This document shows, piece by piece, positions 1 to 38,864 of a stretch of DNA of 38,864 bases. The notes beneath the pieces were generated by a model. It was given only the letters and a program-made list of their open reading frames with translations, was not told the DNA's origin and made no database searches. The DNA comes from ANME-2 cluster archaeon. Lineage in GTDB: Archaea; Halobacteriota; Methanosarcinia; Methanosarcinales; Methanocomedenaceae. The translations under genes were made by a program, and so were the position numbers. The DNA is taken from assembly GCA_019429385.1 (NCBI GenBank), contig JAHYIS010000027.1, forward strand, positions 1 to 38,864, in the 5' to 3' direction. Within the stretch, counting starts at the first letter, position 1; each line of letters opens with the position of its first letter.

Positions 1-98
1 ACTTCCTTCTCCAATACACTTTCTGGTTTTTCATTTATACAACCAGAAAGAAAAATCATACTAACAATCAGAATACAAATTATCAACAATTTCTTCAT
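1..98 (-). CDS. Lipoprotein, N-terminal fragment cut by window edge
   Basis: Reading the minus strand from an ATG at 96-98 gives MKKLLIICILIVSMIFL followed by the lipobox LSGC and then a polar stretch (INEKPESVLEKE) that runs off the window. This is a textbook short lipoprotein signal peptide: two lysines, a hydrophobic core and a lipid-attached Cys at residue 20. An in-frame ATG nine bases upstream (105-107) is an alternative start. Only about 32 codons are visible, so function cannot be assigned; it is presumably a membrane-anchored extracytoplasmic protein. The surrounding bases are more AT-rich than the aromatic operon that follows. Confidence 0.6.
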   Translation of the reverse strand, partial: MKKLLIICILIVSMIFLSGCINEKPESVLEKE

Positions 99-235
99 TT
101 GAATCATCTCACAGAAATTTATAATTTCAATTGTTAACTCGTTTATAGAGTTTTCTATTTAGCTATGTCTATGATTTTAAACCAAAAAGATGCGCAGTTC
201 ATCCATCCCGCAGTCACTATACCCCGGACTTAAGT

Positions 236-732
236 CACAAGGCCTGTAATAAGCCTTAGCCCTTTGATTTCTTATCTTGTCCGGCGATATATTTCTCAAC
301 AACTTCCCATCCATGTCCAACACTTCCATGATAGCAACTTGGTGCCCAGAGACTTTTATCACACCACTCTTTAAGTTCAGGAAATTCCTGCCGCAATATC
401 CTGCTGCTTCTCCCTTTCAACCGCTTGGCAATAAAACTTACGGAATATTTTGGTGGATACTGGATAAAAAGATGAACATGATCGCTACAAACCGATATAT
501 CAATAATCTCGATACCCAGTTCTTTGCAGGTCTTACGTATAATCGCCTCCGCTACCATTGCAACATCCCCTACCAGCACCTTGCCCCTATATTTAGGTGA
601 AAACACCATATGGTCAGTGAGTAAAGATACCGTATGCCTGTCGTGTCTTACCTTCTTTGACATAGAAATTGCAGATGCTGGTTTATTATAAACATTAAAG
701 GCAGGAATGGAATGAAAGTATTTTTCTTTCAA
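236..732 (-). mobile_element. IS200-like element around TnpA (limits approximate)
   Basis: Just beyond and overlapping the tnpA stop codon lies an imperfect hairpin at 239-257 (AAGGC stem, 9-nt loop, GCCTT), where IS200/IS605 right-end hairpins are expected. Upstream of tnpA a second small hairpin at 714-730 (GAAAG, loop, CTTTC) could be the left-end structure. The exact ends are not visible because these elements make no target duplication or terminal inverted repeats. The limits given are the outer edges of the two hairpins, not proven termini. Confidence 0.4.
256..663 (-). CDS. tnpA: IS200/IS605-family Y1 transposase TnpA
   Basis: 135 aa, the usual length for a single-strand HUH transposase of the IS200/IS605 family. 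The start is the ATG at 661-663 (MSKKVRHDRH), because homology-like sequence begins there; the frame stays open upstream without family sequence. The HUH metal-binding pair is H62-V-H64 in DHVHLF, and the catalytic tyrosine is Y125 in VEKYIAGQ. LWAPSCYHGSVG is the conserved segment before the tyrosine helix. The enzyme cuts and joins ssDNA at subterminal hairpins. No tnpB accompanies it, so it is an IS200-type solo element or a remnant. It appears intact. Confidence 0.88.
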   Translation of the reverse strand: MSKKVRHDRHTVSLLTDHMVFSPKYRGKVLVGDVAMVAEAIIRKTCKELGIEIIDISVCSDHVHLFIQYPPKYSVSFIAKRLKGRSSRILRQEFPELKEWCDKSLWAPSCYHGSVGHGWEVVEKYIAGQDKKSKG

Positions 733-857
733 AAGAAATCCTTTATTCTCGACTTCAAGATGACATAATATCCCAATCTTTGCGCCCTTTGCGGTGCCCG
801 AAAAATATCCCCCAGTAAAACATCTTTCATCACCTACTCCCCACCACAAAATCGGCA

Positions 858-870
858 CCTATATATACCA
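858..870 (+). promoter_or_regulatory. TATA box of the aromatic amino acid operon
   Basis: TATATATA at 860-867 in a short AT-rich island. With archaeal spacing the transcript would begin near 890, about 28 nt before the ATG at 918, which is preceded by AAGGTGA at 904-910. Confidence 0.55.
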
Positions 871-917
871 TCCAATCGTGTCAGTGTGTCACACATTAAC
901 ACAGTAAGGTGAACACT

Positions 918-1715
918 ATGTCAGAAATTGGAAAAAGCATACGCATAGAACGGATAATGGACAGACAGAGCAGGAACATGGTAATAATACCCATGGACCA
1001 CGGCATATCAGTAGGCCCGGTCAAAGGACTGGTGGACCTGCCAAAGATGGTCAACAAAGTGGCCGAGGGCGGCGCCGATGCGGTCCTGCTCCAGAAAGGC
1101 ATGTCAAAACACGGGCACCGCGGGTACGGCAGCGATGTGGGGCTTATCATACACATCAGCGCGTCAACGGCACTGGGTCCAGACCCCAATGAAAAGGTCC
1201 TCGTCTGTTCCGTGGAAGAGGCCATCAAACTGGGTGCCGATGCGGTCAGCATCCACATCAATATAGGCAGCGAAACCGAAAGTGACCAGCTGGAACAGAT
1301 GGGCATGATATCAGAGAACTGCGACTTCTGGGGAATGCCCCTGCTGGCGATGATGTACCCCCGTGGCAAGGACATATCCAACTCGAACGACCCTGAACTC
1401 GTGGCACATGCAGCCCGCGCCGGAGCCGAACTGGGCGCCGATGTCGTCAAGACCAACTACACCGGCGACCCCGACACCTTCAGGGATGTCGTACTGGGAT
1501 GTCCCGTGCCCGTGGTCATGGCAGGCGGTCCAAAGACCGAGACCGATGCAGAGTTCCTGGAAATGATACGCGGCTGTATCGATGCAGGCGGTCGTGGCGT
1601 AGCCATAGGCAGAAATGTATTTCAACATCCCGACCCAACAAAGATGACCAGGGCTATTACAAAAATTGTGCATAAGAATGCCAGTGTAGAGGATGCTCTG
1701 GAGGAACTGAAGTGA
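918..1715 (+). CDS. aroA': 2-amino-3,7-dideoxy-D-threo-hept-6-ulosonate (ADH) synthase
   Basis: 265 aa, class I aldolase-fold enzyme of the MJ0400 type. It makes ADH from L-aspartate semialdehyde and a 6-deoxy-5-ketofructose phosphate, the first step of the archaeal route to 3-dehydroquinate that bypasses DAHP synthase. PMDHG (residues 26-30) and the Schiff-base lysine in VVKTNYTGD (K178) are visible, with GxxGRG-type phosphate-binding sequence near the C terminus ([10 protein letters not shown]). The ATG at 918 is chosen because AAGGTGA ends 7 nt upstream; the GTG at 909 lies inside that site. It overlaps the next gene by GTGA. Fructose-bisphosphate aldolase is the alternative reading, but the adjacent dehydroquinate synthase II makes ADH synthase far more likely. 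Confidence 0.9.
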
Positions 1716-2854
1716 AGAAGAAGAGTTTATGGATAAAAGCAGATGCCGGGGATTGGGACGAACGCAAACTCCGCATCACCACCGGTCTTGAATCAGGAGC
1801 CGATTTCGTACTGGTCAACGAGGATGATACTGCCAAGGTACGGGAACTGGGCACCATCAAAGTGGCAGCCTTTGTCAGGGATGGCAAAAGCAAAGCTGAT
1901 GTCTTTGTGGTAGGCAAACACAGCGAAGGTGACGGTACAAATCCGCTGCCCAGTGATTTTTCAGGGAGCAGGGATATCAACCAGGCCCTCCAGCTCAAGG
2001 ACAAAGGGAAAAAGACAGCCGGGTACGTGGTCATCAAGAACAAAAAGTATGAAGAGTTCGCTGCCGAGCTGGGCAGGGTGTGCGATTATGTCATCGTGGT
2101 AGGCACGGACTGGAAGGTCATCCCGCTCGAGAACCTCATTGCAGGTCTCCAGGAAATGGATGTGGATATCATTGCAGGGGTCAGGAATGCAGAGGAGACC
2201 AGGCTCACGCTCGAAACCATGGAACACGGCTCAGAGGGCGTGCTGCTGGATACCGATGATGTATCAGAGATCAAGAGGGTCGTCAAGGCTGTTGAAAAGA
2301 CAGGACTTGAAGAAACGAAATTGAACACCGCCATCATTACCAGGGTCAAGCAGGTAGGTATGGGGGACAGGGTATGCGTGGATACCTGCTCACTGATGAG
2401 CGTGGGCGAGGGCATGCTGGTAGGCAGCCAGTCCAACGGCCTGTTCCTGGTACATTCGGAATCAGAGGACAGCCCCTACGTGGCAGCCAGGCCATTCCGC
2501 GTGAACGCTGGCGCGGTACATGCCTATGTCAAGATAGGCGAAAAGACCCAGTACCTCTCTGAACTGGGTGCCGGTGATGAAGTGCTTGTCGTCAATTCAA
2601 AAGGCGAGCAGCGGCCTGCCATTGTCGGACGCATCAAGATCGAGAAGCGGCCCATGGTACTGGTGGAAGCAAAAGTAGGCGATGCAACCATCAAGACCAT
2701 ACTCCAGAATGCCGAGACCATCAAACTGGTCGGCAAGGACGGCAAACCCATATCTGTCGCCGTACTCAAAGAAGGCGATGAAGTGCTGGCATATTTTGAG
2801 GACACTGCCCGGCATTTCGGCATGAAGGTAGATGAGACCATTATCGAGAAATAA
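1712..2854 (+). CDS. aroB': 3-dehydroquinate synthase II
   Basis: 380 aa, full length for the archaeal MJ1249 family. It oxidatively deaminates and cyclises ADH to 3-dehydroquinate with NAD. The N terminus [17 protein letters not shown] is typical, as are [20 protein letters not shown] and the later [10 protein letters not shown]. It starts with GTG at 1712, overlapping the aroA' stop as GTGA, so the two are translationally coupled. No signal peptide or membrane segment; cytoplasmic. Together with the preceding gene it supplies the only dehydroquinate source visible here. Confidence 0.92.
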
Positions 2855-2868
2855 TACTGCAGATTGAC

Positions 2869-3567
2869 ATGGTTTGGATAGGAAACGTTGACCTGGGAAA
2901 GGGGCCGGGTATAGTGGCTGCCATTGGCAGCGATGCCCTCAATACGGCAAAGCGGGCCAGAGTACTGGGCGCCAGCATACTTGAGGTCAGGCTTGACCTG
3001 CTCGGTATCAGGGACGCTGATGAGGCGACAGCCTTACTGGACGACATGAAGGTCCAGGTGGGCCTACCCATCATTGCCACCAACCGGTGTACCAAAGAAG
3101 GCGGGCAGTGGAGCGGTAGTGAAGCTGGCAGGATAGACCTGCTTCTCTCAACCATATCAAGGGCAGATGCGGTAGATATCGAACTCTCCGCCCCTTTGCG
3201 AAGCAAAGTGGGCGATACCGTGAAGTCTGCCGGTAAAACACTTATTATCTCATCCCATGATTTCAGGACAACACCATCATCTGATGCCATGTTGTCCATA
3301 CTGGTACAGGAAAAGGAAGCCGGAGCGGACATTGCCAAACTGGCAGTGACCCCTGCCGGGACAGACGATACCCTGCGCCTGCTGGAAGTGACACACCAGG
3401 CCGGTTTTCCGGTATGCACCATTGCGATGGGCCGGCAGGGTGCACATACCAGGGTGGTGGCGCCGCTCTATGGCTCGGTGCTTACCTATGGTGCCGTGGA
3501 TGAAGCAGTGGCACCGGGACAGCTTAAGATAGATGAATTGAAACATATGCTGGAGTTACTATCATGA
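2869..3567 (+). CDS. aroD: 3-dehydroquinate dehydratase, type I
   Basis: 232 aa. Dehydrates 3-dehydroquinate to 3-dehydroshikimate by a Schiff-base mechanism. EVRLDLL (residues 39-45) is the substrate-binding strand, ISSHDFRTTPS holds the general-base H130, and DIAKLAV holds the Schiff-base lysine K157. The C terminus GSVLTYGAVDEAVAPGQL matches the family. It starts 14 nt after aroB' and overlaps aroE by ATGA, so it is third in the operon. Confidence 0.93.
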   Translation: MVWIGNVDLGKGPGIVAAIGSDALNTAKRARVLGASILEVRLDLLGIRDADEATALLDDMKVQVGLPIIATNRCTKEGGQWSGSEAGRIDLLLSTISRADAVDIELSAPLRSKVGDTVKSAGKTLIISSHDFRTTPSSDAMLSILVQEKEAGADIAKLAVTPAGTDDTLRLLEVTHQAGFPVCTIAMGRQGAHTRVVAPLYGSVLTYGAVDEAVAPGQLKIDELKHMLELLS

Positions 3568-4391
3568 AAACCTTATATGCAGTATTTGGCGACCCTGTAG
3601 GGCACAGCCTGTCCCCGGTCATGCACAATGCTGCCTTTGCGGCACTGGGCATGGACTGCGAGTATCACAAGTTCAGGGTCACGAAAGATGACCTCAAAGA
3701 CGCGATCCATGGTGCAAAGGCCATGGGTTTTGGCGGGTTGAACCTGACCATACCCCTGAAGGAAAGAGCCCTCAGGCTGGTTGAGCCCGACCCCCTGGCA
3801 GAGGCTGTGGGTGCAGTGAATACTATCGAATTCAGGGGAAACGGTCTGGTGGGTCACAATACTGACGGGATAGGTGCATTGAATGCCTTGAAATCTGCAG
3901 GAATTGTAATCCCCCATAGTATTGTGCTGATCCTGGGTGCAGGAGGAGCTGCCAGGGCTGTGGCGTACCAGCTCGCCTCGCACGGCGCCCGGGTAACCAT
4001 CGCCAACAGGACAGCGAAGAGGGCGGTGGAGCTGGCAGAAAATGTCAGTTCGGTGGGACGGGCTGAAGGTACCGGTCTGGAAGACCTGCCAGGGCTGGTG
4101 GAACAATCACATATCATCATCAACACCACATCGGTAGGAATGCACCCCGACACAGACCAGACCCTTGTCACAGGAGATATGATGCATGCCGGACATGTGG
4201 TATTCGACCTGGTGTACAGCCCGCTCGAGACCAGGTTGTTGAAAGAAGCTAAAAAAGCCAAAGCTATCACCGTTGACGGTATCAAAATGCTGGTTCTCCA
4301 GGGCGCTGAGAGTTTCAGGATATGGACCGGCATAGAGCCCCCGGCGGATATCATGGAGCGGGCCGTTCGGGACGTGCTTGGAAAACAGTAA
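3564..4391 (+). CDS. aroE: Shikimate dehydrogenase
   Basis: 275 aa. NADP-dependent reduction of 3-dehydroshikimate to shikimate. FGDPVGHSLSPVMHNAAF at residues 8-25 is the substrate-binding signature, NLTIPLK carries the catalytic K66, HNTDG gives D101, and GAGGAARA (125-132) is the Rossmann nucleotide loop followed by NRT. The start overlaps the aroD stop (ATGA). All key residues are present and the length is normal. Confidence 0.94.
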   Translation: MKTLYAVFGDPVGHSLSPVMHNAAFAALGMDCEYHKFRVTKDDLKDAIHGAKAMGFGGLNLTIPLKERALRLVEPDPLAEAVGAVNTIEFRGNGLVGHNTDGIGALNALKSAGIVIPHSIVLILGAGGAARAVAYQLASHGARVTIANRTAKRAVELAENVSSVGRAEGTGLEDLPGLVEQSHIIINTTSVGMHPDTDQTLVTGDMMHAGHVVFDLVYSPLETRLLKEAKKAKAITVDGIKMLVLQGAESFRIWTGIEPPADIMERAVRDVLGKQ

Positions 4392-4407
4392 CATGAGAGG
4401 CATGAGC

Positions 4408-5715
4408 ATGAAGATACTCATAATAGGCGGTACAGGCGATACCGGCCAGTGGTTCACCAGATTCTATAAAAAGCATGGCTGGGATGTAACTGTCTGGGGA
4501 GCAAATGCACGGCATGATATTGCAAAGATCCTGGGAGTACCCTTTGCCGATGACCTGGACAGTGAGATCGCCCTCTCAGACGTGGTTATGATATCGGTTC
4601 CCATTGACCTCACCGAACAGGTGATAGCTGATATTGGGCCAAAAATGAAAGCTGGAAGCCTGTTAATGGATATCACCTCTATCAAGACGATACCTGTAAA
4701 CGCTATGTTGCAATACACTTCCCATGGGGTAGAGATACTGGGTACACACCCGATGTTCGGCCCCACTATCCCCGACCTGCAGGGCCAGATAGTCATACTT
4801 GTACCGGTCGAGGGACGCAGTGAGAAGTGGATGCCGGTAATCCGTACCTTATACGAGGAACAGGGTGCCCACATAGAGGTAACCTCGGCACGGGAACATG
4901 ACCGTATGATGGCCGTGGTGCAGGGTCTTACTCATTTTGCCTACATATCCATAGGCTGCGCCATGGCAGAACTGGACTTTGATGTGTCCCGTTCGCGCCG
5001 GTTCATGAGCCCGGTGTATGAGATCATGGTTGATTTCGTGGGCAGGATACTGGCCCAGAACCCGTACCTGTATGCCATGATACAGATGAATCCCGAGGTC
5101 GAGGTCGTGCATGATGCATACATGAAAGTATGCAGGGAGATGTCAGACCAGGTCAAAAGAGGTGACATCCAGGAATTTGTAGATGCCATGAAGCATGCAG
5201 CAGTTCATTTTGGCGACACGCAGGCCGCACTGGGACGCTCGGACAAGCTCATCAATGCAAAGATATCAGAGTTCCAGGAGCTGATACATTCCATCGGTAC
5301 AGAGCGGGGGCTTAGGCACCAGTATTCAGGAGTGACCCACCTGGGTATTGTCAGGAAGGTAACGCCACTGACCGTGGTCATCGAGCGCAGCGGCAGGGAA
5401 ATTATACTGAAGATAGAGAATACGCGCCTGCTGCACAGGGACGAACTTCTTGAGTGGAAAAAACAGAACCTGAAGCACAATTCAAGGGACGTATCGGTGA
5501 TCGTTCCCCACGGTGCCAGTCCGGATATTATCAGGGACCTGGTATCTCAGCTGGATGGCGTGGTGTCGGTGGATATCATCGATATCTATGACGGACTTGA
5601 CAGTGATAGCATAAGTGTGACATTCAGAGTGACCATCATGGGTGACCTGGATGCCGGTAGCGTTCACAGTAAGGTCAACGACCTGCTCTCAGGTATTGGT
5701 TGCACACTAAGATGA
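4408..5715 (+). CDS. tyrA: Prephenate dehydrogenase with C-terminal FDX-ACB-like domain
   Basis: 435 aa from the ATG at 4408; this start is preferred because GAGG at 4396-4399 lies 8 nt upstream, while ATGs at 4393 and 4402 and a TTG at 4378 lack such spacing. Residues 1-12 (MKILIIGGTGDT) form the NAD-binding loop; HPMFGPTIP and the helical dimerisation domain around 160-290 are typical of TyrA, which oxidatively decarboxylates prephenate to 4-hydroxyphenylpyruvate for tyrosine. After a beta-rich linker, residues about 358-435 (RDVSVIVPHG, SVDIIDIYDG, SISVTFRVTI, KVNDLLSG) resemble the ferredoxin-fold anticodon-binding domain that ends bacterial PheT. I do not see a chorismate mutase domain. 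Last gene of the aromatic operon. Confidence 0.88.
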   Translation: MKILIIGGTGDTGQWFTRFYKKHGWDVTVWGANARHDIAKILGVPFADDLDSEIALSDVVMISVPIDLTEQVIADIGPKMKAGSLLMDITSIKTIPVNAMLQYTSHGVEILGTHPMFGPTIPDLQGQIVILVPVEGRSEKWMPVIRTLYEEQGAHIEVTSAREHDRMMAVVQGLTHFAYISIGCAMAELDFDVSRSRRFMSPVYEIMVDFVGRILAQNPYLYAMIQMNPEVEVVHDAYMKVCREMSDQVKRGDIQEFVDAMKHAAVHFGDTQAALGRSDKLINAKISEFQELIHSIGTERGLRHQYSGVTHLGIVRKVTPLTVVIERSGREIILKIENTRLLHRDELLEWKKQNLKHNSRDVSVIVPHGASPDIIRDLVSQLDGVVSVDIIDIYDGLDSDSISVTFRVTIMGDLDAGSVHSKVNDLLSGIGCTLR

Positions 5716-5753
5716 TTGAGTTAAAAACTCGAGTATAATAGAGTGAAAAATGT

Positions 5754-6047
5754 TCAGAATATCGTTTCCAGGTCATCAAGACCCAGTTCTATCCTGAAAT
5801 CCTTGAGCCGGTAAAAGTTCTTTGCCCTCATATCGTCATCTTCCAGCCGCAGGTCACCCTCAACAAATCCTGATTTCTCAAGTCGTTTCAAGTGAAGATA
5901 GAGGACCTGCCTGCTTACATTCAGTTCCTTGGCCAGTTCATAGATGTACCATTCCCGCTGGGATAGCAGATAGATTATCTTGAGCCTTAAGGGATGGCGT
6001 ATGGCCTCACCGATATCCACTATCTTTTGCATAGTGGGTGCTTCCAT
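5754..6047 (-). CDS. ArsR-like winged-helix transcriptional regulator
   Basis: 97 aa. GEAIRHPLRLKIIYLLSQ is the first helix of an ArsR/TrmB-like wHTH, ELAKELNVSRQVLYLHLKRLE the helix-turn-helix, and KSGFVEGDLRLEDDD plus FYRL the wing. No cysteine or histidine metal site is obvious, so the inducer is unknown. It is the last gene of a three-gene minus-strand operon, 6 nt after the small membrane protein. ATG at 6032 is an alternative start. It probably autoregulates the operon through the inverted repeats at 6879-6925 (inference). Confidence 0.75.
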   Translation of the reverse strand: MEAPTMQKIVDIGEAIRHPLRLKIIYLLSQREWYIYELAKELNVSRQVLYLHLKRLEKSGFVEGDLRLEDDDMRAKNFYRLKDFRIELGLDDLETIF

Positions 6048-6053
6048 AGATTA

Positions 6054-6284
6054 TCAGATCTCGTCCAGTTTGTTCTTAATCTCTTCAACGGTCTTTTTCA
6101 CGTCTTCCAGGTCCTTTTCCATCCTGGTAAGCTGTTCACTGCCGCCGGCCATGTAATTAGACTTATTCAACAGCACAATGACCACCGCAACAACTATGAG
6201 GATAAGTATCACATCAATGATCAGGCCGTATATCCCAAATCCTCCCATGAAACCGCTACCAGTTCCCATCATTCCATTCGCCAT
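6054..6284 (-). CDS. Small membrane protein with coiled-coil tail
   Basis: 76 aa. A Gly/Met-rich N terminus (MANGMMGTGSGFMGGFG) precedes one strong membrane helix (residues about 20-40, IDVILILIVVAVVIVLL), then a heptad-like cytoplasmic tail (LTRMEKDLEDVKKTVEEIKNKLDEI). No enzyme motif. Such short TM plus coiled-coil proteins often sit next to wHTH regulators in methanogens and might relay a membrane signal, but this is inference. It lies 6 nt before the regulator and 76 nt after the PepSY-like gene. Confidence 0.65.
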   Translation of the reverse strand: MANGMMGTGSGFMGGFGIYGLIIDVILILIVVAVVIVLLNKSNYMAGGSEQLTRMEKDLEDVKKTVEEIKNKLDEI

Positions 6285-6360
6285 AAATTCGACTCCTTTT
6301 GGTTATAATAGAAATCTATGGTCATTAATCTGATGTAACTGTTTGGATGGGATGCGGGGA

Positions 6361-6840
6361 TTAGCCCCACATCGCGCAACCGGCACCATTACCTGCACCT
6401 CTGAAACCTCCACGACCATTGTTGAAGTCAGCATTTTCAGACATATATGCATAGAAGTCATCATATACTTCACCCGTAAACATGTCAACACGTGCCTGTT
6501 TTGTTACTCCGTCATCGTCCTCATAGGAAGCTACAAACCAGCGTCCCATCTGGTACATTTCAGAAGTTAACGTACCATCCACAGCGTCCTCGATGAGCTG
6601 GACAGCTTCTTCCTGGGTCACTAATACGGCATCACTATCTGCATACTGGCCGTACCCCATCATGTGTCCGCCCCAGCGTCCCATATGCTGGCCCATCCAC
6701 TGGTACATCTGGTTGGCCCAGTCATTATCACCATTCTGCTGGGCGTAGTACCCGCCCTGTCCGCCCATTCTTGCACTGGCGATGCCTGTGGCACCCACCA
6801 GAGCTGCTATAACGAACAATATCATCAATTTTCGTCTCAT
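6361..6840 (-). CDS. Secreted Met/His/Gly-rich protein with PepSY-like domain
   Basis: 159 aa. The signal peptide MRRKLMILFVIAALVGATG ends near ASA (residues 22-24). The mature protein opens with a Gly, Met, His, Trp and Gln-rich stretch (residues 25-66: MYQWMGQHMGRWGG, HMMGYGQY), then a PepSY-like fold (VTQEEAVQLIEDAV, MGRWFVASYEDDDGV, DMFTGEVYDDFY) and a Gly/Asn-rich tail ending GCAMWG. Met and His clusters outside the cell commonly bind copper or other soft metals, so a metal-related role is plausible but unproven. SD AAGGTGAT precedes the ATG. First gene of the operon with the small membrane protein and the regulator. Confidence 0.7.
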   Translation of the reverse strand: MRRKLMILFVIAALVGATGIASARMGGQGGYYAQQNGDNDWANQMYQWMGQHMGRWGGHMMGYGQYADSDAVLVTQEEAVQLIEDAVDGTLTSEMYQMGRWFVASYEDDDGVTKQARVDMFTGEVYDDFYAYMSENADFNNGRGGFRGAGNGAGCAMWG

Positions 6841-6878
6841 TTCTTATCACCTTATTATATTATTCTCAATTATAACAC

Positions 6879-6925
6879 ATATGTAATGTCAATCTTACAT
6901 ATATCAAGTTATTCAATATATATGT
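6879..6925. promoter_or_regulatory. Nested inverted repeats, candidate operator
   Basis: ATATGTAA at 6879-6886 is mirrored by TTACATAT at 6895-6902 (8-nt spacer). ACATATAT at 6898-6905 is mirrored by ATATATGT at 6918-6925 (12-nt spacer). They lie in the divergent intergenic region between the PepSY-like operon and the NIF3-like gene. Two overlapping dyads suit binding by dimers of the wHTH protein encoded at the end of the operon. AT-rich DNA makes short dyads more likely by chance, so this is a candidate only. Confidence 0.4.
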
Positions 6926-7015
6926 TTCGCATACCTTATGCACGTAACACATGAGTAGACTGAAAAAATCGTAAAGTATTATGCCTTCCTGTATTGAATA
7001 CAAGAGAATGATACT

Positions 7016-7747
7016 ATGAACCTAAAACAGGCCATCAAATTCCTTGAAAACATTGCCCCACCTGAACTGGCTGATGAATACGATATCGGCAGGATAGGAC
7101 TGGTCCTGGACCGCGACAATGAGGTGAATAAAATTGCGACCTCATTGGATGTCACCAACCATGTGCTGCTTGAGGCCGCCCGGTGTGGAGCAGACCTGCT
7201 GATAGCTCACCACACTCCCATCTACGAACCCGTGAACCGGCTTTCGAAGACCCTGGCAGATACCCTGAAGATAGCACTGGACAACGAGATATCCATCTAT
7301 GTGATGCATACCAACTACGACCGGGCACAGGGCGGGGTCAATGACGTACTGGCGGGACTGCTGGGGTTGCACCATACCAGAACTGTTGATATGGGCCGTG
7401 TAGGGGATGTCGCTCCCACAACTACTGAAGAACTGGCCAGGTTGACCGCACAGCGGCTGGATACCCATGTCCAATATGCGGGCGACCATCCAGTTGAACG
7501 TGTAATGGTATTGGGTGGTAGCGGTTTGCGAAAGGAATATATTGAGATGGCAATTGATGCCGGGGCCGATGCCTTTGTGTCAGGTGAACTGCGCCATGAT
7601 GTAATTCCCTATTCAAAGGACATCTCATTGATAGATGCCACCCATTACGCAACCGAGAACCCTGCCATGCGAGAACTTGCCAAAAGGTTGCCTGTCGAAT
7701 CCGTATTCATCGACTGTAAACCGCAGGTACGCGTGATTGTTCAATAG
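7016..7747 (+). CDS. NIF3-like dinuclear metal protein (DUF34)
   Basis: 243 aa, the short single-domain form of the NIF3/YbgI/MJ0927 family. All expected metal ligands are present: H65 and H66 in LLIAHHTPIYEP, D102 in MHTNYDRAQGGVND, and H210 and E214 in DATHYATENPAM. Relatives form hexameric toroids with two metal ions per subunit. The biological role of the family is unsettled; annotations as GTP cyclohydrolase I type 2 rest on limited data. It is monocistronic here, divergent from the PepSY-like operon, with no strong ribosome binding site. Confidence 0.88.
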   Translation: MNLKQAIKFLENIAPPELADEYDIGRIGLVLDRDNEVNKIATSLDVTNHVLLEAARCGADLLIAHHTPIYEPVNRLSKTLADTLKIALDNEISIYVMHTNYDRAQGGVNDVLAGLLGLHHTRTVDMGRVGDVAPTTTEELARLTAQRLDTHVQYAGDHPVERVMVLGGSGLRKEYIEMAIDAGADAFVSGELRHDVIPYSKDISLIDATHYATENPAMRELAKRLPVESVFIDCKPQVRVIVQ

Positions 7748-7789
7748 AGTTCATGGGATCCATATAATTTATCTGATTTTCCAGATTTT

Positions 7790-8362
7790 TCACGCGGATT
7801 GTTCAGATTCCTCGAATTTGCCGGGGTCATCGGGTCTATCGGATTTACCGGATTTTTTACGGTATTTCATTCCCACGACCACAACGACCATGGCGACGAT
7901 AAGTACCCACGGACTTATGCCAAGCCAGCCATACAGGGTTATCTTCCCCACGGTTGTGGGTCCAATAACATTTTTTAGCAGGTACTGGTGCAATTCCGCA
8001 TATACGGCCATGCCGGTCAGTACTCCCAGGATTGCAGTGAATGCGGTCACATATCCTTCTCCTGCCCTGAACAGCACGCCCGATGCGCACCCGCCTGCCA
8101 GCACCATACCCACACCGAAAAGCAATCCGCCAATCACATTATGAAGTCCTAACGGTTTTACCTGGAATTCTATGAGCCCGAGCGATTCAACCGTAAAAAA
8201 ACCAATGGATGTGAAAAGTATTGCATATATAACACCCTTTGCAAGATAGGTATCCTTTGTCATAAAGAGGTCCCTTGCTGCCGATGCCATGCAGAACCTG
8301 CCCCGCTGGAGCACTGCTCCGAAGGCAATCCCGAACAATAATCCGACCAGTAGCGAATTCAT
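7790..8362 (-). CDS. YeeE/YedE-family half transporter, second subunit
   Basis: 190 aa, about five membrane helices. LQRGRFCMASAARD (residues 18-31) and GVGMVLAGGCASGVLFRAGEG are the two conserved cysteine loops of the YeeE/YedE (TsuA) thiosulfate/sulfur-compound permeases. Full-length TsuA contains two such halves; here they are on two genes. The start ATG overlaps the stop of the upstream half (ATGA at 8362), implying coupled translation and a heteromeric transporter. The C-terminal tail is charged (KSGKSDRPDDPGKFEESEQ). Last gene of the sulfur operon. Confidence 0.82.
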   Translation of the reverse strand: MNSLLVGLLFGIAFGAVLQRGRFCMASAARDLFMTKDTYLAKGVIYAILFTSIGFFTVESLGLIEFQVKPLGLHNVIGGLLFGVGMVLAGGCASGVLFRAGEGYVTAFTAILGVLTGMAVYAELHQYLLKNVIGPTTVGKITLYGWLGISPWVLIVAMVVVVVGMKYRKKSGKSDRPDDPGKFEESEQSA

Positions 8363-8832
8363 CAGACCAGCCTCACAATTATTTTTGAACCAGCATACGC
8401 ACCCACAACAATGAACACTCCTCCCACGAGGCTGGCAATCGAAAACTGGGGTACGCCGGACAGAATATGACCCACGTTACACCCGTTGCCTATGCGCTCA
8501 CCCAGCCCCATGAGCATGCCGCCCATAAACGTATATGCGAGCCATTTCCGCTCTTGCGGCACCCTGACCTTAAAATCACGTCCCAGGTTCGCTGATATGA
8601 ATGCGCCTATCACTATTCCGATGATAAACATAACGAACCAGTTGACCTCGGGAGTAAATGTCTGGAAATGCAGGTTCGATGAAACATGGGAGGGTATGAC
8701 ACGATTTTCAACTGCGGCAACCAGTTTCATTTCCGCGCCGCCGATGCCCCATGGCCTGTTGAAATATACAAACAGAAGTGTGTTCAGTACAGCAAGAAGC
8801 AGACCGGTGACCCAGGGCGGAAGATAGCGCAT
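8362..8832 (-). CDS. YeeE/YedE-family half transporter, first subunit
   Basis: 156 aa, four or five membrane helices. GGMLMGLGERIGNGCNVGHILSG is represented by the loop with a single conserved Cys near residue 118 (GNGCNVGH), the counterpart of the GGC loop in its partner. Thus the pair reconstitutes the pseudo-twofold permease known from TsuA. Substrate is presumably thiosulfate or another reduced sulfur species, to be handed to the adjacent TusA. It lies 16 nt after tusA and overlaps the next gene. Confidence 0.8.
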   Translation of the reverse strand: MRYLPPWVTGLLLAVLNTLLFVYFNRPWGIGGAEMKLVAAVENRVIPSHVSSNLHFQTFTPEVNWFVMFIIGIVIGAFISANLGRDFKVRVPQERKWLAYTFMGGMLMGLGERIGNGCNVGHILSGVPQFSIASLVGGVFIVVGAYAGSKIIVRLV

Positions 8833-8848
8833 AATTCATCAACAGCAG

Positions 8849-9070
8849 CTATGGAACAATTATAGTAATTTCAAACTCCACACCCTTTTCGTCAACGGTA
8901 AATCCAATCCCGCGTTTCCTCAGTTCCATGGGAATGGACCGTCTTGCCGGCGGATGGTCACTGATGACCTTTAGAGTATCACCGCTATGCATTGCACCGA
9001 CCTTTTTGATGGTCTTGAGCAGCGGTACCGGACAAATATCACCTCGTGTATCCAGGACTTCTGAATTCAT
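8849..9070 (-). CDS. tusA: TusA/SirA-family sulfur carrier
   Basis: 73 aa, a complete TusA fold. The persulfide-carrying cysteine is C13 in GDICPVPLLKTIKK. The sequence ends with the typical strand EFEITIIVP. TusA-family proteins accept sulfane sulfur and pass it on; in YeeE-linked operons they probably take sulfur directly from the permease. 13 nt downstream of the V4R gene, with a GGAGGAG-type site before the ATG. Confidence 0.9.
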   Translation of the reverse strand: MNSEVLDTRGDICPVPLLKTIKKVGAMHSGDTLKVISDHPPARRSIPMELRKRGIGFTVDEKGVEFEITIIVP

Positions 9071-9083
9071 ACATACTCTCCTC

Positions 9084-9617
9084 CTAATCTTTTAAACTTT
9101 TTATTCCGATGAAGCAACAGTTACTTTCATGTTCACAGGAAAAATCAACGGCAGTTTGCTTTTCACCAAGGATAACTTCGATTATACCGCTGACCAGCCC
9201 TCCTTCCATATGGCATGATACCTCATCTTCTTTTCTTTGCATGAGGGATGAGGGATGATTGCACAATTTAAAAGATACTGAATGGTTCTCGAAGTCGATA
9301 TTGGTAAAATCTATATTTCCCCATCCGGTATTTCTCAGGATTATTGAACTCAGTTCTGACATCTGGGTTTCTACATCCAGTTCCCTCAGTTCAGGAAAAT
9401 GTTTGTAGGTGAGTCTGGCATATTGCTTGCCCATCTCGTATCCCACTTCCCTCAAAATTGCACCGGAACCTGACCCCAGATATTTCTGGACAGTATGCCT
9501 GAAAGATGCAAATGATTCAGTAAAGAGTATTGTGCTGGGTTCCCCCATCATTACAGGATGGCCTGCTTTTTCATCCAACCATAAATAAGGTATTGGTTTT
9601 TTGTTATTTCCTGACAT
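9084..9617 (-). CDS. V4R-domain protein with conserved cysteines
   Basis: 177 aa. The second half matches the V4R (4-vinyl reductase) fold: CNHPSS (C119), VSCHMEGGLVSGIIEVILGE (C135), then C161, C167 and C168 in DFSCEHESNCCF. V4R domains bind small ligands or metals through such residues and occur in regulators and accessory proteins. As first gene of the TusA/YeeE operon it might sense or chaperone a sulfur compound or cluster; that is inference. No DNA-binding domain is visible, so it is unlikely to regulate transcription on its own. Confidence 0.75.
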   Translation of the reverse strand: MSGNNKKPIPYLWLDEKAGHPVMMGEPSTILFTESFASFRHTVQKYLGSGSGAILREVGYEMGKQYARLTYKHFPELRELDVETQMSELSSIILRNTGWGNIDFTNIDFENHSVSFKLCNHPSSLMQRKEDEVSCHMEGGLVSGIIEVILGEKQTAVDFSCEHESNCCFIGIKSLKD

Positions 9618-9743
9618 ACCATGTCATCCTCCCGAATGTAAGACAGAGATCATTTCTAGTTGTTTATTGAGTAACAATTTATATATTAACTGTGACCGAA
9701 GGGTACGTAATTTTATATTATACTTTTAATAATGAGTTTAATA

Positions 9744-9860
9744 CACTTATATATTTTGATGAAGTTATTTCATTCCCTACCGTAAGGAAGCCATTAAATG
9801 AACAATAGTCTTATGCAATATTACCTCCCAACAAGAGGACGAGATTTTCATGAGTCGTAA
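9744..9860 (+). promoter_or_regulatory. gatE promoter and leader with 20-codon upstream ORF
   Basis: A TATA-like TTATATATT at 9747-9755 predicts a transcript start near 9776. From ATG at 9798, with AAGGAAG at 9784-9790 well placed, a 20-codon ORF ([20 protein letters not shown]) ends at 9858-9860, overlapping the gatE ATG at 9850 by 11 nt in another frame. The upstream ORF has a better ribosome binding site than gatE, so it could couple or throttle gatE translation. Confidence 0.35.
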
Positions 9861-11748
9861 GTACGATTATAGTAAACTGGGCCTGATAGCAGGCCTGGAG
9901 ATACACCAGCAGCTTGACACGAAGGAAAAACTGTTCTGCGGTTGTCCGACTACGTTACGTGACAATGAAGATTCCAATTTTGAATTTTTCAGGTATTTAC
10001 GCCCTACCCGCAGCGAGATGGGCGAGGTGGACCGGGCCGCAGCCGAAGAAGCGATGCTGACAAAACGGTTCGTGTATAAAGCCTATGACACGACCTGCCT
10101 GGTGGAGAATGATGAGGAACCACCCGGGGAATTGAACCGGGAGGCGCTTGGCATCACTCTTCAAATAGCAAAACTCCTGAACATGCGCGTGTTCGATGAG
10201 ATACATACCATGCGCAAGATTGTGATAGACGGTTCCAACACTTCAGGATTCCAGCGGACTGCGCTGGCTTCTACCAGCGGATATATTGAAACAAGCCAGG
10301 GTAATGTCGGGGTAGGTGTACTGTGCCTGGAAGAAGAAGCCGCCCGGAAATTGGAGGATAAAGGTGATACTGTTAAGTATTCACTTGACCGGCTCGGTAT
10401 CCCGCTTGTGGAGATCGGGACAGAGCCGGATATCAGATCACCGGCCCATGCCAGGGAGACAGCCGAACGTATCGGTATGCTGCTGCGCTCAACAGGGAGT
10501 GTCAAGCGGGGATTGGGTACTATCAGGCAGGATGTGAACATTTCTATTGCCCGGGGCGCACGGGTGGAGATCAAAGGTGTGCAGGCCCTGGACCTTATCG
10601 AGACCATTGTGGAGCAGGAAGTTGAGCGGCAGGTGAACCTGCTGGATATCATGGATGAGCTACGCTCCCGGAACGCTTCTGTCCCCGGGGATACTGTTGA
10701 TGTCACTGACCTGTTCATCCAGAGCCAGTCCAAGGTCATAAAAAATGCACTGAAAAAAGGGGTGGTGCTGGCAGCGAAGTTGCCAGGTTTTGCAGGTTTG
10801 GTTGGCCGCCAGGTCCAGCCGGGGCGCAGGTTAGGAACTGAATTATCCGACTATGCCAAAAAATCAGGTGTTGGAGGGATATTCCATACCGATGAACTGC
10901 CTGCATACGGTATAACCGAACAGGAGGTGGAAGCCCTGCGACAGGCAGTAGATGCTGGCGAAGGGGATGCTGTCATCCTGGTGGCAGACCTGGAAACGCG
11001 TGCAACCGGGGCCATGCAATTGGCCACAGAACGGGCACGTATGGCACTCAATTCAGTGCCGGAAGAGACCCGGCGGTCATTACCTGACGGTAACTCGGCT
11101 TACATGCGACCCCTGCCAGGTGCTGCGAGAATGTATCCGGAGACCGACATCCCTCCAGTGGTTGTGACTGCGGAAATGCTCGATGCTGTCGAACTGCCGG
11201 AACTGCTTCCCCAGCGCAAGGCCAGGTATATGGAAGAATGGGGGCTCAATGAAGAACTGGCAGGCAGGATGGCATACTCTGCTCACTTTACGTTGTTTGA
11301 GGAAGTCCTTTCAAAAGTAGCGGGGATAAATCCCATGCTTGTTGCCACAACATTGATGAGCACGCTGCCGGAACTCAGGCGAGAGGGTTTGAACATAGAC
11401 AGATTAGAGCCTCAACATTTTGAAGACGTATTCAGGCTGATAGTGTCGGGAGGAGCTGCTAAAGAAGTTGTACCGGAAATATTGTCTCAGATAATAGAAC
11501 ACCCAGAAATGACTGCTGAAGATGCTGCCAGGGAATTGGGTTTAGGAAAGAAGCGATTAGAAGATATTGAACATCTTATCGAGAATATCGTGATCCGGAA
11601 ACTGGACTTTGTGAAGGAGCGCGGTATGGGCGCCGTAGGACCGTTAATGGGTGAGGTCATGAAAGAACTGCGGGGCATCGTTGATGGTGAGGTTGCCAGC
11701 AGCCTGCTGAAAAAGAAGATCGAAAAACATCTGGGCCAGGAAAAATAA
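9850..11748 (+). CDS. gatE: Glutamyl-tRNA(Gln) amidotransferase subunit E
   Basis: 632 aa, the full archaeal GatE length. It works with the asparaginase-like GatD to convert Glu-tRNA(Gln) to Gln-tRNA(Gln), since most archaea lack Gln[18 protein letters not shown] at residues 13-28 is the GatB/E signature; [17 protein letters not shown] and RQDVNISIA follow; an AspRS-like insert lies around 280-400, and the YqeY-type tail ([13 protein letters not shown]) ends the protein. gatD is not in this window. The immediate ribosome binding site is weak (GAGGACGAG). Confidence 0.95.
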
Positions 11749-11991
11749 TCACTATGTGCAGTAATTATAATTTCATTGATAAAATTGACAATGTAATGTA
11801 TTATCGTTATATTTATGTATCTCATGCGTCAATATAATCAAATCGTAAAACGTTCAGGTCAATCCAGGAAACTTTGCGGTAGCATGCGAGTACGAGTCGT
11901 CGTTGGGTTGCGGTTGTGCATATGAAGCGCACATCATTTATTTGCTATAACATCAATACAAACAAGAGAATAATTCAAGGAGGAGAGACTA

Positions 11992-13614
11992 ACGCCAATA
12001 TTTATCGAAATAAAGGACCTGTCAGTGGGTTTTGATGACGTGGATGTGTTGAAGAACATAAACCTTACAATTGATGAAGGAGAAGCGGTGGGAATTCTGG
12101 GCAGAAGCGGTGCTGGCAAGTCAATACTCATGCATGTGCTAAGGGGTGTGGAAGAATATGAACGGATATCAGGCCAGGTAATATATCATGTAGCCCAGTG
12201 TAAAAAATGCGGCCTCATAGAACCACCAAGCAGGGTAGGCACTCCATGCCGAAAGTGCAGCGGTAACATGACAGAATTAACTGCTGACTTTGTTTCTCTT
12301 CCCATCCATGACCCGGCAAGAAAAGCTATTTCCAGGCGTATTGCCATTATGCTTCAGCGGACTTTTGCCCTGTACGGTGATGAACGGGTCATTGTGAACG
12401 TGATGAACGCCCTTACCGAAATAGGGGAGAAAGGCCCCAACGCGATCCATAAAGCTGCTGACCTGCTTGACCAGGTGAACATGTCCCATAGAATGATGCA
12501 CATAGCCCGTGAACTCAGCGGTGGAGAAAAGCAGAGGGTGGTGCTGGCAAGACAGCTTGTCAAAGACCCCATGATGCTCATTGCAGATGAACCCACAGGG
12601 ACTCTTGACCCCAAAACCGCAGAACTTGTTCACGAAGGGATCATGAATGCGGTAAAAGAATACAAAATGTCACTGATCATCACATCGCACTGGCCCAGGG
12701 TAATCGAGGAACTCTCACATAAAGCGATCTGGCTGGAAGATGGTAAGATCATAGCAGAAGGGGACCCGAAGACCGTTAGTGCCAAATTCATGGAACAGGC
12801 CGGTGAAATAGAGAAACGTGAAATAAATATTGGCGAACCTGTTATAAAAGCCAAGAACCTGAGAATGAAATATTTCTCTCTTGACCGCGGTGTGGTCAAT
12901 GCAGTGGATGGCATTGATTTTGAAGTGCGCGAGGGAGAGATATTCGGGATAATCGGCGTGAGCGGGGCCGGAAAGACCACAACATCCAAAATTATCACAG
13001 GTAATTTACAGCCCACCGAGGGTGAAATAGATATCCGGGTCGGAGATGAGTGGGTGGACATGAGAATAATGGGTGTCCATGGCAAAGGACGGGCTACCAA
13101 ATATATCGGTGTACTGCACCAGGAATACAGTTTGTATCCTCACAGGAATGTCATAGATAACCTGACCGAATCCATTGGCCTTGAACTCCCGCATGAACTT
13201 GGTGAGCGTAAAGCCATTTATACTCTTACCACGACAGGATTCTCGGAACATAAGGCCCTGAGCATCCTTCAAAAGATGCCTGATGAGCTCAGTGAAGGGG
13301 AGCGGCACAGAGTGGCAATGGCGGCCGTACTGATGAAGGAACCAAGGATACTGGTATTTGACGAACCTACTGGTACCATGGACCCTATTACAAAAATCGA
13401 AGTATCCAGGTCAATTCTGCATGCCAGGGAGACCATGGGCGAAACATTTGTAATTGTCTCCCATGATATGGACTTTGTTGCCGAAGTATGTGACCGGGCT
13501 GCCCTGATGAGATTAGGTAAAATCGTGGATATTGGCGATACGGCCGATGTGCTCAGTCGCCTGACAAAAAAAGAACGTGAAGAATCACTGGAAGGTATAT
13601 CGAAAGACTTATAG
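11992..13614 (+). CDS. atwA: Methyl-coenzyme M reductase activation component A2, ACG start
   Basis: 540 aa twin-ABC ATPase that powers reductive activation of the Ni of Mcr cofactor F430. NBD1: Walker A GRSGAGKS (37-44), a zinc-ribbon insert with C70, C73, C86 and C89, signature LSGGE (175-179), Walker B ending DE at 199-200. NBD2: GVSGAGKT (322-329), variant signature LSEGE (433-437), Walker B ending at 458. The first ATG/GTG/TTG in frame (GTG 12025) would cut into the conserved first strand. The frame reads back through ACG-CCA-ATA-TTT-ATC-GAA, and AAGGAGG ends 8 nt before the ACG at 11992. So either ACG is used as start or the base is an error for ATG. Head of the marker cluster. Confidence 0.9.
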   Translation, partial: TPIFIEIKDLSVGFDDVDVLKNINLTIDEGEAVGILGRSGAGKSILMHVLRGVEEYERISGQVIYHVAQCKKCGLIEPPSRVGTPCRKCSGNMTELTADFVSLPIHDPARKAISRRIAIMLQRTFALYGDERVIVNVMNALTEIGEKGPNAIHKAADLLDQVNMSHRMMHIARELSGGEKQRVVLARQLVKDPMMLIADEPTGTLDPKTAELVHEGIMNAVKEYKMSLIITSHWPRVIEELSHKAIWLEDGKIIAEGDPKTVSAKFMEQAGEIEKREINIGEPVIKAKNLRMKYFSLDRGVVNAVDGIDFEVREGEIFGIIGVSGAGKTTTSKIITGNLQPTEGEIDIRVGDEWVDMRIMGVHGKGRATKYIGVLHQEYSLYPHRNVIDNLTESIGLELPHELGERKAIYTLTTTGFSEHKALSILQKMPDELSEGERHRVAMAAVLMKEPRILVFDEPTGTMDPITKIEVSRSILHARETMGETFVIVSHDMDFVAEVCDRAALMRLGKIVDIGDTADVLSRLTKKEREESLEGISKDL

Positions 13615-13630
13615 TGTCCTACCGGTAAAA

Positions 13631-13640
13631 TCTTTTATAT
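13631..13640 (+). promoter_or_regulatory. Possible internal TATA box before mmp3
   Basis: TTTTATAT at 13633-13640 in the 79-nt gap after atwA. It would start a transcript near 13665, ahead of the GGAGGAG of mmp3. It suggests that the mmp genes can be transcribed apart from atwA. Confidence 0.3.
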
Positions 13641-13693
13641 TGCAGCAGGTAAGCATTATGGTCCAAGAGGTATTCTGATATGGAGGAGTGTTA

Positions 13694-15241
13694 GTGAGCA
13701 GCACGATCACAGTTGAGTTAAATGAACTTTCAATGGAGATGGAAGACGGGACCACACTGGGTGAGTTGCTAACAACGACGAAAGCAACCTATCACAAAGG
13801 AACAACCATAGGAATTGTGAAAGGTGGAGAAGAAAAGGAAGAGCAAACTACCGAATATAGTCTTAAAACGAACAAAGGTGAGTTCAAGATTGAAGTGGAT
13901 TCTCAAAATGCTGAATTCTTGAATATCTGGGCCACTGTTTTTGTGGGAAAGGAATTGCGTGCTCACTGGGCTACTCCTGATGCAGTGGCCTTTGGTCCTG
14001 TTGGAACGGGTATTAAACCCGATAGAGGTACCTATGGATATAAGAAATATGATATTATCTTCGGGGCTGGTGGGTATGATGCCAAGAACACCTACGTGAT
14101 AATTGCAAAAAACAATCACACAGCATCTCATGGTTCCCCGCTAAACGGCGGTGTATTTGCCAGGGTCATAAGCAGCAAGAACATCATTTCAAAACTGGAA
14201 CAGGGAGATACCATTACCGGTATTGAACCGGTAATAAAATGGGAGACGCTTACAGATAAGATCACTACAACTGACATGGATACTGTACTTGAAAATGGTA
14301 TGAAGATATTTACGTATTTTGCGGTTGAATTAAATAAAGATTCACCTGAAGGTGCAGAACATTTCCTTGGTCTGGTGCGTCACGGGTACTTCAAGGTAGA
14401 TGATATATCCAGTTCGTACGTGGTGGATGACGTGCTCAAAGGAGAAAATTGTCCATTCGAATCGCTGGATTCCCGCTCAGAGGGTAGTGTTGCGGTACGT
14501 ACCCAGGGTGATGGAATGGGTAGGGTATTCATTTCAAAGGAAGACCGTACCAGCAGCATGGCACATTCAATTGTGGGAATGGTGACGAAGGGGGTTGAAC
14601 TGGTAAAGCTGGCTGACAAAGGCAATAAACTGACGATATCTGCCACACCAGAGCGGGTTATGTTTTTGGGCCTGAAGATCAATGAAGCGATTGACCTGGC
14701 GCACGAACGTGGACTTACTTTGGAGATTGGAGGATATGAAGGAGATGATGCTATAATAGTTGAACAGCGTCCAGAAACCACCATGGAGATATTGGAAGGG
14801 GGAAAAATATCTGCATTTTGCATTCCACCTGACCAGTTGATCCACATCAAATTTTATTATGATAGGGCACCCATAACTATAGAGTTTTTCAAACACGCCC
14901 TCAAGCTCAAGGAGCGGCCGCTCGGTCCATTGCCTGTGGATTTAACATATGAGAATACAACACTGCTAAAGACCATCAAACGTGCTGAGACCTACAAGGA
15001 GATTATGCCCGAAAACACACCGGTTGAAATTGTGCTTGCAGGTGAAATGGGAGTGACCAACCAGGCTTCCAAGACATATGGCCTGATAGGGGTCAAGACC
15101 ATCGATGATAAGCGATATGGTCCCACAGGTGAGAAGTTCCACTGTACGAATATAATCGGCAAAGTGATCGATGCGGAGAAATTAAAGGACTTCCAAAAAG
15201 GCGATATCGTCTATGTGATGGAGGTGGAGCAGGATGAGTGA
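13694..15241 (+). CDS. mmp3: Methanogenesis marker protein 3 (UPF0288)
   Basis: 515 aa. Start GTG at 13694 is chosen because GGAGGAG (13682-13688) ends 5-6 nt upstream; GTG 13688 overlaps it. The family has a small N-terminal ubiquitin-like segment (STITVELNELSMEMEDGTTL) followed by repeated cyclophilin-like beta domains (EGAEHFLGLVRHGYF; APITIEFFKHALKLK). Mmp3 is known as part of the Mcr activation complex with AtwA, McrC, Mmp7 and Mmp17, where unusual Fe-S clusters carry electrons. No membrane segment. Overlaps mmp6 by 8 nt. Confidence 0.9.
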   Translation: MSSTITVELNELSMEMEDGTTLGELLTTTKATYHKGTTIGIVKGGEEKEEQTTEYSLKTNKGEFKIEVDSQNAEFLNIWATVFVGKELRAHWATPDAVAFGPVGTGIKPDRGTYGYKKYDIIFGAGGYDAKNTYVIIAKNNHTASHGSPLNGGVFARVISSKNIISKLEQGDTITGIEPVIKWETLTDKITTTDMDTVLENGMKIFTYFAVELNKDSPEGAEHFLGLVRHGYFKVDDISSSYVVDDVLKGENCPFESLDSRSEGSVAVRTQGDGMGRVFISKEDRTSSMAHSIVGMVTKGVELVKLADKGNKLTISATPERVMFLGLKINEAIDLAHERGLTLEIGGYEGDDAIIVEQRPETTMEILEGGKISAFCIPPDQLIHIKFYYDRAPITIEFFKHALKLKERPLGPLPVDLTYENTTLLKTIKRAETYKEIMPENTPVEIVLAGEMGVTNQASKTYGLIGVKTIDDKRYGPTGEKFHCTNIIGKVIDAEKLKDFQKGDIVYVMEVEQDE

Positions 15242-15677
15242 CGATGATATAATTAGCAAGATGGTAGTGCTGCATTCCACCTATACCCTGCCCAGTGACC
15301 TGGTAATTAAGATATACGAGAGCAAGGCAGATGTTACGGTCAAAGAGACCTGTTTCGGTCTTGTTATCGAAGGTAAAAGGTCTGAAGTGAACAGGGTAGC
15401 CAGGGAACTCAGGAACCTGGACCCCAATCGTATATTTATCAAAGAGCGGGGTGTGCCTCCGGGGGACAAATACCTCTGCAGAGCAGGACGTGGCGGAGGT
15501 CCAAAACCAGGATTCCACCACCATGAAGTAGAATTTGCCCTCCTGCCTTATTTTAGTGAGGCATTGGCCGAGATAGACAGAGGCGAGATCCCAAAGATAA
15601 AAGACGTTGCACGACCGCATATTACCATTGACGAATTGAAAGACATAATTGAGAAAGAGGTTAAGAAATCAGAGTGA
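15234..15677 (+). CDS. mmp6: Methanogenesis marker protein 6
   Basis: 147 aa, family length. MVVLHSTYTLPSDLVIKIYES and RELRNLDPNRIFIKERGVPPGD are characteristic, represented here by the conserved IFIKERGF-like core (IFIKERGVPPGD, about residues 63-75) and a GGGPKPGFHHHEVE segment. Biochemical function is unknown; it occurs almost only in organisms with Mcr. Its ATG lies inside the end of mmp3 (ATGAGTGA), so translation is coupled. Confidence 0.88.
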   Translation: MSDDDIISKMVVLHSTYTLPSDLVIKIYESKADVTVKETCFGLVIEGKRSEVNRVARELRNLDPNRIFIKERGVPPGDKYLCRAGRGGGPKPGFHHHEVEFALLPYFSEALAEIDRGEIPKIKDVARPHITIDELKDIIEKEVKKSE

Positions 15678-15687
15678 GGTTATCAGG

Positions 15688-16152
15688 ATGGTTAAGGTTT
15701 TCATTTACCCCAGTAATAGTTTGATACTGTCAGACCTCGTGGACAGGTTCGGTCACGAACCTCTGGCCATGATGCAGGAGATAGGGAAGAATATACGCAC
15801 GGCCGGTCTGGATTCGCCGCCTATCAATATTACCCCCGAGGACCCGAAACGGGGATTGAAGTATGCAGCTGTTGAGGTCCCTGCAGGTGTGAGGGGCAGG
15901 ATGTCATTGCTGGGTCCACTGCTCGAGGAGGCAGAGGCAGGCATTATTGTAAAAGAGCCTGATATCTCTTTTGGATGTATGGGTTGCGCCCGTACAAATG
16001 AGCTTATCAATTTCCTGGTGCGGGCCAAGAAAATACCTCTCCTTGAGCTGAATTATCCCAATACAGAGGAAGACGCAAAGACATTCGTGTACAGGATACG
16101 TGAGTTTCTGGACGGTTTGTCAGCCAGTGGAACCGGAAAGGGGGATGAGTGA
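15688..16152 (+). CDS. mmp5: Methanogenesis marker protein 5
   Basis: 154 aa from the ATG at 15688 ([18 protein letters not shown]), which follows GAGGT at 15676-15680; an upstream in-frame ATG at 15649 would lie inside mmp6. [12 protein letters not shown] (about residues 96-107) contains a conserved C-x2-C. The function is unknown; the family is restricted to Mcr-bearing archaea. It overlaps mmp15 by 8 nt. Confidence 0.88.
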
Positions 16153-17395
16153 TATGGGAAAAGAGAATCTTGTCAAGATCGCCCAGCTGTCCTGCGGCAG
16201 TGTGTACAGCGGTATCCAGCAGGAAATTGAAATGGCTGCCGGGATGGTTGATGCAGAGATCATTTACCCTGAGATAACCATTGACGATGTTAAGGTCGTA
16301 CAGGAAGAGTTCGGCCTGCAGGTGGCCAGTCCTGACCTGAGGTTGATGATGGCCAGGGCCAAAGCTCTGGTGGATGGGAAGGTCAGGGCTGATGCTGTGC
16401 TGATAGCGACCTGTTTCAGGTGTGCCGAGGGTGCACTGGTGCGAAATGAGATACGCAGGTATATTCACGAGAACTCGAAATTGCCTGTTATCAGTTATTC
16501 ATTTACTGAACGTACAACGGCTGCTACTCTGCTCACCAGACTGGAGGCCCTGACCACCACTGCCCGGCGGCGCAGTCTGCTTGCCAGGGAACACCAGGAA
16601 GGACTGACCGCTGGTATTGATTCAGGGTCCACCACCACCAAAGCGGTGATCATGAAGGACGATAAAGTGGTGGGTACGGGCTGGGTGCCTACGGTCAAGG
16701 TCATGGAAAGTGCCACCGAGGCACTGGACAATGCCATGAAAGAAGCGGGAATTACCAGGGATGATATACAGGCCCTAGGTGTTACAGGATATGGCAGGTT
16801 CCTGATAGGGGAGGAGTTCAAGGCCTCCCTGATCCAGGAGGAGATCACGGTGAATTCCAAAGGTGCGGTCTACCTGGCAGGTTTCCAAAAGGGTCAGGCG
16901 ACTGTTATTGATATTGGAGGTATGGACAATAAGGCCATATCGGTGCAGGATGGTATTCCGGGTATGTTCACTATGGGCGGTATATGCGCCGGAGCATCTG
17001 GCCGCTTCCTGGAGATGACTGCCAAGCGCCTCGGAGTGGATATCACTGAACTGGGTGCGCTGGCTGTAAAGGGAATGCGGGAAAATGTGGAGATGAACAG
17101 TTACTGTATCGTGTTCGGTATCCAGAGCCTGGTCAATTCGCTGGCCAAGGGGTCTTCAGCTGATGATGTGGCTGCAGCAGCTTGTTTCAGTGTGGTGGAA
17201 CAGGTTTTTATGCAGCAATTGCAGGAAGTTGAGGTCAAAGAACCGCTGATCATGGTAGGCGGGTCGGCACTTATTGCCGGTGTTCCCAGAGCCATGGAGA
17301 AACTGTTACAGATCAAGGTGACGGTACCCCCGTATGCCCAGTACATAGGCGCGGTGGGTGCAGCGCTGCTGGCATCTGGTTTCATCAATAAATAG
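16145..17395 (+). CDS. mmp15: Methanogenesis marker protein 15, ASKHA-type ATPase
   Basis: 416 aa. The N-terminal part has [13 protein letters not shown] and a [13 protein letters not shown] motif. The C-terminal two thirds is a BadF/BcrA/HgdC-like ATPase: [14 protein letters not shown] (phosphate loop), [23 protein letters not shown] and [12 protein letters not shown], the last two carrying the Cys that in HgdC relatives hold a 4Fe-4S cluster between subunits. Such ATPases drive low-potential electron transfer, which suits a role in Mcr activation or cofactor assembly (inference). ATG 16145 overlaps mmp5; ATG 16154 is an equally possible start. Confidence 0.9.
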
Positions 17396-17416
17396 GCCAT
17401 ATTAGGAGTAACACAG

Positions 17417-18028
17417 ATGGAAGACGACGAGAAGATCATCGTGGAAGCGCCCGGTGAAGAGGTGGGGGCGGAAGTGTACATGAGGGTTATCTCTGATGTG
17501 CTGTCTGACCTTGCACTTGGCAGGGTTATCGAAAAGGTCAGGGTGTATGTCGACGTGACAGAGCCAGTGTTCATTTTTGTAGCATTGCGGCATATCGGAA
17601 TTGCTTCTGTGCACCTTAAGGATTTTGCGGACCTGGAAATAGGGGACTACGGAAAACATCAGGTTCTTATTAAACTTAATAAAGAGGCATATATTCCACA
17701 GTTGCTTGAGAAATTGTGGGAACGCTACGGCAGGGGCAATATCACCCATGAAGAGCGTACCCTTATTGTGGTGGAAACTCCTGATTATATGGATGAAGTG
17801 GATATATTAAGTGAAATGATCATTGATGAAAAAGCAGGAGAGATCAGTGACAGGATAGTTGATGCCATGTTGAGGATAATTCCTGAAGGGTTCAGGGTCA
17901 GGTATCACCAGATGACAAAACAATATATTCTTTTTGTAGCTTCGGAAGATGCTATAAAACAGGAGTGGAAAGACAGGGCACAGACCATGCTTGGTACGTT
18001 ACTCGGTGGGGTGTCATCCAATGCTTGA
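17417..18028 (+). CDS. mmp17: Methanogenesis marker protein 17
   Basis: 203 aa. Family features include VEAPGEEVGAEVYMRVISDVL near the N terminus (seen as EVGAEVYMRVISDVL), DLEIGDYGKHQVLIKLN and a GFRVRYHQMT segment. Mmp17 is a known component of the Mcr activation complex. It is short, acidic and soluble, 21 nt after mmp15, and overlaps mmp7 by 8 nt. Confidence 0.88.
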   Translation: MEDDEKIIVEAPGEEVGAEVYMRVISDVLSDLALGRVIEKVRVYVDVTEPVFIFVALRHIGIASVHLKDFADLEIGDYGKHQVLIKLNKEAYIPQLLEKLWERYGRGNITHEERTLIVVETPDYMDEVDILSEMIIDEKAGEISDRIVDAMLRIIPEGFRVRYHQMTKQYILFVASEDAIKQEWKDRAQTMLGTLLGGVSSNA

Positions 18029-18947
18029 ACCTATGATGTACGAGGGCGGGGTCTACAAGCATAACCTACTTGTGGAACTGGTCGAGGACCTGGGAGGTTA
18101 TATTCTCCAGAAGAATATCATGCAGACCGAAATCGTTATGATCATGCTGGTACCGATGAAGGATATCCATCTGGTTGAGGATATGACCAAAAAGCTGCTG
18201 GGTGAGTTGACCAGGGCACCGCTCTCGGGCGCTGAGATAGCTGTGGTGGCTCCTACGCTGGCCTATCATCACCTTCCGCATCTTGACTGTGATATTGCCG
18301 AGTTCTTGCGCCGTAAAGGGGCGAAGACCAACATGATAGGCCTGAGCAGGGGTGTCGGTTCACGGATATGCCAGATAAACGCTTATGAACGGGACCTTAT
18401 CAATGAGCATGATATAGCTGTGTATATCTTTGGGAATTTTAAGCATTGCATTACAGAGTCGAAGCCGAGATTGTTTGAAGGAATTGAGATACCCATAGTG
18501 GTGACCGGTGCTCCCGATATAGCTCCTGACGGGGTGAAAAATGCTGAAGTGTATGTGAGCATGCTGGGAAGGGTAGCTCACCGCATGCGAAAGGGGGATG
18601 AGATGCATGCCATGGACCGGGTGGTGGCTGAAGTCGGCAAGATCCTGGATACCCTGCGGGAAGATATTGGCAAGGACCAGCAGTCTGTGATGCCGCCCAG
18701 GGTGAAGAAAGAGATCGAGGACCAGGTGCCTGAAATTAAGAAGGTGTTGTCTCCGCTGCCGATCACGTTGAGGTTGAAGGGGCTAAAGGTGAAGCTGGAT
18801 TACGATGAGTTCCGTGAGAAGATAGGCGAAGTGTCTTTTGTGGAAGGCCTGAAGCTGAAGGATATCGCTGATATCAGGCGCAGTAATATGAAGAATTTTA
18901 TTCTGGTGGATATCAAGCCGAAGAGTGAAACGGGGTATGTGATTTAG
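18021..18947 (+). CDS. mmp7: Methanogenesis marker protein 7
   Basis: 308 aa from ATG 18021 (MLEPMMYEGGVYKHNLLVEL), inside the end of mmp17. Conserved stretches: APTLAYHHLPHLDCDIAEFLRR, GLSRGVGSRICQINAYER, FGNFKHCITESKP and VVTGAPDIAPDGVKNAEVYV; the three Cys in these are candidate Fe-S ligands. Mmp7 belongs to the Mcr activation complex and helps bind complex Fe-S clusters related to nitrogenase precursor clusters. Last gene of the operon; a T-run follows at 18961-18967. Confidence 0.9.
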   Translation: MLEPMMYEGGVYKHNLLVELVEDLGGYILQKNIMQTEIVMIMLVPMKDIHLVEDMTKKLLGELTRAPLSGAEIAVVAPTLAYHHLPHLDCDIAEFLRRKGAKTNMIGLSRGVGSRICQINAYERDLINEHDIAVYIFGNFKHCITESKPRLFEGIEIPIVVTGAPDIAPDGVKNAEVYVSMLGRVAHRMRKGDEMHAMDRVVAEVGKILDTLREDIGKDQQSVMPPRVKKEIEDQVPEIKKVLSPLPITLRLKGLKVKLDYDEFREKIGEVSFVEGLKLKDIADIRRSNMKNFILVDIKPKSETGYVI

Positions 18948-19072
18948 GGGCAGCCGAGATTTTTTTGGTCTTTGATTTGGATTGCCTCTGAAATTCCCCC
19001 ATTCACATCACAACCGACTGCTCTATCCTCTCATGACAGGTACACCCTAATCCAGAAAATAAGCTTCGTCAT

Positions 19073-19123
19073 ACAAGAAAATCCTATGGCCGGATTAACT
19101 TGAGTACACAAAGTTATACGTTA
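19073..19123 (+). repeat. Inverted repeat copy A (partner at 23794-23848)
   Basis: 51 nt. Its reverse complement recurs at 23794-23848. A 12-nt outer part (ACAAGAAAATCC) is identical; a 30-nt inner part starting ATTAACTTGAGTACA matches at 28 positions; the stretch between differs by a 4-nt gap. It lies in the gap between mmp7 and the frameshifted 4-TM gene. No other copy was noticed in the window. Confidence 0.8.
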
Positions 19124-19179
19124 GGTACTGCCAGAAACACTCAAATACCCTCATCTCATAAAAAGAACAGGCGATTAAC

Positions 19180-19652
19180 ATGGACAAGGTTGACAGTTCA
19201 CAATTCCAGGGGTATATCTGGTAGGCCAGGTAATTGCCACCAGCGTAGGAGCCCTATTGCTTGCTCTTGAAGACTTTGCCGGATTCTACTACGGGAACTA
19301 TTACCTGGGTATTGAAACCTATGGATATATCTACCTTGGCTCAGGTTTCATGGCCTCGATCCTGATACTCCTTGGACTGGCGGGTCTGCTCATATCCCTC
19401 CGCGCCGCCATTATCAGCCTCCAGGCAAAAGACAATGCTACGCTTGAGATGCTGGAACACAACGCACGCATAACGATGAAAGGCGCTGGTTTCACGGTAT
19501 TGCTATCAGGACTGGGTGCAATCGTCTTTGGCATAAGTTCCACCATTGACGAAACTGGCTGGTGGCTGGATGGAGGGTTCTACGGAGCGTTCATTGGCGG
19601 TTTACTGGTACTTTTCTTTGGTAAACTGATAATAGACAGGATAAAAACATGA
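19180..19652 (+). pseudogene. Four-helix membrane protein, 1-nt frameshift near the start
   Basis: ATG at 19180 opens MDKVDSSQFQGYIW and stops at TAG 19222. One extra base in the GGGG run at 19209-19212 would restore MDKVDSSQFQGVYLVGQVIA and continue to 19652 as a protein of about 158 aa with four membrane helices (first at GVYLVGQVIATSVGALLLAL, then YLGSGFMASILILLGLAGLL, FTVLLSGLGAIVFGI and GAFIGGLLVLFFGKLII). The longest intact frame starts only at a TTG (19257), which would lose the first helix. So it is either a recent frameshift or a base-call error in a homopolymer. Family not recognised. Confidence 0.65.
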
Positions 19653-19752
19653 CATCCTCTTTTGCACACTCCTGTTGTACCGAACTATAAATGGCTAAAC
19701 TTTTCTACATGAATGACATAGTCTTCCCATCAGCATTCTGGAGAGGAGCATC

Positions 19753-20328
19753 ATGGAGAAAAGCATTACATATTTCGAAAAATCCGGGAAAGAGAACACC
19801 GCCTCCGTAATCGAAGCGGTCAGGAACCGCGTCCTTGAACTGGGTATCAAGGAAGTGGTTGTGGCAAGCACCTCTGGCAAGACAGGAGTGGCTATGGCAG
19901 AAGCCTTGCAAGAGGAGGATATCAACCTGGTAGTAGTAACCCATCAGTATGGAGCCCACGATGAAGGCAGATGGGACATGGATAGCAAGTATGTCTCACG
20001 ATTGAATGAACTGGGTGTTGAAATCGTCTCCCAGTCCCACATGTTCTCAGGTATTGAGAAATCCCTGTCCAAAGAGACAGGAGGGGTCAGCCGGATAGAA
20101 ATAGTGGCCGACACCCTGCGCAAGCTCTTTGGCAAAGGCTTTAAAGTGGCAGTGGAAGTCGTAATAATGGCAGCGGATTCCGGCGCCCTGACCATGGAAG
20201 GCGAGGTCATCGCTGTAGGCGGGACCGCGTATGGTGCTGATGTGGCCTGTGTGATCAAACCTGCCCATTCCAATAATTTCTACGGTTTGCAGATACGGGA
20301 GATAATCTGCATGCCAAGAGAAAAATAA
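19753..20328 (+). CDS. Pyruvate kinase C-terminal (alpha/beta) domain protein
   Basis: 191 aa, only the C-terminal alpha/beta domain of pyruvate kinase, without the catalytic barrel. VVVASTSGKTGVAMAEAL resembles the phosphate/effector-binding loop of that domain. Stand-alone proteins of this type are frequent in archaea; their function is not established. GGAGAGG at 19740-19746 precedes the ATG, and a TATA-like CTATAAATGG lies at 19685-19694, so it has its own promoter. Confidence 0.75.
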   Translation: MEKSITYFEKSGKENTASVIEAVRNRVLELGIKEVVVASTSGKTGVAMAEALQEEDINLVVVTHQYGAHDEGRWDMDSKYVSRLNELGVEIVSQSHMFSGIEKSLSKETGGVSRIEIVADTLRKLFGKGFKVAVEVVIMAADSGALTMEGEVIAVGGTAYGADVACVIKPAHSNNFYGLQIREIICMPREK

Positions 20329-20463
20329 TAGGTTCGAACAGAAATGTATCAATATACAATTTGCTCATTCAATGTATGAACAGTAACCACAAATCCCTTA
20401 AATGGCAAAGAACCAATACAAATGAATGAATAGTATTTGTTATCAAGAGGTGTCAATAAATAT

Positions 20464-21339
20464 ATGAGAAAATGGAATACGGACTGGGGATTACAGGGCA
20501 GGATGCTGTTCACCATGTTCCTGCTCGCGGCAGTGTACTTGTTCTTCCTGGCATTTTTATCGTACCAGGGTGCAGGGATGAATGTCATGATCATCTTTAT
20601 TGGAGGATTCATGTTCATCCAGTATTTCCTGTCAGATAAACTGGTCCTTATGAGCATGGGGGCTAAGGTAGTATCTGAAAGTGAAGAGCCACAGCTTCAT
20701 GAAATGATCTCACGGCTATGCGCCATGGCAGACATCCACAAACCAAGAGTGGCTGTGGTCAACAGCTCGGTTCCCAATGCTTTTGCAACGGGCCGGAGTC
20801 CAAAGAATGCTGTAGTAGCTGTAACTACCGGTATCATGAAAACCCTGACTTCCAGTGAACTGGAAGCAGTTATTGCCCATGAACTGAGCCATATAAAGAA
20901 CCGGGACGTTATGGTAATGACCATTGCCAGTTTCCTCTCGACAGTGGCGTTCTTCCTTGTGCGGTACCTCCTGTTCTTCGGAGGGGGCAGAGACAGGCAG
21001 TCCGGCGGCATCATGGGGGTATGGCTGGTATCCATATTAGTCTGGGTCATCAGTCTCCTGCTTATCAGGACCCTTTCCCGGTACCGTGAATTCTCGGCAG
21101 ACAGAGGGTCGGCCCTTATCACGGGAGCACCTTCTCATCTGGCATCTGCCCTCATGAAAATAAGCGGTATCATGCCCAGGATACCAACTGACGACCTGAG
21201 AAAAGTGGAGGGCATGAACGCTTTCTTCATTATCCCTGCACTATCGGGTTCATCCATTATGCACCTGTTCTCGACTCATCCGTCAGTCGAGAAACGCATT
21301 GCTGCACTCGAAAAATTAGAAACAGAGCTGGAAATGTAA
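20464..21339 (+). CDS. htpX: HtpX-family membrane zinc metalloprotease
   Basis: 291 aa from ATG 20464 (AAGAGGTG at about 20445-20452 upstream). Two N-terminal helices (residues about 15-35 and 40-60), zinc site HELSH at 139-143, and third ligand E209 in REFSADR; further helices lie between. HtpX cleaves misfolded membrane proteins at the cytoplasmic side. It overlaps pspAB by TAATG, forming a two-gene operon, and this pair converges on pspA-pspAA. Confidence 0.93.
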   Translation: MRKWNTDWGLQGRMLFTMFLLAAVYLFFLAFLSYQGAGMNVMIIFIGGFMFIQYFLSDKLVLMSMGAKVVSESEEPQLHEMISRLCAMADIHKPRVAVVNSSVPNAFATGRSPKNAVVAVTTGIMKTLTSSELEAVIAHELSHIKNRDVMVMTIASFLSTVAFFLVRYLLFFGGGRDRQSGGIMGVWLVSILVWVISLLLIRTLSRYREFSADRGSALITGAPSHLASALMKISGIMPRIPTDDLRKVEGMNAFFIIPALSGSSIMHLFSTHPSVEKRIAALEKLETELEM

Positions 21340-21902
21340 TGGGATTCCTGGATGCTCTATTGGGGAAGAGTAAACTTCCCAAAGCAAAGGTAGACAGGCT
21401 TTTTGCCATTTCAACAGCCAGCATTACTCTTGATGTTAACCTGGGATTAAAACCCGGCGGGTCAGCCGGCATCTGTTTTAAATCCATGGAATCTTCCCGG
21501 TATGCGGCGGCACGTCTGGAAATTGAGGAGCTGCTCCAGTATAGCTGTAAGGAGACCGGTACTGAATACAGGGTGCAAAAGGATGAATTCAATTATTTGT
21601 GGGTACTGCTCAAGGACCCGGATTTCGAAGACCTGGTAACCAACATCCATCTCATTTCCCAGACCCTTATCGAGCAGGATTTCAGTGAACAATTATTATG
21701 TGCCATTTACCGGTTCCAGGGTGAAAGTACAGTCTACTGGATCTACAATTACAAGCAGGGGGGTTATTATCCATTTGTACCCAAAGGTGACCACCAGAGG
21801 GATAACAACCTGGAATTCAGGCTCAGGTCAGTGATGGACAGCGAACTTCCCATTGAGAAAAATGTGGAAAAATGGTACCCTCTCTGGGGGATACCATTTT
21901 AA
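21339..21902 (+). CDS. pspAB: PspA-associated protein PspAB
   Basis: 187 aa. N-terminal MGFLDALLGKSKLPKAKVDRLFAI and the central GTEYRVQKDEFNYLWVLLKDPDFEDLV are typical of the PspAB family, which is found next to htpX and pspA in Actinobacteria and archaea. No membrane helix; function unknown beyond its association with envelope stress. Stop-start overlap with htpX (TAATG) implies coupled synthesis. Confidence 0.85.
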   Translation: MGFLDALLGKSKLPKAKVDRLFAISTASITLDVNLGLKPGGSAGICFKSMESSRYAAARLEIEELLQYSCKETGTEYRVQKDEFNYLWVLLKDPDFEDLVTNIHLISQTLIEQDFSEQLLCAIYRFQGESTVYWIYNYKQGGYYPFVPKGDHQRDNNLEFRLRSVMDSELPIEKNVEKWYPLWGIPF

Positions 21903-21911
21903 TTGGACCTG

Positions 21912-22190
21912 TTAATCCTGAATAAGTCCTTCTCCACTGAAAATCCCGGCAGCTTCTTCCAGGCTCAGGTCAGCGGGGGGCACAATGATGTCGGATTCCA
22001 CGATCTCGGCATCATCCAGAGTCGTCCCGTTCTCTTTTATCGATGCTATCAGGTTACCAAGCTCCTTCTTGAAGTCGCGTTCATTTCTTTTTGCCACGTG
22101 ACCCACTATCCTGTTATCGATGACATTCAGTTCGTCCAGCAGACTGCTGGGGACCTTAAACTGCCCTTCACCCATTATCCTGACGATCAT
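21912..22190 (-). CDS. pspAA: PspA-associated protein PspAA
   Basis: 92 aa. MIVRIMGEGQFKVPSSLLDEL and the end DLSLEEAAGIFSGEGLI match the PspAA family: a small protein coded next to PspA in species that lack PspB/PspC. Thought to modulate PspA. Its ATG overlaps the pspA stop (ATGA at 22187-22190). The stop is 9 nt from the end of the convergent pspAB gene. Confidence 0.85.
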   Translation of the reverse strand: MIVRIMGEGQFKVPSSLLDELNVIDNRIVGHVAKRNERDFKKELGNLIASIKENGTTLDDAEIVESDIIVPPADLSLEEAAGIFSGEGLIQD

Positions 22191-22885
22191 TTGCCTACCT
22201 CCTCTTTCAGTGATGCAAGCTCGGATTCAATACTACTGGTGGCACTTATCTTTGCAAGCTCCCTTTCGATATCATCCTCTTTGCCGGTAAAATCTTCCAG
22301 CGTACCCTGTTCCAGCAGTTCATCAAGTGCGGCGGAACGTGCTTTCATGTTCTCTGTCTTCTCTTCTGCCCTCTGGACAGCAAGACCTACATCTGCCATC
22401 TCTTCACTGATACCTGTAATCGATTCCGTGATCTTGACCTGGGCTTCTGCTGCCGAGTACTGGGCCTTGATGGTCTCTTTCCTGGTCCTGAAGGATTCTA
22501 CCTTGGCAGACAGTCTTTTTTCAGCGACCTGGAGTTTTTCCTGTTCCCTGTTCAGGTCAGTGATCTGCTGGTCAAGGGAACTGACCTGGGACAATAGTTC
22601 ATTCTTTCTCTCCAGTGCAAGTCGTGCCAGGTCTTCCCGGCCGGCTTTGACAGCATCCCGGGCCTGCCCGTTCAGCTTATCAATATTCTGGTTCAGTTTT
22701 GCCTTTTGCAGTTCAAGCCGTTTCTTGGAAGTGGTTACTTCAGCAACGCCCCGCTTGACATTTTGTAACAATTCAAGTTGTTTCTGGTAGGAATAATCCA
22801 GGGTTTCCCGTGGGTCTTCCATCTTATCCATCAACTTGTTCATTTTTGCCTTTACTACAGTCCCCATTCGATTCAATAAACCCAT
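22187..22885 (-). CDS. pspA: PspA/IM30 (ESCRT-III-like) membrane-stress protein
   Basis: 232 aa, nearly all helical and coiled-coil. MGLLNRMGTVVKAKMNKLMDK is the amphipathic N-terminal membrane-binding helix, and DPRETLDYSYQKQLELLQNVKRG the typical second helix. PspA assembles into rods on damaged membranes and limits ion leak. A clear promoter lies upstream on the minus strand: TATA-like AAATATATA near 22919-22927 and AAGGAGAT just before the ATG. First gene of the pspA-pspAA operon. A long plus-strand ORF over this gene is only its shadow. Confidence 0.93.
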   Translation of the reverse strand: MGLLNRMGTVVKAKMNKLMDKMEDPRETLDYSYQKQLELLQNVKRGVAEVTTSKKRLELQKAKLNQNIDKLNGQARDAVKAGREDLARLALERKNELLSQVSSLDQQITDLNREQEKLQVAEKRLSAKVESFRTRKETIKAQYSAAEAQVKITESITGISEEMADVGLAVQRAEEKTENMKARSAALDELLEQGTLEDFTGKEDDIERELAKISATSSIESELASLKEEVGK

Positions 22886-23097
22886 ATTACTATCTCCTTG
22901 CTTTTGATGTTATCCCGTATATATTTCCCGTATTTGAATAATATTTCCCTTTACTTTTGCAATGCCCCGTTTATATCATTGATTGTAAAACAATATAAAT
23001 AATAGCCATTTACTTATCTATGAAATGAAATAGAACAATCAGGTTTATTAACTTCTCCTACAATCTAAAATAATATTTAACAAAGAGGTAGAATCTT

Positions 23098-23796
23098 ATG
23101 CGGGGAATGATATCAAAAAAGGATTTACACATGTTCGGATTGTTCGGTCTCATGCTTTTGCCGATATGCTACCTGATTTACACCAATGTACTTGGCAGCC
23201 AGTGGAACATACACCCGGTCCTCTTGATCTTATTACTGGCAAGCATGCTGGTTTTTTCATCCACGGAGATACCTGTCTACCGAATGAGGACAAAGAAACC
23301 GGATCTTTCCCAGGAGAACATCCAGCTGCTGGGTGAGTTCTATTCAGTACCGCTCGAAGACGAGTTTGATATCGGTGATGAACTGGTGTTCAATACCAGG
23401 ATCACGTTGAACCTGGGCGGTTTCATTTTACCGCTGTTGTTTTCAATGTATGCAGTGATCAATAATCCAGGTTTTGCAGCATTGGAGATCATGCTGATAG
23501 TCGTGATAGCCACTCACCTGTTAACTGAATTCAAATCCGGAATAGGTATGGTCATACCTGATCATATCGGGTTGCTCCCCATCCCCTTCGCACTGATACT
23601 CGATCCTGGTAATATTGCCACTGTAGTACTTGTTTCAGGTGTATTTGGTATCGTATTGGGAGTTATCCTGTCGTTGTTCAATATATCTGAACAAAACGAG
23701 GGCAGTGCATATATTAACCTGGGCGGTGTCGGTAATTTCAGGGCAATATACATTACCGTGATAATTGCAGTACTACTGTCTTATTTTAGTACATAA
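23098..23796 (+). CDS. DUF1614-like polytopic membrane protein
   Basis: 232 aa with about six or seven membrane helices (first FGLFGLMLLPICYLIYTNV, residues about 13-31). A soluble loop (QLLGEFYSVPLEDEFDIGDE) follows the second helix. The C terminus NLGGVGNFRAIYITVIIAVLL resembles the conserved end of DUF1614 proteins (GxGxFD-type motif before the last helix). Function unknown. GAGGT at 23083-23087 is the ribosome binding site. The stop codon is the first triplet of inverted repeat copy B. Divergent from pspA. Confidence 0.65.
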   Translation: MRGMISKKDLHMFGLFGLMLLPICYLIYTNVLGSQWNIHPVLLILLLASMLVFSSTEIPVYRMRTKKPDLSQENIQLLGEFYSVPLEDEFDIGDELVFNTRITLNLGGFILPLLFSMYAVINNPGFAALEIMLIVVIATHLLTEFKSGIGMVIPDHIGLLPIPFALILDPGNIATVVLVSGVFGIVLGVILSLFNISEQNEGSAYINLGGVGNFRAIYITVIIAVLLSYFST

Positions 23797-23848
23797 AGTA
23801 TAACTTTTTGTACTCAAGTTAATCCGACCGATGGGGGGATTTTCTTGT
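23794..23848 (-). repeat. Inverted repeat copy B (partner at 19073-19123)
   Basis: 55 nt, inverted relative to copy A, starting with the TAA stop of the membrane protein gene and ending 40 nt before the enolase stop. Contains a run of six G. See copy A for the match. Confidence 0.8.
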
Positions 23849-23887
23849 TCCCTGTAAGTACCGTATCACCGGGATAGAATCGGAATT

Positions 23888-25159
23888 TCAAATCCTCATA
23901 TAGTGGGCCGCTTCACCAAGCTCTTCCTCAATGCGCATAAGCTGGTTGTATTTACCGGTACGTTCACTTCTGGCAGGTGCTCCGGTCTTGATAAGTTCAG
24001 CACCCAGTGCCACAGAGATATCGGCTATCATAGTATCCTCGGTCTCTGCTGAACGGTGACTCACCACCACACTGTACCCGTTGTGGTGTGCGGTGGTTGC
24101 GGCATCGAAGGCTTCACTCAGGCTTCCTATCTGGTTAACCTTGAGCAATAATGAGTTACATGCTCCCATCTCAATTCCTATTTTAAGGCGCTCTACATTG
24201 GTAACGAAAAGGTCATCTCCAACAATTATGGTGTTGGGCAGTTCCTCGGTAAGGTTTGCAAAATCCATAAAAGCCTCTTCTTCAAAAGCATCTTCTATCA
24301 AATAAACAGGATACGTGTTCACCAGGTCGAGATAATAATCAACGAGTTCGCCTGCGTTTAGCTGTTCGCCATCAATGTAGTATTTGCCATCTTTATAGAA
24401 GGATGAAGCTGCAGCGTCAATACCAATGGTGATATCATCTTCGGTATACCCGGCCATATCAATGGCATCCGTTATGGCGTCCATAGCATCTGCAGTAATA
24501 CTCAACGGCGGGGCATATCCGCCTTCGTAACCTACGTTCGTAGCTCCTGAGCCATATTTTTCCTTGAGGATATCACCCAGGACATGGTAGGTCTCTGCAG
24601 CCCACCTTAATCCTTCCCGGAAGGTCTCGGCTCCTTTCGGCTGTATCATGAATTCCTGAATTGAAAGGTCATTGCCGGCATGCTGTCCACCGTTTATGAT
24701 ATTGAGGGTTGGGACCGGTAAGGTGAATGAATTTGTGCCTCCAAGGTACTGATAGAGTGGGATGTTCAATGAATTGGCTGCCGCACGGGCCACTGCAAGA
24801 CTTACACCCAGGATGGCATTGGCACCCAAGACGGACTTATTCTGTGTACCGTCCAGTTCTATCATCATCAGGTCAATTTCCCGCTGACGCCGCGCATCCA
24901 TTCCTATGATCTCGGGACCCAGTTGAGCATTCACGTTGTGGACAGCTGAAAGTACTCCCTTGCCACGGTAGCGTTTATCCCTGTCACGCATTTCAAGTGC
25001 TTCATTCGAACCGGTAGATGCACCACTGGGAACACTGGCCCGTCCAAAACCCCTTGACCGGGTATCGCGACAATATGTTGATATATCAACTTCTACGGTT
25101 GGATTTCCTCTGGAATCCAGTATCTCTCTTGCATATACCTTTTCAATCTCAAAAACCAC
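23888..25159 (-). CDS. eno: Enolase
   Basis: 423 aa. Converts 2-phosphoglycerate to phosphoenolpyruvate in glycolysis and gluconeogenesis; cytoplasmic Mg enzyme. REILDSRGNPTVEV (residues 11-24), SVPSGASTGSNEALE, INGGQHAGNDLSIQEF, the metal ligands in IEDAFEEE and GDDLFVTN, catalytic lysine in LLLKVNQIG, and SHRSAETED are all present. GTG start at 25157-25159 after GGTGAT. Monocistronic, with a TATA-like TTAAATAG upstream near 25188-25195. Confidence 0.96.
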   Translation of the reverse strand: MVFEIEKVYAREILDSRGNPTVEVDISTYCRDTRSRGFGRASVPSGASTGSNEALEMRDRDKRYRGKGVLSAVHNVNAQLGPEIIGMDARRQREIDLMMIELDGTQNKSVLGANAILGVSLAVARAAANSLNIPLYQYLGGTNSFTLPVPTLNIINGGQHAGNDLSIQEFMIQPKGAETFREGLRWAAETYHVLGDILKEKYGSGATNVGYEGGYAPPLSITADAMDAITDAIDMAGYTEDDITIGIDAAASSFYKDGKYYIDGEQLNAGELVDYYLDLVNTYPVYLIEDAFEEEAFMDFANLTEELPNTIIVGDDLFVTNVERLKIGIEMGACNSLLLKVNQIGSLSEAFDAATTAHHNGYSVVVSHRSAETEDTMIADISVALGAELIKTGAPARSERTGKYNQLMRIEEELGEAAHYMRI

Positions 25160-25216
25160 AATATCACCACTTAGAGATTGTACAAAGGACTATTTAAGCA
25201 TAAATGCTTTTTGTCG

Positions 25217-25248
25217 AGATAAAAAAAAGAAACGGGGCAAGTAGCCCC
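25217..25248 (-). terminator. Hairpin plus T-run after the RPA operon
   Basis: On the minus strand GGGGC (25248-25244) pairs with GCCCC (25238-25234) around a 5-nt loop, followed by TTTCTTTTTTTTAT. It lies 15 nt past the stop of the RPA-associated gene and before the enolase promoter. Confidence 0.65.
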
Positions 25249-25262
25249 TGTAATACACTGTA

Positions 25263-25829
25263 TCAATCCTGCGAGTATTCTTTTAATGCATCCACCAGCA
25301 TCTGTTTATACACTGAAACATCAGTATTATAGTGCTCCCTGGCTTTTGTGGCATCGGGGCTGTTACCGTTGAGGTTATTGATACGTTCTATTGTACGCTG
25401 TGCAGTCTCCACTACCCAGCGCCCCCTGGTTGCTTCGTCCACCACATGCACACTTTCCGGTCTTACCGAGGTCAGGATGGTACCGTCTTCGGTCTGGTAT
25501 GTACTGGGCTTACCCACGATGGCAATATATGCTGGTGCTTCTATTTCTGCTATGGCCCTGGCAGCTTCAGGCTGGTACTGTCCGGCATATATGATAAACG
25601 CGCCGGTAGGGTCTACCACGCGTGCCCGCCAGTATTCTGCGTCAGTTCCGATATCCTCCTTCTCAGTCAGCGTACCCACGATGAACATCCTGTTTATCTT
25701 TGCACCGGTAGGTGTCAAGAGATACTGGGGTGAATACTGGTCATTGCTATCCTTGAAGGACAGATCGGAATCCCTGAACTCCTGTGCAAACACCCTGTGT
25801 GCAACTTCCCTTGTGTATTGTGATGCCAT
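25263..25829 (-). CDS. RPA-associated OB-fold protein (COG3390)
   Basis: 188 aa. N-terminal TREVAHRVFAQEFRDSDLSF is the family signature, followed by a single OB fold (NRMFIVGTLTEKEDIG, YWRARVVDPTGAFIIYAGQY, AYIAIVGKPSTY). Such proteins are always coded beside archaeal RPA and are thought to form a complex with it on ssDNA. The start lies 3 nt after the rpa stop, so the two are cotranslated. Confidence 0.88.
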   Translation of the reverse strand: MASQYTREVAHRVFAQEFRDSDLSFKDSNDQYSPQYLLTPTGAKINRMFIVGTLTEKEDIGTDAEYWRARVVDPTGAFIIYAGQYQPEAARAIAEIEAPAYIAIVGKPSTYQTEDGTILTSVRPESVHVVDEATRGRWVVETAQRTIERINNLNGNSPDATKAREHYNTDVSVYKQMLVDALKEYSQD

Positions 25830-25832
25830 TGT

Positions 25833-26762
25833 TCAGGCCTCCAGCTGGGTCAAAAGAGCATTAACCTTACCCGCTTCCATGAGCGTGAGAGGTGAGACTT
25901 TCTCAACCAGTATATACCGGTCAAGTCTTGGACCATTGATCAGATAATATTTACCCAATAACTTTTCTGCCATCTTTTCAAGCACTACTTCCTGGTTAAG
26001 TTCCTGGGTGGCCATCTGCTTTGCTTCATCCAGGGTAATACCGGTTAGCTGCTCTGTCACTTCACGATTGACCAGTGCATCCTGTACTATCAGTCCGTCG
26101 TCTATCACTGCCTTGATGCGCAGGTCATAAGTCCCTTCCACTTTACCATGTTCACCGCAGACCCCTTTGATAAGAGCACGGTTGCATTCAGTGCACCGCT
26201 TTATCAGACCTGAACCGGCCTGTATATCCACCATCGCACCGGTAAACTCGACATCCACAGTGCCAATTTCGATATCCTTCTGGATCTCTTCGATCTGGCT
26301 GGTGCGGTTCATGTTTATCTGGAAGCGTCCCTGGTAGCTGCTTGTGACCACGTTCTTGAAGTGGTAGCTCTTTCCTTCCACCAGGGCAGGCAACTCGGCA
26401 CGGGCCCACTTTGTGAACTTGATGGTGCCTGTTTCATCTCCTATCAGGCCCACCTGGTCAATGCTCTCATGATTATTATCCCAGAGTTGTGCCACCTTGA
26501 CCGTGAGGTTTACCCATCTGCCGTCAGTGGTAATTTCATTTACCTTAATCGTGGATACTTCATTGTCCCGTACGTAGAAATCCCCACGCGGGATATTGTA
26601 CTCCTTAAGAAAATAGTTCACCACACTTCGGTGTGCTTCTTCAGCCGGAACCTTGAACTCGTTCACAAGTTTATCAAGTCGACTTTCAATTTCGTTACCG
26701 GGTATGTTAATACCCCTCTGGCTAAAACGCCCTTCAATCTGCTTTGCTGTTTCTTTTATCAT
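25833..26762 (-). CDS. rpa: Replication protein A with zinc finger
   Basis: 309 aa. ssDNA-binding protein for replication and repair. An N-terminal helical region (1-65) is followed by an OB fold (VNLTVKVAQLWDNN, GTIKFTKWARAELP, about 82-160) and a zinc finger with C190, C193, C202 and H205 before a second OB-like region. This resembles the smaller RPA forms of Euryarchaeota with one or two OB folds plus a zinc finger. Divergent from the sulfite reductase gene across 168 nt. Confidence 0.9.
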   Translation of the reverse strand: MIKETAKQIEGRFSQRGINIPGNEIESRLDKLVNEFKVPAEEAHRSVVNYFLKEYNIPRGDFYVRDNEVSTIKVNEITTDGRWVNLTVKVAQLWDNNHESIDQVGLIGDETGTIKFTKWARAELPALVEGKSYHFKNVVTSSYQGRFQINMNRTSQIEEIQKDIEIGTVDVEFTGAMVDIQAGSGLIKRCTECNRALIKGVCGEHGKVEGTYDLRIKAVIDDGLIVQDALVNREVTEQLTGITLDEAKQMATQELNQEVVLEKMAEKLLGKYYLINGPRLDRYILVEKVSPLTLMEAGKVNALLTQLEA

Positions 26763-26930
26763 TTCCTATTCCTCAAGCCTCCAGTTTGTTATTGTTAGAG
26801 AGGCAAACTGTAGATTATTTGGATGGTAGATATAGTTAACCAGAGCGGAGTGAAAGTAATAATTATGTATTGAAATTACATAACCCATATTACCTATAAC
26901 CCATAATATTGTTGCTGGAGGTTAGAAATT

Positions 26931-27587
26931 ATGTCAAATGATATTCCAGAAAAAGGAGCAATCGTACAGAGAGATAAAGAAACCTATGCCATAGCCCCGC
27001 ACATCCCCGGAGGTATAATGGATGTAAGCATGCTTAGGAAAATCGCTGACGTGGCCGAGAAATACCATGCCTCTGCCATCAAGATAACATCGGCACAGCG
27101 CATTGCTATCGTAGGACTAAAAGCAGATGACCTTGACAGCATATGGGCTGACCTGGGCATGCCTGCAGGTGCGGCCATCGGACTGTGTGTGCGTAGCGTG
27201 AAAATCTGTCCAGGGACTACGTTTTGCAAACGCGGTCAACAGGATGCAGTGGGGGTTGGCCTGAAACTGGACGGGTTGTATCACGGCATGGAACTGCCTT
27301 CCAAATTAAAGATAGGAGTATCGGGATGCCAGAACACCTGTGCAGAATCCAGTGTAAAGGATATCGGGCTTATCGGCACTACCAAAGGCTGGAAACTCCT
27401 CGCTGGCGGCAGTTCAGGTATCAAGCCCAGAATTGCAGATGTCATTGCAGAAGGACTGGATGATGCCGGTGCATTTGAACTGGTAGACAGGATCATTGAA
27501 TTCATGAAGAACAGGGGCGAGAAGAAACGCCTGGGCAGACTCATTGATGATATGGGCCTGGAAGAGTTCAAGAGCGCAGTCCTGTAA
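26931..27587 (+). CDS. Low-molecular-weight siroheme sulfite reductase-like protein
   Basis: 218 aa, the size of the small assimilatory-type enzyme of methanogens (P590 of Methanosarcina, MJ0870 type). C93-x5-C99 (CPGTTFC) and C133-x3-C137 (CQNTC) are the ligands of the 4Fe-4S cluster coupled to siroheme. An N-terminal ferredoxin-like half-repeat (GGIMDVSMLRKIADVAEKY) precedes them. In vivo substrate (sulfite, nitrite or another) and electron donor are not settled for this class. A ribosome binding site GGAGG lies at 26919-26923. Monocistronic, followed by the secreted protease. Confidence 0.87.
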   Translation: MSNDIPEKGAIVQRDKETYAIAPHIPGGIMDVSMLRKIADVAEKYHASAIKITSAQRIAIVGLKADDLDSIWADLGMPAGAAIGLCVRSVKICPGTTFCKRGQQDAVGVGLKLDGLYHGMELPSKLKIGVSGCQNTCAESSVKDIGLIGTTKGWKLLAGGSSGIKPRIADVIAEGLDDAGAFELVDRIIEFMKNRGEKKRLGRLIDDMGLEEFKSAVL

Positions 27588-27667
27588 ATACATTGATTGA
27601 AATACCATTCTCAATGGGATGTGTCCCTGGACAGTATCACTGACGAACGTAAAGAAGGAAAAACCTG

Positions 27668-29536
27668 ATGAGTGCAATAAACGTTTGGCATACGAGGGTT
27701 TTTTCAGCGATTTTCTTGATACTGGTACTTGTGGTTCCCGTATCTGCGATACATCTGGAGGAAGGGGTTACCATTCCCCTGGTTGCCGCATATACCACAA
27801 TAGAAGGGGAAACGGGAGTCCTGCTCAATGCTACCGTGATTGTAACTGAAGGAAATGGTCACGTGTTCGTGGATACCCAACCCTATACCCAGGTGGATAT
27901 GCAGGGTTCGGCCCGCATGGCAACGCTGGTGGCATCAGACATTACCGGGATCGACCCCAGCAAGCATGATTTTTATTTCATAATCGAGGTCACGTCTCCC
28001 ATTATCAGTGGTCCTTCCGCGGGTGCCGCCCTGACCGTTGCCGCGATTGCTGATATCAAGGAACTGCCTGTGAAAAAAGGTGTGGTCATAACTGGTATGA
28101 TCAATCCTGACGGCAGTATTGGACCTGTGGGAGGAATTCCCTATAAACTGGATGCTGCTGCCCGGCACGGTGCCACCCTGTTCATCGTGCCTGAAGGCCA
28201 GACCAAAGTAATTGTCACGGAAACTAAGGTCAACCACGATGGCCCGGTTGTAACGACTGAGGGCGAGATTATTGAGGTTGATGTGGTCAAGCGTGGTAAA
28301 GCGCAGGGCGTAACAGTGGTTGAGGTTGTAAACATCGAGGAGGCCGTGGAATTGTTGACCGGCTATGTCATCGAGATGCCAGAACCTACAAAAGGTGTTT
28401 GGTCAGCAGAATATATGGACACGCTGCGCCCGCTGTCGAGAGATGTGCTCGACGAAGCAAAACGGAAGATAGGGGAATCACAGAACATCTCAACCCGGTT
28501 TAACAGCACACTTGATATCCAGCGGGAAATGCTGAAGAACGGAGAGAAGGAATATAGTCGTGAGCAGTATTATGCAGCCACCAATATCGGACTGATGGTA
28601 CTTAAGAACCTGAAGTTCGTTCAATGGTGGGAGGAATACGAGCAGGCGAACGAAAGCGAGGCATATTTGACCGGTCTTTTTAATAATGTAAGCAAAGAGA
28701 TAAATGATAGCCGGCTTGAACTGGAACGTTTCAAGGAGGGGGGAGTACTGGATGTGGACAGTGTGGGTGCTGCTGAGATACGGGTAGTGATGGCAGAGCA
28801 GTTCCTGGAAGATGCACGCTCATCCGAATCAGATGTGGTATTTATTGAATCACTTGCATGGGCATCCATGAGAGCACAAACCGTGCACTGGTGGTTGTCC
28901 CTGGTAAATTCAGAGCATGTTACTTCTGATGCCACGTTAAAGGAGCGTGCCGGCTGGTATGTAGGCACGGCATCATCAGTGGTCACGTATGCCCAGACCA
29001 TTGTTAGCGAATCGCAGAACCTGCACGGGCTCTGGGGACTGTTGAGGAATGCTGATGAATCCCTCGAGAGGGCAAGGATAGAATATGACAGGGGGTATTA
29101 TAGCGGGGCCATTTTCGATTCATCGCTTGCCATTGTGCAGGCCAGCACTTCAATCAGCCTGATGGGGTATGCAGATATTGATACCAAGATAGAGCGCAGT
29201 GCCAATGCTGCAATGATAGCCATTGAAGAGGCAAGAGATGCGGGTATTGAACCTATCCTGGCAGTGAGCGCATACGAGTTTGCGGATTCACTCGAATCGC
29301 CCAGCCAGCAGATCGTGGAGTATAATTATGCACGGGTACTGGCCAAGACTACTGTGCAATTGACCACCTATGCTAACGTGAGCAGGGAAGATGCAGGCAT
29401 GACACCTGTTCCGTTGAGGACCGTTACTCCTGCACAGGACGCCACATCAACGGGGAATGGGCTTGAAGTGCCAGGTTTTTCATTAATGGGAGGATTGTTG
29501 GTGGTTTTTGCATTAGCAATACTCTTGAAAAGGTGA
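27668..29536 (+). CDS. Secreted Lon-like (S16) serine protease with PGF-CTERM-like tail
   Basis: 622 aa. Signal peptide (residues 1-28, VFSAIFLILVLVVPVSA), then an S16 protease domain: nucleophile S117 in ISGPSAGAAL and lysine K160 in VGGIPYKLDAA, with the usual GMINPDGSIGPVGG between. The ATPase domain of Lon is absent, so it acts without ATP outside the cell. Residues about 260-580 are helical, of unknown fold. The C terminus EVPGFSLMGGLLVVFALAIL then LKR fits a PGF-CTERM archaeosortase signal, implying attachment to the cell surface. Ribosome binding site AAGGA at 27655-27659. Intact. Confidence 0.85.
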   Translation: MSAINVWHTRVFSAIFLILVLVVPVSAIHLEEGVTIPLVAAYTTIEGETGVLLNATVIVTEGNGHVFVDTQPYTQVDMQGSARMATLVASDITGIDPSKHDFYFIIEVTSPIISGPSAGAALTVAAIADIKELPVKKGVVITGMINPDGSIGPVGGIPYKLDAAARHGATLFIVPEGQTKVIVTETKVNHDGPVVTTEGEIIEVDVVKRGKAQGVTVVEVVNIEEAVELLTGYVIEMPEPTKGVWSAEYMDTLRPLSRDVLDEAKRKIGESQNISTRFNSTLDIQREMLKNGEKEYSREQYYAATNIGLMVLKNLKFVQWWEEYEQANESEAYLTGLFNNVSKEINDSRLELERFKEGGVLDVDSVGAAEIRVVMAEQFLEDARSSESDVVFIESLAWASMRAQTVHWWLSLVNSEHVTSDATLKERAGWYVGTASSVVTYAQTIVSESQNLHGLWGLLRNADESLERARIEYDRGYYSGAIFDSSLAIVQASTSISLMGYADIDTKIERSANAAMIAIEEARDAGIEPILAVSAYEFADSLESPSQQIVEYNYARVLAKTTVQLTTYANVSREDAGMTPVPLRTVTPAQDATSTGNGLEVPGFSLMGGLLVVFALAILLKR

Positions 29537-30110
29537 TTACTCTCATTTCGTGTTTATAGTCAATTCAATTTCATTCATCAAGAAAACAGGCAAAATCGGT
29601 GATTATAAATGGATATTTCAGGTTCATTGCAGCAAAATCAATGGGCAGTGCCTCAGTGTTCTTATGTATATTACCCGAGAGCTTAATTTGCAGGAGATTC
29701 TTGTACCATTAATAGGAGCCTCGTTCTTAGTTGGGGCTGCGGTAGCTCTGGCTGTAAAAGATATTTTATCAGATGCTATTGCCGGTATATTCATTATTCT
29801 GGATAAGCATTTTGATATTGGTGATGAGATAGAGACATTGAATCACAGAGGAGAGATAATAAGTGTGACTCTCAGGAAAACTCGTATAAGGACAGGAGAG
29901 AACACTGTTGTTGTCATGCCAAACGGGAAGATAGATTCTGCCGGTTGGATCTTGCACGAGAAAAGACCACCTAATAAACAACCATAAACTAAACAAACCG
30001 TCAAAATCAATTATGATTCTCTTTCATTAAAACTCGCCGATGTAGATGTTGAGCATCTTACAAAAGAATGGGAACATAAGGAATCTGAAAAAGAACGCAA
30101 CCGTGAATGA
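29529..30110 (+). pseudogene. Decayed MscS-type mechanosensitive channel
   Basis: The frame from GTG 29550 encodes the pore helix and beta domain of MscS: LVGAAVALAVKDILSDAIAGIF, then LDKHFDIGDEIE and LRKTRIRTGENTVVVMPNGKI. The N-terminal helices are missing; FIAAKSMGSASVFL, which would fit just before them, is read in another frame at about 29622-29665, implying a frameshift near 29660. The frame ends at TAA 29985, yet continues open after it for 40 codons to TGA 30110 (KINYDSLSLKLADVDVEHL). It therefore looks like a channel gene that lost its start, gained a frameshift and an internal stop. Confidence 0.65.
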
Positions 30111-30638
30111 CTAACTCTTCTTCCCCACCAGCGTTGCCAGCACCGCAGGCACGGCCCCGATAGCAGTACACGTCTCGAGCGGAATGCCCGCCCCCGTAAT
30201 ATCCAGGTGATAACGGGCCCTCTCAAACAGCTCCTTTGGCAGCCCTTTATGCCCCAGCCCAACCAGCATCAGGTACGACCCGCCCTGCTGTATCTCATCG
30301 GCCAGTTCCGCCGGGGTAATAGCCTTTTTCGGGTCCGGGCTGGAAGTGGTTACCACCGGCACGCCGAACTGGGGCTGGAATCCTTTTTTGGGCAGGTCGA
30401 ACACAAAGAACCGGTTATGTTCCAGCATTTCAAGCAGGTATTTCCCTGACCTGCCGATAGTGGTCTTGTCAGCCACATAATCGCACAGTTCCTCCGCATT
30501 CATCCCGAACGGGTAATCGAACAGCGCCAGCGCGAATCCGTAGCTGTAGGCAATGGGTGCTGCCCTGGCAATGGAGCGGTAATGGGCGTCCAGCACCTTG
30601 ATCTTATCATACGTATTTACCAATCCCAGCGTCAGCAT
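30111..30638 (-). CDS. DUF531-family protein
   Basis: 175 aa. MLTLGLVNTYDKIKVLDAHYRSIARAAP is the typical start of the archaeal DUF531 family, seen here as LGLVNTYDKIKVLDAHY. GVPVVTTSSPDP and LMLVGLGHKGLPKELF plus the end TGAGIPLETCTAIGAVPAVL resemble the cofactor knot of SPOUT RNA methyltransferases, so an RNA-modifying role is plausible but not shown. 4 nt after the GNAT gene, hence in one operon with it. Confidence 0.8.
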   Translation of the reverse strand: MLTLGLVNTYDKIKVLDAHYRSIARAAPIAYSYGFALALFDYPFGMNAEELCDYVADKTTIGRSGKYLLEMLEHNRFFVFDLPKKGFQPQFGVPVVTTSSPDPKKAITPAELADEIQQGGSYLMLVGLGHKGLPKELFERARYHLDITGAGIPLETCTAIGAVPAVLATLVGKKS

Positions 30639-30642
30639 CCTG

Positions 30643-31074
30643 TCACCTCAATTCCCGTACCATGGGTACCTGCATGCAAACGCCGAGCTTGTCACAACCA
30701 GCACAGTCCTGCCATAGCACAGGTTTTTGTGAATTATCCAGTGCCCTGAAACCCATCTTTTCAAAAAATCCCCTGGCCGTGGTCCTTACATATATCCGGT
30801 CGGCCATACCCTTTGCCCTTTGCTCCAGCGTTTCGAGAAGCCTCCGCCCGACCCCTTTGTTCTTCCATCCTGGCAGTACTGCGATAGACCTCACCTCTAC
30901 CACGCCCGCGCTAGTATCCAGGCATCCACATCCTGCGACCTTGCCTCCTTTCTCGGCTACGATGAACTGGTCAATGTTGTCCTCTACCAGTTCGGTCTCA
31001 AGTATGTACTGTGACAGGATGCCTGTGATGTACGGTAAATCTCCGGTACCGGCATTCCTGATATTGACGCTCAC
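30643..31074 (-). CDS. GNAT N-acetyltransferase with C-terminal Cys cluster
   Basis: 143 aa. The acetyl-CoA loop is in VLPGWKNKGVGRRLLE (residues 67-81), with VEVRSIAV before it and ARGFFEKMGF after it, as in ArgA-like GNATs. After the fold a short tail holds C124, C127 and C133 (WQDCAGCDKLGVC), which could bind a metal. Substrate unknown; glutamate (arginine pathway) is possible but the protein lacks the amino acid kinase domain. TATA-like TTTTAAATATT is visible upstream on the minus strand (about 31096-31107). Confidence 0.8.
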   Translation of the reverse strand: MSVNIRNAGTGDLPYITGILSQYILETELVEDNIDQFIVAEKGGKVAGCGCLDTSAGVVEVRSIAVLPGWKNKGVGRRLLETLEQRAKGMADRIYVRTTARGFFEKMGFRALDNSQKPVLWQDCAGCDKLGVCMQVPMVRELR

Positions 31075-31102
31075 GTATCGGGAATATGAAGTTATTAATA
31101 TT

Positions 31103-31137
31103 TAAAATAAGGTAAAGGAGCGGTGTTTGACCGCTCC
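31103..31137 (-). terminator. Strong hairpin after the SPFH gene
   Basis: GGAGCGGT at 31117-31124 and ACCGCTCC at 31130-31137 form a perfect 8-bp stem with a 5-nt loop, 14 nt past the SPFH stop. On the minus strand it is followed by the T-rich TTTACCTTATTTTAA, as in an intrinsic terminator. Confidence 0.65.
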
Positions 31138-31150
31138 GCAGCGGATACAA

Positions 31151-32314
31151 TCACTTTTCTGAATTGGTTTCGGATTCGCCGGATGACTGTTCATCCTTTT
31201 TCTTGAAGATGTGGATGTCGGACCTATCAGGAGACATTGCCTTCTCTTTCAAAGCCTCCCCGGCTTTCATTGTTTCCTGGGTTTCCTTTACCAGGGCTTC
31301 CTCTATCTTCTCGACTTCCCGCCTCAGCTCTTCAGGTTTAGGTATGCTGCCAAGTACTTCCTCTGCCTTGCCTACAATTTTCTCCACATCCAGGGTGTCG
31401 CCCACTTCGGGTACTTCACTGCTGGCACCCAGATATTGGCTCACCTGGTTGAGCATCTTAGAGATCTCCATGGGGAAGATGATCTTGGTGGCCTGGCCTT
31501 CAGCCATTTTCGTCATCATATTCATGCTCAGTACAGAGATAGCCTTCTTATCGAGGGGGACTGCACCTACGCTGAGTATTCTCAGGCTCTGGGACTCACC
31601 CTGGGCTACCAATATCCTGGATACCCGCTCACCTTCAGCTTCGAGTATCTTGGACTGCCTCACACCCTCAGCATTGAGGATCCTGGACTGTTTGGAACCT
31701 TCTGCCTCGAGGATAGCAGCCTTCTTCTGGCCGTCGGCGATAAGTATGGCAGCTCTTCGCTTCCTTTCGGCAGAGGTCTGCTCTTCCATGGCCTCCTTGA
31801 CCGTACCAACAGGATCGACTTCCCGTATCTCTACGGCCTCTACCTTCACACCCCAGGCATCCGTGGCCTCATCCAGGATATCCCGCAGTTTGGTGTTGAT
31901 GAAATCCCGGTTATACAGTATTTCATCCAGTTCCATATCGCCAACCACTGACCTCAATGTGGTCTGGGCTAAACTGACGGTGGCAATGTGGTAGTTGACC
32001 ACTTCAAAATATGCTTTTTCGGGGTCAATAACCCTGATATAGACAATCGCGTCCACATTGGTGGGACTGTTATCCTTGGTGATGACCTCCTGCCTCGGCA
32101 CATCCAGCACCTGTGTCCTCAGGTCAAGACGTATGACCTCACTTATCAGCGGGTACACCCAGTTGAAACCGGGATTCAGGCGTCTGTTGTACCGTCCCAG
32201 CACTACCCACAGACCCTGTTCATAGGGTTGTATGATAGTGACACCTGATATGAATATCAGTATCAATGCTACGGTAATGATCAATCCTAATCCAAAACTT
32301 ATACCTAATACCAT
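31151..32314 (-). CDS. SPFH/stomatin-family membrane protein
   Basis: 387 aa. One N-terminal membrane helix (residues 5-27, FGLGLIITVALILIFISGV), then the SPFH domain (IIQPYEQGLWVVLGRYNRRLNPGFNWVYP, of which PYEQGLWVVLGRY is diagnostic; LDLRTQVLDVPRQEVITKDN). Residues about 190-250 carry repeated AEG heptads (ILEAEGSKQSRILNAEGVRQ). The C-terminal third is acidic and variable. Scaffolds membrane microdomains and binds proteases. Coded 62 nt after an NfeD gene, the usual partner. Confidence 0.92.
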   Translation of the reverse strand: MVLGISFGLGLIITVALILIFISGVTIIQPYEQGLWVVLGRYNRRLNPGFNWVYPLISEVIRLDLRTQVLDVPRQEVITKDNSPTNVDAIVYIRVIDPEKAYFEVVNYHIATVSLAQTTLRSVVGDMELDEILYNRDFINTKLRDILDEATDAWGVKVEAVEIREVDPVGTVKEAMEEQTSAERKRRAAILIADGQKKAAILEAEGSKQSRILNAEGVRQSKILEAEGERVSRILVAQGESQSLRILSVGAVPLDKKAISVLSMNMMTKMAEGQATKIIFPMEISKMLNQVSQYLGASSEVPEVGDTLDVEKIVGKAEEVLGSIPKPEELRREVEKIEEALVKETQETMKAGEALKEKAMSPDRSDIHIFKKKDEQSSGESETNSEK

Positions 32315-32376
32315 AATTTATCCTCCCTTTTTGTCGTATGACCGGTTTGTTCTCTTTTCTCTCTTTCCATACACCG

Positions 32377-32820
32377 TTATTCAGTAAATTCAATGACCTT
32401 TACATGGACTCCTTCAGAACTTATTACCTTTACTTTCCTGCCTGCGGGAATGACCGATTCAGCTGTGGCGCTCCACATCCGGTTGCTGAGCTTTACCTTT
32501 CCTGATATTGAACCTGGTTGAACGTCAGTGGTTACGACACCCTTCATTCCGACAAGGGAATCCATACTGGTAGAATACGGTTTTTGTCCGGGCGCGATCT
32601 TTCGATAGAGAATGATAGTACCGATACTTGCCAGCAATGCGGTTACGACCATTATGATGGGGCTCCACTGTTCAAAAAATTCAGGCAGCAATATGAACAC
32701 CGCCCCCATTACTAACAGGACGGTCCCTGGCACGGCCACGAAGAATCCCGGATGCATGGCTTCCGCTACCATGAGTCCTATCCCGATAATTATCATCACT
32801 AATCCGATTTCGACATTCAT
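32377..32820 (-). CDS. nfeD: NfeD-family membrane protein
   Basis: 147 aa from ATG 32820 (MNVEIGLVMIIIGIGLMVAE), preceded by GTGGGGAT; the open frame further upstream has no family sequence. Three membrane helices (2-20, 25-45, 50-75) are followed by the OB-fold tail (GMKGVVTTDVQPGSISGKVKL, represented by GVVTTDVQPG and VIPAGRKVKVISSEG). This is the short NfeD form without the serine protease domain. Partner of the downstream SPFH protein. Confidence 0.88.
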   Translation of the reverse strand: MNVEIGLVMIIIGIGLMVAEAMHPGFFVAVPGTVLLVMGAVFILLPEFFEQWSPIIMVVTALLASIGTIILYRKIAPGQKPYSTSMDSLVGMKGVVTTDVQPGSISGKVKLSNRMWSATAESVIPAGRKVKVISSEGVHVKVIEFTE

Positions 32821-33047
32821 ATAATCCCCACAGGTCATTAGTCCTGTATAGTATATCATATTTTTTGTTATGTGCTGGATTATCCTCTGGTTATGGATAA
32901 GAAACTGCACATATATTGAAATAGTATTGTACAATAGAAAATTTAATTTATCCTTTTACCCTTGAGTACCTGAAAACCCATGCCTGGTTGAACCGGGTCC
33001 AAAAAGTAATACTGTGGGTGCACATATAAACCATAGGATGCTCCATA

Positions 33048-34346
33048 ATGGTCACAATAAAACCCTTCAAAAGCACGATACTGAATCCTGAGCTCCCTGA
33101 CAGGGACCGGCTTGTATGCCCGGTCTATGATACTATTGATGAGACCGAATATGCCCGGTACGGCGTCGAAAGCAATAACGTGATCCATATCACTACACGA
33201 AATAAGAGCATCGGGAGCGAAGAGTTCATTGCCGGGTCCACCGGGAACCTGAAGCGTTTTTTCCGGGATGGGGTGCTTGTGGAGCGTGAGAAGCCCGGGT
33301 TTTATATCTACGGGATACGGTACAGCCTTCCTGAAGATATCCTGGGACAGATACCTGCTGCGGCGAAGCGGGATGTGTATTTTGCGTTCGGGCTGGTTGC
33401 CCTGGTCAGGGTGGAGGGGCTGGGCGAGGGGAGCATTGTGGGGCATGAGCGGATATTTGAGACACATACCGTCGAGCGCTATGACGTGATGAAGGCGTCT
33501 GGCATGAATTTTGCGCCTATTGTGGCCGAGTACAGTATGCCCGGGCATGATATGAACAATATGCTTGAGGAGTACCTGGGATTCAGGCGACCTGACCTTG
33601 TCATAAGGGAGGACAGGCCGCCGCTGGTGGATGTTTCGTTGAAAGGTATCAGGCACCTGCTCTGGGAGATCACTGACCGGGAAATGGTGGGGAAGATACA
33701 GGCAATGATGGCTGATAGAGATCTGCTTATCCTTGACGGGCATCACCGGTACAATGCGGCCAATGAGTTGCGTTTGAGGGATGGCGTGGAATATACCATG
33801 ATGATGTTCATGGAAGGGGGAGACCGCGCGCTGTTGCTGTTACCCTGGCACCGGTGCATAAGGCGGCTGGACAGGGAGATGCTGGATTCGCAGATTGAGC
33901 AGTATTTTGATGTTGTGTGGAAGGGGGCACCGGGTGATGCGTTCTATGGGATGCTGGGTGCCAGGGATGATGCGCTGGATGTCAGGATAGGGATGTATGA
34001 CGGCAGGGATTTTACGGTTCTTAAGGCTCACGGGGATGAGGTGGAACGGTTGTCAGGTTGCCTGGATGAGAAGGTTGGGCTGGATTATATCTCGCTGAAT
34101 GAATGGGTGATAGAACCCCTGGCGAACGGGGATAATGTGGATAATGTCGGGTTTGTGGACAGTGTGGCCGAGGCGGTAAGGAAGGTTGACGAGCAGGGGT
34201 TCATGGTGGCGTTTTTGATGCGGCCGCTGGCTATTGGGGATGTGGAATACAAGGCCTATACCGAGATGAAGAATTTCCCGCAAAAGTCTACTCTTTTTTT
34301 GCCCAAGGTGGCGGAAGGGATTTTGATGCGGCGGTTCAGGGAGTAG
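33048..34346 (+). CDS. DUF1015-family protein
   Basis: 432 aa. MVTIKPFKSTILNPELPDRDRLVCPVYDTI is the usual start (IKPFKSTILNPEL); the diagnostic LLILDGHHRYNAANEL lies at residues about 226-241, and LPWHRCIRRLD follows. Family function is unknown; it has been likened to kinases or HTH-linked proteins without proof. No clear ribosome binding site; a TATA-like ATATAAA at 33024-33030 is only about 20 nt upstream, so the leader must be very short or absent. The G+C-rich codon use in the second half differs a little from neighbours. Confidence 0.85.
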   Translation: MVTIKPFKSTILNPELPDRDRLVCPVYDTIDETEYARYGVESNNVIHITTRNKSIGSEEFIAGSTGNLKRFFRDGVLVEREKPGFYIYGIRYSLPEDILGQIPAAAKRDVYFAFGLVALVRVEGLGEGSIVGHERIFETHTVERYDVMKASGMNFAPIVAEYSMPGHDMNNMLEEYLGFRRPDLVIREDRPPLVDVSLKGIRHLLWEITDREMVGKIQAMMADRDLLILDGHHRYNAANELRLRDGVEYTMMMFMEGGDRALLLLPWHRCIRRLDREMLDSQIEQYFDVVWKGAPGDAFYGMLGARDDALDVRIGMYDGRDFTVLKAHGDEVERLSGCLDEKVGLDYISLNEWVIEPLANGDNVDNVGFVDSVAEAVRKVDEQGFMVAFLMRPLAIGDVEYKAYTEMKNFPQKSTLFLPKVAEGILMRRFRE

Positions 34347-34528
34347 GGGTTGCTGGTATCAGAGACCGGTAATCTTATCGGGAAAATATGATGGATGAGC
34401 TAATAGTATCTTTCTCATGAGCTCATAATGGCCGTACATTGAAAACTGGGTTTGGGTGAAAGAGAGGTAAAAACTCTTGCCCTGATGACTGATTCTTTTC
34501 TGTTAATAACGATAAGGAGGTATCGACC

Positions 34529-34709
34529 ATCGCAGAGTTACCTGGTGGTAAAACAAAGGGTGTCCTGTACATTCTACTAAAAAGCAGTGAAACTCCACCT
34601 GCCAGGGAAAGGGGGAGCATGTGGGATATTCCGGCAGATGCTCGAGGATGGGGTCCTGATTGCTCCTGATGTGGCGGTTGAATTTGAAACGATGTTATTC
34701 CAATTGTGA
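34529..34709 (+). pseudogene. Broken small protein gene, ATC start and G-run frameshift
   Basis: AAGGAGG (34514-34520) is followed, 8 nt later, by ATC-GCA-GAG instead of ATG. The frame reads AELPGGKTKGVLYILLKSSE then TPPARERG. Removing one G from GGGGG at 34611-34615 joins it to ACGIFRQMLEDGVLIAPDVA and VEFETMLFQL, ending at TGA 34707-34709, about 59 aa. Both pieces look protein-like, so this is an old or recently damaged gene, or two base errors. Family not recognised. The flanks (34347-34513 and 34710-34880) show nothing further. Confidence 0.5.
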
Positions 34710-34880
34710 AGATTTTTTTATGAGTCTCTGCTCTTATATGCTATGTATTAAACTCGTGTTCTTCACGGTTCAATATGCCTGTTGAAAAAATATTGTTCTC
34801 ATAATTCGATTTTGCGCTATTTTTTTTCACATATTGCACCCGGTCGCAAAAAATACTCCTGCCGATTCCGATAAAAGATA

Positions 34881-34892
34881 AGTTTATATACC
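34881..34892 (+). promoter_or_regulatory. TATA box of the DUF5371-pilin operon
   Basis: TTTATATA at 34883-34890 within AAGTTTATATACC, a near-consensus archaeal box. The transcript should begin near 34912, giving an 80-nt leader before ATG 34996. Confidence 0.55.
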
Positions 34893-34995
34893 TCATACTT
34901 ATAATGATGATTTATGAGACGTTGATACTTTGAATATAAAATCAATACCAAAATTTTATAATTCAGTGTGTCAATATCCACAGCAAGGTGAAACT

Positions 34996-35193
34996 ATGTC
35001 TAAGATTATGCACGCTCAGATGGTCATTATAGAAGATGACCTGAATGCCCTCAAAGAAAAAACGGGTGAAAAGAATACCAAGGACGCTCTCGCCAAAGCT
35101 GTGGCCCATTATCTGGAATGCGAATACACGCAGGCAACTGATATGTGGGAAAAGAAGCTCGAAAAACGAATATTAGCTAAAAAACAAAAATAA
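34996..35193 (+). CDS. Small DUF5371-like protein, possible ribbon-helix-helix regulator
   Basis: 65 aa. ATG 34996 is chosen since AAGGTGA ends 6 nt upstream; the frame also opens at a TTG 66 nt earlier. The pattern HAQMVIIEDDLNALKEKTGE then TKDALAKAVAHYLECE (beta strand, then two helices) resembles ribbon-helix-helix DNA-binding proteins and the methanogen family DUF5371. The tail is strongly basic (KKLEKRILAKKQK). It is 15 nt before the first pilin gene and likely cotranscribed, so it could regulate pilin expression (inference). Confidence 0.7.
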   Translation: MSKIMHAQMVIIEDDLNALKEKTGEKNTKDALAKAVAHYLECEYTQATDMWEKKLEKRILAKKQK

Positions 35194-35208
35194 GGAGAGA
35201 AGAGAAAT

Positions 35209-35667
35209 ATGAAAGCAAATAGAAAATTCACACGCGACGAAGATGCAGTATCTCCGGTCATCGGTGTTATCCTGATGGTCGCCATCACTGTCATCCTGGC
35301 TGCAGTCATTGCAGCGTTCGTGTTCGGTATGGGTAGTTCCCTGTCCAAGCAGTATGTGGTTGCGGCAACAGTGTCACAGATCTCAAGCGAGAAGATTGAT
35401 GTTACATATGCTGGTGGTCCTGATGCTGACGCATTGGATTATATAAATATTACAATAACGTCATCAGACGGTAATGTATATGATTATGATAAAGATGCAA
35501 ATTTCACAATTGCAACCAAACCTGGTAATAACAATCCAACCGTAGGGACTTCAATAAGTGTAAAAGCTGCTGCAAATTCAAATGATTTCTCCGAAAGAGA
35601 TCATGTAGTGCTTACTGCAACATTCCTTGACGGTTCAAAACAGGTAATTCTGGATACCTACATCTAA
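35209..35667 (+). CDS. Type IV pilin, archaeal class III signal
   Basis: 152 aa. N-terminal [20 protein letters not shown] then [15 protein letters not shown] is the pilin signal and assembly helix (DUF1628/pilin N-terminal family); prepilin peptidase would cut shortly before AVSPVIG. The beta-rich C-terminal head ends DHVVLTATFLDGSKQVILDTYI (DGSKQVILDTYI). AAGGAGAGAAG precedes the ATG. Forms surface filaments for adhesion or contact. It is paralogous to the next pilin, with an almost identical helix but a diverged head. Confidence 0.9.
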   Translation: MKANRKFTRDEDAVSPVIGVILMVAITVILAAVIAAFVFGMGSSLSKQYVVAATVSQISSEKIDVTYAGGPDADALDYINITITSSDGNVYDYDKDANFTIATKPGNNNPTVGTSISVKAAANSNDFSERDHVVLTATFLDGSKQVILDTYI

Positions 35668-35782
35668 ATACACATTTGAAATGTGATACTTCGGTATCAC
35701 ATTCTTTTCTTTTATTAAGAGACAAATCGGTTACACGGCAAAATATCATCTTTATGCGGGATATAAAAAAACCTGGCGAATC

Positions 35783-36220
35783 ATGAAAAACGTTAAAACA
35801 ATATCAGAAAACAATGACGCAGTATCCCCGGTCATTGGTGTTATCCTGATGGTTGCCATCACTGTTATCCTGGCTGCGGTCATTGCTGCATACGTGTTCG
35901 GCGTGGGCGGCGGTGTTCAGAAGCAGTACATGGTGGGAGCCGTTATATCGCAGGTAAGCCCCAGCCAGATAGATGTTACCTACCTGGGAGGCGGAGATGC
36001 CGATTCCGTGGATTTTATTACGGTAAGGGTAACCACAGCAGATGGTGTTGTTGTTAATAGTTATTTCAACGACAAAAACAGCAGTAACGGTATAGCTGAC
36101 ATTTTACCCGGTACCGCGTCCATCGTCAGCAGTAACAATTTTACCTATATTGACCACGTCATAGTCACTGCCACATTCCTCGACGGCAACCAGCAGGTCA
36201 TCATGGAACGGTACGTCTGA
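35783..36220 (+). CDS. Type IV pilin, second paralogue
   Basis: 145 aa. [20 protein letters not shown] and [16 protein letters not shown] form the same processed helix as the first pilin; the head shares [15 protein letters not shown] (first pilin DVTYAGGPDADALDY) and the end [19 protein letters not shown]. No ribosome binding site is visible (CCTGGCGAATC before ATG). An ATATAAAA at 35761-35768 is nearer than usual for a TATA box, so a leaderless transcript or readthrough from the first pilin are both possible. Confidence 0.9.
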
Positions 36221-36471
36221 CATTCCTCTGCATGCTCTGGATTACCTAACCTGGCGTGTGCAATCTTTTTCTTCTAACCTGACAACTTTTGCAGGTTTAT
36301 ATCGAACCGGCACAAACACCACCTCCGCCCCCCTCGCCTATCCCCTATCCCACGCCCGGACGCATGAGCACACGATTGCGTACAAGAGTATCAATGTCGG
36401 GCCGCCGGATACGTGCGACAGGGGCAGCGGGAGGAAGGAGAACGGCGGGCGGTTAGGGGGTGCGCTGGATG

Positions 36472-36682
36472 TTGTGCGTGGAGTGGCCTCAACGGCTGTT
36501 AAAATATAATTTTATTTAAATAATGCGCCGCAAAGCACGCAAAGTTAATGCAGCTACGGCTTTGCGGTGAATTAGATGAACGAGAAAAACTTTGGATGGC
36601 AAGAACTTCCCATTTACCTTTTCACCGGAACAAACCTGGACGACCCTGACCCCGACAATCTGCCTGATATTGAACCTGGCAG
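36472..36682 (+). repeat. Direct repeat R1 (copy of 38637-38864)
   Basis: Begins TTGTGCGTGGAGTGGCC, runs through CTGTTAAAATATAATTTTAT and the CGCAAAG palindrome, and ends in the coding-like piece reading IYLFTGTNLDDP then DNLPDIEP. The second copy at the window end is highly similar. R1 lacks 18 nt present in R2, bounded by CTTTGCGG on both sides, as expected of a deletion between short repeats. Confidence 0.85.
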
Positions 36683-36713
36683 CCAGCAGGTCATCATGGA
36701 CGTCCGCGTGTGA
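36576..36713 (+). pseudogene. Pilin 3'-end remnant, 45-codon reading frame
   Basis: ATG 36576 opens MNEKNFGWQELPIYLFTGTN, then LDDPDPDNLPDIEPGSQQVI and MDVRV. The end GSQQVIMDVRV resembles the end of the second pilin ([11 protein letters not shown]), and the 65 nt after the stop also resemble those after the second pilin (TGACA, GCATGC, GTGTGC, TTTTTCTT in order). No signal helix is left. So a third pilin copy seems to have lost its 5' part to a repeat insertion. Confidence 0.45.
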
Positions 36714-37461
36714 CACTTCTATGCATGCCAGGGCTCCCTTCGCCCGGGTGTGTGCCATATTTTTCTTTTGAACAAGCTGTTTCAGGGGTCTATTGGATCG
36801 ATAATAACAGCCCCACCTTTCTCCACTCCCCTGCGCTGTCCCTGCTGCTGCTGACCTGGTGTGGACGGTTGTATTATTTTGTAGTGCGTGGAGTGGCGCC
36901 ACGGCTGTTGAAATATATAATTAGTACAATTTAAACCAGGAAAGAACACACATCCAGAGGACCATGCTCCTTTGCAATGAATAAAATAATGAACCCCCCC
37001 TCAGCCCTTACGTTGCTGAGTCGGGTTTGGGTGCTGCTATACAATAACAACCATTTAAACAACTGACCCTGACACCGCAGCCCGCAAGGGCGGTATGGTG
37101 GCAGCCAGCCTTGTTGCTTTAATTGAACCGCAGAGTACGCGGAGTGAGCAGAGCGTTTTTACTTTTCTCTGCGCACCTCAGCGGTTCGCATTGACCTGCT
37201 CTCCCGCCCCCCCACCGCACTGGTGACTGTGCTGGGGTGTGTATACACATGAAAGAGTAATGTAAATTCAACCTACTGCTTCACCTGGCTCTGTACCTGA
37301 TAAGTTCCACGAACAGCGACGTCAGAAGATCCGTTATGCCACGCGACTATTTGAAGCTATCTTTTTCAACAGGGATGTGCTACTAAATGCAACATGTGAT
37401 AAGAAAAGCTTATTAGTGAATGGTTCGAAATACTGAGTACGCAAGTGAAGAGGTAACAATC
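36714..37461. other. Repeat-rich non-coding stretch
   Basis: No convincing gene in either strand. It holds a partial third copy of the repeat start at 36883-36936 (GTGCGTGGAGTGGCGCCACG, then AATATATAATT), a dyad CTCAGC/GCTGAG at 37000-37020, and a palindromic element at 37128-37184 (CCGCAGAG ... CTCTGC ... GCGG) like dispersed CGCAGAG repeats of many environmental genomes. Short ORFs here have repetitive or low-complexity translations. The segment ends with the promoter region of the toxin-antitoxin pair. The stretch 36221-36471 after the second pilin also holds no gene. Confidence 0.6.
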
Positions 37462-37767
37462 ATGAGCAGTGCTACATCTATAATTACATCCAGTGGTGCA
37501 GATGCGTTGGTCCGGGGAGGGGTATATTCAACAAAAAATGAACTTTTAGATGATGCTTTAAGAACCTTTTTTGAGTTCAGGAAGGATATGCGGATAACAG
37601 CTGTGGTAGAGATGTATAAGGCAGATGAGATATCCATCTCAAAAGCTGCTGAATTGGCAGGGGTCAGTACAGAGGAAATAAAGGATTTTCTGGCAAAGGC
37701 AGGTGTAAAGATAAGAAGGGGTTTTTCCCGGAATAAGGGAAGTGAATTAGCAGAGCTAGTACGATGA
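37462..37767 (+). CDS. UPF0175-family antitoxin
   Basis: 101 aa from ATG 37462, 8 nt after GAAGAGGT; an ATG at 37420 in frame is an alternative. The N-terminal half (GVYSTKNELLDDALRTFFEF) resembles a ribbon-helix-helix-like segment, and ISISKAAELAGVSTEEIKDFLAKAGV is the UPF0175 helix-turn-helix. Its stop overlaps the PIN gene start (ATGA). Binds and neutralises the PIN toxin and probably represses the operon, as in other antitoxins. Confidence 0.82.
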   Translation: MSSATSIITSSGADALVRGGVYSTKNELLDDALRTFFEFRKDMRITAVVEMYKADEISISKAAELAGVSTEEIKDFLAKAGVKIRRGFSRNKGSELAELVR

Positions 37768-38294
37768 TACTCATCGACACCTGCATTTTAAGTTCACTGG
37801 CTAAGATCGATAGATTATGTTTGCTGGATATATTATTCAGGAAGCATTTCTGTTATATCACACCATCTATATTGAGGGAATTGGACACAAACAAGATTGC
37901 AGGATTCAAATTTGTTGATAAGATCGGGAAAATGCTTAGTTTTACGGATGTAAAGAACAAAATCTGTATAATATCACCGGATGCAGAAGAATTTGAACAA
38001 GCATATGGACTTCAGGATAAGTATAACCTGAGTCTTGTGGACTGCGAATGTATTGTTCTGGCAAAGTCTAAAGATGCTATTTTGTTGACAGACGACACGA
38101 AGCTTGGGAAATCGGCACTCAAAGAAGGTATCTCCAAAGTATATGATTTGAAGAGCCTGCTGGTGGCAAACATCATAGAAGAGGTTATAATTGTGCGAGA
38201 AGAACTTGAAGAGATTCTTGATTGTTTGAGACGAAAAGACTACTATTCATTTTCTGAAAGTGATATAGAGGAGATTTTCAAATATATATCGTGA
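37764..38294 (+). CDS. PIN-domain toxin (DUF3368/VapC-like RNase)
   Basis: 176 aa. The Mg-binding acidic residues of PIN nucleases are in place: D5 (LIDTCILSSL), E39 (LRELD), D93 (LVDCECIVLA) and D110/D111 (LLTDDTKLG). PIN toxins cut RNA, often tRNA or rRNA. UPF0175 plus DUF3368-type PIN is a known antitoxin-toxin pairing. The C-terminal extension (EEVIIVREELEEILDCLRRKDY) is probably the antitoxin-binding part. Intact. Confidence 0.85.
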   Translation: MILIDTCILSSLAKIDRLCLLDILFRKHFCYITPSILRELDTNKIAGFKFVDKIGKMLSFTDVKNKICIISPDAEEFEQAYGLQDKYNLSLVDCECIVLAKSKDAILLTDDTKLGKSALKEGISKVYDLKSLLVANIIEEVIIVREELEEILDCLRRKDYYSFSESDIEEIFKYIS

Positions 38295-38636
38295 TTGTAA
38301 CTATAATCGAATAAGTATACGCTCATCCCTTTCGTTAATCTAAATCGTTATACCCCGCAGCACTGCTGCGGTTGGGTGTGCCGTCGCAACATTTGACTTA
38401 AGTAATGTATGCAACATCTAATCCGTGTAAATCTGTGTCTAAAAAATAATGAAACCCAGCCCCCATCTATTCTATGGTTCTGCTACCGCCCCTTCTGGTT
38501 CACTTATATATGGTGCCCGTCCCGGTCTGCTCCGCCCTTCCCTTGTGGTGTGGGGTGCTGGAAGGTGCTTTTCCATTTTTCTATCAGGCATTGGGTGTTT
38601 CTTGTTGGGTGGTAGTGATGGGTAGTTATATTCAGT
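38295..38636. other. Non-coding stretch after the toxin gene
   Basis: No supported gene. A hairpin CCGCAG-CACTG-CTGCGG lies at 38355-38371 and could end the toxin-antitoxin transcript, though no T-run follows. Positions 38440-38470 (AATAATGAAACCCAGCCC) resemble 36983-37006, suggesting that the two flanks of the toxin-antitoxin pair derive from one duplicated unit. Confidence 0.45.
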
Positions 38637-38864
38637 TGTTGGTGGTGGAGTGCCTCCATGGCTGTTAAAATATAATTTTATTTAAATAATGTGCCGCAAA
38701 GCACGCAAAGTTAATGCAGCAACGCCTTTGCGGTCTTTGCGTACTTTGCGGTGAATTGAATGAACGAAAAAAAACTTTAAATGGCAAGGACTTTCCATTT
38801 ACCTTTTCAACGGAACTAACCTGGACGACCCTGAATCCGATAATCTGCCTGATATTGAACCCAG
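38637..38864 (+). repeat. Direct repeat R2, cut by window end
   Basis: Second copy of R1, with the full palindrome. The coding-like end reads LSIYLFNGTNLDDP then ESDNLPDIEP in the frame matching R1, but the preceding frame is broken by TAA after MNEKKL. The copy continues beyond the window. Confidence 0.85.
38692..38752. repeat. CGCAAAG palindrome within R2
   Basis: CCGCAAAGCACGCAAAG at 38693-38709 and CTTTGCGTACTTTGCGG at 38735-38751 form a long hairpin with one mismatch around a 25-nt centre. It is the type of dispersed REP-like palindrome common in environmental archaeal and bacterial genomes. Confidence 0.7.

Follow-up and report, generated by a model that had tools for sequence, protein, structure and literature searches.

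What are the two repeats, R1 and R2, that lie downstream of a pair of tandem pilin genes in a methane-eating archaeon, whose group lives alongside bacterial partners? The original prediction was that R1 and R2 carry a conserved peptide frame ending like a pilin, and that 3' parts of pilin genes are stored there as cassettes, perhaps as donors for gene conversion of pilin heads. The stretch of DNA analyzed (the window, 38,864 nt) is the whole of contig C27 of an ANME-2 cluster archaeon genome (G000; 2.40 Mb in 70 contigs). A further 184 genomes of the same order were searched (185 with its own), and one genome per species was compared. Features of the locus are collected in Table 1.

Table 1. 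Pilin genes, pilin fragments and repeat modules in the window.
Feature	Coordinates	Strand	Description
Pilin 1	35209..35667	+	Intact archaeal type IV pilin; PF07790, 64.7 bits
Pilin 2	35783..36220	+	Intact; PF07790, 55.7 bits; closest intact relative of the fragments in its own genome
Pilin 2 flank	36221..36375	+	Non-coding; 146 of 155 sites agree with the flank of the C52 fragment
Module A in R1	36486..36568	+	Dispersed repeat forming the 5' part of R1; 94% identical to 38652-38734
R1	36576..36713	+	45-codon open frame; homologous to pilins from about 36595 on; lacks 75 nt present in C52, near 36678
R1 flank	36714..36810	+	Also present in the G001 and G002 short-form copies; 25 of 94 columns variable across four copies
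Module A of R2	38652..38765	+	Carries the hairpin CCGCAAAG...CTTTGCGG
R2	38776..38864	+	Pilin 3' fragment ended by the contig end; goes on as C52:2653-2761

Origin of the shared frame

The likeness of R1 and R2 was far beyond chance: about 36470-36676 and about 38637-38861 were 82% identical over 226 aligned positions (E 2e-63), and within them 36585-36676 and 38770-38861 showed 90% identity over 92 nt. R1 holds exactly one frame from ATG to stop, MNEKNFGWQELPIYLFTGTNLDDPDPDNLPDIEPGSQQVIMDVRV. These matches bore out the common frame, with some corrections. The pilin frame is common to R1 and R2 from TTTAAATGG onward; the shared upstream part is not pilin sequence, and in R2 the ATG is out of frame and opens only MNEKKL before a stop (six codons).

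R2 was followed beyond the end of the window on a second contig of the same genome, C52, which it matched at 100% over 89 nt. The last 127 nt of the window (38738-38864) are identical to C52:2526-2652; an exact contig-end overlap of this length is what an assembler run with k = 127 would leave at a fork. Because this stretch is identical, R2 and C52 were counted as one copy. On C52 another 36 codons follow in frame and form a clear pilin 3' end (...SSTSIFSSNNFTYNDHVTVIATFPDGSQQVIMEVRV-stop), and the pilin frame is open across 65 codons. The 65-residue product was 69% identical to the intact pilin 2 of a congener, G007, over 52 residues and 63% identical to pilin 2 of its own genome over 46 residues, and it is because of these matches that the shared frame of R1 and R2 is identified as the pilin frame.

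R1 is the C52-type tail minus 75 nt, lost between GCAGC-type repeats, and its pilin homology fades upstream of GATGGC. Each of R1 and R2 thus corresponds to the final third of a pilin gene, attached to dispersed intergenic repeats and devoid of both signal peptide and N-terminal helix. That both are 3' parts of a pilin gene, lying beside the tandem pair, is shown by the way the frame continues on C52 and by the intact pilin 2 of G007. The ending of R1 resembles that of pilin 2, as proposed (40 of 51 nt agree), and the likeness after the stop was genuine but modest, with 74% identity over 91 aligned positions including the coding tail.

Pfam returned no family for the R1 frame or the C52 fragment, and hence no Pilin_N (PF07790) match, while pilins 1 and 2 exceed the cut-off of 25.2 bits. 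Compared with archaeal type IV pilins of this family, the fragment matches, in frame, the 3' end of pilin 2 (own genome and G007) but has neither signal peptide, N-terminal helix nor Pilin_N match, and R1 is shorter by another 25 codons. As in a pseudogene fragment, the homology is to part of an intact gene.

Intergenic repeats around the fragments

The stretches 36486-36568 and 38652-38734 contain the core of module A and not pilin sequence. The 17-nt core is present 25 times in the genome with no more than one mismatch (none for the reversed control), and by its many genome-wide copies module A is a dispersed intergenic repeat. Its hairpin in the R2 copy folds with a z of -4.5, none of 200 shuffles being as good. 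Repeats of this kind, dispersed intergenic hairpins, are known as REP- or MITE-like. Module A resembles them in its many copies and its hairpin, and it forms the 5' part of both R1 and R2; the pilin part differs in being gene-derived and in having at least five copies, in three genomes of one genus (at most the four best candidates scored per genome).

R1 is flanked by two module A cores 409 nt apart. Other close pairs in the genome are 287-622 nt apart, and further neighboring cores 911-3385 nt. The intervals read between other cores carry other repeats. Pilin sequence was absent from the regions read around the close cores on C8, C19 and C47, and from the short stretches read at the cores of C3, C30, C10, C53 and C15. 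A second dispersed module occurs on C52 at 2864-2981 and 4162-4278 (93% identical), and part of it also follows pilin 2 at 36323-36375; the end of the pilin 2 flank, from 36323, is found again at C52:4162-4214 with 98% identity.

Several other elements were observed. A group II intron with reverse transcriptase and maturase domains lies on C52 (L017) at 322-2525, minus strand, and in L074 from 1 to about 717; the genome holds one full and two partial copies. Its insertion point, CTT/TGCG, lies in the hairpin repeat and coincides exactly with the edge of the R2/C52 fragment; in G001, too, intron sequence adjoins the fragment. C15 and C27 look like intron-empty sites. C52 joins a C15-type left side to a C27-type right side, which may reflect strain variation or a chimeric contig. 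On the minus strand at 256-858 there is a gene for an IS200-like Y1 transposase (PF01797), and adjacent UPF0175 and PIN-domain genes, likely a toxin-antitoxin pair, lie between R1 and R2 at 37420-38294. A structured RNA was rejected, Rfam giving no match in 34300-38864 up to E 1, as was a viral origin of the fragment, its pattern having no match in viral contigs.

Copies, reading frames and selection

DNA and protein searches of the 2.4-Mb genome found R1 and R2/C52 as the only fragments, so that the additional 3' cassettes expected elsewhere in the genome did not appear. Across the order the fragment was found in at least three of 185 genomes, all of one genus (the best four candidates or fewer were scored per genome, and weak copies may be missed). 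The fragment recurs in two congeners, the ANME-2 cluster archaea HMMV-459A3 and MAG_011, of which the former is placed in ANME-2a, "Ca. Methanocomedens", in a table of PMC9012536; the window thus very likely belongs to that genus as well. G007 was picked up in the order-wide search by its intact pilin 2. DNA matches of 27-29 nt in G116 and G156, antisense to other open frames, were taken as chance.

In two other ANME-2a genomes the short form was found as well, once in G001 (C38) and twice in G002 (C126 and C190), the latter in different settings; these copies share with R1 both the loss of 75 nt and a 32-nt junction that is identical throughout. Read from the ATG, the frame is interrupted in three of the five copies: R2/C52, G001 and C126 of G002. 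In the last two it is shifted at the deletion point inside the pilin part, and their endings differ. In each of the four short-form copies the reading frame stays open from the ATG to DIE inclusive, and two of them, R1 and C190 of G002, run on to a common stop.

Thirteen changes from the consensus were counted over 26 codons in the five copies, 5 of them synonymous and 8 not. Random changes with the same transitions and transversions, with the codons adjoining the deletion left out, gave a mean of 3.9 synonymous (P 0.34), which is no departure from neutrality in a test of low power. Variable columns numbered 6, 5 and 7 at codon positions 1, 2 and 3. Pairwise dN/dS was 0.13-0.66, below 1 in all 10 pairs (28 codons; the pairs are not independent). 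Values near 1, along with an absence of further cassettes, had been named as signs against the original reading, and here the outcome is mixed: no more cassettes appeared and the pairwise values are not near 1, but the change count fits neutrality. Among the four short-form copies, from three species, variable columns numbered 10 of 68 in the body, 5 of 36 in the tail and one in the first 48 nt, within which GGTGA precedes the ATG. Set against the 25 of 94 in the flank, that single column suggests that the start may be under constraint.

Recombination at the pilin locus and competing explanations

An intact pilin 2-type gene was found in two of the eight genomes of the genus (G000 and G007), several of the others being incomplete, and no pilin 2 followed pilin 1 in the stretches examined in G001 and G003. 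The gene order in G007 is pilin 1, pilin 2, degP. In G001 the fragment lies about 600 nt ahead of a degP that matches residues 173-294 of 324 only, which points to the pilin locus as the fragment's place of origin. As a marker of the position of R1 itself, degP was rejected because in G000 the gene starts at C6:289 beside other sequence. A DUF5371 gene (34996-35193) lies directly ahead of pilin 1, as it does in G007.

Between pilin 2 and C52, 97 of 125 coding sites are identical (78%), as are 94% of flank sites (Fisher P 6e-5). The best mosaic break falls near 36228, just 3' of the stop (maximum chi-square; no equally strong break in 2000 permutations). Up to the break C52 resembles R1 (50 of 51 sites), and just past the stop, in non-coding DNA, it turns from the R-type to the pilin 2-type flank. 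A fragment has thus undergone recombination with the pilin 2 region, but the tract concerned is non-coding. In the pilin 2 coding sequence of this one assembly no tract was identical to a cassette.

In pilin 1, dS between G000 and G007 was 0.16 for the first 45 codons and rose to 0.90, 1.93 and 2.81 over the three segments that follow, against a background of 0.54 for DUF5371 and 0.59 for degP. The first segment was more alike than this background allows (P 0.001) and the last two were more different (P 0.007 and 0.004), for segments chosen by the analyst, with P values uncorrected and the high dS near saturation. The low 5' dS was less sharp in other pilin 1 pairs, there was hardly any jump between G001 and G003 (0.43, 0.49, 0.74, 0.60), and pilin 2 showed none (0.89, 0.93, 0.57, 1.70). 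The jump in pilin 1 could reflect head replacement; no fragment was visible as donor for its heads.

The proposal that R1 and R2 silently store 3' pilin sequence for copying into an expressed pilin draws on the absence of a 5' part, the position beside pilin genes, the exchange of DNA between C52 and the pilin 2 region, and a divergence of pilin 1 that looks as though its head had been exchanged. In the antigenic variation system pilE/pilS of Neisseria, truncated pilin copies that lack a 5' end are found close to expressed pilin genes, and a G-quadruplex motif lies upstream of the expressed gene. The fragments resemble that system, as it is generally described rather than by sequence comparison, in lacking a 5' end near pilin genes, but they differ from it on several counts. 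There are two fragment loci in the genome and not several distinct cassettes, R1 has lost 75 nt of the head, the frames are broken in most copies, and the coding match to pilin 2 is below that of the adjacent non-coding flank, with no identical tract in an expressed head. Nor does any G-quadruplex motif occur in 34900-38864; the single one in the window, at 33409-33431, precedes pilin 1 by about 1.8 kb. The part of the literature covered yielded no report of a silent-pilin system in archaea. A donor store is very improbable, and the original interpretation as a whole is partly supported.

Two further readings fare little differently. The short form might be a new peptide gene made from a pilin head and starting at the ATG at 36576, for which its little-varied front, the frames open through DIE, the stop shared by R1 and C190 and the dN/dS values all speak; it is nevertheless most unlikely, given the shifted frames and different ends in G001 and C126, the stop six codons after the ATG of R2/C52, a change count consistent with neutrality and the lack of a family match. 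The fragment might instead be a passenger of a mobile intergenic element made up of the hairpin module and its neighbors. The spacing of the cores around R1 falls in the range of close pairs elsewhere, the module has a strong hairpin, the G002 copies occupy different settings, and the window has a Y1 transposase gene; however, a link of that gene to the repeats would be conjecture, other neighboring cores are much farther apart, the other intervals read hold other repeats in place of a pilin fragment, and the case comes without a target-site duplication or a filled/empty pair for the fragment, so that we consider it improbable. Equally doubtful, and little to be expected, is a composite in which the short form is a new gene for a 45-residue peptide spread with the repeats in ANME-2a, the repeats favor exchange around the pilin genes, and recombination substitutes one pilin head for another.

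R1 and R2 are probably decaying relics of the last third of a pilin 2-type gene, shuffled with intergenic repeats, rather than a working store. A pilin copy would have lost its 5' two thirds on meeting the dispersed hairpin repeat, and one descendant, the short form, would then have had 75 nt deleted between short direct repeats of GCAGC type. The relics may have been copied within and between loci along with neighboring repeat modules, probably by ordinary homologous recombination across these modules, and would now be drifting. In favor of this account stand the observed homology to the pilin 3' end, the common deletion and 5' junction, the frames interrupted in some copies and the mosaic flank. 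Against decay stand the 65 open codons of C52, the open frames of R1 and C190, dN/dS below 1 and the little-varied first 48 nt; the fragment nonetheless appears not to work as a gene. Ordinary gene debris is the most likely verdict. Two loose ends are left: the start of the short form, which is conserved, and the jump in divergence within pilin 1.

The nature of the shared frame is settled by these results, and an appealing claim of pilin antigenic variation in archaea, which lacks support, is removed. What the locus presents is intergenic repeats reshuffling a gene end beside an archaeal pilin locus, and the jump in synonymous divergence within pilin 1 offers a lead of its own on the diversification of such surface proteins.
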